In this document: positions 1-64,000 of the stretch, in pieces
Layout of the letters: each line of letters begins with the position of its first letter
Numbering within the stretch: the stretch's first letter is position 1
Source of the DNA: Ruminococcus sp.
Lineage (GTDB): Bacteria > Bacillota > Clostridia > Oscillospirales > Ruminococcaceae
Direction of reading: 5' to 3'
Assembly (NCBI GenBank): GCA_017519415.1
Contig: JAFWSI010000034.1
Location: forward strand, 1 to 64,000
Length of the DNA: 64,000 nt
Translations under genes and position numbers: made by a program
Notes under the pieces: generated by a model
What the model saw: only the letters and a program-made list of their open reading frames with translations
What the model was told of the DNA's origin: nothing
Databases searched by the model: none

Positions 1-126
1 CACAACACGCACCGCTTAATGCTGCTCGGTCTCCCGCCTGACATGGTTCACGGGGTCTTGTTGCACAGGGCCCACACATCTATATTTCGGAATTTCATAC
101 CCGTTTATACGAGCAGACGATGCTCT
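1..126 (-). ncRNA. ffs: Signal recognition particle RNA (partial, 3' end outside window)
   Basis: On the minus strand positions about 60 to 10 carry the conserved SRP RNA apical domain: GAACCATGTCAGG, a short CGG-GAGA-CCG hairpin with a GNRA loop, then AGCAGCATTAAG. This is the Ffh-binding helix 8 of the bacterial RNA. A good promoter lies just upstream (133-161), which puts the 5' end near 126. About 45 nt precede the first long helix, including a small hairpin GAGCA/TGCTC; I cannot tell whether this is a long type with an Alu-like domain or a short 4.5S type. The 3' end lies outside the window. Confidence in identity comes from the apical motif alone. Confidence 0.8.
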
Positions 127-132
127 TTTAAT

Positions 133-161
133 ATGATACCACAAAGCGGGGGATTTGTCAA
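133..161 (-). promoter_or_regulatory. Sigma-A promoter for SRP RNA
   Basis: Read on the minus strand, TTGACA (156-161) is followed after exactly 17 nt by TATCAT (133-138). This is near consensus and fits a strongly expressed stable RNA starting near 126. Between here and 275 I see only a small hairpin at 181-194 (GGCTC/GAGCC), without a convincing T-run. Confidence 0.8.
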
Positions 162-275
162 GAAAATTTTTTCGGCAAGAGGCTCCCGAGAGCCCTGCAT
201 GGAAGAAAAGGGGCAGAAGCGCGCTTACCCGCCGCAAAACGGTTAAAACGCCCTTTCCGCCCCTGTTAAGGAGGT

Positions 276-1670
276 TTATCTGCTCTTTACGGTATAGAAC
301 TTTTCGACATAATTGTAGCCGGAATCAAAAAGTTCAAAGGATACTCCGTCCTTCATTTCACGGAGATTAAAGTATATGAGTCCGTCCCCGATCAGCTTAT
401 ATATAAGTCCCTTGTCGGGTATCAGGCAGTAAACTGGAGTATAACCGTCCTGACTGTTGTTCTGATTACTATCGATCATTATCAGCTTTCCGTCAAATTC
501 AGCCATTTCTCCGCTTAAAAGCGGCTGTCCGGCTGCAATTCTGAGTTCGGATACATAGTGCTCCATTTTTTTCAGGTCGTAGGTGTGGAGCTGGTTATAG
601 GTATGCAGAATGAGTCTGTCCTCGTCGGCATATATTATCTTTGCCGCAGTGACCGGCACCTCGATGCTGTAGCTTTCGCCCACTACCTCGGAATTGGTGC
701 TGTCCTTGTTCATTGACGTCAACAGAGAGAAATGTCCGGCTCCCGTGTAGCTGCCCTTTACATCGCCGTATCCGCCGATCTCGTCTGTATTTATGAATTT
801 TCCCTTTTCAGGGTCATAAACATATGTCTCACCTTTATCGGAATTGGTAAAATCCATATTTGTCATTCTGACATTCATCGACTGATCTGTACTGAACACA
901 AAGTATTCACTTTCGTAATTTTCTTTATACACATGCACGTCCGTGATCTCCAGCGAGGACAGATCCAGCTTTTTTACGGTATTTACAAATTCCTCGCCCT
1001 CCTTGTGTTGATAAATGAAGAAAAATCCGCCGCTGCCGAAACAGTTATCCAACAGGCATATCTCGTTCATATCCTTTGCACTCCAGCTGTAGATCTCCTT
1101 GAGCCCGCCGCTTTCCGGATCATAGCGGAACATGGACCAGTCAAAAAACAATCCTATAATTTCGGTAGATGTGTCTATACAAGGATATACGACATATACA
1201 TAGCAGTATCCGTTTTCGCTGAAGCAGTTGACCGCATATCCCTTTACGGGCTTATCCACAAGCTTTTTCCAGGCGGAAATATCCTCGTCGTTGTTGTAAA
1301 ACTGCCCGGCATTCTCACTTTTAAAGCATACGGGTATCTTCTCTCCGAAATCAAGGCCGCTTATGTCTATGCAGTTCAGCTCCGCAGGAGCTTCCCCGGA
1401 AGACATGGTCCAGGATACCTCTATGGTGTCAAAGTCCTTCTCCTTATACGCTCGGAAGACTCTTTCCGTGGTCTCCTGCACCTCTGTGACCGTCTGCTTC
1501 TCCGTCGCGGGCTCTGCCGTTGTGACTGCGGTCTTCTTCGTCACGGACTCTACAGTAGTAACTGCGGTATCTGTGCCGCCGTCCGGGATCTCCTCCTCAA
1601 CTTTCTTTTTATTGCAGCCCGCCAGAAGAGCCGCAACGGCAATAACAACCGCAAGTATACGCTTATTCAT
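276..1670 (-). CDS. Putative lipoprotein, fourth of a tandem paralogous set
   Basis: 464 aa. The N-terminus is a type II signal peptide with lipobox LLAGC (Cys19), followed by a Lys-rich stretch and a Thr/Glu-rich linker (about residues 30-90), so the body should sit outside the membrane on a tether. The body has regularly spaced strands with motifs such as SLFRYDPESG-type segments, VYDPEKGKF and YADEDRLILH. This pattern is compatible with a beta-propeller of WD/kelch type, but that is inference. It is clearly paralogous to the next gene upstream (1729-3111): the first 25 residues and the C-terminal 150 are nearly superimposable. It is the last gene of the operon, 58 bp after its neighbour. 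No function is recognised. Confidence 0.8.
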   Translation of the reverse strand: MNKRILAVVIAVAALLAGCNKKKVEEEIPDGGTDTAVTTVESVTKKTAVTTAEPATEKQTVTEVQETTERVFRAYKEKDFDTIEVSWTMSSGEAPAELNCIDISGLDFGEKIPVCFKSENAGQFYNNDEDISAWKKLVDKPVKGYAVNCFSENGYCYVYVVYPCIDTSTEIIGLFFDWSMFRYDPESGGLKEIYSWSAKDMNEICLLDNCFGSGGFFFIYQHKEGEEFVNTVKKLDLSSLEITDVHVYKENYESEYFVFSTDQSMNVRMTNMDFTNSDKGETYVYDPEKGKFINTDEIGGYGDVKGSYTGAGHFSLLTSMNKDSTNSEVVGESYSIEVPVTAAKIIYADEDRLILHTYNQLHTYDLKKMEHYVSELRIAAGQPLLSGEMAEFDGKLIMIDSNQNNSQDGYTPVYCLIPDKGLIYKLIGDGLIYFNLREMKDGVSFELFDSGYNYVEKFYTVKSR

Positions 1671-1728
1671 TATCTTTCTCCTCAGTATATCGTAAATTTA
1701 CATCTTCATATCCGATGTTGTTTTTATA

Positions 1729-3111
1729 TCATTTGTTCTTTATCGTATAGAACTTTTTGACAACGTCGATCGTACTCGGCGGAGCTGCTGTTTTCCGCTC
1801 CGTATCCATACAGCAGAAAGTTACTCCGTCCTTCATTTCACGGATATTACCGTACGTAAGGCCGCTCCCGGCCAGCTTATACAAAAGCCCGTTTTTTGGC
1901 ATCAGGCAGTAAACGGGAGTACGGTTGCTCAAAGCGTCGCCGACCACTATCAGTTCCCCGTCGAATACAGCCATTTCTCTGCCTAAAAGCGGCTGTCCCA
2001 ATGAAAGTTTCAGATCGGATATATAGTGCTCCATTTTATTCAGATCGTAGGTGTGGAGATCGGTACCCGAGTATAACATGAACCGATCCTCATCGGCATA
2101 TATTAAAAGGTCTTCAGAAAAAGGAACACTGACGCGGTAATGATCGGTGACTACCTCGTTCTTAATTTCGCCGCCGTTTGCAAGAGAAGTGACAGATGCC
2201 GTTCCATAGTTGACAGTCCCGTATATTTTAACAAAGTATTCGTCCTCATTGTCCAGTTTTGTGATCTTTCCTTCTTCACGGTCATAGATAAAAACCGCAT
2301 TTTTATCTTCTTCATATTTATGGTTCTCGTATATTCCGACATTATTGAAATGAAGAGTATCGAGGTAAAGCGTTACATCTTTTTCTGCTGTGCTGTATAT
2401 GTCCGTGACGCTGAGCGAGGTCAGATCCAGCTTTTTTATGCTGTTCAGGGTATCATCGCCGTCACTGCGGGTATAGATAAAGAACAGTCCGCCGCTGATG
2501 AGTACCATTTCCGTACGGCAGCACTCGTAAATATCCGCTGCCTCCCAGCTGTATATCTCCTTGTTCTCGCCGCTTTCCGGGTCATAGCGGAACAGCGACC
2601 AGTTATACGCAAAATTTCCGGAGCCGTAGCCGTAACCGGAGCCGACACCGGCAGGATAGATCACCTCGATATAACAGCAGCCGTTATCCTCAAAGCAGTC
2701 TATTGCGCAGCCCTTTTCCGGCTTATCCACGAACTGCTCCCATTTGCTGACTCTGCTGCCTTTGAAGTTGGTGTCATAAAACTGCCCGGCATTCTCGCTT
2801 TTATTGCATACGGGTATCTTTTCTCCGAAGTCAAGGCCGCTTATATCTATGCAGTTCAGCTCCACGGGCGCCTCATTGGAAGACTCTGTCATGGCCACCG
2901 TTATGGTGTCGAAGTCCTCGTTCTTATACTCTCTGAAGGGTCTTTCCGTGGTCTCCTGCACCTCTGTGACTGACCGCTCCTCCGTCAAGGGCTCTGCCGT
3001 TGTGACTGCGGTTTCTGTGCCGCCGTCGGGTACCTCCTCCGCCTTCTTTTTATTGCAGCCCGCCAGAAGAGCCGCAGCGGCAACAAAAACCGCCAATATT
3101 CGCTTATTCAT
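1729..3111 (-). CDS. Putative lipoprotein, third of the tandem paralogous set
   Basis: 460 aa lipoprotein with lipobox LLAGC, KKK and a Thr-rich linker, then the same body fold as the 276-1670 paralogue (FGEKIPVC, RYDPESG, YADEDR and LNKMEHYISDL all recur). Its ATG overlaps the stop of the upstream gene by 8 bp (ATGAATAA), so translation is probably coupled. A Gly/Tyr-rich insertion (GSGYGYGSGN, about residue 165) is absent from the sister copy. Function is unknown. The whole operon looks like repeated duplication of one secreted sensor- or binding-type protein. Confidence 0.8.
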   Translation of the reverse strand: MNKRILAVFVAAAALLAGCNKKKAEEVPDGGTETAVTTAEPLTEERSVTEVQETTERPFREYKNEDFDTITVAMTESSNEAPVELNCIDISGLDFGEKIPVCNKSENAGQFYDTNFKGSRVSKWEQFVDKPEKGCAIDCFEDNGCCYIEVIYPAGVGSGYGYGSGNFAYNWSLFRYDPESGENKEIYSWEAADIYECCRTEMVLISGGLFFIYTRSDGDDTLNSIKKLDLTSLSVTDIYSTAEKDVTLYLDTLHFNNVGIYENHKYEEDKNAVFIYDREEGKITKLDNEDEYFVKIYGTVNYGTASVTSLANGGEIKNEVVTDHYRVSVPFSEDLLIYADEDRFMLYSGTDLHTYDLNKMEHYISDLKLSLGQPLLGREMAVFDGELIVVGDALSNRTPVYCLMPKNGLLYKLAGSGLTYGNIREMKDGVTFCCMDTERKTAAPPSTIDVVKKFYTIKNK

Positions 3112-4630
3112 TATCTTTCTCCTCAGTATACCAGCCTATAATGCCGTTCATCGCTTTATAGTTCATGACATCGTTCTCGTCCTTAATTCTTTCATTTCCT
3201 GCAATACATGACATAGCAAAGGAAAGGCATTTATCCGTGATCTTGTACGGGTCTGACCAGATACTGTTGCCTTTGACCTCCCTGTCCCTCATAGGGAACA
3301 CAAGTCCGCGCGCGGGATCCGCATACAGGGCTGATTCTATTCTTTTCTCGCCGGAGCTTATAACGATACTGTCGCCGAACACATCGAAATACGTTCCGAG
3401 TCCCTCATATCCGAAGATATAATGCTCTCCCTTTTTCAGGTCGTATACATTCACTTCATATCCGTTGGAGCTGCCAAAATCCCCGCGGTTCACCACAAGC
3501 CTGTCCTCGGAGGCGTATACCAGCTCGCAGTTCGCAAGCCCCGTGGATACCCTGTATCGGTCGGTTATCACATCATATTTCCGTGAACCGTAGGGCTTTT
3601 CCTTCCATGCAAAAAGCTTGCCGCAGAGCTGAGGGTACGCCTCCGTACATTCAATGTCCTCCCCGTCGGCAGGCTTATAGGCAGAATAAAGCTCCTTCCA
3701 CTCCTTTGTCTCAAAGTCGTATTCCTTCATGGAGTAATCATAACCAAGAGAAAGGAAATTCTCTCCCGTATCCGAGGTATGCATTATCTCTCTGCCCTTG
3801 GGCTCGTAACCGGCAGCCACAGGCTCAAGTCTCTCCTCAGTATATTCAACGATAAGCCTGTCTGAGGTATTCTCAACGATACGCTGGGGATAATAATCGC
3901 TGAAGAAGTCCTTTTTAGTGCCCGGTATGGGAACAAGCCCGCCTTTTTCCTCATCAAGGCGACAGATGCCCTTTTCAACGGTAACGGCAAAGACCTCGCC
4001 CTTTACCACATGGAGCTGAGTGATAAAAAGGCTGTTCCCGGGATCGGAATGCCTGAATATCTCCTTGCTTTCATTGGTGGCACTGTTAATACGGAATACG
4101 GAAAGCTCATGACTGCTCTCAGGACATAGGATGTCATAATCAATGACCGCATATATGTCATCGCCGTATATGCCGGCTGTCAGCACGCTGCCCTTATATG
4201 GCTCATTGCAGCTTTTTTTCCAGCTTTTGAGGTATTTCTCATAATATACCTCGTCAAAGCTGTCCTTGTTTTCTATCAAATAGCGGCCGCCGTACTGCTC
4301 GTTCTTGCAGGGAGCGATACGCTTGCCGAAATCCATATCTGCCATTTCCTTATGGTGCAGCTCAAACGGAGGCGCCTTGTCCATGACGCTCCGGGACACG
4401 TTGATTGTCTGGAAGTAGTCCTCACTGTACTCCCTGAACCCCTGCTCCTCCGTGTCGCCTACAGGCTCATCGGCAGCTCCGCCGCTCTTCGTACTGTCTT
4501 CGTTGTCGCCGGTCTCGCTCTCCGTCTGTATCTCGCTGACATCGGGCTCGCTCTCCTTTTTCCCGCTGCACGAAAAGCAGCAGCCTATCATTGAAATTGC
4601 CGATAATAACGCAATAATCCGCTTATACAT
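3104..4630 (-). CDS. Putative lipoprotein, second of the tandem paralogous set
   Basis: 508 aa. The signal peptide ends in IGC-CFSC, with more than one Cys near the lipobox, followed by an acidic/Thr linker (residues 25-65). The body shares landmarks with the shorter paralogues (FREY, FGKRIAPC, LSVFRIN, YDVITDRYRVSTG, YASEDRLVV, VYDLKKGEHYI) but is longer and forms a subgroup with 4623-6137. It overlaps both neighbours by 8 bp, so the first three genes are translationally coupled. No catalytic motif is visible. Confidence 0.8.
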   Translation of the reverse strand: MYKRIIALLSAISMIGCCFSCSGKKESEPDVSEIQTESETGDNEDSTKSGGAADEPVGDTEEQGFREYSEDYFQTINVSRSVMDKAPPFELHHKEMADMDFGKRIAPCKNEQYGGRYLIENKDSFDEVYYEKYLKSWKKSCNEPYKGSVLTAGIYGDDIYAVIDYDILCPESSHELSVFRINSATNESKEIFRHSDPGNSLFITQLHVVKGEVFAVTVEKGICRLDEEKGGLVPIPGTKKDFFSDYYPQRIVENTSDRLIVEYTEERLEPVAAGYEPKGREIMHTSDTGENFLSLGYDYSMKEYDFETKEWKELYSAYKPADGEDIECTEAYPQLCGKLFAWKEKPYGSRKYDVITDRYRVSTGLANCELVYASEDRLVVNRGDFGSSNGYEVNVYDLKKGEHYIFGYEGLGTYFDVFGDSIVISSGEKRIESALYADPARGLVFPMRDREVKGNSIWSDPYKITDKCLSFAMSCIAGNERIKDENDVMNYKAMNGIIGWYTEEKDNE

Positions 4631-6137
4631 TTTCGTTCTCCTTTGTATACCACACCAGCAGATCAGTTAGCCAGCTGTAATTCATGTCTCCGACTCCGTA
4701 TTCGGGAGCTCCCTTGGGAGCATAGCCGATAATGTATGAAATACTGTTATCCGCGACTCTGTAAGAATCCTTGGTGAAAACGTCGCCGTCAATCTCTATC
4801 TGCCCGAAAGGGAACGCAATTCCGAGCTCGGGCTTTACATAATATGCACTCGAAAACAGGCCCGAGGTTATGACTATGCCGTCACCGAAGACCATGCAGA
4901 CCGAGCCGAGCAGCGCATAGTTGTAGACATAATGCTCACCCTTTTTCAGATCGTAGACATTCAGGACAAAACCGTTCGAACCGTAATCCCCGAGAGTCAC
5001 CACCAGCTTGTCCTCCGAGGCGTATATCACCTTGCATTCCGTAAGGCCTGTGGATATTCTGTATCTGTCGGTTATTACATCGTATTCTCCCGAGCTGTCC
5101 TTTTCCTTCCATACGAAAAGCTCTCCGCAGAGCTGAGGGTATTCCTTCGTACCCGAAATATCCACATAGCAGGGCTTGAATGCGGAATAAAGCTCCCTCC
5201 ACTGCTTTGTCTCAAGGTCGTATTCCTTCATGGTGCAGTCGTCGCCCGTATGCACGAATTTCTCTCCGTTATCTGCGGTATACACCGTCTCGTCGGACTC
5301 AGGCACGTAATCGCTGTCAACAGGCTCCAGTCTCTTCTCTGCATATTCAACGATTAACCTGCCTGCGCTGTTTTCTATTATACGCTGATTGAAATACTCG
5401 TTGCGGAAATCCTTTCTGCTGCCCGGTATGGGTATGAGCTCACCCTTTTCCTCGTCAAGAACGCATATCCCCATTTCACGGGTAACGGCGCAGACTCCGC
5501 CTCCGACCTCGTACAACTGAGTGACGCTGAGACTGTTTTCGGGATCGGAATACCTGTATATCTCCTTAACCTCGTCAGTTGAATCATCTATGCGGAATAT
5601 CGAGAACTCATGACAGCCGCCGGGACATAAAAAGTCAAAATTGACGGCGGCATATATAGTCACGCCGTCTATGAATATATCTGTTATCTCGCCTTTATAA
5701 GGCTCCGTACAGCTCTGCTCCCAGGCTCTGATGTCTCTTTCGTAATCCTCCGCGTCAGAAAAAGCTGTCCCGGAAATCCTGTAGCGTTCGCGGTACTGCA
5801 TATCCTTGCATACCGAAATGCGTCTGCCGAAATCAACCTGTGAAATTACTTTATGGTGCATCGTCAGCGGAGGCTTCTTATCCACAATGTTCTTTACCAC
5901 ATTTATGGTGCGGAGATCCTCTTTGCCGTACTCCCTGAAGGGCTGCACATCTGCGATCCCCACAGGCTCATGGACAGCACCGTCAGACACGTCGTTTTTC
6001 GTCCGGATTTCGCTGTCTTCGGACTTGCTTTCCGTTTGTATCCCGCTGACGTCGGGCTCGCTTTCCTTTTTATTGCTGCACGAAAAGCAGCAGCCTATCA
6101 TCGAAATTGCCGATAATAACGCAATTATCCTTTTCAT
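4623..6137 (-). CDS. Putative lipoprotein, first of the tandem paralogous set
   Basis: 504 aa lipoprotein and first gene of the operon. The signal peptide and lipobox region (MIGCCFSCSNKK) are almost identical to the next gene, and the bodies match along their whole length (FGRRISVC, HEFSIFRID, ENSLSVTQLYEV, YDVITDRYRISTGL, YASEDKLVV). The start ATG is preceded by CGGAGGTGAATCCATA, a strong ribosome binding site. The ATGTATAA overlap (8 bp) couples it to 3104-4630. It is divergent from the glycan operon across about 350 bp. Function is unknown; a role in sensing or binding surface glycans is only suggested by the neighbourhood. Confidence 0.8.
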   Translation of the reverse strand: MKRIIALLSAISMIGCCFSCSNKKESEPDVSGIQTESKSEDSEIRTKNDVSDGAVHEPVGIADVQPFREYGKEDLRTINVVKNIVDKKPPLTMHHKVISQVDFGRRISVCKDMQYRERYRISGTAFSDAEDYERDIRAWEQSCTEPYKGEITDIFIDGVTIYAAVNFDFLCPGGCHEFSIFRIDDSTDEVKEIYRYSDPENSLSVTQLYEVGGGVCAVTREMGICVLDEEKGELIPIPGSRKDFRNEYFNQRIIENSAGRLIVEYAEKRLEPVDSDYVPESDETVYTADNGEKFVHTGDDCTMKEYDLETKQWRELYSAFKPCYVDISGTKEYPQLCGELFVWKEKDSSGEYDVITDRYRISTGLTECKVIYASEDKLVVTLGDYGSNGFVLNVYDLKKGEHYVYNYALLGSVCMVFGDGIVITSGLFSSAYYVKPELGIAFPFGQIEIDGDVFTKDSYRVADNSISYIIGYAPKGAPEYGVGDMNYSWLTDLLVWYTKENENV

Positions 6138-6311
6138 TATGGATTCACCTCCGAAATGCCATTTAAAGAAGTATATATAAATAAGTGATTTCAGAGCACA
6201 AAAAAGACGATGATTTTTATGTTAAAATAAAAAAATATATCATACCCCGGATATATCCGTTAATATTATTTTACAGGTATCGTCCTCCCGTGTCAATACT
6301 CTCCCCAAAGC

Positions 6312-6332
6312 CCGTTATACCGGGGATAACGG
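6312..6332. promoter_or_regulatory. Inverted repeat in the divergent intergenic region
   Basis: CCGTTAT (6312-6318) and ATAACGG (6326-6332) form a perfect 7-bp dyad with a 7-nt GC-rich spacer, about 18 bp upstream of the -35 box of the GH95 promoter. It could be an operator for the glycan operon or a small hairpin. The rest of 6138-6494 is AT-rich, with no ORF I would call. Confidence 0.35.
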
Positions 6333-6349
6333 ATAAGCAGCGGAGCGAT

Positions 6350-6378
6350 TTGCAAATTTTTTTCAGATATGGTATAAT
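6350..6378 (+). promoter_or_regulatory. Promoter of the GH95-GH26 operon
   Basis: TTGCAA (6350-6355), 17-nt spacer, TATAAT (6373-6378). The start codon chosen for the GH95 gene is 117 nt downstream, leaving a leader of about 110 nt. Confidence 0.6.
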
Positions 6379-6494
6379 ATAATGATTTGAGTTTTCGGTG
6401 ATCGGTCATAATGATATTACGGGAAACTTTTTTCCGACGATATACTGCCTCATCTCTCTCATACGTCCATCCACCTCATCCCATAGGAGTGATC

Positions 6495-8813
6495 ATGAGT
6501 ACAGAAACAGTAATGAGATACAACACACCCGCAGAAAGCTTCACAGAAGCCCTCCCTATCGGAAACGGCCGTATCGGCGCCATGATCTACGGCAACCCTC
6601 TCAGTGAGACAATAGCCCTCAATGAGGACTCGGTATGGTCCGGCGGTCTGCGCCACAGAATAAACCCCGACGCAGAGGAAGGTCTTGCGGAGGTCCGCAG
6701 TCTGCTGAAGGAAGGCAGAACAAAGGAAGCAGAGGACATAGCGTTCAGCAAGCTTCAGGGAGTAACTCCCGATATGCGCCGCTATGTGCCCCTCGGCGAG
6801 CTGAAAATAGAGCTGGAGGCGGCAGGCAAGGCCCGCCGGTACGCCCGCAGTCTCGACATCGGCAGCGCTGTTGCCGATGTATCCTTCACGGTCAACGGCG
6901 TGACTTATACAAAGGAGTATTTCGTTTCCGCTCCCGATGAAATAATGGTCGTGCGCATATGCGCTTCGGAGGCCTCGGCCGTATCCCTTTCCTGCTGCAT
7001 AGAGGGAAAGGACGATAACTACGACGACAACCGCCCCTGCGGTGAGAATATGCTGATGTTCAGCGGCGGCACCGGAAGCCGCAGCGGTATCGGCTTTGCA
7101 GCCTGCCTCGGCGCTTCTGCCAAGGGCGGAGAGCTGCGCACACTGGGCGGAAAAATATATGCAAAGAACGCAGACGAGGTCATGCTCGTGCTGTCGGTAC
7201 GCACCAGCTTCTACTGCCAGTCATATGAGGAATCGGCTCAGGTAGACGCGGAAATGGCTTTGCGCTGCGAGTTTGACGAGCTATACTACCGCCACGTAAA
7301 CGATTACCGCGAGCTCTTCGACCGCGTGGAGCTCTCTCTCAACGACAACAGCGAGACAGACCTCTCCGAGCTCACCACCGACCAGCGTATAGACCGCCTC
7401 AAGGGCGATGAGCTGGACAACAAGGAATGTGAAAGACTGATACACGACAACAAGCTCATAGAGCTGTTCTTCAATTTCGGAAGATACCTTATGATCTCCA
7501 GCAGCCGTCCCGGCACTCAGCCCGCAAACCTTCAGGGCATATGGAACGATCAGATGTCTCCCCCCTGGGGCAGCAGATACGCCCTGAATATCAACGCGGA
7601 GATGAATTACTGGCCCGCCGAGAGCTGCAACCTGTCGGAATGCCACCTGCCGCTGTTCGACCTCCTCGAAAGAGTGTGCGGGAACGGCAGAGTCACTGCC
7701 AAGGAGATGTACAGCGTGGACAAGGGCTTTGTATGCCACCACTATACCGATATATGGGGCGATACAGCTCCTCAGGATATGTGGGTGCCCGCGTCGGTAT
7801 GGCCTCTGGGCGGAGCATGGCTGGCTCTGCATATCTTTGAACATTACGAATATACTCTCGACAAGGACTTCCTTGCGGCAAAGTACCACATAATGAAGGA
7901 AGCCGCGGAATTCTTCACGGAATACCTCATGGAGGACGGCGAAGGCAGACTCATCACGGGTCCCTCAGTATCCCCCGAGAATGAATATATAGACAAAAAC
8001 GGCGACAGAGTGAGCCTCTGCATGGGTCCCGCCATGGATTCACAGATAATCACCGTCCTTTTCACCGACGTTATACAGGCAGCCGGGATACTGGGCGTGG
8101 ATAGGGATCTGTGTGAAAAGCTCATATCCATGCTGCCAAAGCTCCCCAAGCCCAGAGTAGGCAGATACGGACAGATAATGGAGTGGTCCGAAGACTACGA
8201 GGAGGCGGAGATCGGTCACGATCATATCTCCCACCTTTTCGCACTCTATCCCGCAGAGCTAATATCTCCCGACAAGACGCCAAAGCTGGCAAACGCCGCA
8301 AGAGCCACCCTTGTCCGCAGACTTATACACGGCGGCGGACATACGGGCTGGAGCTGCGCATGGATAACGAGTATGTGGGCAAGACTCTACGACAGCCGAA
8401 TGGTATACGAAAACCTCAAAAAGCTGCTCTCACACTCCACTAACCCCAATATGACCGACAGCTATCAGGAATTCCAGGTAGCGGGCAACTTCGGCGGAAC
8501 AGCCGCCATAGCGGAGTCGCTCCTCCAGAGCTGCGGAGGAAGGATACACCTGCTCCCCGCTCTGCCCGACGAGTGGAAAAACGGCCATATCACGGGACTC
8601 AAGGCCAAGGGCGGCTTTACCGTTGATATATACTGGGTGGAGGGCAGACTCACCCGCGCAGAGATAATACCCGATACGGACAGCGAATGCCGCGTGCGCA
8701 CCGACTGCGTGGCAAGCATACTCTGCGGCGGAGAATCAGTACCCTCCCGGCTCGAGGACGGCGATATTGTTTTCGCAGCCTCAAAGGGCAGAAAATACAC
8801 TGTCAAAGCATAA
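6495..8813 (+). CDS. GH95 family alpha-L-fucosidase-like glycoside hydrolase
   Basis: 772 aa from the ATG at 6495, chosen because AGGAG sits 5 nt upstream; an in-frame ATG at 6411 would add 28 unlikely residues. The protein has the full GH95 layout: N-terminal beta domain (EALPIGNGRIGAMIYG at the start, LNEDSVWSGG), then the helical barrel with LNINAEMNYWPAE (Asn365/Asn367 match the catalytic Asn pair) and SPENEY (Glu495, likely general acid). The third catalytic element, normally FQIDGNFG, reads FQVAGNFG here: the Asp is Ala663. There is no signal peptide, so it is probably cytoplasmic and acts on imported fucosylated or galactosylated oligosaccharides. It is first of a three-gene operon, 26 bp from the next gene. 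Confidence 0.88.
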   Translation: MSTETVMRYNTPAESFTEALPIGNGRIGAMIYGNPLSETIALNEDSVWSGGLRHRINPDAEEGLAEVRSLLKEGRTKEAEDIAFSKLQGVTPDMRRYVPLGELKIELEAAGKARRYARSLDIGSAVADVSFTVNGVTYTKEYFVSAPDEIMVVRICASEASAVSLSCCIEGKDDNYDDNRPCGENMLMFSGGTGSRSGIGFAACLGASAKGGELRTLGGKIYAKNADEVMLVLSVRTSFYCQSYEESAQVDAEMALRCEFDELYYRHVNDYRELFDRVELSLNDNSETDLSELTTDQRIDRLKGDELDNKECERLIHDNKLIELFFNFGRYLMISSSRPGTQPANLQGIWNDQMSPPWGSRYALNINAEMNYWPAESCNLSECHLPLFDLLERVCGNGRVTAKEMYSVDKGFVCHHYTDIWGDTAPQDMWVPASVWPLGGAWLALHIFEHYEYTLDKDFLAAKYHIMKEAAEFFTEYLMEDGEGRLITGPSVSPENEYIDKNGDRVSLCMGPAMDSQIITVLFTDVIQAAGILGVDRDLCEKLISMLPKLPKPRVGRYGQIMEWSEDYEEAEIGHDHISHLFALYPAELISPDKTPKLANAARATLVRRLIHGGGHTGWSCAWITSMWARLYDSRMVYENLKKLLSHSTNPNMTDSYQEFQVAGNFGGTAAIAESLLQSCGGRIHLLPALPDEWKNGHITGLKAKGGFTVDIYWVEGRLTRAEIIPDTDSECRVRTDCVASILCGGESVPSRLEDGDIVFAASKGRKYTVKA

Positions 8814-8839
8814 GGACACTTCTCTTTCAGGAGGAATAA

Positions 8840-10483
8840 ATGGACATTCGTAAAATCGTTTCACTTGCCGCGGCAGCTGCCGCAGCCATATCGGCTGTAA
8901 CAGCGTGCAGTACGGGCAGAAAAACAAAGCTGACGGCTTCCGTTCCAATAATCGAGGAGACGACCGCAAAGAAGACCACAGAGCCCACTACCACCGAACC
9001 TCCCCCCACCTTTCCCGATTATCCCGTGACTTATCCCGCTATCGAAAAGAAGGACGCGGGAAATCTCTACGAGGCGGAAAAGGCTCAGCTCAGGGGCGGG
9101 GCAAAGGCTGCCGTGGACAAGCCCGATTTCAGCGGCGACGGCTATGTTACGGGCTTCGGCGATAGCGGCAAGGCCTCGGTGGTATTCGAGATAGACGTTC
9201 CCTCAAACCAGCACTATGACCTGTCCTTCAATATCTCCTCCGAAAATGAGGTAAACTGCCGCATAAAGCTGGGCGACGAACAGCTGACGGTATTCAAAAC
9301 GAAAAACGACGGCAATTTCACCTATATCACCCTTTACGGAGTATTCCTCACCAAGGGTAAGCAGAAGCTGGAGATAACCCCCGAAAACGGCGATATGTGC
9401 ATAGACTATCTTAAAATAGAGAACAACACCTCCCTCAGCGATATAGGCTATAACGCCAAGGGAGAGCCCGTAAACAAGAATGCGGGCGAGTCCGCAAGGG
9501 AGCTGCTGAGCTTCCTCTCGGAAAACTACGGAAAATATATCATAACGGGACAGTACGCCTACGGCGGAGGCAATTCCGAGCTGGACCTTGTATACAGCAT
9601 CACGGGAAAATATCCCGTTATCCGTATGTCGGAGCTGTCCGTGCCCCGCGAGAGCTTCGACGAATGCTTCAAGGAGGTGGACGCCGCGGCGGAATGGTAC
9701 CTGAACGGAGGCATTTCCTGCGTAAGCTGGTACTGGAGCTCGCCCTCGGACAAAAAAAGCGGCATCCGCACGGAGGATACCGACTTTGACCTTTCAAAGG
9801 CAGTTACCGAAGAAAATATTGCCGAGCTCACAGAGGAGGAGCTCCGCGAGCTTTACAGCAACGGAACTATCTCAAAGGAATGCTACGGCATAATGATAGA
9901 TATTGACAATATGGCGGGTCAGCTCACCTCTCTGAAAAACAGAGGAGTACCCGTGCTGTGGAGACCTCTCCCCGAGGGCAGCGGAAGCTGGTACTGGTGG
10001 GGAGCCAAGGGCACCAAGGACTACAAATGGCTTTGGCAGCTCATATACGACCGCTTTACAAAGTACTTCGGCCTTGATAATCTCATATGGATATGGAACG
10101 GCCAGAGCGAGAGCTCCCTTGTGGACAAACGCACCTTCGACATTGCCTCCGTGGATCTTTATCTCGGCGGTGAGAAAGACTACGGAAGCCGCTACTACGA
10201 GGAATTCGCAGCCGTACAGAAATTCCTGGGCTCGGACAAGCTCCTGGCGATCAGCGAATGCGGAAGCGTTCCCGATATGGACGCAGCCTTCCGCGACAAT
10301 GCCGTATGGTCCTTCTTCGGAACATGGTACGGTAAGTACATACAGGACGAAAAGGGTGCGTACAGTGAGGAATACACCAGCAAGGACGCTCTTATAAGAG
10401 CATATAATTCCGACGGAGCAATGACTCTCGACGAGTACAGAAGTCTCCGCGGCATAGAGCCCGCTGAAGAAAAAAACACCTGA
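8840..10483 (+). CDS. CBM35-like / GH26 lipoprotein (probable beta-mannanase)
   Basis: 547 aa. Lipoprotein signal with lipobox VTAC, then a Thr/Pro linker (TTEPTTTEPPP). Residues about 70-190 form a CBM35/CBM6-type beta-sandwich (YEAEKAQLRGG... MCIDYLKIEN). A GH26 barrel follows, from ELLSFLSENYGKYIITGQY. The acid/base lies in WRPLPEGSGSW (Glu379; the family usually has WRPLHE, so His is Pro here) and the nucleophile in ISECG (Glu473). GH26 enzymes cut beta-1,4-mannans or related glucans; membrane tethering would place it on the cell surface. It lies between the GH95 and HAD-like genes (26 and 11 bp gaps). Exact substrate cannot be read. Confidence 0.88.
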   Translation: MDIRKIVSLAAAAAAAISAVTACSTGRKTKLTASVPIIEETTAKKTTEPTTTEPPPTFPDYPVTYPAIEKKDAGNLYEAEKAQLRGGAKAAVDKPDFSGDGYVTGFGDSGKASVVFEIDVPSNQHYDLSFNISSENEVNCRIKLGDEQLTVFKTKNDGNFTYITLYGVFLTKGKQKLEITPENGDMCIDYLKIENNTSLSDIGYNAKGEPVNKNAGESARELLSFLSENYGKYIITGQYAYGGGNSELDLVYSITGKYPVIRMSELSVPRESFDECFKEVDAAAEWYLNGGISCVSWYWSSPSDKKSGIRTEDTDFDLSKAVTEENIAELTEEELRELYSNGTISKECYGIMIDIDNMAGQLTSLKNRGVPVLWRPLPEGSGSWYWWGAKGTKDYKWLWQLIYDRFTKYFGLDNLIWIWNGQSESSLVDKRTFDIASVDLYLGGEKDYGSRYYEEFAAVQKFLGSDKLLAISECGSVPDMDAAFRDNAVWSFFGTWYGKYIQDEKGAYSEEYTSKDALIRAYNSDGAMTLDEYRSLRGIEPAEEKNT

Positions 10484-10494
10484 GGAGGCAGATC

Positions 10495-11805
10495 ATGAAC
10501 GAAGAATACACATCAAAAAGACCGGCCTCCGCGGCGCAGAACGAGATAATGGAGAAGATGCTCCGCGAGATCTCGAGGAACGACCATATTGCCGTAAGCT
10601 TCAAGCTGTGGGATACTCTTGTGATGACACCATTTTCCCAGCCCGAGGATATGTTCGCCTTCATGGAGGAGGACTTCTCCCTGCTGAGCACCTCGGAGAA
10701 AAGCTTCACGGAGCTGAGAACAGAGGCTCAGAGGGCGGCGGAGAAAAAATACGGCGCAAAGAGCTGCGTCACTCTCGACAGGATATACGATATATTCGTA
10801 AAGCTCAGCGGGATAACTCCCGCAGGCAGAGAAAAGCTGATGACAAGGGAATGCGACCTGATACACCATTTCACTTTTCCGAGGAAATGCGGAAAGCAGC
10901 TCTTCGACACGGCAAAGAAATGCAGGAACAGGATCATCGTCACCTCCTGCTCGGTCTATCCCCGGGATGTTATCGTAAAGATAATGTGCAGCTGCGGATA
11001 CGGCGAATATGACGGGCTCATCATTACCTCAGAACAGAATATCCCCGATTCTTCGGTATCGGGCTATCTTGACGCAGTGATAAAGAAGGCTGATGCCGAC
11101 CCTGGGAACATACTCCATATCGGCGGAGAATTCGGCAGCGATGTGGAAGCTCCCATTGCCAAGGGAGTAAGAGCGGTCATGCTCCAGTCTCCAGAAGCTC
11201 TCATGGTCAAGTCCGGCAGGCTCAGGGGCTACGTTCAGGAGCAGCATATCTATGACCTGGACGAGGAAAAATTCATGGCACTGAGATGTGCCTTTGCCCT
11301 CTATGCAGCCTATGGCTTCGACATACCACAGAATAAGATCCACAGAAGCGACTTCTGCTGCGATCCTCATATGATAGGCTTCATCGTGCTGGGACCCCTG
11401 TCCCTCATAAAAGACTTCCGTCCCGGAAACGATATGCAGAAGACTCTTGTCTCCGCAATGGAAAAGGATCCGCGGATAATGGAAGGCAAGAGCGATTTTG
11501 AGGATATGATGTACTCCCATTACGGGGATTTCCTCGGGAAATACGGCAGCGAAGGCTGTCAGCTCCCGCTGGAATTTCTCGAAAAACACAGCTATTCGGG
11601 AGACCGTGAGATCATCTCAGGGCTGCTTTCCGACAGCGACAGGAAAAAATGGGGAAAAGCGGAGAGTGAGCCGAAGCTTGCTCCCATAGTGAAAAAAGCT
11701 CCCAAAAAGAACGGTCTTCAGAAATTTGCCGACAGCCTTTTCCCCGAAGGTACAAAGGTCAGAAATCTGACCGAGGGTCTCCTTCACGGCAGAAAACGCC
11801 GCTGA
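10495..11805 (+). CDS. HAD-fold protein with degenerate catalytic motifs
   Basis: 436 aa. Residues 30-245 follow the large predicted HAD family (COG5610 type) that normally has SFDxFDTL as motif I. Here it reads SFKLWDTLV, so the nucleophile Asp is Lys37. Motif II is IIVTSCS, and the Mg-binding GD of motif IV is GG (residues 210-211, IGGEFGSD). It is therefore unlikely to be a phosphatase. The C-terminal 190 residues are helical and end in a Lys/Arg-rich tail. In other genomes these HADs sit next to glycosyltransferases; here it ends a glycan-hydrolase operon, 11 bp after the GH26 gene. A structural or regulatory role is possible, but that is inference. Confidence 0.7.
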   Translation: MNEEYTSKRPASAAQNEIMEKMLREISRNDHIAVSFKLWDTLVMTPFSQPEDMFAFMEEDFSLLSTSEKSFTELRTEAQRAAEKKYGAKSCVTLDRIYDIFVKLSGITPAGREKLMTRECDLIHHFTFPRKCGKQLFDTAKKCRNRIIVTSCSVYPRDVIVKIMCSCGYGEYDGLIITSEQNIPDSSVSGYLDAVIKKADADPGNILHIGGEFGSDVEAPIAKGVRAVMLQSPEALMVKSGRLRGYVQEQHIYDLDEEKFMALRCAFALYAAYGFDIPQNKIHRSDFCCDPHMIGFIVLGPLSLIKDFRPGNDMQKTLVSAMEKDPRIMEGKSDFEDMMYSHYGDFLGKYGSEGCQLPLEFLEKHSYSGDREIISGLLSDSDRKKWGKAESEPKLAPIVKKAPKKNGLQKFADSLFPEGTKVRNLTEGLLHGRKRR

Positions 11806-11923
11806 ATGACAGCAGATGTCCCTGTATACCGTAATCTGACAGCGGCATTCGACGGCAGATAATGACCGCACGGTTATTCTACATTTCTCGTTTATAAGTT
11901 GCATAAGAACTTAAAATACCTCG

Positions 11924-11953
11924 TTGATACTTCCTTTTGATGTATGCTATCAT
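11924..11953 (+). promoter_or_regulatory. Putative spo0A promoter
   Basis: TTGATA (11924-11929), 18-nt spacer, TATCAT (11948-11953), 44 nt before the spo0A start codon and followed by AAAGGAGGT. A sigma-A type assignment is plausible. I see no clear sigma-H or 0A box. Confidence 0.45.
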
Positions 11954-11996
11954 TATGAAGCGGCAGAAAAACTGCCCTACAAAAGGAGGTAAAAAA

Positions 11997-12752
11997 ATGA
12001 ATAACAAGGTCAAGGTACTTATCGGCGACGACTCCGCCGAAACAGGCGTGAGCGCTGCAAATAAGCTCCGTGAACGCGGAATGTATGCATACACAAGACG
12101 AAGGGACTGCGGCGTCATCCTCGAGTCTATCAGAAAAGACCCGCCCGATGTTGCCGTAATGGACATATCCACTCCCAACGGCGACGTAATATCGGTAATG
12201 AAAAGCGTTAGTGAAGCAGGTGTCAAACCGCCTGTTTTCATTATAACTTCCGCCTACGACAACGAATTCATCGAACGTCAGGTAATGGAAAACGGCGCTT
12301 CGAGATTTTTGCTCAGACCCTACAGTGCAGACGACCTTTGCAGCGCTATAAGCTCCGCATTGGGCGACAGGGCCAGCAGTCTCAGCGACGATATGGAGGT
12401 GGTAGTGACCGATATGATACACCAGCTCGGTGTACCTGCTCATATCAAGGGTTACCACTATCTCAGGACAGCTATCCTCTATTCAATAGAGGACAAATCC
12501 CTGCTGGAAAGCGTAACGAAGCTGCTCTACCCCACGGTAGCAGGGATCTATGACACGACATCCTCCCGCGTTGAACGCGCTATACGCCATGCTATCGAAA
12601 TAGCCTGGGACCGCGGGAACGTAGATACGCTCAACTCCTTTTTCGGCTATACCGTGGACACCGGAAAGGGAAAGCCAACTAATTCGGAATTCATCGCACT
12701 CATAACGGACAAACTCCGCCTGCGCTACAAATCTGCGCTGCGGACCCACTGA
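11997..12752 (+). CDS. spo0A: Sporulation master regulator Spo0A
   Basis: 251 aa from the ATG behind AAAGGAGGT. Residues 1-120 are a receiver domain: acidic pair Asp11/Asp12, phospho-acceptor Asp56 (VAVMDIS) and Thr84. The conserved switch Lys is Arg107 (LLRPY rather than KPF). The C-terminal half is the Spo0A DNA-binding domain: [19 protein letters not shown] is diagnostic, as is the [19 protein letters not shown] segment. In relatives, phosphorylated Spo0A starts endospore formation and reshapes stationary-phase transcription. Monocistronic. Together with gpr and a ytaF-like gene it points to a spore-former or a recent descendant of one. Confidence 0.93.
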
Positions 12753-12864
12753 CGAGGTATGAGCCGTGATGATCCCGCATATTATATCAAAGGCTTATGA
12801 AATTGAAATGATCCCGCGTTAAACAACCCGCGGCGTCAAACAAAGAATAAAAAGGAGAATTATC

Positions 12865-13374
12865 ATGGCTTTCAAGAAAATCGACGTCAGTGAGCTTTCA
12901 TTCAATCCCTTCGATAAGATCGGTAAGCAGTGGATGCTCATAACAGGCGGAAACAAGAATAACTTCAACACCATGACCGCTTCGTGGGGACAGCTCGGAG
13001 TGCTCTGGAACAGGAACGTCCTGACCTGCTACGTAAGACCTACACGCTATACCTACGGATATATCGAGGATAACGAATGCTATACGGTATCATTCCTCGG
13101 TGAGGAGTACAGAAAAGCCCTTTCCTTCTGCGGCTCACATTCGGGCAGAGACTGCGACAAGGCAAAGGAGACAGGTCTTACTCCTGCCGAGATAGACGGC
13201 TGTGTGACATTTGCAGAGTCAGAGCTTGTCCTTGTATGCCGTAAGCTTTACAGCTACGACTTACAGGAAAACGGATTTCTCACAGATGACGGCATCCCTG
13301 AGAAGTTCTTCAACGGCGACGCTTATCACCGCGCATATATCTCAGAGATAGTCGGCGTATATGTAAAGGAATAA
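12865..13374 (+). CDS. Flavin reductase-like / flavoredoxin-type FMN-binding protein
   Basis: 169 aa. Matches the flavin reductase-like fold: FNTMTASWGQLG near residue 35 (flavin phosphate-binding strand), then RPTRYTYGYIEDNECYTVSFL and a Cys-containing SGRDCDKAKETGL segment. Such proteins carry FMN and shuttle electrons in anaerobes; the partner is not evident here. The 112-bp gap before it holds only a strong ribosome binding site (AAAAAGGAG), with no recognisable riboswitch. Confidence 0.8.
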   Translation: MAFKKIDVSELSFNPFDKIGKQWMLITGGNKNNFNTMTASWGQLGVLWNRNVLTCYVRPTRYTYGYIEDNECYTVSFLGEEYRKALSFCGSHSGRDCDKAKETGLTPAEIDGCVTFAESELVLVCRKLYSYDLQENGFLTDDGIPEKFFNGDAYHRAYISEIVGVYVKE

Positions 13375-13453
13375 GGCTATTTACCGAAAAATCTGTAATA
13401 AGTAATCCTCTCTTATATTTACAGTAAACAGGATATACTATCGGAGGGATATG

Positions 13454-13657
13454 ATGAAAAATAACGTTTTTAAAAATATTGCGATGCAGAACGGAGTAAC
13501 TGAAGAAGAGGTGAGACGCGAGATAGAAAAATCCATTGCAGAAGCCTGCAAAAACCCTGATTCTCCTATAAATAAAATAGGCGCAGGAAGTGTTCCTACC
13601 GTGGAAGAGGTAATGGAGCACGTACTGCGCGAGGTAGCCAAAAGCAATATGAACTGA
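13454..13657 (+). CDS. Small Spo0A_C-like helical protein
   Basis: 67 aa, starting at the second of two ATGs because GGAGG is then 6 nt away. The sequence (NIAMQNGVTEEEVRREIEKSI ... VPTVEEVMEHVL) looks like the small clostridial proteins usually annotated as Spo0A C-terminal-domain-like: two helical segments around a short Pro-containing linker. Their function is not known to me. It is followed by a strong terminator shared with the convergent XRE gene. Confidence 0.6.
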   Translation: MKNNVFKNIAMQNGVTEEEVRREIEKSIAEACKNPDSPINKIGAGSVPTVEEVMEHVLREVAKSNMN

Positions 13658-13661
13658 AACA

Positions 13662-13694
13662 ATCCCCCTGTTACCGCAGGGGGATCATTTTTTT
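13662..13694. terminator. Bidirectional-type intrinsic terminator
   Basis: ATCCCCCTG / CAGGGGGAT stem (13662-13670 and 13677-13685) followed by CATTTTTTT, right after the 67-aa gene. The T-run also encodes the Lys-rich end of the convergent XRE gene. Confidence 0.8.
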
Positions 13695-13906
13695 ACCGGA
13701 TATTTGGACTTTTCATCGGTAAGCCCGAGTATATAGTCCGTGCTTGTGCCGTAAAACTCGGCAAGCTTTATTATTATGCTCACGGGAACATCTCTCAGCC
13801 CCCGCTCGTATTTGGAATAGAGGGACTGATCGCAGAAAAGATAGTCCGATACCTCGCGCTGAGTTTTGTCGCTGTCCTCCCGCAGATTTCTTATTCTGAC
13901 GAACAT
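13685..13906 (-). CDS. XRE-family HTH transcriptional regulator
   Basis: 73 aa, almost entirely one Cro/C1-type helix-turn-helix: TQREVSDYLFCDQSLYSKYERG for helices 2-3, then PVSIIIKLAEFYGTSTDYILGL. The start is set by GGGAGGG before the ATG. It is divergent from the split dockerin gene, and their shared 230-bp region contains matched palindromes (see 13921-14024 and 14101-14117). Autoregulation plus control of the dockerin gene is the simplest reading, but it is inference. Confidence 0.85.
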   Translation of the reverse strand: MFVRIRNLREDSDKTQREVSDYLFCDQSLYSKYERGLRDVPVSIIIKLAEFYGTSTDYILGLTDEKSKYPVKK

Positions 13907-13920
13907 ACATTCCCTCCCAA

Positions 13921-14024
13921 AATTGTAATTTTACAAATTTCTTCACTTTATATTATAAAGCAGGAGAGATATTTTCAAACATTATAGGACTATTTGTCCT
14001 ATATAATATTTGTAAAATTTACAA
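13921..14024. promoter_or_regulatory. Operator cluster 1 (palindromes upstream of XRE gene)
   Basis: Three dyads: TTGTAATTTTACAA within 13921-13940, TAGGAC-TATTT-GTCCTA (13985-14001), and TTGTAAAATTTACAA (14010-14024). The same TAGGAC/GTCCTA half-sites recur at 14101-14117. A minus-strand promoter for the XRE gene may overlap (TTGAAA and TATAAT motifs around 13945-13975, with a shorter than ideal spacer of 15). Confidence 0.5.
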
Positions 14025-14066
14025 TTATTGTACTTGCATAATAATTTGTAAATTCAAGGGAAAGTA

Positions 14067-14117
14067 TTGACAAATATAAACAAAGGGTGTATAATATATT
14101 TAGGACGTATTGTCCTA
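14067..14117 (+). promoter_or_regulatory. Promoter with overlapping operator 2
   Basis: TTGACA (14067-14072), 17-nt spacer, TATAAT (14090-14095). The predicted transcription start falls on the palindrome TAGGAC-GTATT-GTCCTA (14101-14117), the classic position for a repressor. The half-sites match those at 13985-14001 exactly, with equal 5-nt spacers. Confidence 0.65.
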
Positions 14118-14139
14118 AATATATTATGGAGGTATTTAT

Positions 14140-14816
14140 ATGAAGGCAAATATCTTTTTTTCTTTTGTTACAGCATTTTTCGTCGGTATATCAGCAAATT
14201 CTGCTGTTGTTACCGATGACGATCATACTGAGAATACAGAAAAAATATTAAAAACCGAAACCTTTAATGTTTCTTATAAAAATACATCTTACAGCGGAAC
14301 CTTTGAACGTCTTGAATGTACAGCCAATATATATGATAACAAAAAAGTTGAAATAAGAGTAGTACATAATCCTCAAAGAGATAATGGACATTCTTCCATT
14401 GAATTCGGAAAAATAACATATCCTGAAGACACTTATTATACCAAAATAGATCTATCAAATTCTGTTCTTCATGCTCCAAATACACTTTCAAAAAAGAAAT
14501 AAATGAAAAAGGTATAACCGGATTTGATTATAAATACTATGCAGATATATACGGCTTTAATACCAGCGGTGAAATTTTCACCGTTACTTTGATACCAACA
14601 ATATATTTAGATTCTCCTGTTACTGTAAATGTGTTTGGCCATGAGATATTTATTCCATCGGAATATGATCCTTACAACGATTCAATATATCGTCTTGACG
14701 TCGATAGAAACGGTCTTGTTGACGCTGTTGATGCCTCTTGGATATTAAAAATATATTCAGAAAATTCTACAGGTAATGACATAAAAACAATTGGCGAATT
14801 ATTTGATAATGAATAG
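14140..14816 (+). pseudogene. Secreted dockerin-repeat protein interrupted by a -1 frameshift
   Basis: The first frame gives 120 aa with a signal peptide (ANIFFSFVTAFFVGISANSA) and a beta-rich domain. It stops at 14500 just after TCA-AAA-AAG. The -1 frame is open across that point and continues without a start codon to 14816. It completes the domain (GITGFDYKYYADIYGF) and ends in a single dockerin/EF-hand-like repeat, LDVDRNGLVDAVDASWILK. A -1 slip at 14490-14496 would give about 225 aa. It is either a decayed gene, a sequencing error in six As, or a programmed frameshift. AT content and codon use differ from neighbours (much more AT-rich), suggesting transfer. Driven by the repressor-type promoter at 14067. 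Confidence 0.65.
14490..14496 (+). other. A-AAA-AAG slippery heptamer
   Basis: In the reading frame of the upstream half (TCA AAA AAG), these seven bases match the -1 slippery sequence used in E. coli dnaX. Four nt downstream is the zero-frame stop. I see no strong upstream Shine-Dalgarno-like stimulator and no strong downstream stem-loop. Confidence 0.4.
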
Positions 14817-14831
14817 GAAAGGAGCATTTTT

Positions 14832-15131
14832 ATGAGATGTATGTACTGCGGAAAATCAATAACCGAGGACGAAGCCGTTTTCAGGGACGAGGATACCCCC
14901 TTATGCTATAATTGCAGCGCAAATTTCGGCACCTCCCTGTCATCGGGCTCGGGCGAGCCGCGCTGTGCTAACTGCAAGGTAACACTTCAATTGATCTCAG
15001 AAAGGAACCAGATAATGACATTCAAGGTCAGTTCTTTGCTTATGAAAGGCAAGGGCGGCGGCGGTCCGCTCAGGTTCAAGCTCTATGAATGTCCGTCCTG
15101 CGGTGAATACCGGTTTTTCAAAAACAGCTGA
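14832..15131 (+). CDS. Small multi-zinc-ribbon protein
   Basis: 99 aa with four CxxC knuckles: MYCGK (Cys3/Cys6), CYNC (near 26-29), CANC (near 43-46) and CPSC (near 88-91), so two treble-clef or ribbon units are likely. A Gly-rich stretch (KGKGGGGPL) separates the last knuckle. Function is unknown; nucleic-acid or protein binding is typical for such proteins. It starts 15 bp after the dockerin fragment with its own GGAGC site and ends at a terminator. Confidence 0.7.
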   Translation: MRCMYCGKSITEDEAVFRDEDTPLCYNCSANFGTSLSSGSGEPRCANCKVTLQLISERNQIMTFKVSSLLMKGKGGGGPLRFKLYECPSCGEYRFFKNS

Positions 15132-15140
15132 AAAACAAAA

Positions 15141-15172
15141 CCCCTTGCAGACCGTGAGTTGTCCGCAAGGGG
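15141..15172 (-). terminator. rpsT terminator
   Basis: CCCCTTGC / GCAAGGGG stem. On the minus strand it is followed by TTTTGTTTTT, so it ends rpsT transcripts. It lies between convergent genes and may also slow plus-strand transcription. Confidence 0.75.
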
Positions 15173-15198
15173 AAATTCTTATATGATCAAAAAAGACC

Positions 15199-15459
15199 TT
15201 ATTCAGCAGAGTTGAGCTTCTTAGCGAGCTGTGACTTCTTTCTTGCAGCCTTATTCTTGTGCATAAGACCCTTTGCGCAAGCCTGATCAACTCTCTTGAT
15301 AGCAACCTTTACAGCCTCTGCCTTGTCAGCAGCGCCGTTTGCTACAGCTGCGTCAGCCTTCTTGAGGATAGTCTTGAGATTGGACTTTCTTGCCTTGTTG
15401 GCAGCAGCCTTTGTTGCATTGACCTTTACTCTCTTCTTTGCAGACTTAATGTTTGGCAT
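15199..15459 (-). CDS. rpsT: 30S ribosomal protein S20
   Basis: 86 aa, normal family length: MPNIKSAKKRVKVNATKA at the N-terminus, Ala/Lys-rich helices, and LMHKNKAARKKSQLAKKLN at the end. It binds the 5' domain of 16S rRNA. The start is set by AAGGAGGTG before the ATG at 15459. It is divergent from gpr, as often seen in Firmicutes. The 226-bp gap to gpr shows no further gene. Confidence 0.97.
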   Translation of the reverse strand: MPNIKSAKKRVKVNATKAAANKARKSNLKTILKKADAAVANGAADKAEAVKVAIKRVDQACAKGLMHKNKAARKKSQLAKKLNSAE

Positions 15460-15685
15460 TTCATTACACCTCCTTGAAATAATGCAGACCAATGACCTTC
15501 TGCATTTACAGATAACGGGAGCAAACACGGGTTTGCCTGCTCCTCGACAGCTGCAACGCACAGCTGCCATACTGAGACAAATATAATTATAACATTTTTC
15601 CACAGTATTTTCAATATCCAAAAGTGAAATAATAGTAATAAATATTTTCCACAATTAAAGCAAAATGCACAATATGGAGGAATAC

Positions 15686-16531
15686 ATGGATATTCGCACA
15701 GATCTCGCCTTAGAGAGCTTTTCCGCCGACGAGCTCCCCGACAGTGTTCACATCAGCTTCCGCGGCAGCGCCTTCAGGATCACCGAAATAATCATTGACG
15801 ACGACAGCCTCCTTGACTCAACAGGCAAGGGCAAGGGAAGATACATCACTCTCGAGGGTGAGCGTCTGAGCAGATTTACCGAGGATTACCGACTCATGGC
15901 ACAGGAGCTCGCGCAGGAGCTCTCCGCTCTCATTCCCGAGGGAGAGATACTTGCGGTAGGTCTCGGCAACAACGATATAACTCCCGACGCCATAGGTCCG
16001 CAGACTGCCGCAAAGCTCCTTGCAACGCGGCATATCGCCGAACAGCCTGACTGCTTCGGCGACTTTCTGACCTCCCTGCGCCCCGTGAGCACCTTTGCGG
16101 GCGGAGTAATGGGTCAGACAGGTATCGAGACCGCGGAGATAGTACGGGCGATCGCTGCGGAGCTCCGCCCTGCCGCTATCATAGCCATTGACGCTCTCGC
16201 CTGCACGGACATAAACCGTCTGGGCTGCACCATACAGATAAGCGACACGGGGATCTCTCCGGGGAGCGGCGTTTCCAACTGCCGCAAGGAGCTGTCGGAG
16301 AAGCTGTTCGGCGTTCCGGTCATAGCCATCGGAGTTCCGACAGTGGTGGATATGCATACTATCGTGAGAAATCTTACTGGAAAAAATATAAACGGGGAGC
16401 TGCCAAATATGATGGTAACTCCCCGTGATATAGACCGGCTGACGGAAAGAGCCTCCCAGCTCCTTGCTTTCGGGATAAATCTTGCATTGCAGCCAACCAT
16501 GACATTTGAGGACGTGAGAGGACTGTTTTAA
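15686..16531 (+). CDS. gpr: GPR germination endoprotease
   Basis: 281 aa. The start at 15686 is chosen over 15665 and 15674 because GGAGG lies 5 nt upstream. It begins MDIRTDLALES, the typical site where the zymogen propeptide is processed, followed by the aspartic-type core VGLGNNDITPDAIGP and AIDALACTDINRLGCTIQISDTGISPGSGV. It degrades small acid-soluble spore proteins during germination. Its neighbour rpsT is the usual partner in clostridia. Intact motifs suggest sporulation is functional or recently lost. Confidence 0.95.
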   Translation: MDIRTDLALESFSADELPDSVHISFRGSAFRITEIIIDDDSLLDSTGKGKGRYITLEGERLSRFTEDYRLMAQELAQELSALIPEGEILAVGLGNNDITPDAIGPQTAAKLLATRHIAEQPDCFGDFLTSLRPVSTFAGGVMGQTGIETAEIVRAIAAELRPAAIIAIDALACTDINRLGCTIQISDTGISPGSGVSNCRKELSEKLFGVPVIAIGVPTVVDMHTIVRNLTGKNINGELPNMMVTPRDIDRLTERASQLLAFGINLALQPTMTFEDVRGLF

Positions 16532-16556
16532 ATTCATAATTATTATGCGCGGGACA

Positions 16557-16678
16557 AAATCTGTAGAGTCTGATGCCTACATCGCCCCGAATGATTTGAT
16601 CTATTTCACGGGCTGTCGAGGACGCCAGCCCCTACATGGCTAATGGCTCGGGCGGATAATACCCGCCCCTACAGATTT
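16557..16678. repeat. REP-like compound repeat unit
   Basis: Bounded by AAATCTGTAG (16557-16566) and its reverse complement CTACAGATTT (16669-16678). Inside are two GC-rich hairpins with the same tail: GGGCTG...CAGCCCCTACA near 16610-16635, and CGGGCGG-ATAATA-CCCGCCCCTACA near 16649-16673. The CCCCTACA tail and the ACAAAATCTGT string (16554-16564) recur at the palindrome inside the transposase gene at 31.56 kb. This looks like a BIME-type pair of repetitive extragenic palindromes. Confidence 0.6.
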
Positions 16679-16704
16679 ATTTCGTTCCATGCATAATATA
16701 TAAT

Positions 16705-16793
16705 GCGCCGTAAGCGATGTACGGGTATCAGTTTTAATCATTGTGAGCGAGTTTGCAAACAGCAACGTGGCTGCGGTCGAGCTGGCTCAGCTC
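16705..16793 (-). repeat. 89-nt dispersed repeat, copy M
   Basis: On the minus strand it begins GAGCTGAGCCAGCTCGACC, 1 nt after the stop codon of the DUF2461 gene, and runs to CGTACATCGCTTACGGCGC. It matches the plus-strand copy at 18442-18530 along its whole length by eye, with scattered substitutions. The first 15 nt form a small hairpin (GAGCTG/CAGCTC). Confidence 0.7.
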
Positions 16794-16794
16794 G

Positions 16795-17547
16795 TCACCA
16801 CATGAATTCAACATCGGGAGCTTTTACCATGTTGATCTCCGGCTCGGGCTCTGAGAGCTGCTGCTCCTTTTCTTCCCTGAGGATAGCCTTAGCAAGCTCC
16901 TCCATTTCAACGATCTCATGGAAATAGTCGTTCAGCGGCTGCAATGCCCTGAACACCTCAGCAGTATGCTCGGCTATCCTGCGTGAAAAGAGCTCCTCAG
17001 GGTCGCTGACCTCAGTGTACACACTGAATCCCTTTTTCACGAAAAAAGGCTCAAGTCCGAGAACGGGACAGGGCTTTTTCCGCTTGTACTCGTCACCGCC
17101 GACGGTAAGTCCGTGTTTTTCAACAAGTTCTGTTATCATGTTGAGAAAGGGCCCGGAGTCTTCAAGAAGTCCGCTGCGGAAACGCTCCATAACGGCAGCT
17201 TCAGGCTTGGAGATACGGAATCCGAACTCCGCCCCCTCGGGAGAAAGCTCAAAATACAGTGTGGGAGTCCTGTTCCAGTACCATGCGTCATAACGGACGT
17301 ATATCCACATAGTATCGCGGTAATGCAGATACGGAGCAAAATTCTCATCGCGGTATATCCTGCCCACCTTGTATATCATGCCCTCCGTATCGGCAAAGGG
17401 AGCAAAAAGCTCCTCGCCGAGGGCTTTCATGGGCTCGAATACCTTCTCCGTGTAGACAGATTTACGGGGCTCGAACCATTCCTTATTGTTGTTGTGTCTT
17501 ATACCGAGGAGAAATTCCGGTGCCTCCTTTGAAAAACCTTCAAACAT
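16795..17547 (-). CDS. DUF2461 family protein
   Basis: 250 aa. Matches the DUF2461/TIGR02453 family: FLLGIRHNNNKEWFEPRKSVY near the start, YRDTMWIYVRYDA in the middle, and LYFELSPEGAEFGFRI. No catalytic assignment exists for the family that I know of. Start set by AAAGGATAAACA before the ATG. Its stop codon abuts a dispersed repeat, and its upstream side is hairpin-rich non-coding DNA, so the gene stands alone. Confidence 0.8.
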   Translation of the reverse strand: MFEGFSKEAPEFLLGIRHNNNKEWFEPRKSVYTEKVFEPMKALGEELFAPFADTEGMIYKVGRIYRDENFAPYLHYRDTMWIYVRYDAWYWNRTPTLYFELSPEGAEFGFRISKPEAAVMERFRSGLLEDSGPFLNMITELVEKHGLTVGGDEYKRKKPCPVLGLEPFFVKKGFSVYTEVSDPEELFSRRIAEHTAEVFRALQPLNDYFHEIVEMEELAKAILREEKEQQLSEPEPEINMVKAPDVEFMW

Positions 17548-17604
17548 TGTTTATCCTTTCCTAAATCAAACTTTAGCAGCATGCCGCTGCACCCTTGTGA
17601 ATTC

Positions 17605-17714
17605 AAAACAGTCCGGTGGACTGTTTTTGAGAGGGTGACTCTCTGCTGTGCAGGGAGATGTCCGCAGGACAGAGGGTGCCGAGCCCGATCAGGGACGCCT
17701 TGCAAGAGAAGGCG
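17605..17714. repeat. Array of short hairpins
   Basis: Successive stem-loops: AAAACAGTCC-GGT-GGACTGTTTT (17605-17627, a strong terminator-like hairpin on both strands), GAGAG-GGTGA-CTCTC (17629-17643), TGTCC-GCA-GGACA (17659-17671) and a CGCCTT/AAGGCG pair (about 17696-17714). The stretch is non-coding in all frames. It looks like a structured RNA or a decayed palindromic repeat element. The rest of 17548-17880 shows nothing else I can name. Confidence 0.45.
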
Positions 17715-17884
17715 TTTCCTACATAGCCAACAGCTAAGGGCTAAAGGCTTCATAATTTAACGGCAAAGCCATTCAATTATGATTTATTATAGCACATGGA
17801 GCAGCATAATTCAAGCGGTTCGGATGATAGCCATAATTTTACAGCAATATCGTCCTAATTTTTCTCCTCACAGGGGTGGAAAAG

Positions 17885-18053
17885 TTTTCAACATTGTGTT
17901 GAAATAGCTGTGGATTCATATGTTCGATTGTTGAGAACACTGTGGAAAATGTGGAAAACAACGCAGAATACACTTTTTGGAAGCCAATAAAAGTTGAAAA
18001 CCCTGTGGATAATCAGGGAAAATGTGTAAACAATAAATATGCGTTGTGGAAAA
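17885..18053. other. DnaA-box-like cluster distant from oriC
   Basis: About nine 9-mers close to the DnaA box in 170 bp: TTTTCAACA (17885), TGTTGAAAT (17897), TGTGGATTC (17909), TGTTGAGAA (17930), TGTGGAAAA (17941, 17950 and 18045), the exact consensus TGTGGATAA (18004) and TGTGTAAAC (18023). Several match the TGTTGAAAA variant that predominates around dnaA. The stretch is AT-rich and lies directly upstream of a small lipoprotein gene. It could be a DnaA titration or regulatory cluster, or a secondary origin element. Confidence 0.5.
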
Positions 18054-18091
18054 CGACTCCACAACAATTCTAAGTAAAGGATATGATTTGT

Positions 18092-18415
18092 ATGAAAAAG
18101 CTTTTAGCAATATGCTCCATATTTTTTACTGTTTGTGCGACTCTCACAGGCTGCGGAGACAACAACGACGGCCACTATTCGGACGACGGAAACGGTATCG
18201 TCACAGAGCACGTCACAACGGAGAAAAGATATGAGACAACTGCCGAAAGAACCACGGATTCTGTCAGGGACAGAGTCGAGGACGCCGCCGACGGTATCGG
18301 TGATGCGGGCAAGGACCTTATCGACGGAGCCAAAAATGCCGCCGATGATATAATCGACGGCGCCGACGGCGAGCCCGAGCACGAAACAACGACAGCTGTG
18401 ACCGATCACAGATAA
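18092..18415 (+). CDS. Small acidic lipoprotein
   Basis: 107 aa from the ATG at 18092 (AGGA 10 nt upstream; an ATG 9 nt earlier lacks room for a site). Lipobox LTGC, then a Thr/Glu-rich segment (TTEKRYETTAERTT) and an Asp/Ala-rich amphipathic region with repeats of the type DGxGDAGKDLIDGAKNAADDIIDGA. Low complexity; no family recognised. The gene is bracketed by the DnaA-box-like cluster upstream and a terminator-like hairpin (GGCGGACTT/AAGTCCGCC, 18421-18439) downstream. Confidence 0.65.
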   Translation: MKKLLAICSIFFTVCATLTGCGDNNDGHYSDDGNGIVTEHVTTEKRYETTAERTTDSVRDRVEDAADGIGDAGKDLIDGAKNAADDIIDGADGEPEHETTTAVTDHR

Positions 18416-18441
18416 GCAAAGGCGGACTTAAAGTCCGCCTC

Positions 18442-18530
18442 GAGCTGAGCCAGCTCGACCGCGACCACGTTGTCGCTCGTAAGCTCGCTTACTTTATTAA
18501 AAAACAATGCTCGTACATCGCTTGCAGCAC
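18442..18530 (+). repeat. 89-nt dispersed repeat, copy P
   Basis: Begins GAGCTGAGCCAGCTCGACC and ends CGTACATCGCTTGCAGCAC. It is the inverted partner of 16705-16793. Like that copy it lies just behind a gene's 3' end and in the same orientation relative to it, here separated by one GC hairpin. Confidence 0.7.
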
Positions 18531-18580
18531 CATCCGACCACTTTACATTTTTAAGAAACGCAAAAAGCGTCCATTTATAA

Positions 18581-18828
18581 TTAATGTGAACTCAATAACC
18601 GCCTTATGGCGGTTATTGCCCTGAACAGAGTTCAGGGGGCGCAAATTCTTTATAATTTGAGGAATTTGCGCATCACATTACTTTATGTCAGGCTCATTTT
18701 GCCCTGAAGGGCAAAACAAGGTGCAGGAAAAATTATCGGGATATTTATTTTTTCCTGCACCCTGACAACTGAAAATCGGCTTTCAAAAGCTGTATAAAGC
18801 CGATTTTCAGTTGTTGAGCAGACATTAA
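18581..18828. mobile_element. MITE-like structured repeat, copy 1 (248 bp)
   Basis: Ends are TTAATGT (18581-18587) and ACATTAA (18822-18828), and the outer inverted repeat extends imperfectly to CTCAA/TTGAG. Inside, in order, are AATAACCGCC-TTAT-GGCGGTTATT, a GAAC/GTTC hairpin, GCGCAAATTC...GAATTTGCGC, GCATCACATTACTTTATGTCAGG, a GGTGCAGGAAAAA/TTTTTTCCTGCACC hairpin, and a long terminal hairpin with an 18-bp stem. A shorter copy with the same ends and modules lies at 62095-62272. No ORF. It lies between convergent genes, 4 bp from the stop of the dipeptidase gene. Confidence 0.7.
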
Positions 18829-18832
18829 TTAA

Positions 18833-20128
18833 TCAACAGCACAGCTCTGCCATTGCCTCTGCCATTATCTCCGCATTTTTCAGCAGATTGTCCACGGTTA
18901 TGAACTCGTCGGGACTGTGCATATGTCCGTCCTCATCGGGAAACTCCGCACCGAAGGCAACTCCGCCATCTATCTCATGGACGTAGGTGCCGCCGCCGAT
19001 AGCTATACACCGACCTTTATCGCCTGTTACGCGCTCATATACACGGAGGAGCGCCTGCACGAAATCACTGTTTTCATCGGTACAGTGGGGCTCCACGCCC
19101 TCGCAGGAATCGATGTCAAAGCCCGCTTCACGGAGCCTTCCGCATATTATCTCGGTTATCTCCGCCTTTGTACGGTCAAGAGGAAAGCGTATATCGATAC
19201 CGCCCTTGATACGTCCGTTTTCGGTACTCAGCATGGACAGCACACAGGTCATATCTCCCGATAATTCGTCGCTGAAGCCCAGTCCGCAGCTCTTTCCGTT
19301 GAACTCGCCGTGGGGGAAGAGCTCCCCGAGGGAGGAAAGCAGCATATTCTCGCCGTAATAGCCGTGAAGAAACATTGTTATGGCATTGTCGCCCTTTTCC
19401 GGAGTTGAAGCATGAGCAGAAATACCCTCGTAGACTGCGTCCTCTTCCTCCTCGTCATCGTTCAGAAAGGTAACGGTGCAGAACTGCGGAACAGCGTTTA
19501 TCACCGTTCCTGCCTGTATATCGAGGATCTCCTCATCGTCAAAATCCGATGAAAAATACACTCTCAGCATACCCTTTTCCGCATTTATCACGGGATACTC
19601 GCCGTCGGGAGTGAACACCATTGACGGTAAATCGCACTTTTTGCGGTAGTACTCCATATCTGCGGAGCCGTTCTCCTCGTTGGTGCCGAAGATAAGGCGG
19701 ACGCCCTTTTTCAGCGGCAGTCCCAGCTCCTTTACGGCTCTTGCGGCAAAGAGCGCCGCAACGGCAGGTCCCTTGTCGTCAATGGCACCGCGGCCCACAA
19801 GTTTGTCCGTTTCGGGCTCGTACCTGAGCACAAAGGGATCTGTAGTCCAGCCTGCACCCACAGGCACCACGTCAAGGTGAGTAAGTACGGCAAGCTCCGG
19901 TGCAAGGCTGTTTATATCCGCAGAGCCTGCGTAGTTATCAACATTATCGACGATAAATCCGTACTCCCCGCACTTTTTCAGCATAAGCTCCAGTGCTCTT
20001 GCGGGCTCATGACCGAAGGGACAGTCCTTGTCCGCTTTTCCCTGTATACTGGGTACTGCCACGAGCTCGCCGAGAAAATCGATCATTTCCTGTCTGTGCT
20101 CCTCGAGATATTCTCTGATCTTAGTCAT
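18833..20128 (-). CDS. pepV: M20-family dipeptidase, PepV/Sapep type
   Basis: 431 aa. Metal-binding motifs of the M20 family are in place: HLDVVPVG (His near residue 84), GRGAIDDKGP (bridging Asp) and GTNEENGS (Glu pair), with the final His in the C-terminal AEFPDEDGHMHSPDEF. It should hydrolyse short peptides in the cytosol with Mn or Zn. N-terminal VAVPSIQGKA matches the Sapep subfamily. Monocistronic; start set by AGGAGGC upstream of 20128. Confidence 0.9.
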   Translation of the reverse strand: MTKIREYLEEHRQEMIDFLGELVAVPSIQGKADKDCPFGHEPARALELMLKKCGEYGFIVDNVDNYAGSADINSLAPELAVLTHLDVVPVGAGWTTDPFVLRYEPETDKLVGRGAIDDKGPAVAALFAARAVKELGLPLKKGVRLIFGTNEENGSADMEYYRKKCDLPSMVFTPDGEYPVINAEKGMLRVYFSSDFDDEEILDIQAGTVINAVPQFCTVTFLNDDEEEEDAVYEGISAHASTPEKGDNAITMFLHGYYGENMLLSSLGELFPHGEFNGKSCGLGFSDELSGDMTCVLSMLSTENGRIKGGIDIRFPLDRTKAEITEIICGRLREAGFDIDSCEGVEPHCTDENSDFVQALLRVYERVTGDKGRCIAIGGGTYVHEIDGGVAFGAEFPDEDGHMHSPDEFITVDNLLKNAEIMAEAMAELCC

Positions 20129-20164
20129 TCAAGCCTCCTGTATATGGTCGTATAACACAAAAAA

Positions 20165-20184
20165 CCGCAGTATGGCTACTGCGG
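20165..20184 (-). terminator. Terminator of the ABC ATPase gene
   Basis: CCGCAG / CTGCGG hairpin, followed on the minus strand by TTTTTTGTG. A second strong hairpin, GTACAC...GTGTAC around 20196-20223, lies between it and the gene. Confidence 0.75.
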
Positions 20185-20257
20185 CAGATTTTGCGTGTAC
20201 ACAGCGTCTCCCGACGCCGTGTACCAAGAAAGAAAGGATAAATATGAAAAGAATTAA

Positions 20258-21388
20258 TCAGTTAACAATTGCCTTTTCTGTTTCCTTATCAAAGATGTGG
20301 ATCCTGTTGGGATCGATAGCGACCTTTATTTCATCGCCCGATCTTGCAGTTGATCTGGGGCTTACTCTTGCTGTAAGCGGGATACCCTCGCATACGAGGT
20401 AGAGGTAAGTCTCAGCACCCATCAATTCTGTGATCTCAACGTTAGCGTCGATAACACCTGTGGAAGCGTTTGAAAGGTACATTTCCTCATCGTGGATAGA
20501 CTCGGGACGAACACCGAGGATGATTTCCTTGCCAACATAGTGGTTGAGCTCTTCGTTAACCTTTGACTCGGGAACGATGATCTGATACTTTGTACCTCTT
20601 GAGCCGTCGCCGCCGAATTCAACGATGAACTGACCGTACTCTTCCTTGAGAGTAGCGTCGATGAAGTTCATCTGAGGTGAGCCGAGGAAGCCTGCAACGA
20701 ACTTGTTTACAGGGTTCTCGTAGAGAGCCTGAGGAGTATCTACCTGCTGAACGAAACCGTCCTTCATACATACGATTCTGTCGCCCATTGTCATAGCCTC
20801 AGTCTGATCGTGAGTTACGTAAATAAATGTAGTACCCAGCTTCTTGTGGATCTTTGCGATCTCGGTTCTCATCTGAGCACGGAGCTTAGCGTCGAGGTTC
20901 GAGAGAGGCTCGTCGAGAAGGAATACCTTAGGTGAACGAACGATAGCACGGCCGAGAGCAACTCTCTGTCTCTGACCGCCCGACATTGCCTTGGGCTTTC
21001 TGTCGAGGAGGTGTGTAAGGTCGAGGATCTTAGCTGCCTCATTTACCTTTCTCTCGATCTCTTCCTTGGGAACCTTACGGAGCTTGAGTCCGAAAGCCAT
21101 GTTATCGAATACTGTCATGTGAGGATAGAGAGCGTAGTTCTGGAAAACCATCGCAATATCTCTGTCCTTGGGAGCTATATCATTAACAAGACGGTCGCCG
21201 ATGTAAAGCTCGCCCTCTGAGATCTCCTCAAGTCCGGCGATCATACGGAGAGTTGTTGACTTACCGCAACCGGATGGTCCAACGAGAACGATGAACTCCT
21301 TGTCTCTTATCTCTAAATTAACATCCGAAACAGCTACAACGCCGCCCGGATATTTCTTATAAATGCCTTTTAGTGTTAAACCTGCCAT
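20258..21388 (-). CDS. ugpC: Carbohydrate ABC transporter ATPase, MsmX/UgpC type
   Basis: 376 aa. Walker [10 protein letters not shown] (near 37-45), Q-loop [10 protein letters not shown], signature [15 protein letters not shown], Walker B VFLLDEP, D-loop SNLDAKLR and switch His in YVTHDQTEA. The C-terminal 130 residues form the regulatory OB-fold (TOBE) domain typical of MalK/MsmX/UgpC. No permease or binding-protein gene is nearby, which fits the shared ATPase that powers several sugar importers in Firmicutes. It would feed a fibre degrader with oligosaccharides. Confidence 0.9.
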
Positions 21389-21499
21389 TTAATCCAGTCC
21401 TCCAGTTCAAAATTTTATGCCGATACATTTGTACATTATCAGCTATGATAATATAATAACACATTATGAGATTTTTTGCAAGTTGCTAAATCGCCAAAC

Positions 21500-22285
21500 T
21501 TACAAATGGTTGTTTATTAGATTTGCCGAAAAAACAGCGGAAAAACGCTTACAAAAAAGGTCAAAATCCATTGGTTCAAACAAGTTTTCAACATCTTTGT
21601 GCAATAATTCCATACTATCTCCGATTGCCAGTTTTTCGGGCAAAACCAATGCTCCGAGAGAAACTCTCATCAGCAGCTCGACGTGATTTCCCACAGCTGC
21701 AAACATTCTCTTCACCTGATGATACTTTCCCTCGAAAAGCTCTATAAAAGCCAATTTATCGCTCAATTCCGAGACTGCCGCCCGAGCGGGCAGACAAGTC
21801 TCCCCGTCGGCGAGGGTAATGCCCTCCGCAAATTTGTTAATATAATTATTCTCAAACGGTCTGTCAAGTTTCACAATATAAATTTTTGAGATATGACGCC
21901 TCGGCGAGAGCATTCTGTGAGCCAGCTCTCCGTCGTCGGTGACCAGCAATGCGCCCGTTGAATCCTTGTCCAGACGGCCTGCGGGGAACATACCCTTTGT
22001 GCGCATTTCGGGCGGTATCAGACTTATGACGGTCTCTCCGTCCTTATCGTCCGTAGAGCACACATAGCCCTGAGGCTTGTTGAGGAGTATATAACGGAAG
22101 CGGCTGCTTCTCAGAGCCTGCCCGCATACTGTCACATCGGCGTTTTCCGCATCTATCTTCACATCGGGACGCTTCACGGCGGCTCCGTCAACGGTTATCC
22201 TGCCCTTTGCCGCAAGCTCCTTTATCTGACTGCGGGAGTACTCCGTGCGCTCGGAGATATACTTATCGAGTCTGACCTGTGCCAT
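21500..22285 (-). CDS. RsuA-family pseudouridine synthase
   Basis: 261 aa from MAQVRLDKY, with AAGGAGCAGTC upstream; a longer in-frame start at 22339 would add 18 residues and is unlikely. N-terminal S4 RNA-binding domain (RLDKYISERTEYSRSQIKELA), then the catalytic domain with GRLDKDSTGALLVTDDG, whose first Asp is the nucleophile, and EGKYHQVKRMFAAVGN. Probably modifies 16S or 23S rRNA; position unknown. RluB/RluE-type alternatives are less likely given the GRLD context. Confidence 0.9.
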   Translation of the reverse strand: MAQVRLDKYISERTEYSRSQIKELAAKGRITVDGAAVKRPDVKIDAENADVTVCGQALRSSRFRYILLNKPQGYVCSTDDKDGETVISLIPPEMRTKGMFPAGRLDKDSTGALLVTDDGELAHRMLSPRRHISKIYIVKLDRPFENNYINKFAEGITLADGETCLPARAAVSELSDKLAFIELFEGKYHQVKRMFAAVGNHVELLMRVSLGALVLPEKLAIGDSMELLHKDVENLFEPMDFDLFCKRFSAVFSANLINNHL

Positions 22286-22359
22286 GACTGCTCCTTCCTG
22301 CATAAACTGCCTGTACTGCCGAATAAGCTGTAGTATCATATCCCGACAGGAGCGATAAT

Positions 22360-22764
22360 ATGAAAAAACCGTATTTTACAGTCCTTGCCGCCGCGGTATT
22401 CGCCCTTACCGCCTGCGGCAGCAAAAAATCTGCCTGCTCTGCCGTAACAGCGGGAGAGCCTTCACAGCGCACAGACTATTTCGCCTCTCACGGCTGGGAG
22501 GTGGAGGAGCTCTCGGAAAGCACGGTTACCATACCTGCCGTATTTTCGGAGGTGTACGAGAAATATGCTCTCATGCAGGACAGACAGGGGCTCCCCCTGA
22601 GAGAATATGCGGGCAGGGAGGCCCGTCTTTTTACATACAAGGTAAAAAATTACAGCCCTGAAAGCAGGAATATGCTCGCAGAGCTGCTTGTATGCGACAA
22701 TACCGCAGTCGCCTCGATGATATACAGCGAGGACGGCGGAAGTATCTCTGTTCCCGTCAGCTGA
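22360..22764 (+). CDS. DUF4830-type small lipoprotein
   Basis: 134 aa. Lipobox LTAC (Cys19), then GWEVEELSESTVTIPAVFSEVYEKYALMQ and REARLFTYKVKNY, the layout of the DUF4830 family common in clostridia. Function is unknown. Divergent from the pseudouridine synthase and convergent with the DUF4870-like gene (1 bp gap). Confidence 0.7.
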   Translation: MKKPYFTVLAAAVFALTACGSKKSACSAVTAGEPSQRTDYFASHGWEVEELSESTVTIPAVFSEVYEKYALMQDRQGLPLREYAGREARLFTYKVKNYSPESRNMLAELLVCDNTAVASMIYSEDGGSISVPVS

Positions 22765-22765
22765 C

Positions 22766-23137
22766 TCAGAATACGTTGAGAAGATTGCCGACAACGGGTA
22801 TCCTGTAAGCCTTGCCCTTGACTGCGCCGATGATGAAAACAATGAGTACAGCCAGGATAGCAAGCCAGATAACTAAGTTAAGAATAACTCCAAGCACGGG
22901 GATAAATGCAAGTATTACCCTTACAACGCTCATAACAATGAGTGTGATGAGCCATGTAAGACACTGATTTGAGTGGAATTTGCAGTATGTTGAGTTCTTA
23001 TCGCCGCAGATAGGAAGGAAAAAGAGTATCGGGATAATGTAAGCGATAATTGCAAGAGGCTTATTTTTCTCTACCTCCTGCGGAACGAATGTCTGCTCCG
23101 TGTTGATGTCGTTGAACTGCTCAAGGAAATTATCCAT
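22766..23137 (-). CDS. DUF4870-like integral membrane protein
   Basis: 123 aa. An acidic 25-residue N-terminus is followed by three or four hydrophobic helices (LAIIAYIIPILFFLPI, CLTWLITLIVMSVVRVILAF, LVIWLAILAVLIVFII), with the KFHSNQ motif between helices 1 and 2 typical of the Tic20/DUF4870 group. It starts 3 bp after nrdR, with its ribosome binding site inside the end of that gene. Confidence 0.75.
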   Translation of the reverse strand: MDNFLEQFNDINTEQTFVPQEVEKNKPLAIIAYIIPILFFLPICGDKNSTYCKFHSNQCLTWLITLIVMSVVRVILAFIPVLGVILNLVIWLAILAVLIVFIIGAVKGKAYRIPVVGNLLNVF

Positions 23138-23140
23138 GTT

Positions 23141-23632
23141 TCATACCTCCGTTTTATTTATTACGGAATTATCTTCCGCATTTTCCTGTTTATCGTCAAA
23201 TTCGCTTATAGCGGCAACAAAGCTGTCAACATCGGTGAAATCCTTGTAGACCGAAGCGAATCTGATATACGAGACCGGGTCTATGTCTCTGAGTCTGTCC
23301 AGGACCAGCTCGCCTATCTCCGTGGATCTGGCAACAGTCCTGAGTGCGTTTGCGTAATAATTCTCCACATAGTTTGCGATTTCGGTGATCTTCTCGGCGG
23401 AGACAGGTCTCTTCTTTATTGCCGAGACTATTCCGTTTATGAGCTTTGCCTTATCGAAGAGCTGGACGCTGCCGTCCCTCTTCTCCACCATGAGAAGCGG
23501 TATCTCCACTGCCTCATAGGTATTGAACCTCTCGCCGCACCTTGCGCATTCTCTCCTGCGCTTTGTCTTGTCGTCAACAGGCCGCGAGTCTATTACCTTC
23601 AGTTCTTCATATCCGCAGTAAGGACATTTCAT
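23141..23632 (-). CDS. nrdR: Transcriptional repressor NrdR
   Basis: 163 aa. N-terminal zinc ribbon (CPYC, CARC) and ATP-cone domain (EKRDGSVQLFDKAKLINGI...). NrdR represses ribonucleotide reductase operons by sensing dATP/ATP. The usual 150-aa core is followed by an acidic tail (ENAEDNSVINKTEV). It overlaps the upstream isomerase-like gene by 4 bp (ATGA). Confidence 0.95.
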   Translation of the reverse strand: MKCPYCGYEELKVIDSRPVDDKTKRRRECARCGERFNTYEAVEIPLLMVEKRDGSVQLFDKAKLINGIVSAIKKRPVSAEKITEIANYVENYYANALRTVARSTEIGELVLDRLRDIDPVSYIRFASVYKDFTDVDSFVAAISEFDDKQENAEDNSVINKTEV

Positions 23633-24432
23633 AATTCCTGCTCCCTGCCGTAAGGCTCGGTGAGCCTTGTAAGTTTATTATAGCTTGACACAAGATCGCT
23701 TATACCGCTCCAGCCGCTTCTGTACAGCTCGAGGATAACAGAGCAATCGGGATTATAACCTGCAAGTCTGTCAAAAAACTGTCTGAAATTGAATCTGCCT
23801 CTTCCGATGAGGAGACAGTCGCCCATTTCTCCGGAATCGCTTATATGAATGTGTACCGTTCTGTCTCCCGCCGCCTCAAGGAACTTCACCGGCTCCTCAC
23901 CGAAGCGTATGGCCTGCTTTGTATCGAGAACGAAAGCGAATTCATTTCCCAGCATGGTCCTTATTTCCTTTATGAATGCGGAGCTTGCGCTCTTGCAGCG
24001 CGAAACATTCTCAACAGCCACGGTAACTCCGAATTCCTGTCCGAGACGGTAGAGCTTTGAATAGCGCTCGCAGTATATCTCGCTGTTGCAGAAGGACGAG
24101 GGCTTGCCGCCGTGAAAAACGAATATATCCGCTCCCACAATATTCATGAAACGGAAGTAGAGCTTGTAATATTCAAGCATATCGCTGACTCTGCGCTCGT
24201 ATTCCGAAAAGAACATCTGCGGCTCCATCTCACATGTAAAGGGGTGGACCGAGGGGCATTTAATATCGAATCTTTTCATAAGATTGGCGATACCGTGAGC
24301 ATAATTCCTTTTAAGCTCGGAATGGGTATTGAGAAACAATTCAACACAGGAAACCCCGTTTACGGCAAGGTCGTAAAGAGCCTCCTCCACGGGCTTCGGA
24401 TAAAGGCAGGCAGTTGAAACACCCGTTATCAT
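23629..24432 (-). CDS. Xylose isomerase-like TIM barrel protein
   Basis: 267 aa. AP-endonuclease-2/sugar phosphate isomerase-type barrel: GVSTACLYPKPVEEAL, FVFHGGKPSS, VAVENVSRCKS, FVLDTKQAIRFG and VHISDSGEMGDCLLIGRG (metal ligands Glu, Asp and His on successive strands). Substrate unknown. Translationally coupled to nrdR. Confidence 0.8.
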   Translation of the reverse strand: MITGVSTACLYPKPVEEALYDLAVNGVSCVELFLNTHSELKRNYAHGIANLMKRFDIKCPSVHPFTCEMEPQMFFSEYERRVSDMLEYYKLYFRFMNIVGADIFVFHGGKPSSFCNSEIYCERYSKLYRLGQEFGVTVAVENVSRCKSASSAFIKEIRTMLGNEFAFVLDTKQAIRFGEEPVKFLEAAGDRTVHIHISDSGEMGDCLLIGRGRFNFRQFFDRLAGYNPDCSVILELYRSGWSGISDLVSSYNKLTRLTEPYGREQEL

Positions 24433-24616
24433 CCTATCCCTCCTTGCGCTGAACTGATTATATTTTTATTATACCATATTCCTCCCGAAAGTCAATAAGA
24501 AAATCAAAATTTACATACTTCTTTTGTTTACATTTTCCTCTGTGGTATGCCGCGGCACAGAATCTTTATGTCAAAGTATGAGCGTCGGACATATCATAAC
24601 GGGGAGGTGTATAAAT

Positions 24617-25219
24617 ATGCTCAGGGAGATAATTCTCTCCGTTATAATAAGCGTCGATATACTGCTTGCGGCAGCATCATTCAGCGGCAGCGGCATACGG
24701 ATACCGCTTTTTTCCGCCGCTGTCATAGACCTGATATGCTCGGCAGTGCTCTATGTTTCCATGACCTTTTCAAGGCTCATTGTCAGGGTGCTGCCGCTGA
24801 GGGTATGCAGGATTTCCGGAGCCGCAATGCTCATCGCCATAGGTGCGGCTACCATAGTGAAAAGTCTCGTCCGTCACATGGCGGACAGGGGAAGACTGTC
24901 GGAAAGGCTCCGCGGAAGCCCGCTGGCGGTAAAGCTCTTCCTTGACGACACAGCAGCCGACGCCGATCATTCAAAGGTGCTCACGTCGGGAGAAGCCGCT
25001 GTCATAGCGCTGGCAAGCTCCGTTGACTGTGCAGCCACGGGACTTAGCTGCGGATATGACGATATATCCGCTGTGACAGCTTCCGCCGTCACCTTTCTCT
25101 GCGGAGCCTTTGCACTTATGCTGGGGGCTTTTGCAGGCAGAAAAATATCCTCCGCAGGCCATGATCTCTCATGGGTGGGAGGACTTCTTCTTATAATTTT
25201 TGCTGTATCCACAGCCTGA
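24617..25219 (+). CDS. ytaF: YtaF/MntP-like membrane protein
   Basis: 200 aa from the ATG behind GGGGAGGTGTATAAAT. Two sets of three helices with the internal symmetry of the MntP/YtaF family: ILSVIISVDILLAAASF (first half) mirrors GEAAVIALASSVDCAATGLS (second half), joined by the DDTAADADHSKVLTSGEA acidic linker characteristic of YtaF. B. subtilis YtaF is a sporulation membrane protein; MntP exports Mn. Assignment to YtaF rests on the linker. Confidence 0.7.
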   Translation: MLREIILSVIISVDILLAAASFSGSGIRIPLFSAAVIDLICSAVLYVSMTFSRLIVRVLPLRVCRISGAAMLIAIGAATIVKSLVRHMADRGRLSERLRGSPLAVKLFLDDTAADADHSKVLTSGEAAVIALASSVDCAATGLSCGYDDISAVTASAVTFLCGAFALMLGAFAGRKISSAGHDLSWVGGLLLIIFAVSTA

Positions 25220-25221
25220 TC

Positions 25222-26022
25222 CTATATCTCATACACAACGATCTCGGGAGGATCGAAAAGTCTCGGTTTTCCGAGTCCCGCGGATACAAGGAGCTTCATA
25301 CCGCCGTATGTATATACTCCCTTTGAGTTTTTCGGGAAAAATCTTCTCTCGGGAGAGAGTACGGCTTTTCCGAACAGTCTTACCGAGCCGCCGTGAACAT
25401 GGCCGCTGAAGGTATACTTTGCTCCCCATTTTGCGTATTCTTCGCCGAAAAATGGATTGTGCGCTATCAGAATCACTTCTCCTCCGGGACATTTCCCGAG
25501 GAGCCCTTCCATATCCGCTGCCGTGATACTGTCAAGATCACGGTAGCCTCCGTTTTTCTTGTATACGGTGTAGCTCTCAAGGAGACCGTATATTTTCAGC
25601 TCCCTGCCGCGGATATTCACGGTTGTATGCTGATTTTTCAGCAGTATCTGATCGTTCCGCGCAAGCATTGCTTCAAACTCGCCGCGCTTTTCCTCGTATA
25701 TGCTCTGCTCGTGATTGCCGTATATCATGTAAACCGGAGCTATTCTGCAAAGCTCCCTCAGCACCGCCCCGGCGCCGCTGAGATCCCTGACAGAACGGGA
25801 TATTATATCGCCGCTGAAAATAATGATGTCGGGCTTTTCTGCCGCGACCCTGCGGCAGAGGCGGGTGTTTTCCTTTCCGAAGCGCCTCTTGTGGAGATCG
25901 GAAAGATGAACTATTTTTATGCCGCTGCCAAGCTTTTCCCGCCTTACCGTGAGCATGAAGAGATTTTCATAAAGAGCCCACAGCAGGAAGGCTGCCGCAG
26001 CTGTAAAGAGGATTGATTTCAC
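25222..26022 (-). CDS. Metallophosphoesterase (YkuE-like)
   Basis: 266 aa. One N-terminal membrane helix, then the calcineurin-type motifs IVHLSDLHKRRFG, DIIIFSGDIISR, MIYGNHEQ, LIAHNPFFGEEYA and FSGHVHGG, giving a complete set of metal ligands. It is probably anchored with the active site outside the cytoplasm. Convergent with the ytaF-like gene (2 bp gap). Confidence 0.88.
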   Translation of the reverse strand: MKSILFTAAAAFLLWALYENLFMLTVRREKLGSGIKIVHLSDLHKRRFGKENTRLCRRVAAEKPDIIIFSGDIISRSVRDLSGAGAVLRELCRIAPVYMIYGNHEQSIYEEKRGEFEAMLARNDQILLKNQHTTVNIRGRELKIYGLLESYTVYKKNGGYRDLDSITAADMEGLLGKCPGGEVILIAHNPFFGEEYAKWGAKYTFSGHVHGGSVRLFGKAVLSPERRFFPKNSKGVYTYGGMKLLVSAGLGKPRLFDPPEIVVYEI

Positions 26023-26137
26023 TTACGATTCCTTTCCGGTCAGGCTATTTCAGAAAAAACGTTTCCATAAAGCTGCGGGGCGCCACATAAGTGATGCCCC
26101 GTACAGGTTTTATATTCTTTCAGCCGATCATTCGGGC

Positions 26138-28768
26138 TTATTCCTCGTTATCATCGTCCCCGGGCTCTGCTTCAACGACCACCTCGTTCTGCTCCTCAAG
26201 TGCAGCCTCGGCTTCTGCCTCCTTGAGCTGCTCCTCGGTGAGCTGCTCGACCTTTTCGGTCTCGGCGCTGTCGTCATGCTCGGCACGGGTGAAGGCAACT
26301 ACATTTGCGCCCTCGTTTACTCTCATAACGCGGACGCCCTTTGCGATACGTCCCATTATGCGTATATCGCTGGCAAGTATCCTGATGATGATACCGTCGC
26401 TGGATACGAGGATTATATCGTCCTCCTCGTCAACTATCTTTATACCGCAGACCTTTCCGCGTATCTCGTCAACCTTGTAGTTGGTGAGACCGTAGCCGCC
26501 GCGGTTCTGTATACGGTAGCTCTCAATATCCGTCTTCTTGCCGTAGCCGTTCTCGGTAACGGTAAGGAGGGAAGCTCCCTCGCGGACTCTTGCCATACTT
26601 ACAACGTAGTCGCCGTCGCGGAGCTTGATAGCTCTTACGCCGTGAGCTGAACGTGAAAGTGCTCTTATCTTGCTCTCTTCAAGGCGGATAGCCATACCGT
26701 TGTGAGTTGCAACGAAGAGCTGAGCGCTGCCGTCCGTCATGCGGACGCCTGCAATCTCATCGCCCTCGTCAAGTCCGATAGCGATAAGACCGTTCTTGCG
26801 GACATTCTTGTAGAGCGAGAGGTTAGTCCTCTTGATCTTACCGTTCTTGGTAGCCATGGTTATAAACTTGTCGTCGTTGAAATCCGTGGTCTTTATCATG
26901 GCCGCTATCTTCTCGTTCTCGGTGAGAGGAAGCAGATTTATGAGATTGAAGCCCCTCGAGGCCTTTGAGCCGTCAGGTATCTCATAGCATTTCAGCTTGT
27001 ACATTATTCCCTTGTTGGATATGAACAGGATATTGTCGTGGGAGCCGCAGATGAACATTTCCTGAACGAAGTCCTCCTCACGCTGCTTCATACCCGTGAT
27101 ACCGCGTCCGCCGCGGTGCTGGGTCTTGTACTCGGTAAGCGGCATACGCTTGATATAGCCGTTGTTTGTGAGAGTAACGACGCAGTCCTCCTCGGGGATA
27201 AGATCCTCTATATCCACCTCTCCGCTGACATTCTCGATGTCTGTGCGGCGCTTGTCGCTGAACTTCTTGCGGATAGTGTTGAGGTCGTTCATTATTATCC
27301 CGTAAACCCGGTTAACGTCTGCAAGTATATCCTCATAGTCGGATATTTTCGTGAGAAGTCCGTAGAGCTCGTCGGTTATCTTCTGTCTCTCGAGACCTGT
27401 CAGCTGTCCTAATCTCATCTGCACGATAGCCTCGGCCTGTTCCTGTGAAAGACCTGTCTGAGCCTCGATGTGAAGACCTGTCAGGTCGTACTGTGCGCGG
27501 TCAAGGAGCGCCGACATATCAACGTCCCTGAAGCGCTCTATCATGCGGTCTTTAGCCTCCTGAACGGTAGCGCTTGAGCGGATTATGTCTATAACCTCGT
27601 CAATATAGTCCGCAGCAAGCACGAAGCCCTGCAATATATGAGCTCTTTCGAGCGCCTTGCGGAGATCGAAGCGGGTCCTTCTCTGTATAACGTCTACCTG
27701 GAAATCAAGGTAGTGCTGGAGCATCTGCTTGAGGGTAAGTATCTTCGGCTCGTTGTTCACAAGAGCCAGCATGATGATACCCACAGTGTCCTGGAGCTGT
27801 GTGAGCGCAAAGAGCTTGTTGAGCACGATATTGGGTATAGCGTCCTTTTTGAGCTCGATAACTACTCTCATACCGTCCTTGTCGGACTCGTCGCGGAGAT
27901 CGTAGAGTCCCTCTATGCGCTTTTCCCTTGCAAGCTGGTTTATGCTCTTGAGGAGCCTCTCCTTGCGGAGCATATAGGGTATCTCGTCGATGATTATGCA
28001 GTTCCTGCCCTTGATCTCCTCAAAATGGGTACGGCTGCGGAGTATGATCTTTCCCTTGCCGGTGGCGTAGGCTGCGCGGATACCCGCTCTGCCCATGATA
28101 ATGCCGCCTGTGGGGAAATCAGGTCCCTGGATATGCTCCATGAGCTGCTCGAGTGTGCAGTCGGGATCGTCGATAAGGAGCTGTAGGGCGTCTATTACCT
28201 CGCCGAGATTATGGGGAGGTATATTCGTCGCCATACCTACGGCGATACCCACGGAACCATTTACGAGAAGGTTCGGGAAGCGTGAAGGGAGCACCGAAGG
28301 CTCTTTCAGACGGTCGTCGTAGTTTGATACGAAATCAACGGTCTCCTTGTTGATGTCGGTAAGCATATCAAGTGTGAGCTTTGCCATTTTCGCCTCGGTA
28401 TAACGGTAAGCCGCAGGGCCGTCGCCGTCTATGGAGCCGAAGTTTCCGTGACCGTCAACAAGGGGATAGCGCATGGAGAAGTCCTGCGCAAGTCTTACAA
28501 GTGCGTCATATACCGATGCGTCGCCGTGAGGATGATAACGTCCCAGTACCGCTCCGACCGTATCGGCGCACTTACGGTAAGGCTTCTCGGGAGTAAGTCC
28601 GTTTTCATGGAGCGTATACAGTATCCTTCTGTGTACAGGCTTCAGACCGTCTCTTACATCGGGAAGAGCTCTGGAAACAATTACCGACATGGCGTAATTG
28701 AGCATGGAATTTTCCATTTCATTGACTATCTCGGTATTTATTACCTTTGAGTTGTCTGTGTAAAGCAT
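26138..28768 (-). CDS. gyrA: DNA gyrase subunit A
   Basis: 876 aa. Winged-helix cleavage domain with the active Tyr in [10 protein letters not shown], coiled-coil tower, and a six-bladed C-terminal beta-pinwheel. The GyrA-box appears as [10 protein letters not shown], which favours gyrase over topoisomerase IV. The C-terminal acidic tail ([19 protein letters not shown]) is low complexity. Last gene of the dnaA-side operon, 50 bp after the YcxB-like gene. Confidence 0.97.
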
Positions 28769-28818
28769 TTTTTCCTCCTGAGAGAATTAGTTTTTATTGT
28801 CGGTTCGCATTATGCGGA

Positions 28819-29391
28819 TCAGTTTTTCAGCTTTCTTACTATATCCAGCTCGGCCTCGGAAAAGTCCTTTTTTGGAAGCACATAGAACATCTCCCTGCCT
28901 TTCAGCAGCAGAAAGAACTCGTCATATTCAGAGAGCCGGAAGCTTTCGTCAATATTTATCCTTGTCTTTTCGGGAAGAGGATCGGACTTCAACGCTTCCT
29001 CTCTCTCCTCCTCGGGTATATCGCTGAGATCGTCGGCTACCGTGGATATATCCACATACTTATCGGCAATGCCGATGGAGTACAACGGCTCGCCCAGCCT
29101 TTTCACTGATTCTACCACGTTCCTGCGGGTCTTTTTCGGATTGTACCATTCCCTTAACGCAAAGGCGCAGGCAATGACAAATCCGAGGAATACCGAATAT
29201 TTCTGTTTTGCGGTGCCGTCGCTCACAACGAATATGCCGAACAGCAGTATCGCAGCGGCCAGTATGCCGAATATCGCCATATACAGCCTGCTCTTCGGAA
29301 ATACCAGCTTCTTCTGAAGCTCGAGATAAGCTTTGCTGAAAATATCCGCCGGTATCCTGTATTTCTTTTCAAGCTTGTAGTTTTCTTCCAT
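28819..29391 (-). CDS. YcxB-like membrane protein
   Basis: 190 aa from the second ATG, which has TGGAG upstream; starting at 29406 would overlap gyrB by 4 bp. Two helices (LYMAIFGILAAAILLFGIFV, YSVFLGFVIACAFALREW) are followed by a soluble domain ending FFLLLKGREMFYVLPKKDFSEAELDIVRKL, the C-terminal pattern of YcxB-type proteins. Function is unknown. Its position between gyrB and gyrA, which are normally adjacent, is unusual. Confidence 0.65.
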   Translation of the reverse strand: MEENYKLEKKYRIPADIFSKAYLELQKKLVFPKSRLYMAIFGILAAAILLFGIFVVSDGTAKQKYSVFLGFVIACAFALREWYNPKKTRRNVVESVKRLGEPLYSIGIADKYVDISTVADDLSDIPEEEREEALKSDPLPEKTRINIDESFRLSEYDEFFLLLKGREMFYVLPKKDFSEAELDIVRKLKN

Positions 29392-29402
29392 TTTAACTCC
29401 AG

Positions 29403-31373
29403 TCATATATCAAGATCCTGTGCGAACTTGGCATTCTTTTCTATGAAATTGCGTCTCGGCTCCACCTTGTCGCCCATGAGTATGCTGAATGTCTCATCAG
29501 CCTTGAGGGCGTCCTCCATGCCTATCCTTACGATAGTACGGTTTTCGGGATCCATTGTAGTCTCCCAGAGCTGCTCGGGATCCATCTCACCGAGACCCTT
29601 GTATCGCTGCACCGCAACGTCATTATATTTTCCGTTCTCGGAGAGCTCTGCGATGTACTTGTTTCTTTCCTCGTCGGAGAACGCGTAGCGCACATTCTTC
29701 TTGCGCTCCACCTTGAAAAGCGGCGGCTGTGCTATATATACATTTCCGTTGGTTATGAGGGGCCTCATATAGCGGAAGAAGAATGTGAGCAGAAGGGTCC
29801 TGATATGCATACCGTCAACATCGGCATCGGCCATGATTATTACCTTGCCGTAGCGGAGCTTCTCAATGTCGAAGTCCTCGCCGATACCCGTTCCGAGAGC
29901 CGTTACCACGGGCTCCAGCTTATCGTTGCCGTAGATACGGTCGATACGGGCCTTTTCAACGTTGAGCATCTTTCCCCACAGAGGAAGTATAGCCTGATAA
30001 CGCCTGTCGCGTCCCTGCTTTGCGGAACCGCCCGCAGAATCTCCCTCGACAATGTATACTTCCGTATATCTCGCGTCGCGCTCGGAGCAGTCGGCAAGCT
30101 TTTCGGGCATTGAATTATTGCCGAAGGCATTCTTCTTGCGCTCCGCTTCCCTTGCACGCTTTGCAGCCTCTCTCGCTCTTGAAGCCGAAAGGCACTTTTC
30201 AAAGATTATATTTGCAGTATCGGGATTTTCCTCCAGGAAGTTCATGAGCTTCTCGGTGACGAGCTTCTCAACGAAAGGCTTTACCTCGGGATTTCCGAGA
30301 CGTCCCTTTGTCTGTCCCTCAAACTCGCATTCCGTGAGCTTTACGGACACGATAGCGGTAAGACCTTCCAGAACGTCCTCTTTTCTCAGGCTCTCTATTT
30401 CCTTCTTAGGAGCGTCCTTGCCCTTTTTATTGCTGTCCTTCTCCTTGAATTTTCCGAATTTCTTTCCGTATTCGTTTATTACCTTGAGAAGAGCGTTCTT
30501 GAAGCCTGTCTCATGGGTACCGCCGTCCTTTGTGTGGATATTGTTGGCAAAGGAGAACACCACGTCGTTGTAGCTGTCGTTGTACTGCATGGCTATCTCC
30601 GCAAAGGCGTCGCCCTGAGTACCCGAAACATATATAACATCTCCGCTTATGGCTTCGTTTCCGCGTACTGCGTTAAGATGCTCGACAAACTGACGGATAC
30701 CGCCCTCATAGTGGAGAGTTTCACCGATAGTCTCTGTCTTGTTGCGCTTATCCGTGAATACTATCTTGATTCCCGCATTGAGAAATGCCTGCTCGCGGAG
30801 ACGCTTCAGGAGCACCTCGTACTCGTAAACTGTGCTCTCGAATATCTCGTCGTCAGCCTTGAACATTACGCTGGTACCTGTTTCTTTGGTATCGCCGATG
30901 ACCTTTAGCTCCTCGTCGTAGTGGCCGCGCTCGAAGCGCTGGAAGTAAACGTGCTCGCCGTCCTTTACGGTGAGCTCCAGCCATGATGAAAGGGCGTTTA
31001 CTACGGAAGCGCCGACACCGTGGAGACCGCCGGATACCTTGTAGCCGCCGCCGCCGAATTTACCGCCTGCGTGGAGTATGGTATAAACGACTGTTGCAGC
31101 CGATATGCCCTCCTTCGGGTGTATACCTACGGGGATGCCTCGTCCGTTATCGGAAACGCGGATTATATCGCCCTCAAGTATCTCTACGGTTATCTCGGTA
31201 CAGTAGCCTGCAAGGGCTTCGTCTATGGAGTTGTCCACAATCTCGTAAACGAGGTGGTGGAGTCCGCCGGGACCTGTGGAACCGATGTACATACCCGGTC
31301 TTTTGCGGACTGCCTCCAGTCCTTCGAGGACTTGTATGTCGTTTTCATCGTAGTTGTTGTTCTGCTGACTCAT
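29403..31373 (-). CDS. gyrB: DNA gyrase subunit B
   Basis: 656 aa. GHKL ATPase with [23 protein letters not shown] and [21 protein letters not shown] with [15 protein letters not shown] and the DADVDGMHI metal site; C-terminal [17 protein letters not shown]. It makes the ATPase half of gyrase. Start at 31373, only 3 bp past the decayed transposase ORF, with GGAGGT upstream. Confidence 0.98.
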
Positions 31374-31573
31374 GATTTACCTCCAATGATTTTGGTCGTA
31401 TATGTCATTAACCCAGTTTGTGGGATTATTGTCGATGTAACCGCAAATTTCGAGAAATTCCTTTTCACTGCGGATTATGTGGTCGTGAAATGACCTTTGC
31501 CATACCGAAAAACCAATTTGTTTCGTTGATATTGTTTTTAAACCATTAATAATCAGATTAACAGATTTTGTAG

Positions 31574-31593
31574 GGGAGGCCGCCCGGCCTCCC
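31574..31593 (-). repeat. REP palindrome at the transposase frameshift
   Basis: GGGAGGCC-GCCC-GGCCTCCC: a perfect 8-bp stem with a 4-nt loop, followed on the minus strand by CCTACAAAATCTGT. That tail shares CCCCTACA and ACAAAATCTGT with the REP-like unit at 16.55 kb. Confidence 0.65.
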
Positions 31594-31747
31594 GTTATTA
31601 TCCGTATCATAATCTGAAACGAACAGAATCATATGTACATGGTCTGGCATTATAACGTATTTTTCTACGGAAACATATTTATAAATCTCGTTTATTTTGA
31701 GAATATTATTATTTACGATTTTTCCAATTTCCTTTAATCTCACATTC

Positions 31748-31769
31748 GGGAGGCCGAGGGCGGCCTCCC
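31748..31769 (-). repeat. Second REP palindrome inside the transposase gene
   Basis: GGGAGGCC-GAGGGC-GGCCTCCC: the same 8-bp stem as 31574-31593 with a 6-nt loop. Translated on the minus strand it gives EAALGL, residues that have no counterpart in the usual family layout between EI and RL..GKIV. Confidence 0.6.
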
Positions 31770-31849
31770 ATACTTCCGTTATTTCTGAAAAATAATGTAT
31801 TCTGTTTTTGGCACATATGGTTATAAAATACAATCCGTTAGATGAATAA

Positions 31850-32155
31850 TCATAATTTGCCAATCTGATATATTTGCGTGTCAGACCTTCCATTTCGGAA
31901 TCCTCCGCCTTCTTTAAGGCGTTTCCGCAATGTTGCTGCCGAAAGCTGGGAGATATATACCCTCTCCCTGCCGTTCTTCACGGTTATTATGAAGCTTTTC
32001 GGCATTTCGTAGGTGGTATATATGCAGTGGTGCTCCTTTTCGGCACGTTCCAGCAGCTTCTTGGTGCACTTTTCAACAGTTGTGTTCTCAATGTCGAAAA
32101 TTCCGACCACGTCCCTGAGTTCAACGGAGTAGTTATTCCCTACATGAAGATACAT
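31850..32155 (-). CDS. remB: RemB-like (DUF370/YaaB) regulator
   Basis: 101 aa. [26 protein letters not shown] and SFIITVKNGRERVYISQLSAATLRKRL match the DUF370/YaaB family, which sits between recF and gyrB in Firmicutes. RemA/RemB proteins act as DNA-binding regulators. The usual protein ends near LxKR; the last 17 residues (EGGGFRNGRSDTQIYQ...) overlap the transposase start, so the C-terminus may have been rewritten by that insertion. It overlaps recF by 23 bp. Confidence 0.85.
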   Translation of the reverse strand: MYLHVGNNYSVELRDVVGIFDIENTTVEKCTKKLLERAEKEHHCIYTTYEMPKSFIITVKNGRERVYISQLSAATLRKRLKEGGGFRNGRSDTQIYQIGKL

Positions 32156-33281
32156 TCTCTTCCTCCTCGGATATGCAGCCGCCGCCTATACGCAGTATCT
32201 TTCCCTTTATTTCGGGCAGAAGTGCATTTTCATTTGGAGTGGTTATGAATACCTGCATACCCCTGATAATGTCAAACACGAACCTCTGACGACTCTCGTC
32301 CAGCTCACCCATAACGTCATCAAGAAATATAACAGGCGGATCCTTGTACTTCTGCATATATATCTCAGCCTGTGCCAGCTTCATTACAAGCGCGGCGCTC
32401 TTGATCTGTCCCTGGGAGCCGTAGTCCTTGGCACTGACGCCGTTTATCTTTATGAGTATCTCATCGCGGTTCACGCCAGCATGGGTGATACCCGTTCTGA
32501 TGTCGTATTCCGAGGTTTCGGCAAGCTTTCTGTAATACTGTTCAAATGCCTCCTCGCCGCAGGGCTTTTCAAAGTCCTCGGGACGGAAAACGTTTGATCT
32601 GTATTCAAGCTCCAGCTCCTCTGTTCCTCCCGAGATAGTACGGTAAAGCTTTCCGCATATCCCGTTGAACTTTTCTATATATTCGCGGCGTTTATAGGAT
32701 ATGACCGAGCCCTCTCTCGAAGCCTGTCTGTCCCATACCTCAAGGCTGCTGCGGTCAGTAATGCCCTGCATAATGCCTTTGAGGAGAGAATTTCTCTGAT
32801 TCATCACCGCATTGCTCTTGTTGAGGTGCATGACGAAGACGGGATCCAGCTGTGAAGCTGCCATATCCACGAAATTGCGCCTTTTTTCAGGCGATCCCTT
32901 TATTATGTCCACATCGTCCGGTATGAAGGCTATACACTTGAAAACGTCAAAAAGCGCTCTCGTGCCCTTCTGCTTCACTCCGTTCAGATGTATGGTCTTC
33001 GGATTTGCAACGCTTTTTGTCATCTCAAAGGAGATCTTCTGCTCGCGGACGCTGTCAAGGAGCTTTATTTTCGACTCCATGCGGTTCCCGTCAAGGCAGA
33101 TATAATCCTTTTCCTTTGAGCCGCGGAAGCTTTTGCAGCCGGAAAGTATCCACATGGCTTCAAGAAGATTGGTTTTTCCCTGCGCATTTGGTCCCACTAT
33201 GATGTTATACTTGGGATCGGGCGCAAAGGATACGGCTTTTAAGTTCTTGAAGCCGTCTATATCAGCATAGGTGACTATCAC
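32133..33281 (-). CDS. recF: DNA replication and repair protein RecF
   Basis: 382 aa. SMC-like ATPase: Walker [14 protein letters not shown], signature [20 protein letters not shown], Walker [15 protein letters not shown]. Loads RecA at gaps. It begins with GTG, overlapping the rlbA stop (GTGA), so translation is coupled. The C-terminal extension ([10 protein letters not shown]) is acidic. Confidence 0.96.
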
Positions 33282-33487
33282 TCTACGGTCACCTTTCGGC
33301 CGTCAAGCTCTATCTCGTCGCCGGGACGGATCTTTTTGCCCCTCATGGTGCATACCTCTCCGTTCACAAGGACCTCTCCGTCCTGTATGAGCTGCTTTGC
33401 CTCTCCTCCCGAGCCCACAAAGGACGCGAATTTCAGAAGAGCGTCAAGCTTGATGAATTCCGTCGTGATCTTTATCTTATCAGCCAT
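33278..33487 (-). CDS. rlbA: S4-domain protein RlbA/YaaA
   Basis: 69 aa, one S4 RNA-binding module: [34 protein letters not shown]. The small YaaA/RlbA protein is always found between dnaN and recF in Firmicutes and has been linked to ribosome maturation. Coupled to recF by a 4-bp overlap. Confidence 0.92.
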
Positions 33488-33506
33488 GATTATCAGCCTT
33501 TCGGTA

Positions 33507-33887
33507 TCACTTTTTCTTGATCTTTACTATCTTTCCGTTTTCATCGCGGGTATATTTTGCCGCAAAGGCAGGATTCTGCGCGGCGAGCTCCTCAAATGCC
33601 TCCGGGTGCTCCTCGCAGAACATATACGCGTACATTGCCTTTGTCCTTATATTCTTTTCGCTGTTCTTGTCGGCTATCTTCTGGGAAAGCTTGTTTCTGA
33701 TGAATATACAGCTGCATACCGCTCCCGCAGCAAATACTGCGCCGAGGGGCAGCAGGAACCAGTGCTGATCGCAGGTGAAAATGCACGCTAACGCCGCGAT
33801 AGCAAGGAAGACCACCAGACAGCTCCCGAGACCGGATACAAAAGTAGCCGTCGGTGAATAGCGGTACGATCTGTATGTTATATACAT
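33507..33887 (-). CDS. Two-helix membrane protein inserted between dnaN and rlbA
   Basis: 126 aa. Two hydrophobic helices ([21 protein letters not shown] and [20 protein letters not shown]), then a Lys/Glu-rich cytoplasmic tail ([21 protein letters not shown] ... KKK). No family recognised. It is not part of the usual dnaN-rlbA-recF order. It sits 15 bp after dnaN and 19 bp before rlbA, so it is co-transcribed. Confidence 0.7.
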
Positions 33888-33902
33888 TTTTGTTCCACCC
33901 CG

Positions 33903-35009
33903 TCAGTTTTTCAGCTGTATGGGCATTACCAGGAATATGAAGCTCTCGCCTTCAAGGGGAAGTATCTCTATTACCTTCATTGCTCCGTTGAAGCGTACCC
34001 TGATCTTGTCTCCCTCGGCAGCTCTCAGAGCTTCGAGGACGAGCTTGTTATTGAAGCCGATAGTAACAGTTTCTCCCGAAATATCAGCAGAAAAAGCGTC
34101 GTTTATCTTTCCTATGCCGGTCTTGCAGCTTATTTTCATAACTCCGTTTCCAACCTCGCAGCGGATAGGAGACTTGTTCTTGTCGTCGATGAGCAGCGAG
34201 CAGCGCTCGAGACAGGTGACAAAGTCCTTCTTGCTGAGGATAACCTCTGTCTTGCAGCCCGAGGGTATGCTGAGCTTATAATTATGGAAAACACCCTCAA
34301 GGAGTCTTGATATTACGATAACTCTTCCCAGCTCGAAAATTATGTGACGGTCGTTGGTGCAGACCGTGCAGAGCTTTTCGTTATCGTCGTCCTTGATAAG
34401 GGTGGATACTTCAAGAAGAGCCTTTTTCGGCACTACAAAGTGATACTTTTCACCGCAGTCCGTGAGCTCGTTCCTGATAGCAAGCCTGAAGCCGTCTATA
34501 GCTACCATATTGAAGCTGCCTTCCTCGATGTCAAAGAGCTCGCCTGTGAGAACGGGCTTGCTTTCGTTGAGGGAAGCAGCATAGCTTGTCATATTTATCA
34601 TTGATTTGAGGATAGACTGCTTTACGGAGAAGCTCCTTGCAGAGTCTACCTTGGGCAGCTCCGGATATTCGTTTGCAGACATCGCGGGGAAGCTGCACTC
34701 CGTAGCGCTGCATGAGATATTGATAACAAGATTTTCATCGATGTCGAAGGTTATATCATCTCCGGACATACGTCTTGTGAATTCGCTGAAAAGTCTTGCG
34801 CTTGTAACAAATTCGCCCTCTCCCTCGGTAGAGGCGTTTATTGAGGTGCGTATTCCCATTTCGAGATTATATGCGGTGAGCTCGACGCTTCCCTCCGACA
34901 CGCGGACCTTTATACCCTCGAGAGCAGGGATAGTAGATTTGGGTGAAACAGCTCTTGAAACGTTGCTTATTGCTTCGCTGAGCTCTGTCTTATTACATGT
35001 GAATTTCAT
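33903..35009 (-). CDS. dnaN: DNA polymerase III beta clamp
   Basis: 368 aa from MKFTCNKTEL; GGAGG lies 8 nt upstream, so the upstream in-frame start at 35039 is rejected. Three clamp repeats; C-terminal FLVMPIQLKN is the expected end (MPIR/MPV type). Forms the dimeric sliding clamp that tethers polymerase to DNA. Confidence 0.97.
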   Translation of the reverse strand: MKFTCNKTELSEAISNVSRAVSPKSTIPALEGIKVRVSEGSVELTAYNLEMGIRTSINASTEGEGEFVTSARLFSEFTRRMSGDDITFDIDENLVINISCSATECSFPAMSANEYPELPKVDSARSFSVKQSILKSMINMTSYAASLNESKPVLTGELFDIEEGSFNMVAIDGFRLAIRNELTDCGEKYHFVVPKKALLEVSTLIKDDDNEKLCTVCTNDRHIIFELGRVIVISRLLEGVFHNYKLSIPSGCKTEVILSKKDFVTCLERCSLLIDDKNKSPIRCEVGNGVMKISCKTGIGKINDAFSADISGETVTIGFNNKLVLEALRAAEGDKIRVRFNGAMKVIEILPLEGESFIFLVMPIQLKN

Positions 35010-35486
35010 TTTAAAAGCCTCCGAAGAATACCTTATCACGGAAAATAAGATATAATAAGATAATAATATATATTTTTATTGTTGTTGTTATTGTGTCGGT
35101 TGAAAAGTTGGAACTGCACTTATTTGCAGATATACTCCGCAAAGCCCGTCCACACAGGTATGTGGTGAAATTATTGAAAGTGTGGAAAGCCTTCCGGCTT
35201 GTCCCTGGCAGTGTTGGAAGTGTGAGAAAATGTTGAGTTGAAATGAAAAACAAGTTGAGAAAAAAGTGGAAAGGCAGTTTTTGTTATTTTTTTATGCGTT
35301 TTATTTCACAATGCTGTTGGGTGTTGAATGTTCCTGTTGTTGAAATGACTTCCGTTCATCTTCCTGTTAAATTTTACAATGCTTTATGCTTCGTAAAAAA
35401 TCAGGGACGAGCTTTTGAGGATAAGTTTTAAACATTGTGTTGAAAACTGTGTTGAATGAGCGGCATTCCACTTTTTCAACTGTTGA
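35010..35486. other. oriC part 1 (dnaA-dnaN intergenic, DUE candidate)
   Basis: 477 bp without an ORF I trust. Nearest dnaN is a strongly AT-rich stretch (35041-35085, with ATAAGATATAATAAGATAAT), a good DNA-unwinding element and DnaA-trio candidate. Box-like 9-mers follow: TGTTGAATG (near 35321), TGTTGAAAT (near 35337), TGTTGAAAA and TGTTGAATG (35439-35456), and GTGGAAAG variants at 35180 and 35267. Perfect TTATCCACA is absent. Confidence 0.65.
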
Positions 35487-36857
35487 TCATACCTTGCTCT
35501 TGTCCTTGATGTTCTTGATGATGTCGTTTACAAGGTTCTTGAGATTTGCGTCCTTTTCCATAGACTCGGTAACGCTTGTTACAGAGTAAACTATGGTGGA
35601 GTGATCTCTGCCGCCGAACTCGGTACCTATGGAAGCAAGGGGCATCTGAGTGATCTCTCTTACTACGTATATAGCCACCTTACGGGCTGTGGAGATCTGT
35701 GCCGAACGCTTGCTGGAGCGGAGATCGTCGGGAGATACGCCGTACACCGTGGATACCTCCGAGATGATCTTCTCCACTGTAATCGGTATGGGCTGCTCGT
35801 CTGTGAGCACGTCGCGGATAACGCTCTGCGCCATTGATATTGTTATGGGACTTCCCGCAAAGTGGTTGAGAGCCTTCAGACGTACAACTGCGCCTTCCAG
35901 CTGTCTGATGTTGGATTTCAGGCGGTTTGCCATGAACTCTGCCACCTCGCTGGGCATCTTGAGCTCAAGAAGCTCTGATTTTCTGTTTATGATAGCAAGC
36001 CTTGTCTCGTAATCGGGAGCTGATATATCGGCTATGAGACCGCCCTCGAAACGGGTGCGGAGACGCTCTTCAAGAGTGAGGAGCTCCTTGGGCGGCTTAT
36101 CCGAGGTGATGACTATCTGCTTGCCCTCCTGGTGGAGCTTGTAGAAGGTGTGGAAAAATTCCTCCTGCATACGCTCTCTTCCGGAGAAGAATTGTATATC
36201 GTCTATGAGGAGTATATCCGCATTCCTGTACTTGTCGTGGAAATCGGATATGGAGCTCTTGTTGAGAGCGCTCACAAGGTCGCTGCCGAAGGTCTCGCTG
36301 GTAACGTAAACGATATTGAAGTCGGGATGATTCTTTCTTACCTCGTTGGCGATAGCTGTGATGAGGTGGGTCTTGCCCATTCCCGAAGGGCCGTATATGA
36401 ACAGCGGATTATAATCGGGAACTGCCTTTGAGCCGCAGTTCTTTGCCACGGATTTGCTGCACGCAAGGGCAAATTCGTTTGAACGTCCCTCGATGAAGGT
36501 ATCGAAGGTATAATCGTAATTCGCAAATTTATAGGACTGCTCCAGCTCGGCGTGCTTCTGCTCCAGCTCGGCGTCCGTGGGGACCTTTATTTTCTCCGGC
36601 TCGTCGGACTCGACATTGATGACGATATTGACATTCAGGCCGAGAACATTTAGGAAAGCGTCCTTGAGTACGGCGTCGTATGTAGTCATTACGATATTCT
36701 TCTGAAAATCGGTCTGTACGCTGAAAACAGCGTCAGATCCGTTGAAGCTTACGGGGACAAGCGGGTCTATCCAGGTCTTGATACCGATCTCGGGAATTTT
36801 TCCGTTTTCGAGGCAGTAGCTTTTTACGTTCTCGAAAACCTCGTCAAATGAATTCAT
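35487..36857 (-). CDS. dnaA: Chromosomal replication initiator DnaA
   Basis: 456 aa from MNSFDEVF, set by CGGAGGTTCC at the right spacing; the open frame extends to 37172 but those 105 residues are unlikely to be coding. Domain I (1-85), short domain II linker with Glu/Lys repeats, AAA+ domain with GPSGMGKTHL and LLIDDIQFFSG, domain IV HTH with FGGRDHSTIVYSV. It binds the flanking boxes to open the origin. Confidence 0.97.
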   Translation of the reverse strand: MNSFDEVFENVKSYCLENGKIPEIGIKTWIDPLVPVSFNGSDAVFSVQTDFQKNIVMTTYDAVLKDAFLNVLGLNVNIVINVESDEPEKIKVPTDAELEQKHAELEQSYKFANYDYTFDTFIEGRSNEFALACSKSVAKNCGSKAVPDYNPLFIYGPSGMGKTHLITAIANEVRKNHPDFNIVYVTSETFGSDLVSALNKSSISDFHDKYRNADILLIDDIQFFSGRERMQEEFFHTFYKLHQEGKQIVITSDKPPKELLTLEERLRTRFEGGLIADISAPDYETRLAIINRKSELLELKMPSEVAEFMANRLKSNIRQLEGAVVRLKALNHFAGSPITISMAQSVIRDVLTDEQPIPITVEKIISEVSTVYGVSPDDLRSSKRSAQISTARKVAIYVVREITQMPLASIGTEFGGRDHSTIVYSVTSVTESMEKDANLKNLVNDIIKNIKDKSKV

Positions 36858-36930
36858 AGGAACCTCCGAATTAATGTAAGTTTTGTTGGAGAAAAAATAA
36901 CGATACTCTCCTATAATAATATATGATACT

Positions 36931-36959
36931 ATTATATCATAAAGGAGAAAAAAAAGCAA
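36931..36959 (-). promoter_or_regulatory. dnaA: dnaA promoter with overlapping dyad
   Basis: On the minus strand TTGCTT (36954-36959), 17 nt, TATAAT (36931-36936). An inverted repeat ATGATA-CTATTA-TATCAT (36923-36940) overlaps the -10 box and could be an operator. Confidence 0.6.
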
Positions 36960-36984
36960 GCGAATTCCTATGTTCAAGAGGTAG

Positions 36985-37185
36985 AAAAAAACAGTTCTTT
37001 CAACACTCAAATTGACAGATTGTTGAAAACTATGTTGAATGATTTTAAAAAATACCCGCATACATCGGTATTCAGAGAATGAAAATGTTGAATAACAGGA
37101 GTGGATAAGATTTTTAACGGAAAAAACAGACTTTTTTTCAGCTTTCTGCAATTCAGCCGTGAAATCGGACAAAGTGTTGAAATTT
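36985..37185. other. oriC part 2 (DnaA-box cluster between dnaA and rpmH)
   Basis: Box-like 9-mers in about 200 bp: TTTCAACAC (36999, reverse), TGTTGAAAA (37021), TGTTGAATG (37033), TGTTGAATA (37086), AGTGGATAA (37100, 8 of 9 to consensus) and TGTTGAAAT (37174). With part 1 this makes a bipartite origin around dnaA. Gene orientation switches from minus to plus here. The rest of 36858-37397 is AT-rich leader. Confidence 0.7.
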
Positions 37186-37260
37186 TAAGGCCGCACGTTA
37201 AGAATATATTGGTAAAAAAACAGAAAATAATTCCCTCATCGAAAAAATTTCATTTATTGC

Positions 37261-37289
37261 TTGACACAGAGAGCTTTTTAATATATAAT
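37261..37289 (+). promoter_or_regulatory. rpmH operon promoter
   Basis: Perfect TTGACA (37261-37266), 17-nt spacer, perfect TATAAT (37284-37289). The leader of about 100 nt contains a small hairpin AGAGCTGTC/GACGGCTCT (37340-37363) before the ribosome binding site. Confidence 0.85.
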
Positions 37290-37397
37290 AATTTAGTGTA
37301 ATGCAGGGCGAAGTGTCTCTGCACGCAGATCATGCTTGTCAGAGCTGTCACATCGGACGGCTCTTGTATACAATTCGCAGAGAGGAGGACACTGAAT

Positions 37398-37532
37398 ATG
37401 AAAAGAACATATCAGCCTAAGAAGCTCCACAGAAAGAAGGAGCACGGCTTCATGAAGAGAATGGCTACAAAGAACGGCAGAAAGGTTTTAGCTCGTAGAA
37501 GATCTAAGGGCAGAGCAAGATTAACTCACTGA
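37398..37532 (+). CDS. rpmH: 50S ribosomal protein L34
   Basis: 44 aa, [18 protein letters not shown] then [10 protein letters not shown], the invariant L34 sequence and length. GAGAGGAGGACACTGAAT precedes the ATG. It is first in the rpmH-rnpA-yidD-yidC-jag series and is separated from rnpA by a terminator, which lowers downstream expression. Confidence 0.98.
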
Positions 37533-37539
37533 CGAGGCT

Positions 37540-37571
37540 GACCACAAAATCATTATTTTGTGGTCTTTTTT
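37540..37571 (+). terminator. Attenuating terminator after rpmH
   Basis: GACCACAAAAT / ATTTTGTGGTC stem with a TTTTTT run. It overlaps the leader of rnpA, so readthrough would set the rpmH:rnpA ratio. Confidence 0.8.
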
Positions 37572-37599
37572 GTTAGGACGGCTATATGCAGGTGAGATT

Positions 37600-37968
37600 A
37601 TGCTTTATACGGAAATACTGAACGATAACAAGGACTTCCTTGCCCTCTACAAAAGAGGCAGGTACGCCGCTTCAAAATATTCGGTCATATATGTAAGACC
37701 AAACAGTAAGCCCTTCAACCGCCTCGGCATAACCGCAGGAAAGAAAGTGGGCAACGCCGTCTGCCGCAACAGAGCCAAAAGACTTATCCGTCTTGCCTAC
37801 AGGAACGCAGAGCTGAAGCTCCCCGTGGGTATGGATATTGTCATAGTGGCAAGAACTGCCATATGCAGTGTGAAATCAGACGAATACTGCGGATATATGA
37901 ACAGGTACGGAGTGAATGAGATCAATAAGATGTTCAGGAGCTTCGACAGCAAAGAAAAGCGCGTATGA
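37600..37968 (+). CDS. rnpA: Ribonuclease P protein component
   Basis: 122 aa from [13 protein letters not shown], with AGGTGAGATT upstream; an in-frame start 42 nt earlier is rejected because it overlaps the terminator. RNR motif: [26 protein letters not shown] matches the central cleft. Binds the RNase P RNA for tRNA 5' processing. Confidence 0.96.
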
Positions 37969-38252
37969 AATATATCGTTCTGGGGATCATTAAATTCTAC
38001 CGGAAATTCATATCCCCCCTTTTTCCGCCAAAGTGTAAATATTATCCTACGTGCAGCACCTACGCTCTGGAGGCTGTAAGGCGCTTCGGCGCAGTGCGGG
38101 GATCGGCTCTTGCCGTGTGGAGGATACTCCGCTGCAACCCGTGGTCAATGGGCGGCATAGATCATGTTCCCGAAAAATTCACGTTCAGAGTTAAAAAGTA
38201 CGACTTCACGGATCCCGATTACGGTGAGAATGAAGACAACAAAAAGATTTAA
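37965..38252 (+). CDS. yidD: Membrane protein insertion efficiency factor YidD
   Basis: 95 aa. [29 protein letters not shown] is the YidD signature with its three Cys. [13 protein letters not shown] at the end. Amphipathic, peripheral at the membrane. Overlaps rnpA by 4 bp. Confidence 0.96.
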
Positions 38253-38264
38253 GAGGGATGAATA

Positions 38265-39386
38265 TTGAACGCACTTTATGATATTATCGGCGTGCCTTTC
38301 GGCTACCTGATGAGACTTATCTATTCGCTGTGCAACAACTATGCCATAGCGATTATACTTTTTACGGTAATCACAAAAATACTGCTCTTTCCGGTCAATT
38401 ACAAGACCCAGAAGGGCGCGGCAAGAATGCAGCTTCTCAATCCGAAGCTGGAAAAGCTCAAGAAAAGCTTCGCCAATAATCAGCAGAGATTACAGGAGGA
38501 ACAGCAGAAGCTTTATCAGCAGGAGGGCGTGAACCCCATGGGCTCATGTCTGCCCGCTTTTATACAGATGTTCCTGCTTTTCGGCGTTATTGACGTTATT
38601 TATAAGCCGGTGACCCATATTCTCAATATCTCGAAGAATATCATCGACGCTGCCTGCGATATTGCAGGTGCCGATACAAGAAACCTCAGATGCGAGCTCA
38701 TGACAATGGAGCACCTGAGGGATAACGGAGACAAGTATTCCGCTCTGGGAGAAAATTTCCTTTCAAAGGTTACGGAGTTCAATGAGAAGTTCACCATATT
38801 CGGTGCTAATCTCGGAAAGACCCCCACTATACACCCCGAGGGCGGCTGGACGAAGGAAGCGCTCATACTCTGCGCTATCCCCTTCCTTGCAGGTCTCTCG
38901 CAGCTTCTCGTGTCGGTATACAGCCAGATACACCAGAAAAAGACAAATCCCGCAACTCAGCCCGGCGGCGGATGCATGTCCGTTCTTATGTACGGTATGC
39001 CTCTTCTCTCGGTATGGTTCGCATTCCAGGTGCCCGCAGGTGTCGGCTTCTACTGGATATGGTCATCAGTATTTTCATTCATTATAACCTTTGCGCTTAA
39101 CTGCTACTTTACTCCCGAGCGCATAAAGGTGATAAATGAGAAGGAAAAAGAAAAAGCAAGAATCTACGCAGAAAAACATCCGAATAAGAAAACCTTCATG
39201 CAGAAGATGATGGAGCAGCAGGCTGCTCTCGATCAGCAGAACGGCGGTTCTTCGGCTTCAGGAAAGTCAAAGGGAATCTCACGCTCTGAACAGAGCAGAC
39301 AGAACCGCGATAAGATCAAGGAAGCAAGAAGACGCATGGCTGAGAAATACGGTGATTCTTATGAGGATAATGATGACGAGGATTAA
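38265..39386 (+). CDS. yidC: Membrane insertase YidC
   Basis: 373 aa. TTG start, with GAGGG upstream. Five core helices: SLCNNYAIAIILFTVITKILLFPVN contains the hydrophilic-groove Arg/Lys region, then cytoplasmic loop KLEKLKKSFANNQQRLQEEQ, then CLPAFIQMFLLFGVIDVIY. A periplasmic-side insertion of about 80 residues lies between helices 2 and 3. The Lys/Arg-rich tail (SRSEQSRQNRDKIKEARRR) probably contacts ribosomes. No lipobox, unlike B. subtilis SpoIIIJ. Confidence 0.95.
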   Translation: MNALYDIIGVPFGYLMRLIYSLCNNYAIAIILFTVITKILLFPVNYKTQKGAARMQLLNPKLEKLKKSFANNQQRLQEEQQKLYQQEGVNPMGSCLPAFIQMFLLFGVIDVIYKPVTHILNISKNIIDAACDIAGADTRNLRCELMTMEHLRDNGDKYSALGENFLSKVTEFNEKFTIFGANLGKTPTIHPEGGWTKEALILCAIPFLAGLSQLLVSVYSQIHQKKTNPATQPGGGCMSVLMYGMPLLSVWFAFQVPAGVGFYWIWSSVFSFIITFALNCYFTPERIKVINEKEKEKARIYAEKHPNKKTFMQKMMEQQAALDQQNGGSSASGKSKGISRSEQSRQNRDKIKEARRRMAEKYGDSYEDNDDED

Positions 39387-39406
39387 ATCCTCAGGGAGGT
39401 AAAAGT

Positions 39407-40468
39407 ATGACTGAAATTTTCACAGCAAGATCCGTTGACGAGGCTAAGGAACTCGCAGCAAAAAAATTCGGAAAAAAGATCAGTGAGATCAGCTTTGAGA
39501 TCATCGACGAGGGCAAGAAGGGACTTTTCGGTCTCGGCTCAAAGGAAGCAAAGGTAAAGGCTACAGTTAACGACGGCGCTGCTCCCGCAGCTGCTGAGTC
39601 GCCAAAGACCACATCTGCTCCCGCGCCCAAGGCTGAGCCTGTGACAAAGACCGTCGCAGAGGAAAAGCCTGTTGTAACTACAGAAACAACGGCAGCTCCC
39701 GAAGCTGCTGAGATAAAGGCAGATGCTGCTGACAGTGTTCCCGAGGAAATCGACGACGAGGAGGCTTATTCCCTCGACAACTTCACTCTCATCGAGGACG
39801 AGGCTCTTATCAATCCCAAGGTAAAGCTTGCAAAGGATTACATAACCAGCATTCTCAGAGCTATGGGAGTTGACGCAGAGTTTGTCGTATATCAGAACGA
39901 AACAGGCGCTATCGTCAATATCGAAAGCAACAACAACGGTACTATCATAGGCAGACGCGGTGAGACTCTTGACGCTATCCAGTATCTCTGCTCCATTATT
40001 GCCAACAAGGGCGACAAGGATTACTACAGGATCACCATCGACTGTCTCGGATACAGAAGCAAGAGAAAGGAAACTCTTGAGCAGCTGGCTGCAAAGGTGG
40101 CAAAGTCTGTCCTCAGGACCGGCCGTTCACAGCCCCTCGAGCCCATGAATCCCTACGAGAGAAGAGTTATACACTCGGCTATATCCAATATAGAGGGAGT
40201 TTCCTCACGCTCTGTCGGCGAGGAGCCCTACAGAAAGATAATTATTTCTTCAAATAATCCCAGAAGCGGCGGAAGAAGAAATGACAGGCGCGACAACCGC
40301 GGCGGAAGAAGAAACGACAGACGCGGAGGCGAAAGAAGAAACCGTGACAGAGAGGTAAATATGGAGCGCAGAAGCGTTGACCTCTCAACAAGCTTTGAAA
40401 AGGATTACAAGAGACCCAAGCCCGAGGACAGCATCGAGGGCGGCCTCTACGGAAAGATCGAACTTTAA
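39407..40468 (+). CDS. khpB: RNA-binding protein KhpB/Jag
   Basis: 353 aa. Jag-N domain (EIFTARSVDEAKELAAKKFG, residues 1-50), Ala/Pro/Thr-rich linker (55-125), KH domain with IIGRRGETLDAIQYL, and R3H domain with NPYERRVIHSAIS. A C-terminal tail of about 70 residues is rich in Arg/Asn/Gly (SGGRRNDRRDNRGGRRNDRR), an RGG-like extension not present in the short B. subtilis protein. Binds RNA with KhpA and influences cell envelope synthesis. Confidence 0.93.
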   Translation: MTEIFTARSVDEAKELAAKKFGKKISEISFEIIDEGKKGLFGLGSKEAKVKATVNDGAAPAAAESPKTTSAPAPKAEPVTKTVAEEKPVVTTETTAAPEAAEIKADAADSVPEEIDDEEAYSLDNFTLIEDEALINPKVKLAKDYITSILRAMGVDAEFVVYQNETGAIVNIESNNNGTIIGRRGETLDAIQYLCSIIANKGDKDYYRITIDCLGYRSKRKETLEQLAAKVAKSVLRTGRSQPLEPMNPYERRVIHSAISNIEGVSSRSVGEEPYRKIIISSNNPRSGGRRNDRRDNRGGRRNDRRGGERRNRDREVNMERRSVDLSTSFEKDYKRPKPEDSIEGGLYGKIEL

Positions 40469-40474
40469 TATCTG

Positions 40475-40503
40475 AAACAACGGCGTTATGCCGTTGTTTT
40501 TTT
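40475..40503 (+). terminator. Terminator after khpB
   Basis: AAACAACGGC / GCCGTTGTTT stem plus TTTTTTT, closing the rpmH-khpB transcript ahead of mnmE. Confidence 0.8.
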
Positions 40504-40515
40504 AGGAGTGATAAA

Positions 40516-41877
40516 ATGTCGACTATTGCTGCTGTTTCGACTCCGAATGCAATGGGCGGTATAGCCGTTATAAGGATCTCGGGCGAGGACGCCCTGAAGG
40601 TGGCGGAGAGGATATTCTCCCCTTACGGCAATAAAAAGGTCGCGGATATGTCAGGATATACCTGTGCCTACGGTATAGCTCATGACGGCGGTGAAAGACT
40701 TGACGACTGCATTCTTACGGTGTTCCGCGCTCCTCACAGCTATACGGGTGAGGACATCGCGGAGCTCTCCTGCCACGGCGGACTTTACGTCACCAAAAAA
40801 GTGCTGCGGGCGGCTCTTAAAAACGGAGCTGTCAACGCAGAGGCAGGCGAGTTCACGAAAAGAGCTTATTTAAACGGAAAGCTGGATCTAACGCAGGCAG
40901 AGGCAGTAATGGATATTATTTCCGCAAAGGGCGAGCGGGAGCTAAAAATGGCGGAAAGCCTCCGTGAGGGAGCTGCCTTCAGGAAGGCTGAGAAATGCTC
41001 GTCTGTGCTGCTGAAGATACTGGGTGACCTTGCGGCCTGGGCAGATTATCCCGAGGAGGATATTCCCGAGGTAAAGCCGGAGGTTCTGTCAGAGGAGCTG
41101 AAGGAAGTCCGCGACGAGCTCAGGTCTCTGGTCAGAAATTACGACAGCGGAAGGATACTTCGCGAGGGAGTGGCAACTGCTATAATAGGACGTCCGAACG
41201 TCGGAAAATCTACACTTTTCAACTGCCTCAGCGGCTGCGAGAGAAGTATTGTCACCGAGATCGCAGGCACTACGAGAGATATTATCGAGGAGTCTGTGAG
41301 AATCGGCGACATCACTCTCAGGCTCTCGGATACGGCAGGTATCCATGAAACGGACGATGTTATCGAAGGTATCGGAGTTGACATGGCCGAGAAAATGATC
41401 GATAAGTCAGAGCTTGTTATAGCTGTTTTTGACGGAAGCTGTCCGCTCACAGAGGACGATCTGTATTTAATTAATAAAATTAATAAAAATAAAACAATAG
41501 CCGTCATTAATAAAAATGATGTGGAGCAGCTGATTGATACTTCCCTGCTTGCGGACAAGATTAAACATATTGTATATATTTCCGCGAGGGAAAGCAAAGG
41601 AGTAGATGAGCTCCGGAGAAATATAGAGGAGATATTCAGGCTTAACGAAGCGGATTTTGACACTGCTACAGCTGCAAACGAACGTCAGAAAAGATGTGTT
41701 GATAAAGCCCTTGAAGGTGTTGAAAATGCTATTTCATCACTTGAAATCGGTGAAATGCTGGACGCGGTAAATGTTCTCATTGATGAAGCCGAGCAGTCAC
41801 TTCTTGAGCTTACAGGAAAAAAAGTTACCGAGGCAGTAGTTGACGAAGTATTCTCGCGCTTCTGTGTCGGAAAATAA
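40516..41877 (+). CDS. mnmE: tRNA modification GTPase MnmE
   Basis: 453 aa. N-terminal tetrahydrofolate-binding domain (TIAAVSTPNAMGGIAVIRISG), then helical domain with an inserted G domain: GRPNVGKSTLFN (G1), DTAG (G3), NKND (G4). C-terminal FSRFCVGK keeps the catalytic Cys. With MnmG it makes cmnm5U34 in tRNA. Confidence 0.97.
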   Translation: MSTIAAVSTPNAMGGIAVIRISGEDALKVAERIFSPYGNKKVADMSGYTCAYGIAHDGGERLDDCILTVFRAPHSYTGEDIAELSCHGGLYVTKKVLRAALKNGAVNAEAGEFTKRAYLNGKLDLTQAEAVMDIISAKGERELKMAESLREGAAFRKAEKCSSVLLKILGDLAAWADYPEEDIPEVKPEVLSEELKEVRDELRSLVRNYDSGRILREGVATAIIGRPNVGKSTLFNCLSGCERSIVTEIAGTTRDIIEESVRIGDITLRLSDTAGIHETDDVIEGIGVDMAEKMIDKSELVIAVFDGSCPLTEDDLYLINKINKNKTIAVINKNDVEQLIDTSLLADKIKHIVYISARESKGVDELRRNIEEIFRLNEADFDTATAANERQKRCVDKALEGVENAISSLEIGEMLDAVNVLIDEAEQSLLELTGKKVTEAVVDEVFSRFCVGK

Positions 41878-41893
41878 TGTTTCATGTGAAACA
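41878..41893. promoter_or_regulatory. parS site 1
   Basis: TGTTTCATGTGAAACA, one base from the perfect palindrome TGTTTCACGTGAAACA found at 45439. It starts on the base after the mnmE stop codon. A ParB/Noc-type binding site for origin segregation. Confidence 0.8.
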
Positions 41894-41910
41894 TCAAAGG
41901 AGGGAGAAAA

Positions 41911-43788
41911 ATGACATATAAAATGGGTGAGTTTGACGTGGCTGTGGTAGGCGCAGGACACGCAGGTATAGAGGCAGCTCTTGCTGCTGCAAGGCTTGGC
42001 TGCAAAACAGTCATGTTTACCATATCCCTTGACCAGATAGCTAATATGCCCTGTAATCCGTCAATAGGCGGAACTGCAAAGGGACATCTTGTCAGAGAGA
42101 TCGATGCACTTGGCGGTGAAATGGGCAGAGCTGCGGATAAATGCTTTATTCAGAACAGAATGCTGAACAAGGGAAAAGGTCCCGCAGTTCACAGTCTCAG
42201 AGCTCAGGCTGACCGTGTGAAGTACCACGAGTATATGAAGCAGATATGCGAAAAACAGAAGAATCTTTTCGTTAAACAGGCTGAAATAGACGATATAATT
42301 ACAGAAAACAATAAAATAGTCGGAGTAAGGACATCTCTCGGTGCGGAATATTCGGTAAAGGCGGTGATAATCGCCACAGGTACCTATTTAAAGGGAAAGA
42401 TCCATATTGGTGAGGTTTCATATGAAAGTGGACCTGATTCGGCCCTGCCGAGCCGCTCCCTTTCAAAAAGCCTTATGGATAATGGAGTTGAGCTCCGCAG
42501 ATTCAAGACCGGAACACCCTGCCGCGTAAATAAAAGAAGTATTAATTTTGATATTATGGAAAAGCAGGACGGCGACGATGATATAGTTCCATTTTCGTTT
42601 GAAACTGACAGAGAAGGACTTGAAAATGTTGTAAGCTGCTATGTGACATATACCAACAGTAAAACACATGAAGTGATACTTGCAAACCTTGACCGCTCCC
42701 CTCTTTACTCCGGAAGAATAGAGGGAGTAGGTCCCAGATACTGTCCGTCAATCGAGGACAAGATAGTAAGATTTTCGGACAAGCCCCGTCATCAGTTATT
42801 TGTGGAGCCCATGGGACTTACAACCGAAGAATACTATTTGCAGGGTATGTCCTCATCACTCCCCGAGGACGTTCAGCTTGCATTTCTCAGAACAATAGAC
42901 GGACTTGAAGACGTTGAGATAATGCGGCCTGCTTATGCTATAGAATATGACTGCTGCAATCCGCAGCAGCTTCTCCCAACTCTTGAATTCAAGAAAATAG
43001 GTGGACTATACGGTGCCGGACAGTTCAACGGGAGTTCAGGCTACGAGGAGGCTGCCGCACAGGGTATAGTGGCAGGCATAAATGCCGCACTTAAAATAAA
43101 AGGCAAGGAGCCGATGATCCTTGACCGCGCAAGCTCATATATAGGTACTCTTGTTGACGATCTTGTTACAAAAGGAGTATCGGATCCGTACAGAATGATG
43201 ACCTCCCGCAGTGAGTACAGACTTATTCTCAGGCAGGATAATGCCGATCAGCGGCTTACTCCCATCGGTCACAGGATCGGACTTATTTCCAATGAAAGGT
43301 ACGAAAAACTTCTTGAGAAGGAAAGGCTTACCTCTGAGGAGATCGAAAGAGTATCCAAGCTGAATGTTGCTCCAAGGGATGAGATCAATGAGTTTCTTGA
43401 AGAAAAGGGAACCGCTCCCCTATCTACTGGCTGCAAGATGTCTGATCTTATCCGTCGTCCGCAGCTTAATTATAACGATCTTGCGCAGTTTGATGAGGAG
43501 CGACCTGAGCTCCCGTGGGATGTATGCGAGCAGGTCGAGCTTCAGATAAAGTACGAAGGCTACATACAGAAACAGCTCCAGCAGATAGAGCAGATGCGAA
43601 AAATGGAGTCAAAAAAGCTGCCTGCCGATCTTGATTACAGCCTTATTTACGGACTCAGACTGGAAGCCGTTGAAAAGCTTAATAAAGTAAAGCCTCTTTC
43701 AATTGGTCAGGCTTCAAGAATTTCGGGAGTTTCCCCCGCTGACATTTCCATGCTGACTGTCTGGCTGATGCACGAGAAGGGAGAGTAA
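41911..43788 (+). CDS. mnmG: tRNA uridine modification enzyme MnmG
   Basis: 625 aa. FAD-binding GAGHAGIEAALAAARLG at the N-terminus, NPSIGGTAKGHLVREIDALGGEMG, the GidA signature, GQFNGSSGYEEAAAQGI, and a C-terminal helical domain that contacts MnmE. Start set by AAAGGAGGGAG. Confidence 0.97.
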   Translation: MTYKMGEFDVAVVGAGHAGIEAALAAARLGCKTVMFTISLDQIANMPCNPSIGGTAKGHLVREIDALGGEMGRAADKCFIQNRMLNKGKGPAVHSLRAQADRVKYHEYMKQICEKQKNLFVKQAEIDDIITENNKIVGVRTSLGAEYSVKAVIIATGTYLKGKIHIGEVSYESGPDSALPSRSLSKSLMDNGVELRRFKTGTPCRVNKRSINFDIMEKQDGDDDIVPFSFETDREGLENVVSCYVTYTNSKTHEVILANLDRSPLYSGRIEGVGPRYCPSIEDKIVRFSDKPRHQLFVEPMGLTTEEYYLQGMSSSLPEDVQLAFLRTIDGLEDVEIMRPAYAIEYDCCNPQQLLPTLEFKKIGGLYGAGQFNGSSGYEEAAAQGIVAGINAALKIKGKEPMILDRASSYIGTLVDDLVTKGVSDPYRMMTSRSEYRLILRQDNADQRLTPIGHRIGLISNERYEKLLEKERLTSEEIERVSKLNVAPRDEINEFLEEKGTAPLSTGCKMSDLIRRPQLNYNDLAQFDEERPELPWDVCEQVELQIKYEGYIQKQLQQIEQMRKMESKKLPADLDYSLIYGLRLEAVEKLNKVKPLSIGQASRISGVSPADISMLTVWLMHEKGE

Positions 43789-43789
43789 T

Positions 43790-44494
43790 ATGCTGCCTGA
43801 TTTTGAATTATCTTGCTCGGAGTTTGAGAGTGCGGGATTAACACTGACTCCTGAACTCTATAAGAAGCTTGATACCTATGCCGAATTTCTTATTGAATAT
43901 AACAATAACGTAAATCTGACTGCCATAACGGATCCGGCGGAGGTGTTGAGAAAACATTTCATAGACAGTATTCTCCTTTCAAAATATGCGAAAATACCGC
44001 AGAATGCTGCCGTTATTGATATTGGAACGGGCGCCGGCTTTCCTTCTGTTCCGCTGAAGCTGTACCGCCCCGACATCAGTATTACGCTTCTTGATTCTCT
44101 CAACAAGCGTATTGTTTTCCTTCAGCAGCTTTGTGATAAGCTTGAGATTTCAGCTGATTTTATTCACGGTCGTGCCGAGAATATTTCAAAAAAACCTGAA
44201 TACCGCGAAAAGTTCGATATATCCTGTGCACGAGCAGTTGCCAATATGTCGCTGCTCAGCGAGCTATGCATACCTTTTGTTACTGTTGGCGGCTTGTTTC
44301 TTGCAATGAAGGGGCCTTCGGAAAATGTTTCATGTGGAACAAATGCTGTGGAGCTCCTGGGAGGTCAAATCACTGATACTGCGGAATACGATCTCTTTGA
44401 TGAAAAGCGCCGTATTGTTATTGTAAAAAAAATATCGCAGACTCCGACAAAATACCCGCGTAACAGCAGTCAGATAAAAAAGAGAAGCCTGTGA
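43790..44494 (+). CDS. rsmG: 16S rRNA m7G527 methyltransferase RsmG
   Basis: 234 aa. SAM-binding VIDIGTGAGFPSVPLKL and NLTAITDPAEVLRKHFIDS are typical GidB motifs. RNA contact region near ARAVANMSLLSELC. It contains a parS-like site (44326) in the coding sequence. It follows mnmG by 1 bp and ends with a terminator. Confidence 0.96.
   Translation: MLPDFELSCSEFESAGLTLTPELYKKLDTYAEFLIEYNNNVNLTAITDPAEVLRKHFIDSILLSKYAKIPQNAAVIDIGTGAGFPSVPLKLYRPDISITLLDSLNKRIVFLQQLCDKLEISADFIHGRAENISKKPEYREKFDISCARAVANMSLLSELCIPFVTVGGLFLAMKGPSENVSCGTNAVELLGGQITDTAEYDLFDEKRRIVIVKKISQTPTKYPRNSSQIKKRSL
44326..44341. promoter_or_regulatory. parS site 2 (inside rsmG)
   Basis: TGTTTCATGTGGAACA, two bases from the perfect parS palindrome, embedded in codons for NVSCGT of RsmG. 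Firmicutes often carry parS sites inside origin-proximal genes. Confidence 0.65.
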
Positions 44495-44517
44495 TTTGCT
44501 TATAAAATATGTTTTTC

Positions 44518-44550
44518 ACCGCTGTTTTGTCGATAAACAGCGGTTTTTTT
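44518..44550 (+). terminator. Terminator after rsmG
   Basis: ACCGCTGTTT / AAACAGCGGT stem followed by seven Ts. Confidence 0.85.
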
Positions 44551-44616
44551 ATGTAGAAAATGCATTCTGTATGTGTTAGAATATTTTTAAAGCAATATTC
44601 ATACGGAGGTAATTTT

Positions 44617-45432
44617 ATGTCGGGTTTTCTCAGCTTTACAAAAGAAAAACTAATAAATAAAGTCATTGAAATCAATGTTGCGGACATTATTCCGAATCCC
44701 CATCAACCGCGCAGCTCTTTCAATGATGATATAACTGCTCTTGCAGAGTCTATTGCACAGAACGGTATTTTACAGCCTATTTCTGTCCGGAAAAAAGGCA
44801 GCAGATACGAGCTCATAGCCGGTGAAAGGCGGCTGAGAGCTGCTAAAATGTGTGGTATGGAGGTTGTCCCATGTATAGTTCATGAGGTCAGCGACCGTCA
44901 TTCAGCTATTCTGGCACTTGTAGAAAATATTCAGCGGCAGGATCTTAACTTTTTTGAGGAAGCGGCGGCAATAGAACGTCTTATCTCACACTACGGAATG
45001 ACTCAGGAGGACGCTGCTGCGAAGCTCGGACGCGCACAGAGCACCGTTGCAAACAAGCTTCGGCTGCTTAGACTCACGGAAAAAGAACGTCAGCTCATAA
45101 CCGATCACGGACTCACTGAGCGTCACGCGCGTTCGCTGCTCAGGATCGGAAGTGCAGAAGACAGGCTGTTTATTTTGCAGAAGATCATTAAGAATAATCT
45201 GAATGTTGAGCGCTCGGAGCATCTGATAGATGAATTCATCGGCAGTCAGCATGACAAGGCAAGCTATAAGAAGCGTTCCATTGTGTTTCAGAATGTAAAG
45301 ATGTTCGTTAACACTATTAACAGAGCTGTAGAGACAATGCAGGCTGCGGGTATATCCGCTGATTCCCGCAAGATACAGAGCGAGGACTACATTGAATACA
45401 GAGTGAGAATATCGATCCAGAAGAAGGTCTGA
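44617..45432 (+). CDS. noc: ParB-family nucleoid occlusion protein Noc
   Basis: 271 aa from MSGFLSFTKEK, with GGAGGTAATTTT upstream (the 44560 in-frame start is rejected). The N-terminal amphipathic start (SGFLSFTKEK) resembles the Noc membrane-targeting helix. CTP-binding ParB domain with ELIAGERRLRAAKM and ENIQRQDLNFFEEA, HTH with MTQEDAAAKLGRAQSTVANKLRLL. A paralogue of ParB at 46434. In B. subtilis Noc blocks division over the chromosome; its own binding sites differ from parS, and I see none here. Confidence 0.88.
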   Translation: MSGFLSFTKEKLINKVIEINVADIIPNPHQPRSSFNDDITALAESIAQNGILQPISVRKKGSRYELIAGERRLRAAKMCGMEVVPCIVHEVSDRHSAILALVENIQRQDLNFFEEAAAIERLISHYGMTQEDAAAKLGRAQSTVANKLRLLRLTEKERQLITDHGLTERHARSLLRIGSAEDRLFILQKIIKNNLNVERSEHLIDEFIGSQHDKASYKKRSIVFQNVKMFVNTINRAVETMQAAGISADSRKIQSEDYIEYRVRISIQKKV

Positions 45433-45438
45433 ATTAAT

Positions 45439-45454
45439 TGTTTCACGTGAAACA
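45439..45454. promoter_or_regulatory. parS site 3 (perfect)
   Basis: TGTTTCACGTGAAACA, a perfect 16-bp palindrome and near-exact Firmicutes parS consensus, 6 bp after the noc stop codon. Confidence 0.9.
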
Positions 45455-45485
45455 TTACATTTTTACGGATTGCTTTGTACAAAAA

Positions 45486-45501
45486 TGTTTCATGTGAAAC
45501 A
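45486..45501. promoter_or_regulatory. parS site 4
   Basis: TGTTTCATGTGAAACA, identical to site 1, 31 bp past site 3 and just upstream of the parA promoter, so ParB binding could also regulate parAB. Confidence 0.8.
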
Positions 45502-45530
45502 TTTTTTAGAAAAAAATTCTTTGTTTCATA

Positions 45531-45559
45531 TTTACATTGTACTTAAAAAGTGCTATAAT
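45531..45559 (+). promoter_or_regulatory. parAB promoter
   Basis: TTTACA (45531-45536), 17 nt, TATAAT (45554-45559), 30 nt before the parA start. Confidence 0.75.
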
Positions 45560-45588
45560 AGTATAAGTAAATCTGAAAGGAAGATATT

Positions 45589-46416
45589 ATGGGCAAGATC
45601 TTAGCTGTTGCCAATCAGAAGGGCGGCGTAGGAAAAACCACGACTGTAATAAACATCGCAGCATATCTCGGTTCAAGAGACTTAAGGGTACTATGCGTTG
45701 ACTCGGACCCTCAGGGTAATACCACAACAGGCTTCGGAATCAAAAAGAAGTCCGTAAGTGCTTCGACCTATGACGTTATCACGGGCAAGTCACGTATACA
45801 GGAAGCAGTAATACCTACGGATTTTCAGAATGTGTGGATAGTTCCTGCTACGGAAGATCTTGCAGGCTGCGAGATCGAGCTCGTTGAGTATGAAAACAGG
45901 GTAAACAGACTCAAAATGCAGATACTGACCTGTAAGGATGATTATGATTATATCCTGATAGACTGTCCTCCCGCGCTGGGTACCCTTACTATCAACGGTC
46001 TTGTAGCCTGTGACAGTATCATCGTGCCTATGCTCGCGGAGTTCTATGCCCTTGAAGGACTTTCACAGCTTGTGAATACAGTTAAAATAGTTAAAAATAA
46101 TTATAATCCCGCATTGCAGATAGAGGGCATACTTTTCACCATGTTTGACGGCAGGCTAAACGTTGCAAATGACGTTGTAGCAGAGGTCGAGAAATATTTC
46201 CCGGACAAGGTCTTCAAGACAAAGGTTCCGAGAAATGTGCGTATTTCCGAAGCTCCCAGCCACGGAAAGCCTGTAATGTACTACGATAAGGGATCAAAGG
46301 GCGCAGAGTCCTATGAGCTTGTGTGTCATGAGCTCCTGGGAGAGCCTCTTGTGCTCCCGAAGAAGAAAAAAATCTTCTCTTTCAAGAAAACAAAGAAAGG
46401 AAAACGTTCGTCTTGA
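45589..46416 (+). CDS. parA: Chromosome partitioning ATPase ParA/Soj
   Basis: 275 aa. Deviant Walker A NQKGGVGKTTTVIN, DSDPQGNTTTGFG, and Walker B DYILIDCPPALG. Works with ParB and parS in origin segregation and controls DnaA in B. subtilis. The C-terminal 20 residues are Lys-rich (PKKKKIFSFKKTKKGKR). It heads the parA-parB-serS series. Confidence 0.96.
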   Translation: MGKILAVANQKGGVGKTTTVINIAAYLGSRDLRVLCVDSDPQGNTTTGFGIKKKSVSASTYDVITGKSRIQEAVIPTDFQNVWIVPATEDLAGCEIELVEYENRVNRLKMQILTCKDDYDYILIDCPPALGTLTINGLVACDSIIVPMLAEFYALEGLSQLVNTVKIVKNNYNPALQIEGILFTMFDGRLNVANDVVAEVEKYFPDKVFKTKVPRNVRISEAPSHGKPVMYYDKGSKGAESYELVCHELLGEPLVLPKKKKIFSFKKTKKGKRSS

Positions 46417-46433
46417 CGAATGAGGTTTGAACT

Positions 46434-47291
46434 ATGGCAAAAGGTGGTTTAGGTGCAGTTCGTCTGGATTCGCTTTTCAGTGATAACAGCAACGAGGTGC
46501 AGGTAAAAAAGACCCTGCGTACCGCTGAATTGGAGCCCAACCGCGACCAGCCCCGAAAGGTGTTCAGCGATGAGGCAATCACTGCTCTTGCTGATTCCAT
46601 ACGGGAACACGGTATGCTTCAGCCCATTCTCGTGCGTCCTATCAGCTCGGGCGGCTACCAGATCGTGGCAGGCGAGAGAAGATGGCGTGCGGCAAGAATG
46701 CTCGGCCTTGACGAGGTCCCCGTTACCATACGGGAGCTCAGCGATCTCGAGACAATGCAGATCGCCATTATCGAAAATCTTCAGCGTGAGAACCTTAATC
46801 CCGTGGAGGAAGCGGCAGGCTATGCGGAGCTTATTGACAAGTTCGGCATGACTCAGGAAAAGGTTGCAAAAATGGTGGGACGATCCCGTTCCGCAGTTGC
46901 GAATGCAGTAAGACTGCTCACACTTCCCGAAAGAGTCCGCAAAATGCTTGAAAACGGCGATATTTCCGCCGGTCACGCCAGGGCGCTGCTGGGATTTGAG
47001 GACGAGGAGATGCTCATTGCTACCGCTCTCAGGGCGGCAGACGGCGGACTGACGGTAAGGCAGGTGGAAAAGGCTGCGCAGAAGTCTGCGGAGCGCACCG
47101 AGGAGACTTCCGCTGCGAAGTCCAACAGGAAAACAGATAATTATTTCAAGGAAATGGAGCTTTCTCTCAACGACAGCCTTGGCAGAAAGGTCAGGGTGGA
47201 GTACGGAAAGAACAAGGGAACTCTCATACTTGAATTTTATGATAAGGAAGATCTTGCGGCACTGGCAAAGAAGCTCGCAAAGGAAGAATAA
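46434..47291 (+). CDS. parB: Chromosome partitioning protein ParB/Spo0J
   Basis: 285 aa. ParB domain with QIVAGERRWRAARMLG (CTP-binding) and IENLQRENLNPVEEA; HTH with MTQEKVAKMVGRSRSAVANAVRLLTLPE; C-terminal dimerisation domain. It binds the parS sites at 41.9-45.5 kb. The Spo0J orthologue also links to sporulation checks. Confidence 0.96.
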   Translation: MAKGGLGAVRLDSLFSDNSNEVQVKKTLRTAELEPNRDQPRKVFSDEAITALADSIREHGMLQPILVRPISSGGYQIVAGERRWRAARMLGLDEVPVTIRELSDLETMQIAIIENLQRENLNPVEEAAGYAELIDKFGMTQEKVAKMVGRSRSAVANAVRLLTLPERVRKMLENGDISAGHARALLGFEDEEMLIATALRAADGGLTVRQVEKAAQKSAERTEETSAAKSNRKTDNYFKEMELSLNDSLGRKVRVEYGKNKGTLILEFYDKEDLAALAKKLAKEE

Positions 47292-47303
47292 GGAGAAATA
47301 AAT

Positions 47304-48596
47304 ATGATAGACATTAAGCTTATAAGAACCAATCCGGAGCTGGTAAAGGAAAACATCAGGAAGAAGTTCCAGGACGAAAAGTTAGCGCTCGTTGACAAGG
47401 TGACCGAGCTGGACAAGCAGTACAGGGAGACCAAGCTTGCCTGCGACAATCTGAGAAATACCCGCAACGTAAAGAGCAAGGAGATCGGCGGTCTCATGAA
47501 GAACGGCCGGAAGGAAGAGGCCGAGAAGGTAAAGGCCGAGGTCACTGCAATGGGTAAGGAGCTGGAGGAAAAGGAGCAGCTCGAGGTTAAGCTTGAAGCT
47601 GACATCCGCGAGATCATGCTGGTAATACCCAATATCATCGACGAGACAGTGCCTATAGGAAAGGATGACACCGAGAATGTCGAGGTAGAGCGCTTCGGTG
47701 AGCCCGCAGTTCCCGCATTTGAGGTACCTTACCACGTTGACATCATGGAAAGGGTAAACGGTATCGACATCGACAGCGCACGTAAGACCAGCGGAAACGG
47801 CTTCTACTATCTCTGCGGAGACATCGCACAGCTCCAGAGCTGTATACTCTCCTATGCAAGGGATTTCATGATAGACAAGGGCTTCACATACTATATCCCG
47901 CCCTTTATGATAAGAAGCAACGTAGTTACCGGCGTTATGAGCTTTGCTGAAATGGAAGGCATGATGTACAAGATAGAAGGGGAGGACCTCTATCTCATCG
48001 GTACCTCCGAGCATTCCATGATAGGCAAGTTCATTGATACTATCGTACCCGAGGAGGAGCTTCCCAAGACTCTCACCAGCTATTCACCGTGCTTCCGTAA
48101 GGAGGTAGGCGCTCACGGCATAGAGGAGCGCGGAGTATACCGTATACACCAGTTTGAGAAGCAGGAAATGGTCGTTGTCTGTAAACCCGAGGAGTCTATG
48201 GACTGGTTCCACAAGCTCTACAGCTATACAGTGGAATTTTTCCGCACACTGGATATACCCGTCCGTACTCTTGAGTGCTGCTCGGGAGACCTTGCAGACC
48301 TGAAGGTAAAGTCTATCGACGTTGAGGCATGGTCGCCCCGTCAGAAGAAGTACTTCGAGGTAGGAAGCTGCTCTAACCTTGGAGATGCACAGGCAAGACG
48401 TCTCGGTATCAGGGTAAAGGCTGAGGACGGCAGCAAGTACTTTGCACATACGCTGAACAATACGGTTGTTGCACCTCCGAGAATGCTTATCGCATTCCTC
48501 GAGAACAACCTCAACGAGGACGGTTCTATTCGTATTCCCAAGGCATTACAGCCTTATATGCGCAAGGATATTATAAAGGTACCCGAGAAGAAGTGA
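47304..48596 (+). CDS. serS: Seryl-tRNA synthetase
   Basis: 430 aa. N-terminal coiled-coil arm (residues 25-105) that grips the long variable arm of tRNA-Ser, then class II core with motif 2 SPCFRKEVGAHG and motif 3 NNTVVAPPRMLIAFLEN. Frequently downstream of parAB in clostridia. No T-box leader; it follows parB by 12 bp. Confidence 0.97.
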   Translation: MIDIKLIRTNPELVKENIRKKFQDEKLALVDKVTELDKQYRETKLACDNLRNTRNVKSKEIGGLMKNGRKEEAEKVKAEVTAMGKELEEKEQLEVKLEADIREIMLVIPNIIDETVPIGKDDTENVEVERFGEPAVPAFEVPYHVDIMERVNGIDIDSARKTSGNGFYYLCGDIAQLQSCILSYARDFMIDKGFTYYIPPFMIRSNVVTGVMSFAEMEGMMYKIEGEDLYLIGTSEHSMIGKFIDTIVPEEELPKTLTSYSPCFRKEVGAHGIEERGVYRIHQFEKQEMVVVCKPEESMDWFHKLYSYTVEFFRTLDIPVRTLECCSGDLADLKVKSIDVEAWSPRQKKYFEVGSCSNLGDAQARRLGIRVKAEDGSKYFAHTLNNTVVAPPRMLIAFLENNLNEDGSIRIPKALQPYMRKDIIKVPEKK

Positions 48597-49033
48597 TGGG
48601 ATTCGTAATATATTTTGCGGTACTTGCTGCAATTGCTGCCATTGGTATACTGTTTTACAATTATAACAGAAAAAAATACTCTGTCTGTGTAAACGCTTTA
48701 ATAACACAGTGTGAAATACGGGAGAAAAATTTTTCGTTAGAAGATAATTCATCTCTATTCAGAAAAACATATATTTACACGTGTGAATATTATTACGAAG
48801 GAAAGCAGTATACGTATAAATTTCAGCAGGGCGGATCTTTTCAGTATGCATTTGCGATTGGTCAGAAAACAGAGATCTATATTGACCCTGACAGACCTGA
48901 TAAAGCAATATTAAGCCATACACCTGATAAGATCGGACTTATAGTCCTGCTTTCAATACTTGGATTGCTGGCTCTTGCAGGTATAATGATTCTTGTATTA
49001 ATAATGATACATTCAAAAATTGGTCCGGTTTAA
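48596..49033 (+). CDS. DUF3592-like two-helix membrane protein
   Basis: 145 aa from the ATG that overlaps the serS stop (TGATG); a GTG 3 nt earlier is possible. An N-terminal helix (FVIYFAVLAAIAAIGILF), an extracytoplasmic beta domain with YTCEYYYEGKQYTYKFQQGG and GQKTEIYIDPDRPDKAIL, then a C-terminal helix. The YIDPxxP motif is typical of DUF3592. Function unknown; AT-richer than serS. Confidence 0.75.
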   Translation: MGFVIYFAVLAAIAAIGILFYNYNRKKYSVCVNALITQCEIREKNFSLEDNSSLFRKTYIYTCEYYYEGKQYTYKFQQGGSFQYAFAIGQKTEIYIDPDRPDKAILSHTPDKIGLIVLLSILGLLALAGIMILVLIMIHSKIGPV

Positions 49034-49050
49034 GCCGGACCGATTTTTTT
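49022..49050 (+). terminator. Terminator of the parAB-serS transcript
   Basis: GGTCCGG-TTTAAG-CCGGACC followed by GATTTTTTT; the stem overlaps the last codons of the DUF3592-like gene. Confidence 0.85.
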
Positions 49051-49067
49051 GATAAAAGGGCTAACGG

Positions 49068-49169
49068 CTAATCTATGTGTCCGTCGCCCCACTTTGCCGC
49101 TGTACAGAGGCACATTGTTATTACGCCAATAGTTCCGCCGAACATTGAACCTAAAATAAAACTTATCAT
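49068..49169 (-). CDS. DUF3789-like micro-membrane protein
   Basis: 33 aa: one helix with a Gly-rich face (MISFILGSMFGGTIGVITMC) and a short polar end (CTAAKWGDGHID). It matches from memory the tiny DUF3789 proteins common in Ruminococcus and relatives. The ribosome binding site is weak (AAAGAG 8-9 nt before the ATG). The plus strand over the same DNA also reads as a small hydrophobic ORF (49075-49269), which I consider less likely. The remainder of 49034-49379 holds only a -10 box TATAAT at 49328, probably the fprA promoter. Confidence 0.45.
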   Translation of the reverse strand: MISFILGSMFGGTIGVITMCLCTAAKWGDGHID

Positions 49170-49379
49170 GCTATCAACTCTTTTTCTTTTTTTGCTGATA
49201 TTATTATGTGCATTTTTTCTTTATATAATCATTGCTGAGTATGAATATTTCCGCAATATACAGACATAATAAAAGAAAATCTTTAAATTTGTTGCAAATG
49301 CCACTTTTCACAGCCCTGTATTTATGGTATAATTAACCCATAACGCGACAGCGTAAATAATGAAAAGAGGTAATTACCA

Positions 49380-50537
49380 ATGAATAAAATAACCAACGAC
49401 ATTTACTACATCGGAGTCAACGATCATCAGATCGACCTCTTTGAGGGACAGTACGACGTTCCCAACGGAATGGCTTATAATTCATATGTAATATCAGACG
49501 AGAAAACAGCTGTTTTCGATACAGTTGACGGAAACTTCTCGGATCAGTGGCTGGACAATATAGTGGAGGTGCTTGCGGACCGCACACCCGATTATATCAT
49601 CATTCAGCATATGGAGCCCGATCACTCCGCAAATATAAAGAAATTCCTTGAAAAGTACCCCGGGACTACAGTGGTAGGCAACGCAAAGACCTTCGGTATG
49701 ATAGACAATTTCTTCGAGGGACTCACAATCGCAAACAAGCTCGAGGTAAAGGAAGGGGAGAATCTCTCCCTGGGAAAGCATGAGCTCACATTCGTGTTTG
49801 CTCCAATGGTGCACTGGCCTGAGGTAATGTTCACCTACGACAGCACGGATAAGGTACTGTTCTCGGCTGACGCATTCGGAAAGTTCGGCGCACTTGACGT
49901 TGAGGAGGACTGGGCCTGCGAGGCACGCCGCTATTACTTCGGTATCGTAGGCAAGTACGGTATGCAGGTACAGGCTGTACTGAAAAAGGCAGCCGCACTG
50001 GATATACAGACTATATGTCCGCTACACGGACCCGTACTCAGGGAGGATCTCGGCTACTATCTCGGACTTTACAACACATGGTCAAGCTACGGTGTGGAGT
50101 CCGAGGGAATATTCATTGCTTACACATCGGTTTACGGCAATACAAAGAAGGCTGCTGAGCTTCTCAAGGAAAAGCTTGAGGCAATGGGCTGCCCGAAGGT
50201 TGCTATTGCAGACCTTGCAAGAGAGGATATGGCTGAGTCCGTTGAGGACGCATTCCGCTACGGAAAGCTTGTTATCGCTACAACGACCTATAATGCCGAT
50301 ATATTCCCGTTCATGAAGCACTTCATTCTCGACCTTACAGAGAGAAATTACCAGAACCGCACTATCGGTATAATCGAAAACGGAAGCTGGGCTCCTCTCG
50401 CAGCAAAAACTGTAAAGGCAATGTTCGAGAAATCGAAGAATATCACATGGACAGATACCACAGTATCCATAAAGTCGGCTGTAAAGGCTGAAAATATCGC
50501 TCAGATAGAGGCTCTTGCAGAGGAGCTTATGAAATAA
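49380..50537 (+). CDS. fprA: A-type flavodiiron protein (FprA/ROO)
   Basis: 385 aa. Metallo-beta-lactamase-like diiron domain with HMEPDHSANI and FADAFGKFGAL-type ligand segments, then a flavodoxin domain (IFIAYTSVYGNTKKAAELL, residues 245-385). Reduces O2 or NO to protect strict anaerobes. Here the flavodoxin domain is the C-terminal end; no rubredoxin fusion. The next genes form a thiol redox module. Confidence 0.93.
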   Translation: MNKITNDIYYIGVNDHQIDLFEGQYDVPNGMAYNSYVISDEKTAVFDTVDGNFSDQWLDNIVEVLADRTPDYIIIQHMEPDHSANIKKFLEKYPGTTVVGNAKTFGMIDNFFEGLTIANKLEVKEGENLSLGKHELTFVFAPMVHWPEVMFTYDSTDKVLFSADAFGKFGALDVEEDWACEARRYYFGIVGKYGMQVQAVLKKAAALDIQTICPLHGPVLREDLGYYLGLYNTWSSYGVESEGIFIAYTSVYGNTKKAAELLKEKLEAMGCPKVAIADLAREDMAESVEDAFRYGKLVIATTTYNADIFPFMKHFILDLTERNYQNRTIGIIENGSWAPLAAKTVKAMFEKSKNITWTDTTVSIKSAVKAENIAQIEALAEELMK

Positions 50538-50618
50538 AAAAGGCAGATGATTACTTTTCCCGCCGTATACGGGGGGAAAGTACCGCATACGGCTTTTTAT
50601 AAAAAGGAGGGACTGAAT

Positions 50619-50828
50619 ATGAAAGTTACGCTCAATTCCGATAAAGAAGTAGTTGACAGGATAAAGGAGGGTCTGAAGCAGAAGGACGGATACTGTCCGT
50701 GCAGACTGGCAAGGACTCCCGAAAACAAGTGTATGTGCAAGGAGTTCCGCGACCAGATCGCAGATCCTGAGTTTGAGGGCTTCTGTCACTGTATGCTGTA
50801 TTACAAGTCACTGGAGGACGAAAAATGA
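50619..50828 (+). CDS. Ferredoxin:thioredoxin reductase catalytic (beta) subunit-like protein
   Basis: 69 aa from MKVTLNSDKE, with AAAAAGGAGG upstream. It carries the FTR cysteine set: CPCRL, CMCKEF and CHCML, which bind a 4Fe-4S cluster and an adjacent redox disulfide. Shorter than plant-type subunits (about 115 aa) but typical of anaerobe homologues. It overlaps the thioredoxin gene by 4 bp (ATGA), a strong sign of a working pair. No variable (alpha) subunit is seen. Confidence 0.88.
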   Translation: MKVTLNSDKEVVDRIKEGLKQKDGYCPCRLARTPENKCMCKEFRDQIADPEFEGFCHCMLYYKSLEDEK

Positions 50829-51145
50829 ACGAGATCATCATAACCAAGGAAAACTTTGACGAGGAGGTCCGCAATTACAAGGGACTTCCCGTGCTTCTTG
50901 ATTTCTGGGCAAGCTGGTGCGGACCCTGTATGATGCTTGCTCCTGTCGTAGAGGAGATAGCTGACGAGTTCGACGGCAGGGTAAAGGTCGGCAGCATAAA
51001 TGTTGATGAGCAGCCCGAGCTTGCGGCAGCATTCAGAGTTGAGAGCATACCCATGCTGGTAGTTGTCAGGGACGGAGCTATCGTAAAGCAGGCCGTGGGA
51101 CTCCGCCCGAAACAGGATATACTGGATATGCTGGAAATTGAATAA
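50825..51145 (+). CDS. trxA: Thioredoxin
   Basis: 106 aa. WASWCGPCMMLAPV active site, DEQPELAAAFRVESIPMLVV with the cis-Pro. Coupled to the FTR-like gene, so it is probably reduced by ferredoxin rather than NADPH. It follows the flavodiiron gene, which suggests an oxidative-stress module. Confidence 0.95.
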   Translation: MNEIIITKENFDEEVRNYKGLPVLLDFWASWCGPCMMLAPVVEEIADEFDGRVKVGSINVDEQPELAAAFRVESIPMLVVVRDGAIVKQAVGLRPKQDILDMLEIE

Positions 51146-51150
51146 CAACA

Positions 51151-51184
51151 AAAAGCTCACTGATATTTTTCAGTGAGCTTTTTT
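51151..51184 (+). terminator. Terminator after thioredoxin
   Basis: AAGCTCACTG / CAGTGAGCTT stem followed by a T-run. Confidence 0.85.
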
Positions 51185-51263
51185 GCGTAAACTGCACGGA
51201 AATGCTCCTCAGCTTTGTATATATTAGTGAAGCGACGCTTCCGACGGAAAGGAGGACTTCACC

Positions 51264-51761
51264 ATGAATGATAATCCGGCGCTGTATGCATTCAATAAAT
51301 TCGGTGATACCGTTTTGCGGGCTGCCTTTGCCATGACGGGAAACTATACCGAGGCAGAGGATATAACTCAGGAGGTCTTTCTGACTCTTCATGCAAAGCC
51401 GCAGAGCTTTGAGTCCGATGAACATATGAAAGCATGGCTGCTTCGGTCAGCCATAAACCGCTGCAAGAACCTGAGAGCAAGCGCCCGTATAAGAAAAAAT
51501 ACGCCTCTCGATGAAAACCTTGCAAATACTCTCAGCTGTGAGTTCACAGCAAGGGACAACGAGATAAGAGAGAGTATAGAAAAGCTCCCGGAAAAGTATT
51601 CATCGGTCATTTTCCTTTATTATTACGAGGATTACAGCGTAAAGGAGATAGCTTCGATACTGGGAAAGAATGAGAATACGGTGAGCTCGCTCTTGCAGCG
51701 CGGCAGAAAAAAGCTTAAAACAGAGCTTGAAAAGGAGGGTTTCATATATGAAACGAGATGA
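51264..51761 (+). CDS. ECF-type RNA polymerase sigma factor (1)
   Basis: 165 aa. Region 2: AFAMTGNYTEAEDITQEVFLTLHAKP; region 4: LPEKYSSVIFLYYYEDYSVKEIASILGKNENTVSSLLQRGRKKL. No regions 1 or 3. AAAGGAGG upstream of ATG. Its end overlaps the start of the next gene, a one-pass membrane protein, by 14 bp, so that protein is probably the anti-sigma factor. Confidence 0.92.
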   Translation: MNDNPALYAFNKFGDTVLRAAFAMTGNYTEAEDITQEVFLTLHAKPQSFESDEHMKAWLLRSAINRCKNLRASARIRKNTPLDENLANTLSCEFTARDNEIRESIEKLPEKYSSVIFLYYYEDYSVKEIASILGKNENTVSSLLQRGRKKLKTELEKEGFIYETR

Positions 51762-53145
51762 ATATAACAGTTTTCTTCGCAAAGTGAAGTGCAGCGACGA
51801 GTTCCGCAGCCGTATGCAGCAGAAGCTCAGCTCAGCTCCCGCTGAGACGACAGAATATGCGGACAGCGTAAGCGGTACTGACGTTATCACGGCAAAGCAC
51901 CGCTTCGGCAGAGCAGCAGCCCTTGCAGCGGCATTCGTCATTGTCTGCGGAGCTGTGGGCGGCGGAGCTTATCAGCTTGTGCGCTATAACTTCAAAACAG
52001 GGCAGAGAACAGGCGCCGACAACCAGATTGATACTGACAAAATAGACAGAAATGCTCCTATCCTTGACAATATGAGAGCTAATAAGGACTGTTTCACCAC
52101 TGATTTAGTATTATGGAATGGTTACGTTGGTAATGTCTGCACTCTTTCAGATGTGGATACAAACAAGTTCTTTGAGTATATGGATAATTACGGTACGCCA
52201 GCCGATCTGTCTGCCGATGACTTTACTTCTACGCTGAGAGCTATCAAATTATACTTTGACTGCAAAACGGGCGAGATGAAAAATCACTGTTATGCTTTAG
52301 AGCTTTACGATAACGGCTTATTCATACTGCGTGAGAACGACAAGGGTCATGTAGTAAAGGACGAAGAAAGGGAGAGCTATCACATCTTTTCTAACGGCTA
52401 CAAAGTGTTTCATGAGCTGTTGAATTTGTATGCAGACAGCGAAACTATTGCCGATTTTGAACAGGTCACGGAAAAAGAGATTGAAGAGCAGCTCTTAAAT
52501 GGTTTCAGGAACGGAATATTTGACAAAGCTGACTATTTTGTACATGTAAACAGACAGGAAGAATACACTGTTACAGACAAAGAAGAATTTGCAAATGAGC
52601 TCATGGAGTTTGAATGGGAAAGAGCTTTTGCGATGAACGGCGATGTAAATCATTATTATTTAGGTTTTACTGCAACAGAGGACGGCTATATGCAGTTCAG
52701 CAACTATATGACCTACAAGCTGAAAAACGACAGCGACCTTGAAGCTTACAATGCGGTTCTGAAAAAGCACCTTATAAAAAAGGATTTCGGAGAAGCTGTT
52801 TCTGAGGAAGATATACTGAATGCTTTTAAGGATATACCTGAGGATAAAGCGCAGTTTTTCGACAAATCAGGGCTGAAAACCACATTCTGCAAATATAATG
52901 AAAGTGATTTTGAAGGCTTCAGAGAAAAGCTTGCTTCTCTTGAATGGGAGACCTGTTCAAAGGTGGAGCTTGAATTTGAACAGGTATTAACTGTGAAAAA
53001 CTGCCTTATTGACCTAAATGGTATTATCGTATCTGCAAATAAGGATAATCCCTGCTACAAGCTGAAAAATGAAAGCGACAAGGCAGAGTTCAGGAGCATA
53101 ATTGACGAGTTCATGGAGAGCTTTGAGGAAACAGAGAGCGAATAA
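51748..53145 (+). CDS. Putative membrane anti-sigma or sensor protein (partner of sigma 1)
   Basis: 465 aa from MKRDEYNSFLRKV, with GGAGGG upstream. Cytoplasmic residues 1-50 (KVKCSDEFRSRMQQKL), a membrane helix (RAAALAAAFVIVCGAVGGGAY, about 52-75), then a 385-residue extracytoplasmic part rich in acidic residues with repeated segments (EEQLLNGFRNGIFDKADYF ... EEDILNAFKDIPEDKAQFF). No zinc-binding anti-sigma HxxxCxxC motif is visible. A role in holding the upstream sigma factor until an envelope signal arrives is inference from operon structure. Confidence 0.7.
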   Translation: MKRDEYNSFLRKVKCSDEFRSRMQQKLSSAPAETTEYADSVSGTDVITAKHRFGRAAALAAAFVIVCGAVGGGAYQLVRYNFKTGQRTGADNQIDTDKIDRNAPILDNMRANKDCFTTDLVLWNGYVGNVCTLSDVDTNKFFEYMDNYGTPADLSADDFTSTLRAIKLYFDCKTGEMKNHCYALELYDNGLFILRENDKGHVVKDEERESYHIFSNGYKVFHELLNLYADSETIADFEQVTEKEIEEQLLNGFRNGIFDKADYFVHVNRQEEYTVTDKEEFANELMEFEWERAFAMNGDVNHYYLGFTATEDGYMQFSNYMTYKLKNDSDLEAYNAVLKKHLIKKDFGEAVSEEDILNAFKDIPEDKAQFFDKSGLKTTFCKYNESDFEGFREKLASLEWETCSKVELEFEQVLTVKNCLIDLNGIIVSANKDNPCYKLKNESDKAEFRSIIDEFMESFEETESE

Positions 53146-53178
53146 ACCGGATTTGAAAGGAATAGGAACAATAGAAAG

Positions 53179-53250
53179 TTGCATTTTTAGAGCTTCTATG
53201 ATATAATGTTATAAAGTCTCCGCAGTTGTCAGGACTGCGGAGAAATTTTT
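53179..53250 (+). promoter_or_regulatory. exoA promoter with 5' hairpin
   Basis: TTGCAT (53179-53184), 17 nt, TATAAT (53202-53207). The predicted transcript begins near 53214, right at a strong stem TCTCCGCAGT/ACTGCGGAGA (53217-53243) followed by ATTTTTTC, 3 nt before the ribosome binding site. The hairpin may terminate the upstream operon, shield the RNA 5' end, or act as an attenuator. Confidence 0.5.
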
Positions 53251-53264
53251 TCGGAGGTATTACA

Positions 53265-54017
53265 ATGAAGCTCATATCATGGAACGTTAACGGCTTCCGC
53301 GCTTGTCTGCAAAAGGGCTTTGAGGACTTCTTCAAGGCTGCGGACGCTGATATATTCTGCCTGCAGGAAACAAAAATGCAGCCCGATCAGGCGGAATTCA
53401 ACCCCGAGGGCTACCACATATATTTTCACAGCGCCATAAAGAAGGGCTATTCTGGAACGGCTGTTTTCAGCAAGACCGAGCCCATAAACGTGACCTACGG
53501 TATCAACGGAACTCACCTCGACGAGGGACGCGTCATCACCTGCGAGTACGAGGACTTTTACTTCGTGTGCTGCTATGTTCCCAATGCTCAGGACGGTCTC
53601 AAGCGTATCGACTACCGCATGGAGTTCGAGGACGACATGAGGGCTTATCTCTCGGAGCTTGATAAAAAGAAGCCGGTTATATACTGCGGCGACCTCAATG
53701 TTGCTCACGAGGAGATAGACCTGAAAAATCCCAAAACCAACCGCGGCAATGCGGGCTTCTCCGACGAGGAGCGGGGCAAGTTCACGGAGCTTCTCGGTGC
53801 AGGCTTTGCGGATACCTTCCGCAGACTTTACCCCGAGACTGTCACTTATTCGTGGTGGTCGTACCGTTTCAGAGCCCGTGAAAAGAACGCAGGCTGGCGC
53901 ATAGACTATTTCGTGGTGTCGGAGCGCCTTATGGAGCGCGTGGTGAACTCCGAGATACTTACAGATGTAATGGGCAGCGACCACTGTCCCGTAATGCTTA
54001 CGATTGAACAAAAATAG
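53265..54017 (+). CDS. exoA: Exodeoxyribonuclease III
   Basis: 250 aa from MKLISWNVNGFRACLQ, with CGGAGGTATTACA upstream. EEP-fold nuclease: LQETKMQ (metal Glu), CGDLNVAHEEIDL, and GSDHCPVMLTI (catalytic His). AP endonuclease and 3' exonuclease in base-excision repair. Confidence 0.96.
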   Translation: MKLISWNVNGFRACLQKGFEDFFKAADADIFCLQETKMQPDQAEFNPEGYHIYFHSAIKKGYSGTAVFSKTEPINVTYGINGTHLDEGRVITCEYEDFYFVCCYVPNAQDGLKRIDYRMEFEDDMRAYLSELDKKKPVIYCGDLNVAHEEIDLKNPKTNRGNAGFSDEERGKFTELLGAGFADTFRRLYPETVTYSWWSYRFRAREKNAGWRIDYFVVSERLMERVVNSEILTDVMGSDHCPVMLTIEQK

Positions 54018-54154
54018 CAATATCATATACGCTGCATGGTTATCACATTGAAATATATACCAAAGTAGTTGACAAAAACAGCGGTTTTTAGTATAATATA
54101 TATGGCATGTAATATCTATATACCGATGACATAATAATGAAAGGATTGATGACC

Positions 54155-55948
54155 ATGAGAAAGAGAATATTGTCGTTTATAATGTCAGCTGCGTGCCTTG
54201 CAGCGTCAATAAGCGTACCGATGTCACACGCTCAGGATACTGCTCCCGCAGAAGTATCTGCTGAAGATGCTGAAAAGGGCTGTTCCTTCGATGATGTATA
54301 TAATATGACAGCGGAAGAAGTTAAGGCATTATTTGCGGCAAACAATATCGAAAACGGAAAGGTCTGGACTGCCGGGACCGTATCAGAGTCCATTAAGAAC
54401 GGTGTATATCCTGCATTTTATCTGAAACCGGATAAGTCCGTTTTTTATATTGAAGCATGGGACGATAACGGCCCCAACAAGATATATTATGCGGATTTTC
54501 TCTCTCTGTACGAGAATTACGGTCTGCCGGAAAATTATTTCTGGGCAGCGGGAAAGATATACGAAAGGACAGACGAGGAGGGCGGAAAGTACTGCGCAGC
54601 GCAAGTCATCCCGATCGCTCTCAGCTACGATGTGTATATGTCGCGGCTTGCGGCATTCCTGAATTATATCCAGCTCACACCTGATTTTGCCGGCTTCTAC
54701 GACGAGGATATGAGCGTGGGCTTCTACGGACAGGGAGCAGATAACGAAGAGATGGATATGTACAATGTCCCTCCCGAGAAAGCCGAGGACTTTACTGTTG
54801 ATTTTATAGGAGACTGCGATGCCTGGGGCGTAAAGAACGTCATGGAGGCAAACGGAGTAGAGTATCAGAAGATATGGTCAAAGTCTGACGTATCCGAGAT
54901 GCTGAAAAAAGGAAAATTCCCGTCAGCTGTCATAAAGGGCGATAATTTCAAGATCTCCGATGAGCGTATACAGCAGATGAGCGAAGAGGATCCCGAGGCT
55001 GTGATCTGTCTTGACGACGGTATCATGTGGTTTGTCGAGAAGATGTTCGATAAGCTGGGAGTACCTCCCGAGAAATACACCATGAAGCTCAGGACCTTCA
55101 GCATAGACGGTGAGAAGTACTGCAAGATAGCTGTTATCCCGCTTACCGTCGATTTCGATAAGTATGTCGGCGATCTTACTGCCGTACTTAATCTTCTCCA
55201 GTTCAAGCCTGATTTCTACAAGTTTGACGAAGAGGACGTGAATGAGAAATTCTATGAGAATATGGACGACGAAGGTCTAAGGAACCAGTACTGGATCCCC
55301 GACTGGAACAAGTATACCTTCAATGATATATACAATATGTCGGAGGAGGAGATAAAGGGCGTATTCTACAGAAGAGAGCTGGACGACGAGAACAGGTACA
55401 TCGTTTACAATTCCGATAACGTTTCTTACGGTACTACCACAGTGCTTATCAAATCCGATAATTATATTAACGAGGATAAGGAAGTCGATATGGACAAGCT
55501 CCGTTACTCTCTCGGACTTCCATATGATAAGTTTGAAATAGTCGTTGACAGAGACGGAAAGTTCTACAGTTACAGCAATGACGAGGGATATTATTACCCC
55601 TTCAAGAATCCCTGTCTGTGCAGAATAAAGGCCATAGCGGATGATGAAGAGACTGCGAAGAAGCTTTTCGCAGCGGCTATGAATCTGGTAGAGCTCAACA
55701 ACGATTTCGGATATGCTATCGTTGATAAGCCGGCGACTCCCGCAATGAAGGCACCTGAGACCGTAAGGGGCGACGCCAATAACGACGGCAGCTTCAATGT
55801 GTCCGACGTTGTTATACTCAACAGGTGGCTTATATCGGCAGACGGAGCCGAGCTTCCAAACTGGAAGGCAGTCGACTTTGACGGTGACGACAGGATAGAC
55901 GTTTTCGACCTTGCTATTATGAAAAAGGAGCTCGTGAAGAGCTTCTGA
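54155..55948 (+). CDS. Secreted three-repeat protein with C-terminal dockerin
   Basis: 597 aa. The third ATG is preferred, as AAAGGA then lies 9 nt upstream. Signal peptide to about residue 28 (AASISVPMSHAQ). Three repeats of roughly 170 residues follow: each starts with a SFDDVYNMTAEEVKALF-like helix, and ends SYDVYMSRLAAFLNYIQLTPDFAGFYDEDM in repeat 1 and similarly in repeat 2. The dockerin (GDANNDGSFNVSDVVILNRW, then DFDGDDRIDVFDLAIMKKEL) has two Ca-binding EF-loop repeats. It should plug into a cellulosome-like cohesin. The repeats are not a known hydrolase or CBM to me. Confidence 0.85.
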   Translation: MRKRILSFIMSAACLAASISVPMSHAQDTAPAEVSAEDAEKGCSFDDVYNMTAEEVKALFAANNIENGKVWTAGTVSESIKNGVYPAFYLKPDKSVFYIEAWDDNGPNKIYYADFLSLYENYGLPENYFWAAGKIYERTDEEGGKYCAAQVIPIALSYDVYMSRLAAFLNYIQLTPDFAGFYDEDMSVGFYGQGADNEEMDMYNVPPEKAEDFTVDFIGDCDAWGVKNVMEANGVEYQKIWSKSDVSEMLKKGKFPSAVIKGDNFKISDERIQQMSEEDPEAVICLDDGIMWFVEKMFDKLGVPPEKYTMKLRTFSIDGEKYCKIAVIPLTVDFDKYVGDLTAVLNLLQFKPDFYKFDEEDVNEKFYENMDDEGLRNQYWIPDWNKYTFNDIYNMSEEEIKGVFYRRELDDENRYIVYNSDNVSYGTTTVLIKSDNYINEDKEVDMDKLRYSLGLPYDKFEIVVDRDGKFYSYSNDEGYYYPFKNPCLCRIKAIADDEETAKKLFAAAMNLVELNNDFGYAIVDKPATPAMKAPETVRGDANNDGSFNVSDVVILNRWLISADGAELPNWKAVDFDGDDRIDVFDLAIMKKELVKSF

Positions 55949-55961
55949 CCGTTATAGAATG

Positions 55962-55996
55962 ATGCCCCGAAGCAATATATAATTGCTTCGGGGCAT
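55962..55996. terminator. Bidirectional terminator
   Basis: ATGCCCCGAAGCAAT / ATTGCTTCGGGGCAT, a 15-bp perfect stem between convergent genes, with T-rich DNA on the plus-strand side. Confidence 0.85.
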
Positions 55997-56011
55997 AGTG
56001 TTTTTGTGTCA

Positions 56012-57523
56012 TTATGTAATGCTGTCAAGTATCAGGGAGGGGATATTGTATCTGCCGTAGGTCAGGCGCTCGGAGCTGGAAAATCTGTAGCTGTTAGCCT
56101 CCTCGGCAGTAATGGCGCCCTCGTTGTAGGCTGTCAGGAGAGCGTCGTCGGACATTCTCAGGATAGTGTCCCTGTCAAGCTCATGAAGATGACCTGCGTT
56201 ATACATACCTATATTGTACCTTGCTATCAGCGACTCGGGACGGGAGAAGCAAAGCAGGGCAAACATAAGAGTGAATATCACAGCGGCGTGCTTTGCGAAC
56301 CTCATATCATAGCGGAACTGCTTTATGATTATAAGTATGAATATGAAGCCCAGCAGCACCATGAACCAGCTGGTATAGAATCTCAGCTCGGTAAGTCCGT
56401 ATCTTTCTATATACATTACCATTTTGCTCATTGCCGTGGCAATAAGTATGATAGTGAAAACGCTGAGGACAACGCTGTAAAGCTTCAAGGCAAAGGGCTT
56501 TTCCCTGCCCGCCTTCTTTGAGTGCAGGCTAATGGCACACAGCACGCCGAGATTTATGAGAGCTACCGCGAACAGCTCGAAGAAGCCGCGCCTTGCGTAA
56601 TCCGCATAGGTAAATCCCTCCGGCAGATCTTTCATGAAGGCAGAGAGGAAATAGCTTCCCTGAGATATGAAGAAGAGTACATAGAGTACGCAAATGGGAG
56701 TTACCGCAGTATACATGATAAGATTGCTTATAAAGCGGCAGTTATACAGCTTCTGGGTGCAGCTCTGCTCGTCGAGCCTGTTCAGCTCGCTGCAGTGGGC
56801 GTTTGAATAGAACATACCGAAGAGATACAGGGAGCAGGGCAGCGCCAGCGAGAGCTGAAAGATGAATTCCCATATATCGTCGCTGAATATCTTGTCGAAA
56901 AATCCGCTGAGCATACGCTCCACTCCGTCGTCCGCGGACATCAGCAGGACTGCAACAACGGCGGTCAGAGGAACAGTCAGAAGAAGTCCGATCAGTATCT
57001 TCTTTGCGTTGGAGCCTGTCTTTGAATTTGAAAGGGAATCGGAAGCAATGCTTGCCTGAGTGCCGAAATGAGAGAAGGGGAACTGGAATACTGCCTTGCA
57101 CATGGCAAAGGGCAGAAATCTTTCGATCCTCTCGTTTCCCGCTCCCAGGGAGTAGACGAGGTAAGCTCCCGCGCCGAAAAGGAATATGGCGTCAAGGTTT
57201 TTTATCAGGTTGTTTGAGGTCACGGAAAAGACAAGGCTGAATATATACATCACCGCTGTCAGGATCTTGTTGAAGCGGGTGAAACGGCAGTTCCTTTTTT
57301 TCATATAGATCACCGCCGCAGTGATAATGGCAATGTAGAGTCCCGTAGTGATAAATCCCATAGTGTGGAACAGAACGTATCTCACAAAGCAGAAGGCAGC
57401 TATCATCACGAATACCGACAGTATCCTTTCCGCCTTTGAATATTCGGGCTTTATCTTTTCCTTTACAGTTACGGGCTGAGGCACATAGGGCTGCTGCATC
57501 CCGCCGTAGATATTATTGTTCAT
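56012..57523 (-). CDS. DUF4153/DUF4173-type polytopic membrane protein
   Basis: 503 aa. Twelve or so hydrophobic segments, starting at about residue 35 (ILSVFVMIAAFCFVRYVLF). The soluble N-terminus is short and Pro/Gln-rich. A C-terminal cytoplasmic segment with HLHELDRDTILRMSDDALLTAYNEG matches the end of DUF4173 proteins. Function unknown. Last gene of a minus-strand membrane operon. Confidence 0.75.
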   Translation of the reverse strand: MNNNIYGGMQQPYVPQPVTVKEKIKPEYSKAERILSVFVMIAAFCFVRYVLFHTMGFITTGLYIAIITAAVIYMKKRNCRFTRFNKILTAVMYIFSLVFSVTSNNLIKNLDAIFLFGAGAYLVYSLGAGNERIERFLPFAMCKAVFQFPFSHFGTQASIASDSLSNSKTGSNAKKILIGLLLTVPLTAVVAVLLMSADDGVERMLSGFFDKIFSDDIWEFIFQLSLALPCSLYLFGMFYSNAHCSELNRLDEQSCTQKLYNCRFISNLIMYTAVTPICVLYVLFFISQGSYFLSAFMKDLPEGFTYADYARRGFFELFAVALINLGVLCAISLHSKKAGREKPFALKLYSVVLSVFTIILIATAMSKMVMYIERYGLTELRFYTSWFMVLLGFIFILIIIKQFRYDMRFAKHAAVIFTLMFALLCFSRPESLIARYNIGMYNAGHLHELDRDTILRMSDDALLTAYNEGAITAEEANSYRFSSSERLTYGRYNIPSLILDSIT

Positions 57524-57536
57524 ATTCTTTCCTCCT

Positions 57537-58010
57537 TTAATAGCTCCAGTGATGAAGGACTATGCGGTACTTCCCGTTATCGGAGGATATTACCTCCATA
57601 TCGGTATTCCTGTCCTCAAATTTATAGGCGATAACTCCTTTTTCGTGTTCCGCCGGCCTCAATACTGCGGGAACTTTCACATTTTCCGTGATGAACCTGT
57701 CAAGGTCCTTTGTCTCAAGCTCAAGTATCTCGTCCTCGCAGTCGGGCAGCGTACAGTTGTTCACATACTTCCGGAGCCTGATATTGTCGTCGACCTTTAT
57801 ATCGAAGCTCCTTTCCATATGCTGTGTGCGGACTTCATCAAAGCTGTAGAAATGAGTGCTCATATACTCTCCTATGCAAACTGTTGCAAGGGGCAGGGTC
57901 AGAAGCACAAGAAGTCCGAACAGAGTACGCAACAGCATTTTTATCAGCTTTTTATCCGCGGGAGTCTTCGGCGGAAACATTAGCTGTTTCATTCTTTCAA
58001 GCTCGTCCAT
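57537..58010 (-). CDS. One-pass membrane protein of unknown function
   Basis: 157 aa. A helix near residues 22-46 (IKMLLRTLFGLLVLLTLPLATVCIGEY), then an extracytoplasmic domain with two Cys (NNCTLPDCED), which could form a disulfide. No family recognised. Overlaps its upstream neighbour by 14 bp and is 13 bp from the DUF4173 gene. Confidence 0.65.
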   Translation of the reverse strand: MDELERMKQLMFPPKTPADKKLIKMLLRTLFGLLVLLTLPLATVCIGEYMSTHFYSFDEVRTQHMERSFDIKVDDNIRLRKYVNNCTLPDCEDEILELETKDLDRFITENVKVPAVLRPAEHEKGVIAYKFEDRNTDMEVISSDNGKYRIVLHHWSY

Positions 58011-58395
58011 TGCAGTTCAGAGCCTCCTGCTTCTTTCCTTTCAGATATGCCGCAGCTGCCATTATCAGCAGGTAAGGCACGAAAAGCAGCACCATCATGA
58101 TCGCTCCCGCGTCAAGGAAGGGATTGTGCTCCGGGGAGGTCAGCTCCGAAGCGGCAAGCAGCGATAGCAGCACGGCTATTGTCACCGCAGTCACGGAGAA
58201 GGGGATATGCGTTCTTGCGTTGGCTCTGACCGAAAGGGCGATCGCCGGAACGAGATTGCAGACAGCGTTCAGCCCCACATATACTCCGCCGAGAAACATC
58301 CACGGCGTCAGCGGTATCACCGACTGACAGCTGAAGCCTATCATAGTCAGGGATATGAATATGCGTATGAGAGTTTTTTTCCATTGTTCGTTCAT
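57997..58395 (-). CDS. Four-helix membrane protein of unknown function
   Basis: 132 aa. Four hydrophobic segments (IRIFISLTMIGFSCQSVIPL; VYVGLNAVCNLVPAIALSV; PFSVTAVTIAVLLSLLAAS; IMMVLLFVPYLLIMAAAAY) and a basic C-terminus. AGGAGGG precedes the ATG. Not assigned to a family. Confidence 0.65.
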   Translation of the reverse strand: MNEQWKKTLIRIFISLTMIGFSCQSVIPLTPWMFLGGVYVGLNAVCNLVPAIALSVRANARTHIPFSVTAVTIAVLLSLLAASELTSPEHNPFLDAGAIMMVLLFVPYLLIMAAAAYLKGKKQEALNCNGRA

Positions 58396-58496
58396 TTTGC
58401 TGCCCTCCTATTATATACTAAAAATATGTGTATAGTATGTTTACCGCCTGCCGCAGTACTGCGGGGACTCCTTATATGCCCCCTGTTTGCGGAAAA

Positions 58497-58655
58497 TTAT
58501 ATATCCTGTACCGTCATAATACTGACTGCCGCCGTTTTTCCGGCTGAGGGAGCCTTATCCTCCCTTGAATACCTGAACAGCTGAGCTATCATGAAGCCCG
58601 CACATATTATCCCGAAAGCCGCCAGTACAAGTACGATCCTTTTCAGTATCTTCAT
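58497..58655 (-). CDS. Small one-pass membrane protein
   Basis: 52 aa from MKILKRIVLVLAAFGI, with AGGAGGCGGACGGC upstream. One helix, then a polar end. It follows the HTH gene by 14 bp and is probably co-transcribed. Unknown function. Confidence 0.5.
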   Translation of the reverse strand: MKILKRIVLVLAAFGIICAGFMIAQLFRYSREDKAPSAGKTAAVSIMTVQDI

Positions 58656-58669
58656 ATGCCGTCCGCCTC

Positions 58670-58876
58670 CTATTCCCGTTTGAATTCCAGTATATCCCCG
58701 GGCTGACAGTCCAGTTCGTCGCATATTCTTTCAAGGGTCGAAAAGCGCACGGCCTTTGCCTTCCCCGTTTTAAGTATGGAAAGATTTGCGGTGGTGATAC
58801 CCACCTTTTCGGCAAGATCCTGAGAGGATATTTTCCTTTTTGCCATCATAACGTCAAGATTTACTATAATCGGCAT
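58670..58876 (-). CDS. YozG-like HTH regulator
   Basis: 68 aa from MPIIVNLDVMMAKRK; GGAGG lies 8 nt upstream of the ATG (a GTG 9 nt earlier is less likely). Compact Cro/C1-type HTH: ISSQDLAEKVGITTANLSILKTGKAKAVRF then LERICDELDCQPGDILEFK. This is the small regulator that pairs with DUF2975 membrane proteins. Confidence 0.88.
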   Translation of the reverse strand: MPIIVNLDVMMAKRKISSQDLAEKVGITTANLSILKTGKAKAVRFSTLERICDELDCQPGDILEFKRE

Positions 58877-58890
58877 AAGAAACACCTCCG

Positions 58891-59358
58891 TTATATAGTA
58901 AAGTCGTTTTCCGACTTTATTTCTACAGCCTTATCGAATACGTTTTTCAGGACTCTCATTATAAGTCCGAACATAACAGCCATAACGCCGATGAAGGCGA
59001 ATATGCTGCTCCACAGGCCGAATATCATCAGTACGACACCTGCCGCCATACATATCCAGGATATTCTTCTCAGGCAGCTTGTGTTCTTGTCCACGAACAC
59101 CTCGTCCCTGCTGATATTCTTCAGCAGCACATGGAGGTTCCACAGCGCCGCCAGCGCCAGTGCGTCGCAGATATACATGGTTATGCACATGGGTATGAAC
59201 ATGGTGCTCCTGTCGAATATGCTTGCAGCTTCATAGGCCATTTCATATTCGTACCACTCGGATATGGTGGGGATGAAGAAGGCTGTGAATATACATACTG
59301 CCGCCGCTGCGACAGTGAGTATACGCGATAAAAAAAGTGATCTGTCCTTGCTCCACAT
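58891..59358 (-). CDS. DUF2975 membrane protein
   Basis: 155 aa from MWSKDRSLFLSRIL; AGGAG is 10 nt upstream, so the longer open frame to 59469 is rejected. Four helices and the IFVDKNTSCLRRISWICM-like core of DUF2975 (here EVFVDKNTSCLRRISW). It pairs with the YozG-like regulator 14 bp downstream, a common two-gene module whose membrane protein may modulate the HTH protein. Confidence 0.82.
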   Translation of the reverse strand: MWSKDRSLFLSRILTVAAAAVCIFTAFFIPTISEWYEYEMAYEAASIFDRSTMFIPMCITMYICDALALAALWNLHVLLKNISRDEVFVDKNTSCLRRISWICMAAGVVLMIFGLWSSIFAFIGVMAVMFGLIMRVLKNVFDKAVEIKSENDFTI

Positions 59359-59523
59359 AAGTAAATGCTCCTTTATTACGGATTTTTGCGGCAAATCAGG
59401 AATTTTACAGTCCGTCTGTCTTGCTCGGTATTTCTTACTGTGATTAAAGTATAACACATAAAATATCATTTGTCAATAGGAAATTATCGTTTTTCAATAA
59501 TTTTTTTCTGTTTTACAAAGCGC

Positions 59524-59605
59524 TTGTGTTTTTTCTGAAAAAATGATAGAATAATATGTCTGAAATGGCAGCTCTCATTCGATTATATTATTGAATGCAT
59601 TCAAT
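59524..59605 (+). promoter_or_regulatory. Promoter and palindrome before sigma factor 2
   Basis: TTGTGT (59524-59529), 17 nt, TAGAAT (59547-59552), then a perfect 16-bp palindrome ATTGAATGCATTCAAT (59590-59605), immediately before AAAGGAGG. The palindrome could be an operator or a leader hairpin masking the ribosome binding site. Confidence 0.5.
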
Positions 59606-59620
59606 AAAGGAGGAATTCCG

Positions 59621-60199
59621 ATGACAGACAACGACCTGCGTTTGCTTATGGCAGAATCTGTACAGAAATGTCACAGAGCGGTCTTTGACAGATACTGCAA
59701 TTATGTTTACGCCGTAGTCATAAGCGTGCTGCGCGGCTGCGGAAGCCGCGAGGACATCGAGGACTGCGTCAGCGACGTCTTTTTGAAGATATATAAACGG
59801 TTCGACGAAAATACCGATCTTTCGGGCAGCCTCAAGAGCTTTATCGGAGCGGTCTCGCGGAATACCGCTATAGACGCATACCGAAGGCTCAGCGTAAGGA
59901 ACAGCAAAAGCGTATATATCGACGACGAAAGCACGGAGGAGCTGAGCTCCGGCGAGAGGCTCGCGGAAAATACGGAGAAGAAGGAACAGTCCCGTATTAT
60001 CCTCGGAAAGATAAGGGAGCTTGGCGAACCGGATTCGACTATAATAATCCAGCAGTACTATTACAACCGCTCTGCAAAGGAGATAGCAAAAAGCGTTTCC
60101 ATGACGGCCTCTGCCGTCCAGAAGCGCAGCAGCCGTGCAAGGCAGAAGCTCAGAGCCCTGCTCTCGGACGCAGGCATCGGTAAGGAGGGACTTATATGA
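59621..60199 (+). CDS. ECF-type RNA polymerase sigma factor (2)
   Basis: 192 aa from MTDNDLRLLMAES, with AAAGGAGGAATTCCG upstream. Region 2: VISVLRGCGSREDIEDCVSDVFLKIYKRF; region 4: LGEPDSTIIIQQYYYNRSAKEIAKSVSMTASAVQKRSSRARQKL. It overlaps the next gene by 4 bp, the same arrangement as sigma factor 1. Confidence 0.92.
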   Translation: MTDNDLRLLMAESVQKCHRAVFDRYCNYVYAVVISVLRGCGSREDIEDCVSDVFLKIYKRFDENTDLSGSLKSFIGAVSRNTAIDAYRRLSVRNSKSVYIDDESTEELSSGERLAENTEKKEQSRIILGKIRELGEPDSTIIIQQYYYNRSAKEIAKSVSMTASAVQKRSSRARQKLRALLSDAGIGKEGLI

Positions 60200-62097
60200 C
60201 GAAAAACGACCTTTTCGGGGAGCTGAACGATATGGATATTGAAGGTATTGCTCAGGATTTTCCTGTCCTCACCGATGAAGAAAAGGAAAGGATCTATTCT
60301 ATGAGCGAGAGAAAGTACAATTTATCAGACGAAAAAAATACAGAGTTCAATACAGAAACAGATGTAAGCGGTGTTGAGGTGTACAGGCGGCCGAAGTGGA
60401 AGACCGCTTCCATAGCGGCTTCTTTGACGCTGCTTATAGGCGCAGGAAGCTTCGGCGGATACAATATCTCCCGGCAGCTCAGAAACGGCGATAATAATGA
60501 TCCTGACGTTAATACGACGGTCTCTGAGGATATGTCAGCCGTGTCAACTGCAACTGCTGTGGATCCCCGTACCGAGGAATGCCGCCAGACCGCAGAGACT
60601 CTGCTGGCAGAGTATAACGACTTCCTTGAGCCTTTTGACCTTGACGCTATGCCAAAAAACGACTACGGCGGGCCAGTGGAAGGCGATTTCGCAAATATGA
60701 CCGAAGAGGAACTTGCCGCATTTGTTGCTGAAGAAGAAAAAAGGCGTGAACAGACAGACGCTGAACACGGTCAATATATTGATGAAATATGGTATGAGCT
60801 GGGAATAGGCGATTCTTACTATCCGAATTATACATGGCTCGGTTCATGGCGTTACACTCACTATGATATCGGCATGAAGTTCAGCAATACCGACGAGGTA
60901 ATGTCAAAGGCTCTCAGCTTTATGTCACAGAGCCTTATCGACAAACAGTTCCCCAAGCTCATAGGCGAGGAGCTCACAGATTATGAGCCGGACCGCTATT
61001 ACGATCAGAGTAAAGATAAGTGCCCTGATTTCGGTACCTATGCAATGTACAACGGCAGGCTCTACTGTGCTTCATTAAGTTCTTACTCTAATGAGCCTGA
61101 AAAAATAGACTCCGCCTACAAGTTCTATAATTACTTGAACGAGCCTGCGGAGATATACGACATCACCGATGATTCATTCACAGCCGTTGTAAAGTATGAA
61201 TTCACCAGTGTCCCCAACAAGTACGATATGACCATGAAGGTGACAAAAAAGGACGGAAACTGGATAATCGACGATATGGAGCCCACAGGTCCCGAGCTTG
61301 ACAGGCAGAAGCTTGATGTCATAGATAAGATGATGAACAGCGTTGACCTTTATGACAAGATAAGCGCAAAAAGTGTAAGTTTTTATAAAGCTCCGGAGGG
61401 TTCTCCTGCTTTAGTAAAGGATTATTCCGTATTTTATGATATTCTCTGTACAGATAACAGAGCCGCAAGGTCATATAGATTTGGCTATACCGGTGCCAGA
61501 TACAGCGGCAGTGAGGATATAGCAGATATGGCTGAATACGCTGAAAAAGATATAGATACGGACCATGAAAAAGAAACCGAATCCTATTGTGACGGTGAAA
61601 AACGCTATTACTGGCAGAATCCGGAGACTTCTGACGAAAATATAATTTCCAGCTGGAACGATTGCTTTTATCGTGACAGCGACGCCGATAAATACAAAGG
61701 CTTCGAAGCATTAAGATTGACCTCCAGTCATGCGATCGAATATGACCTTTCAATAAACAAGCCTGTTCTTTGCCCTGACGGACAGGGACTTGTAACCAAT
61801 TATCTCTATGAGCTCAATAACTGGGAAATCACAGGCGATATTAGCTTTGAGGGCAGAGACTGCTATGTTATCGAGGGAAAGCGTCCGGAAAAGGACTATG
61901 ATGAATATGAAATAGATAAATTTATGCTCTACATCGACAAGGAAACAGGAATACCGATGTTAGATATTTTGTACCGTGAAAACGGAGATATAGACACTGT
62001 TGATATGTACTTCGATGTAAAGTTAAATGACAAGGCAGAACCTGTTCCCGAAAAGGATATGAGCTGGTTCGACACAAGTATGGAAAACTATAAGTAA
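60196..62097 (+). CDS. Putative membrane anti-sigma/RseB-like protein (partner of sigma 2)
   Basis: 633 aa. Cytoplasmic residues 1-70 (acidic, MSERKYNLSDEKN), a helix (WKTASIAASLTLLIGAGSFGGY, about 72-94), a Thr/Ser-rich linker, then about 520 extracytoplasmic residues. The last 200 (YEYDLSINKPVLC ... WEITGDISFEGRDCYVIEG ... FMLYIDKETGIPMLDILY) look like the LolA/RseB lipid- or peptide-binding fold, though sequence alone does not prove it. Its stop codon TAA is the first three bases of the MITE-like element at 62095. Confidence 0.7.
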   Translation: MTKNDLFGELNDMDIEGIAQDFPVLTDEEKERIYSMSERKYNLSDEKNTEFNTETDVSGVEVYRRPKWKTASIAASLTLLIGAGSFGGYNISRQLRNGDNNDPDVNTTVSEDMSAVSTATAVDPRTEECRQTAETLLAEYNDFLEPFDLDAMPKNDYGGPVEGDFANMTEEELAAFVAEEEKRREQTDAEHGQYIDEIWYELGIGDSYYPNYTWLGSWRYTHYDIGMKFSNTDEVMSKALSFMSQSLIDKQFPKLIGEELTDYEPDRYYDQSKDKCPDFGTYAMYNGRLYCASLSSYSNEPEKIDSAYKFYNYLNEPAEIYDITDDSFTAVVKYEFTSVPNKYDMTMKVTKKDGNWIIDDMEPTGPELDRQKLDVIDKMMNSVDLYDKISAKSVSFYKAPEGSPALVKDYSVFYDILCTDNRAARSYRFGYTGARYSGSEDIADMAEYAEKDIDTDHEKETESYCDGEKRYYWQNPETSDENIISSWNDCFYRDSDADKYKGFEALRLTSSHAIEYDLSINKPVLCPDGQGLVTNYLYELNNWEITGDISFEGRDCYVIEGKRPEKDYDEYEIDKFMLYIDKETGIPMLDILYRENGDIDTVDMYFDVKLNDKAEPVPEKDMSWFDTSMENYK

Positions 62098-62272
62098 TGT
62101 GTCCTCAATAACCGCCTTATGACGGTTATTGCCCCGAACAAAGTTCGAAGAGCGCAAATTCATTTATAAAATAGGAAATTTGCGCATCACATTTCTTTAT
62201 GTCAAGCTCATTTTGCCCTTTGACAACGCTGAATTGTCTTAATGCCAATCCAGCGTTGTTGAGCAGACATTA
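62095..62272. mobile_element. MITE-like structured repeat, copy 2 (178 bp)
   Basis: Same ends (TAATGT ... ACATTA) and the same ordered modules as 18581-18828: AATAACCGCC-TTAT-GACGGTTATT, GAAC/GTTC, GCGCAAATTC...AAATTTGCGC, GCATCACATTTCTTTATGTCAAG, then a short terminal hairpin CAACGCTG/CAGCGTTG. It lacks the GGTGCAGG hairpin of copy 1. The left end overlaps the stop codon of the preceding gene. It also lies between convergent genes. Confidence 0.7.
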
Positions 62273-62280
62273 AATAACAG

Positions 62281-62308
62281 AAAAGCTCCCGGTGGTCCGG
62301 GAGCTTTT
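62281..62308. terminator. Bidirectional terminator of GH5
   Basis: AAAAGCTCCCGG-TGGT-CCGGGAGCTTTT: T-runs form part of the stem, so it works on both strands. Confidence 0.85.
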
Positions 62309-62309
62309 C

Positions 62310-63506
62310 TTATCCTGTATACCTGTCTATATATGCCCTTCTGCCTGACATGGGATCCTTGTTCTTCACGGCGCTTATTATAGCTTCGATTATCTCGGGC
62401 TGAGTCTGTGTGAGTGAGCGCCTGTCAAAGAGAGCAAGTCCGAACCTGCCGTTGAAGCCGTTGTCCCAGTATACGGGCACAAGCCCGTTCTGAGCGGCTG
62501 TTCCGGCGATGAAGCCGTCGTAGTAGGCACGGTTCTCGGTAATGCGGTCGGGAATCCCCGTTGCGGGATTTGCCCTGTCCACGCAGCCGAACTCTCCTAT
62601 GATAACGGGAATGCCTTTATCCACATAGCGCTCCTTCAGCATGGTGAACTGAGCTCTGATATGTGCCTCGTCGCCCCATGCTGCTTTGTACTTGGGGTCG
62701 GCGCTGCCGCCCTCGACTATCTCCTGACCCTTTTCGCCCCACAGGAAGACTTTTTCCTCCTCCTCGCCGCAGTAGTCCCACGGGTCGTAGCAGTGAACGG
62801 AGAGTATAATCCTTCCCTCGCCTGCGGTATTTCCTTTATCCTCGGGGAAACGGAAGCCGTATCCTCCGCAGGTGTATTTTATATCGGTGTTCCAGCCCGC
62901 CGTCATCAGCCACCTGTGAGTGTTGCAGCCTCCTGCGCTGCGGACCGTGTCAACGAATATCTGGCAATAATCGTTTATATTCTCGTAGAACTCCGGGACA
63001 GGATCATGGTATATCCCGTCGAAGACCTCGTTCATGCTCTCGAATATAAGGTGCTCGTCGTAATCCGCAAAGCGCCCGGCTATCTGTCTCCACACAGCGG
63101 CGTACTTCTCCTTGATATATTTCTGATCCCTGCTGTTGCACAGCAGCCAGCCGCCCTTTATTGTATGGTAGCCGTCGCCGTGGATATTTATGATAACGAA
63201 AAGCCCCCTGTTGTAGCAGTAATCCACCACCTCGGCTATCCTTTCCAGCCATTCATCGTCTATTTTATAGCCGTTGCCGTCGTCTATCCTGCTGAGGTAG
63301 GAAATGGGTATCCTGACGGTCTCGAAGCCCGCCTCCGCGACTGCGTCCACCATTTCCTGTGAAGCCTTCGGGTTTCCCCATACGGTCTCGTCGGGAGTCC
63401 CACCGAAATTTGCTTCAAGAGTGTTCCCGTAATTCCAGCCTGCGCCCATTTTTTCTGCTATTTCTTCTGCTGAAACGGTATATATTCTGTTTTTTGATAT
63501 ATCCAT
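62310..63506 (-). CDS. GH5 family endoglucanase-like hydrolase, cytoplasmic
   Basis: 398 aa from MDISKNRIYTV; AAGGGGG lies upstream, and the longer open frame to 63692 is not supported. GH5 (probably subfamily 4): GAGWNYGNTLEA, ETVRIPISY, VIINIHGDGYH, acid/base Glu160 in FESMNE, VHCYDPWDYCG, nucleophile Glu305 in VIIGEFGC. No signal peptide, linker, CBM or dockerin, which is unusual for this subfamily in Ruminococcus. It may act inside the cell on imported cello- or xyloglucan oligosaccharides. Confidence 0.88.
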   Translation of the reverse strand: MDISKNRIYTVSAEEIAEKMGAGWNYGNTLEANFGGTPDETVWGNPKASQEMVDAVAEAGFETVRIPISYLSRIDDGNGYKIDDEWLERIAEVVDYCYNRGLFVIINIHGDGYHTIKGGWLLCNSRDQKYIKEKYAAVWRQIAGRFADYDEHLIFESMNEVFDGIYHDPVPEFYENINDYCQIFVDTVRSAGGCNTHRWLMTAGWNTDIKYTCGGYGFRFPEDKGNTAGEGRIILSVHCYDPWDYCGEEEEKVFLWGEKGQEIVEGGSADPKYKAAWGDEAHIRAQFTMLKERYVDKGIPVIIGEFGCVDRANPATGIPDRITENRAYYDGFIAGTAAQNGLVPVYWDNGFNGRFGLALFDRRSLTQTQPEIIEAIISAVKNKDPMSGRRAYIDRYTG

Positions 63507-63695
63507 TGCTGCAATACCCCCTTTTTTCATCAGCCAAGTGCTGTGAAAAGCCGTCCTTTGTTTAGCCCCCCGACTTCCGAAAGGCGCTTTTCCCCTGATT
63601 TCACACATATTATAGCATAGCTGCCCGTTCATTTCAACACTATAGTGCACAGAGAAGATTATTTGCAATAAAGAAGCGTTTTTTCTCCCCATGTA

Positions 63696-63724
63696 TTGAC
63701 AATGGCAGACAAAACTGATATTCT
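63696..63724 (+). promoter_or_regulatory. Promoter of the alcohol dehydrogenase gene
   Basis: TTGACA (63696-63701), 17 nt, TATTCT (63719-63724), 42 nt before the start codon. The 63507-63695 stretch between GH5 and this site shows no gene. Confidence 0.55.
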
Positions 63725-63766
63725 AATAACAGAATGATATTGAATACAAGGGAATGAGGTAATTTC

Positions 63767-64000
63767 ATGTTCTTTTATATACCCACAAAGGTCTTTTCGG
63801 AAAAGGAATGCGTCTTCGCTCACAGGCGCGAGCTCGCTTCACTGGGCACACATGCCCTTATCGTTACGGGAAGGAGCTCCTCGCGGAAAAACGGATCGCT
63901 CAGTGATACGGAAAAAGCTCTCGGGGAATGCTCCGTGGGCTTTACTGTATTTGACGGAGTAGAGGAAAACCCCTCCGTGGAAACGGTCATGAAAGCCCGC
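63767..64000 (+). CDS. Iron-containing alcohol dehydrogenase (partial, N-terminus only)
   Basis: 78 codons visible. MFFYIPTKVFSEKECV, then ALIVTGRSSSRKNGSLSDTEKALGE and FDGVEENPSVETVMKA. The TGRSS..KNGSL and EENPS motifs belong to the Fe-ADH family (NAD-binding side). The metal ligands lie beyond the window. GAGGTAATTTC precedes the ATG. It is divergent from GH5. Confidence 0.85.
   Translation, partial: MFFYIPTKVFSEKECVFAHRRELASLGTHALIVTGRSSSRKNGSLSDTEKALGECSVGFTVFDGVEENPSVETVMKAR

Follow-up and report, generated by a model that had tools for sequence, protein, structure and literature searches.

Two Copies of a Gene-Less Element in the Window

The window, meaning the whole stretch of 64,000 nucleotides of Ruminococcus sp. 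DNA that was analysed, holds two copies of a gene-less mobile element with the ends ATGTgtcCTCAATAAC...GTTGTTGAGCAGACAT and a 6-bp target duplication. Copy 1 is the full-length element of 242 bp (18584..18825, plus strand), with borders set by the target duplication and by the family alignment A1 described below. TAATTA stands on its left (18578..18583, plus strand) and identically on its right (18826..18831, plus strand), a duplication that also agrees with the family test given below, and TA precedes the left hexamer, so that the flank reads TATAATTA. Copy 2 (62097..62270, plus strand) is a deletion form of 174 bp in which domain 1 is followed by a domain 2 without the 3' arm of hairpin 4 and without hairpin 5. 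Its left duplication TAAGTA (62091..62096) and its right duplication TAAATA (62271..62276), both on the plus strand, are equal at five of six positions. A whole-genome search (G000; 2.48 Mb, 75% complete) with copy 1 as query found copy 2 with an E value of 6.9e-36 and matched about a dozen other places besides. No ORF of at least 80 aa lies inside either copy, and 242 and 174 bp leave no room for a transposase.

A previous sequence-only reading had seen common ends, a common order of hairpins and two shared motifs in these copies, and all of these are present. The borders that it gave (18581-18828 and 62095-62272) are corrected here to 18584-18825 and 62097-62270, plus the 6-bp duplications, and the hairpin that it took for an addition to copy 1 reflects a loss by deletion in copy 2, which lacks the 3' arm of hairpin 4 and the whole of hairpin 5. 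It also placed both copies between convergent genes, which is correct for the window but holds for merely 12 of the 111 copies extracted from all loci.

Copy 2 abuts the stop codon of a large ORF (60196-62097), and its first base is the last base of that codon. The TAA stop was kept, two of its bases coming from the duplication and one from the element. By eye, 59591-62097 contains an ECF-type sigma factor-like ORF followed by this large ORF, which has one membrane-like segment. A terminator-like hairpin (AGAAAAGCTCCCGG..CCGGGAGCTTTTCT) was seen on the minus strand at 62279-62310, directly downstream of copy 2. Since this site lies outside copy 2 and no terminator-like site was found on either strand at 18380-18900, the proposal of a 3'-end element or terminator is not supported. 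An Rfam scan of the whole window returned a single match at gathering score, at 1-77, and none at either element. This match is a bacterial small SRP RNA on the minus strand (RF00169, 45.2 bits), cut by the window edge.

Copies in Other Genomes and Signs of Transposition

Further copies, the absence of which the sequence-only reading had named as evidence against itself, were found in the same genome and in others. A covariance model of domain 1 matched 17 places in the own genome at E<=1e-5 (18 rows, of which one on the reverse strand overlaps copy 1 and is not counted; all places but the four on C68, C75, C69, and C8 were inspected). BLAST with copy 1 gave matches in at least 25 of the 60 genomes of the genus, the own genome included and three of them weak, and in none of the 39 other genomes of the order, with at most 7 candidates scored in each genome. 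An exact pattern from within hairpin 4 occurred in 95 stretches among 84,980 species genomes, all with Ruminococcus titles except two MAGs (a Bacillota bacterium and an uncultured Clostridia). The pattern was absent from viral contigs, and copy 1 had no match in plasmids or phages.

Loci L001-L190 yielded 111 copies in which both ends are present. A 60-bp flank was available for 107, and the four others were excluded from flank counts. Copies were merged only if the 40-bp flank and the element were exactly equal, orthologous insertions in sister genomes (e.g., L035, L072, L108, and L129) were counted separately, and the p values given below assume independent copies. A smaller extraction (L001-L186; 104 copies, 100 with flanks) gave nearly the same proportions; during the counting, two nested rows of 63 and 292 bp were left out.

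The 6-bp flanks were identical in 71 of the 107 copies; when the right flanks were shuffled 10,000 times, this number averaged 33.3 and never exceeded 46. The flanking 6-mers were chiefly TAATTA, TAATAA, TAAATA, and TAAGTA. TAATTA is so frequent that the 43 copies with a different left flank give the cleaner test of target-site duplication: 24 had identical flanks, TAATAA, TAAATA, and TAAGTA among others, while shuffling gave 2.9 on average and at most 9. Comparison of these loci with one another revealed two empty sites. L038 (G035) corresponds to L009 of the own genome with a single TAATAA replacing two, and in the comparison of L121 with L117 the single site is TAATTG. The loci L029 and L051 have the same element sequence with different flanks and different duplications, and 27 of 90 full copies have a twin at least 98% identical with different flanks. 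Identical and near-identical copies, including near-identical ones in another genus, suggest recent activity. New copies also inserted at the duplication of an old copy, which produced tandems. The terminal inverted repeats, ATGTgtcCTCAATAAC versus ATGTCTGCTCAACAAC, are similar yet unequal.

These data show an element that is present in many genomes of the genus, with defined ends of unequal inverted repeats, a 6-bp target duplication, and empty sites. Multiple copies, 6-bp duplications, empty sites and identical copies at different sites bear out the MITE among the readings offered from sequence, and both loci of the window are very probably copies of a non-autonomous, MITE-like transposable element. 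Forms with domain 1 alone, flanked by TAATTA on both sides, were found at L091 and L160. They could be monomer insertions; deletion explains them equally, because copies of their lineages have TAATTG between the domains.

A Conserved Fold of Two Domains

The predicted fold of copy 1 has a free energy of -124.8 kcal/mol (z -14.7) and that of copy 2 one of -54.1 kcal/mol (z -6.3), and for either copy none of 200 shuffled sequences folded as well. RNAalifold on 55 full copies gave two tandem domains, each made of a closing stem and three hairpins, with a similar fold on both strands. The alignment used (A1) consists of 55 copies of 220-250 bp out of 65 rows and may be incomplete.

In copy 1, with all parts given on the plus strand, domain 1 is closed by the arm AATGTGA (18583..18589), which pairs with 18673-18679 as covarying helix 1. 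The closing stem encloses hairpin 1 (CAATAACCGCC..GGCGGTTATTG; 18593..18618), hairpin 2 (CCCTGAAC..GTTCAGGG; 18619..18637), and hairpin 3 (GCGCAAATTC..GAATTTGCGC; 18639..18671), and its 3' arm (18673..18679) lies inside the motif GCATCACATT. The closing stem of domain 2 has the 5' arm ATGTCAGGCTCA (18685..18696), pairing with 18815-18825, and encloses hairpin 4 (TTTTGCCC..GGGCAAAA; 18697..18716), hairpin 5 (CAAGGTGCAGGAAAAA..TTTTTTCCTGCACCCTG; 18717..18764), which is missing from copy 2, and the terminal hairpin 6 (18765..18814), which has the most double changes in the family (12 of 17 pairs). The 3' arm TGAGCAGACAT (18815..18825) is the 3' terminus of the element as well.

The motifs GCATCACATT and CTTTATGTCA had been taken for unpaired, but both pair with the ends of the element. 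CACATT, in GCATCACATT, pairs with the 5' end AATGTG, and ATGTC..GCTCA pairs with the 3' end TGAGC.GACAT; for the 3' end written as GAGCAGACAT, the partner is ATGTCAaGCTC. The start of domain 1 resembles that of domain 2 read as its reverse complement (ATGT-N3-CTCAAYAAC), so that the element looks like two inverted units. Hairpin 1 does differ by one base between the window copies, as had been reported, but the change turns a C-G pair into C-A and hence is not compensated. The terminal stems, described as different in sequence yet paired in both copies, do pair in both, that of copy 2 imperfectly.

Covariation, the second feature whose absence was to count against the sequence-only reading, was found in the family. 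Of 85 named pairs, 33 showed double changes, against a mean of 10.5 in 500 shuffles, none of which reached as high, in a procedure that does not preserve the relatedness of the copies. Altogether 97.4% of 4667 cells paired. When the partners were slid by 1-3 columns pairing fell to 36-47%, a contrast that is inflated because the structure was derived from the same sequences. Together these results show a conserved fold of two tandem multi-hairpin domains.

Selection on a sense RNA should favour G-U among one-sided stem changes. In Ruminococcus, G-U (63 cells in 32 pairs) and A-C (64 cells in 31 pairs) were about equal, so nothing favours selection on a sense-strand structured RNA, which had been one of the proposals, and a role of the fold in DNA, or its upkeep through palindrome repair, is the likelier reading. 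A G-U bias could be masked by neutral decay after insertion.

A Related Lineage in Other Genera

The model of the Ruminococcus domain 1 (R1) had matches in 4 of 148 genomes of the family, namely the own genome, G215 (23 matches), G205 (5), and G209 (1). The single match in G209 lies over unrelated terminator-like hairpins, is probably due to chance, and was set aside. The element of G215 has different stems and the same two-domain fold (z -15.8). When 61 relatives of G215 were searched at the DNA level with this element, a variant that is 70-75% alike was found in G244. Weak pieces were found in G118, which by eye show an element-like arrangement. In that arrangement (L257), three long hairpins stand between ATGTCTGCC and GGCAGACAT, further hairpins continue to the end GTACGCAT, and TATTTA is seen on both outer sides.

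A second model (R2), built from nine sequences that come only from G215, G244, and G205, matched G419 at 5 places and the own genome at 4 in a search over 295 genomes. Copy 1 of the window scored 52 bits with this model but 20 bits when base pairs were left out of the same alignment, and we conclude that the fold outlives the sequences of its stems. That selection or some mechanism acts on structure, as the sequence-only reading had proposed, is therefore upheld by the covariation and by the persistence of the plan, with different stems, in another lineage. Target duplications were present in this lineage too (TAAATA, TATATA, TATGTA, and others). An exact TATAAT within 6 nt was rare, at 2 of 41 extracted left flanks, a list that is perhaps incomplete. 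One-sided changes gave 79 G-U versus 26 A-C cells in 20 sequences, again from a list that is perhaps incomplete, and we suspect that this excess reflects fixed wobble pairs repeated in near-identical copies.

Oriented Insertion at -10 Hexamers

In Ruminococcus, TATAAT stood at -8 to -3 before the 5' end in 70 of 107 copies (84 with at most one mismatch), versus 9 (36 with at most one mismatch) when the reversed hexamer was sought at the 3' end. Most copies thus begin just after a -10-like hexamer, from which the element is 2 nt away at recognisable promoters. TA preceded the left duplication (TAATTA, TAATAA, TAAATA, or TAAGTA) in 74 of 93 copies, compared with 121 of 672 intergenic hexamers (p 4e-32), the controls coming from the same loci with "intergenic" defined by a simple ORF rule. 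On the outer side of the right duplication TA was found in 11 of 74 (smaller extraction). This asymmetry indicates that the target is asymmetric and oriented.

Among the 70 copies with an exact TATAAT, a TTGACA-like -35 element lay 17 bp upstream in 25 with at most one mismatch and in 44 with at most two. The latter is commoner than at intergenic TATAAT hexamers (132 of 371, p 3e-5). Against intergenic TATAATTA octamers the difference was not significant at the same two mismatches (34 of 52 versus 22 of 45, p 0.15), so the octamer alone suffices to explain the link with promoters, and targeting of promoters beyond it is not shown. For the 111 copies, the next ORF was codirectional in 72 (median distance 46 bp), opposite in 30, and not in view in 7, and 2 copies lay inside an ORF. 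These counts show that insertion in Ruminococcus occurs mostly just downstream of TATAAT, with the 5' end of the element facing it, and mostly 5' of a codirectional gene.

The window copies are at weaker targets, in convergent spacers. TATAAT precedes copy 1 and TATAAG precedes copy 2, with neither a -35 element nor a codirectional gene in either case, and a consensus scan found no full promoter-like site at copies 1 and 2. Elsewhere, TTGACA-N17-TATAAT or TATATT lies right before the element at L089 (G024), where the gene whose leader holds the element resembles chorismate synthase by eye, and likewise at L290 (G419).

Search for an Autonomous Partner and a Transposase

No autonomous relative with the same ends was found in L001-L190. 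The 353 end-like sites in these loci (at most two mismatches) formed 7 inverted pairs 300-7000 bp apart; in none did both ends lack a nearer partner, and in 5 one end did. Forms with domain 1 and no domain 2, or the reverse, had no gene between the domains among the forms listed. As for enzymes, PF01609 matched in 3 of 10 genomes checked, PF00665 in 1 of 6, PF13612 in 2 of 10, PF00872 (IS256 type) in 5 of 12 element genomes, and PF01797 (Y1) in 7 of 12 element-bearing genomes. The copy-rich genomes G013 (98% complete) and G056 (79%) had no match to PF01609, PF00665, PF00872, or PF13612, and PF01797 was absent from G056, G044, G007, G033, and G053, of which G056, G033, and G053 are incomplete. 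None of the five transposase families searched is consistently present with the element. In G013 a RAYT-like Y1 frame of 209 aa was seen (L228, 1150-1776), with a weak PF01797 match (E 3e-4); the frame beside it looks by eye like threonyl-tRNA synthetase.

Mechanism and Alternative Explanations

The 6-bp duplication implies a 6-bp staggered cut. The cut, at TAWNTA-like sites, would be the work of an enzyme acting in trans, in all likelihood a DDE-type transposase, which would recognise the unequal ends and perhaps also the DNA domains in folded or extruded form. The unequal ends could account for the orientation, as argued for p-MULT elements in the excerpted text of PMC3942029. The duplicated 6 bp begin inside the -10 hexamer and run just past it (TA[TAATTA]), so that insertion would restore the -10 on its upstream side. 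The host gene would keep its promoter and ribosome-binding site and gain only a folded leader of about 248 nt, so that insertions would be tolerable.

A plain MITE does not explain the constant pairing of six hairpins and two closing stems. The palindrome repair mentioned above would supply one answer: the element would be an ordinary MITE derived from an IS, and template-switch repair alone would keep its stems paired, the fold being functionless. We regard this as possible, with a minor but appreciable chance of being right. Among whole-pair changes, swaps of T-A to A-T are the most numerous (41 of 133 cells), as a single-event conversion would give, and G-U and A-C changes are symmetric. 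It fits less well with double changes in the closing stems, whose arms are about 85-140 nt apart (2 of 6 pairs in helix 1 and 1 of 10 in helix 5), and with a plan that persists after stem replacement in other genera. We also propose, tentatively and as a somewhat less likely option, that the substrate is recognised by its folded shape, two multi-hairpin domains in single-stranded or cruciform DNA, and not mainly by end sequence. Whole stems could then be rewritten provided that the fold is kept, the enzyme would lie outside the searched families, and targeting of -10 hexamers in Ruminococcus would be oriented.

Movement by a Y1 (HUH) transposase with single-stranded DNA hairpins as its substrate, as for REPIN/RAYT elements, would suit a structured, non-coding element of many copies with a similar fold on both strands, and Y1 matches occurred in 7 of the 12 element-bearing genomes, counting the weak RAYT-like frame of G013. 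To our knowledge Y1 enzymes make no target duplications, which are clear here at 6 bp. The ends are ATGT..ACAT instead of GTAG or CGTC, five element-bearing genomes, three of them incomplete, had no Y1 match, and the element motif was not found in L228; this origin is very improbable. Two explanations place the fold in RNA. The element might be a regulatory leader RNA, riboswitch-like or protein-binding, that acts in the mRNA and happens to be duplicated. Many copies do begin near an expected transcription start, often shortly before the start of an ORF, covariation is strong, and the other lineage has more G-U than A-C changes (79 versus 26). The duplications and empty sites speak against it, as do downstream genes that look unrelated by eye, the 30 of 111 copies with the next gene on the opposite strand, the lack of any Rfam match at the elements, and the missing G-U excess in Ruminococcus (63 versus 64), and we consider it very improbable. 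Alternatively, a SINE-like spread, with the element copied from a transcript started at a captured promoter, would agree with the orientation relative to -10 hexamers and with the conserved fold. With the usual discriminator of 6-7 nt, however, transcription would begin some 4 nt into the element, and judging from the flanks the bases before that point are conserved at new sites. The sense-strand G-U excess is again lacking in Ruminococcus, and this route is very improbable as well.

Read as a MITE-like transposable element, the family offers a clean system for two questions: does transposition machinery read the folded DNA that small elements form, and how can promoters be colonised by an element while the genes behind them are not silenced? 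In many 5' leaders of Ruminococcus, stretches also become recognisable as insertions, which matters for the reading of promoters and leader RNAs in these gut bacteria.

Comparison with Known Elements

As far as a subset of PubMed Central shows, the element family is undescribed. It works like a MITE and has the testable features of one except a known autonomous partner; what is notable against known MITEs is that its two-domain fold is conserved and that its -10 target is oriented. The comparisons that follow apply to the excerpted text of the papers cited. With bacterial MITEs (PMC10969869, PMC2229807) the element shares short length, lack of coding sequence, inverted-repeat ends, a target duplication, intergenic position, and stable stem-loops. 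Elements other than CIR form a stem-loop by pairing of the 5' end with the 3' end (PMC2229807), whereas each end of the Ruminococcus element pairs internally, giving two domains; it also differs in having no related IS found and in its oriented insertion after TATAAT. The CIR repeats of Caulobacter are the closest in having two arms (PMC2229807). They have two structural arms with a linker, as here, and a structure conserved between genera, but they consist of two long inverted repeats and a GANTC motif and not of two domains with three hairpins each plus closing stems.

Fixed-orientation insertion tied to sigma-A promoters is shared with the p-MULT elements TnGBS, ISLre2, and ISKra4 (PMC3942029), whose orientation is attributed to unequal inverted repeats. 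These encode a transposase and insert 15-17 bp upstream of the -35, while the Ruminococcus element encodes none and inserts at and just after the -10, beginning 2 nt after it, a position unlike that of p-MULT elements. For the Mutator-like transposase that goes with p-MULT, the search used PF00872, with the matches in 5 of 12 element genomes given above and none in G013 or G056. The bcr1-bcr18 repeats of Bacillus cereus (PMC6542083) likewise are repeats of 100-400 bp with mobile-element features in a Gram-positive group; they are linked to a TTTAT motif, whereas the duplicated target here is TAATTA-like. REPs, REPINs, and RAYTs (PMC3733652) have in common with the element palindromes, many copies, and units in inverted order. 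REPs are 20-40 bp long with GTAG or CGTC tags, in contrast to 242 bp with a target duplication, and assignment to REPINs was rejected on the 6-bp duplication and the ends ATGT/ACAT. Very short relatives of the Ruminococcus element, made of the ends plus little more, were seen at about 1501-1547 of L046 and in L045.
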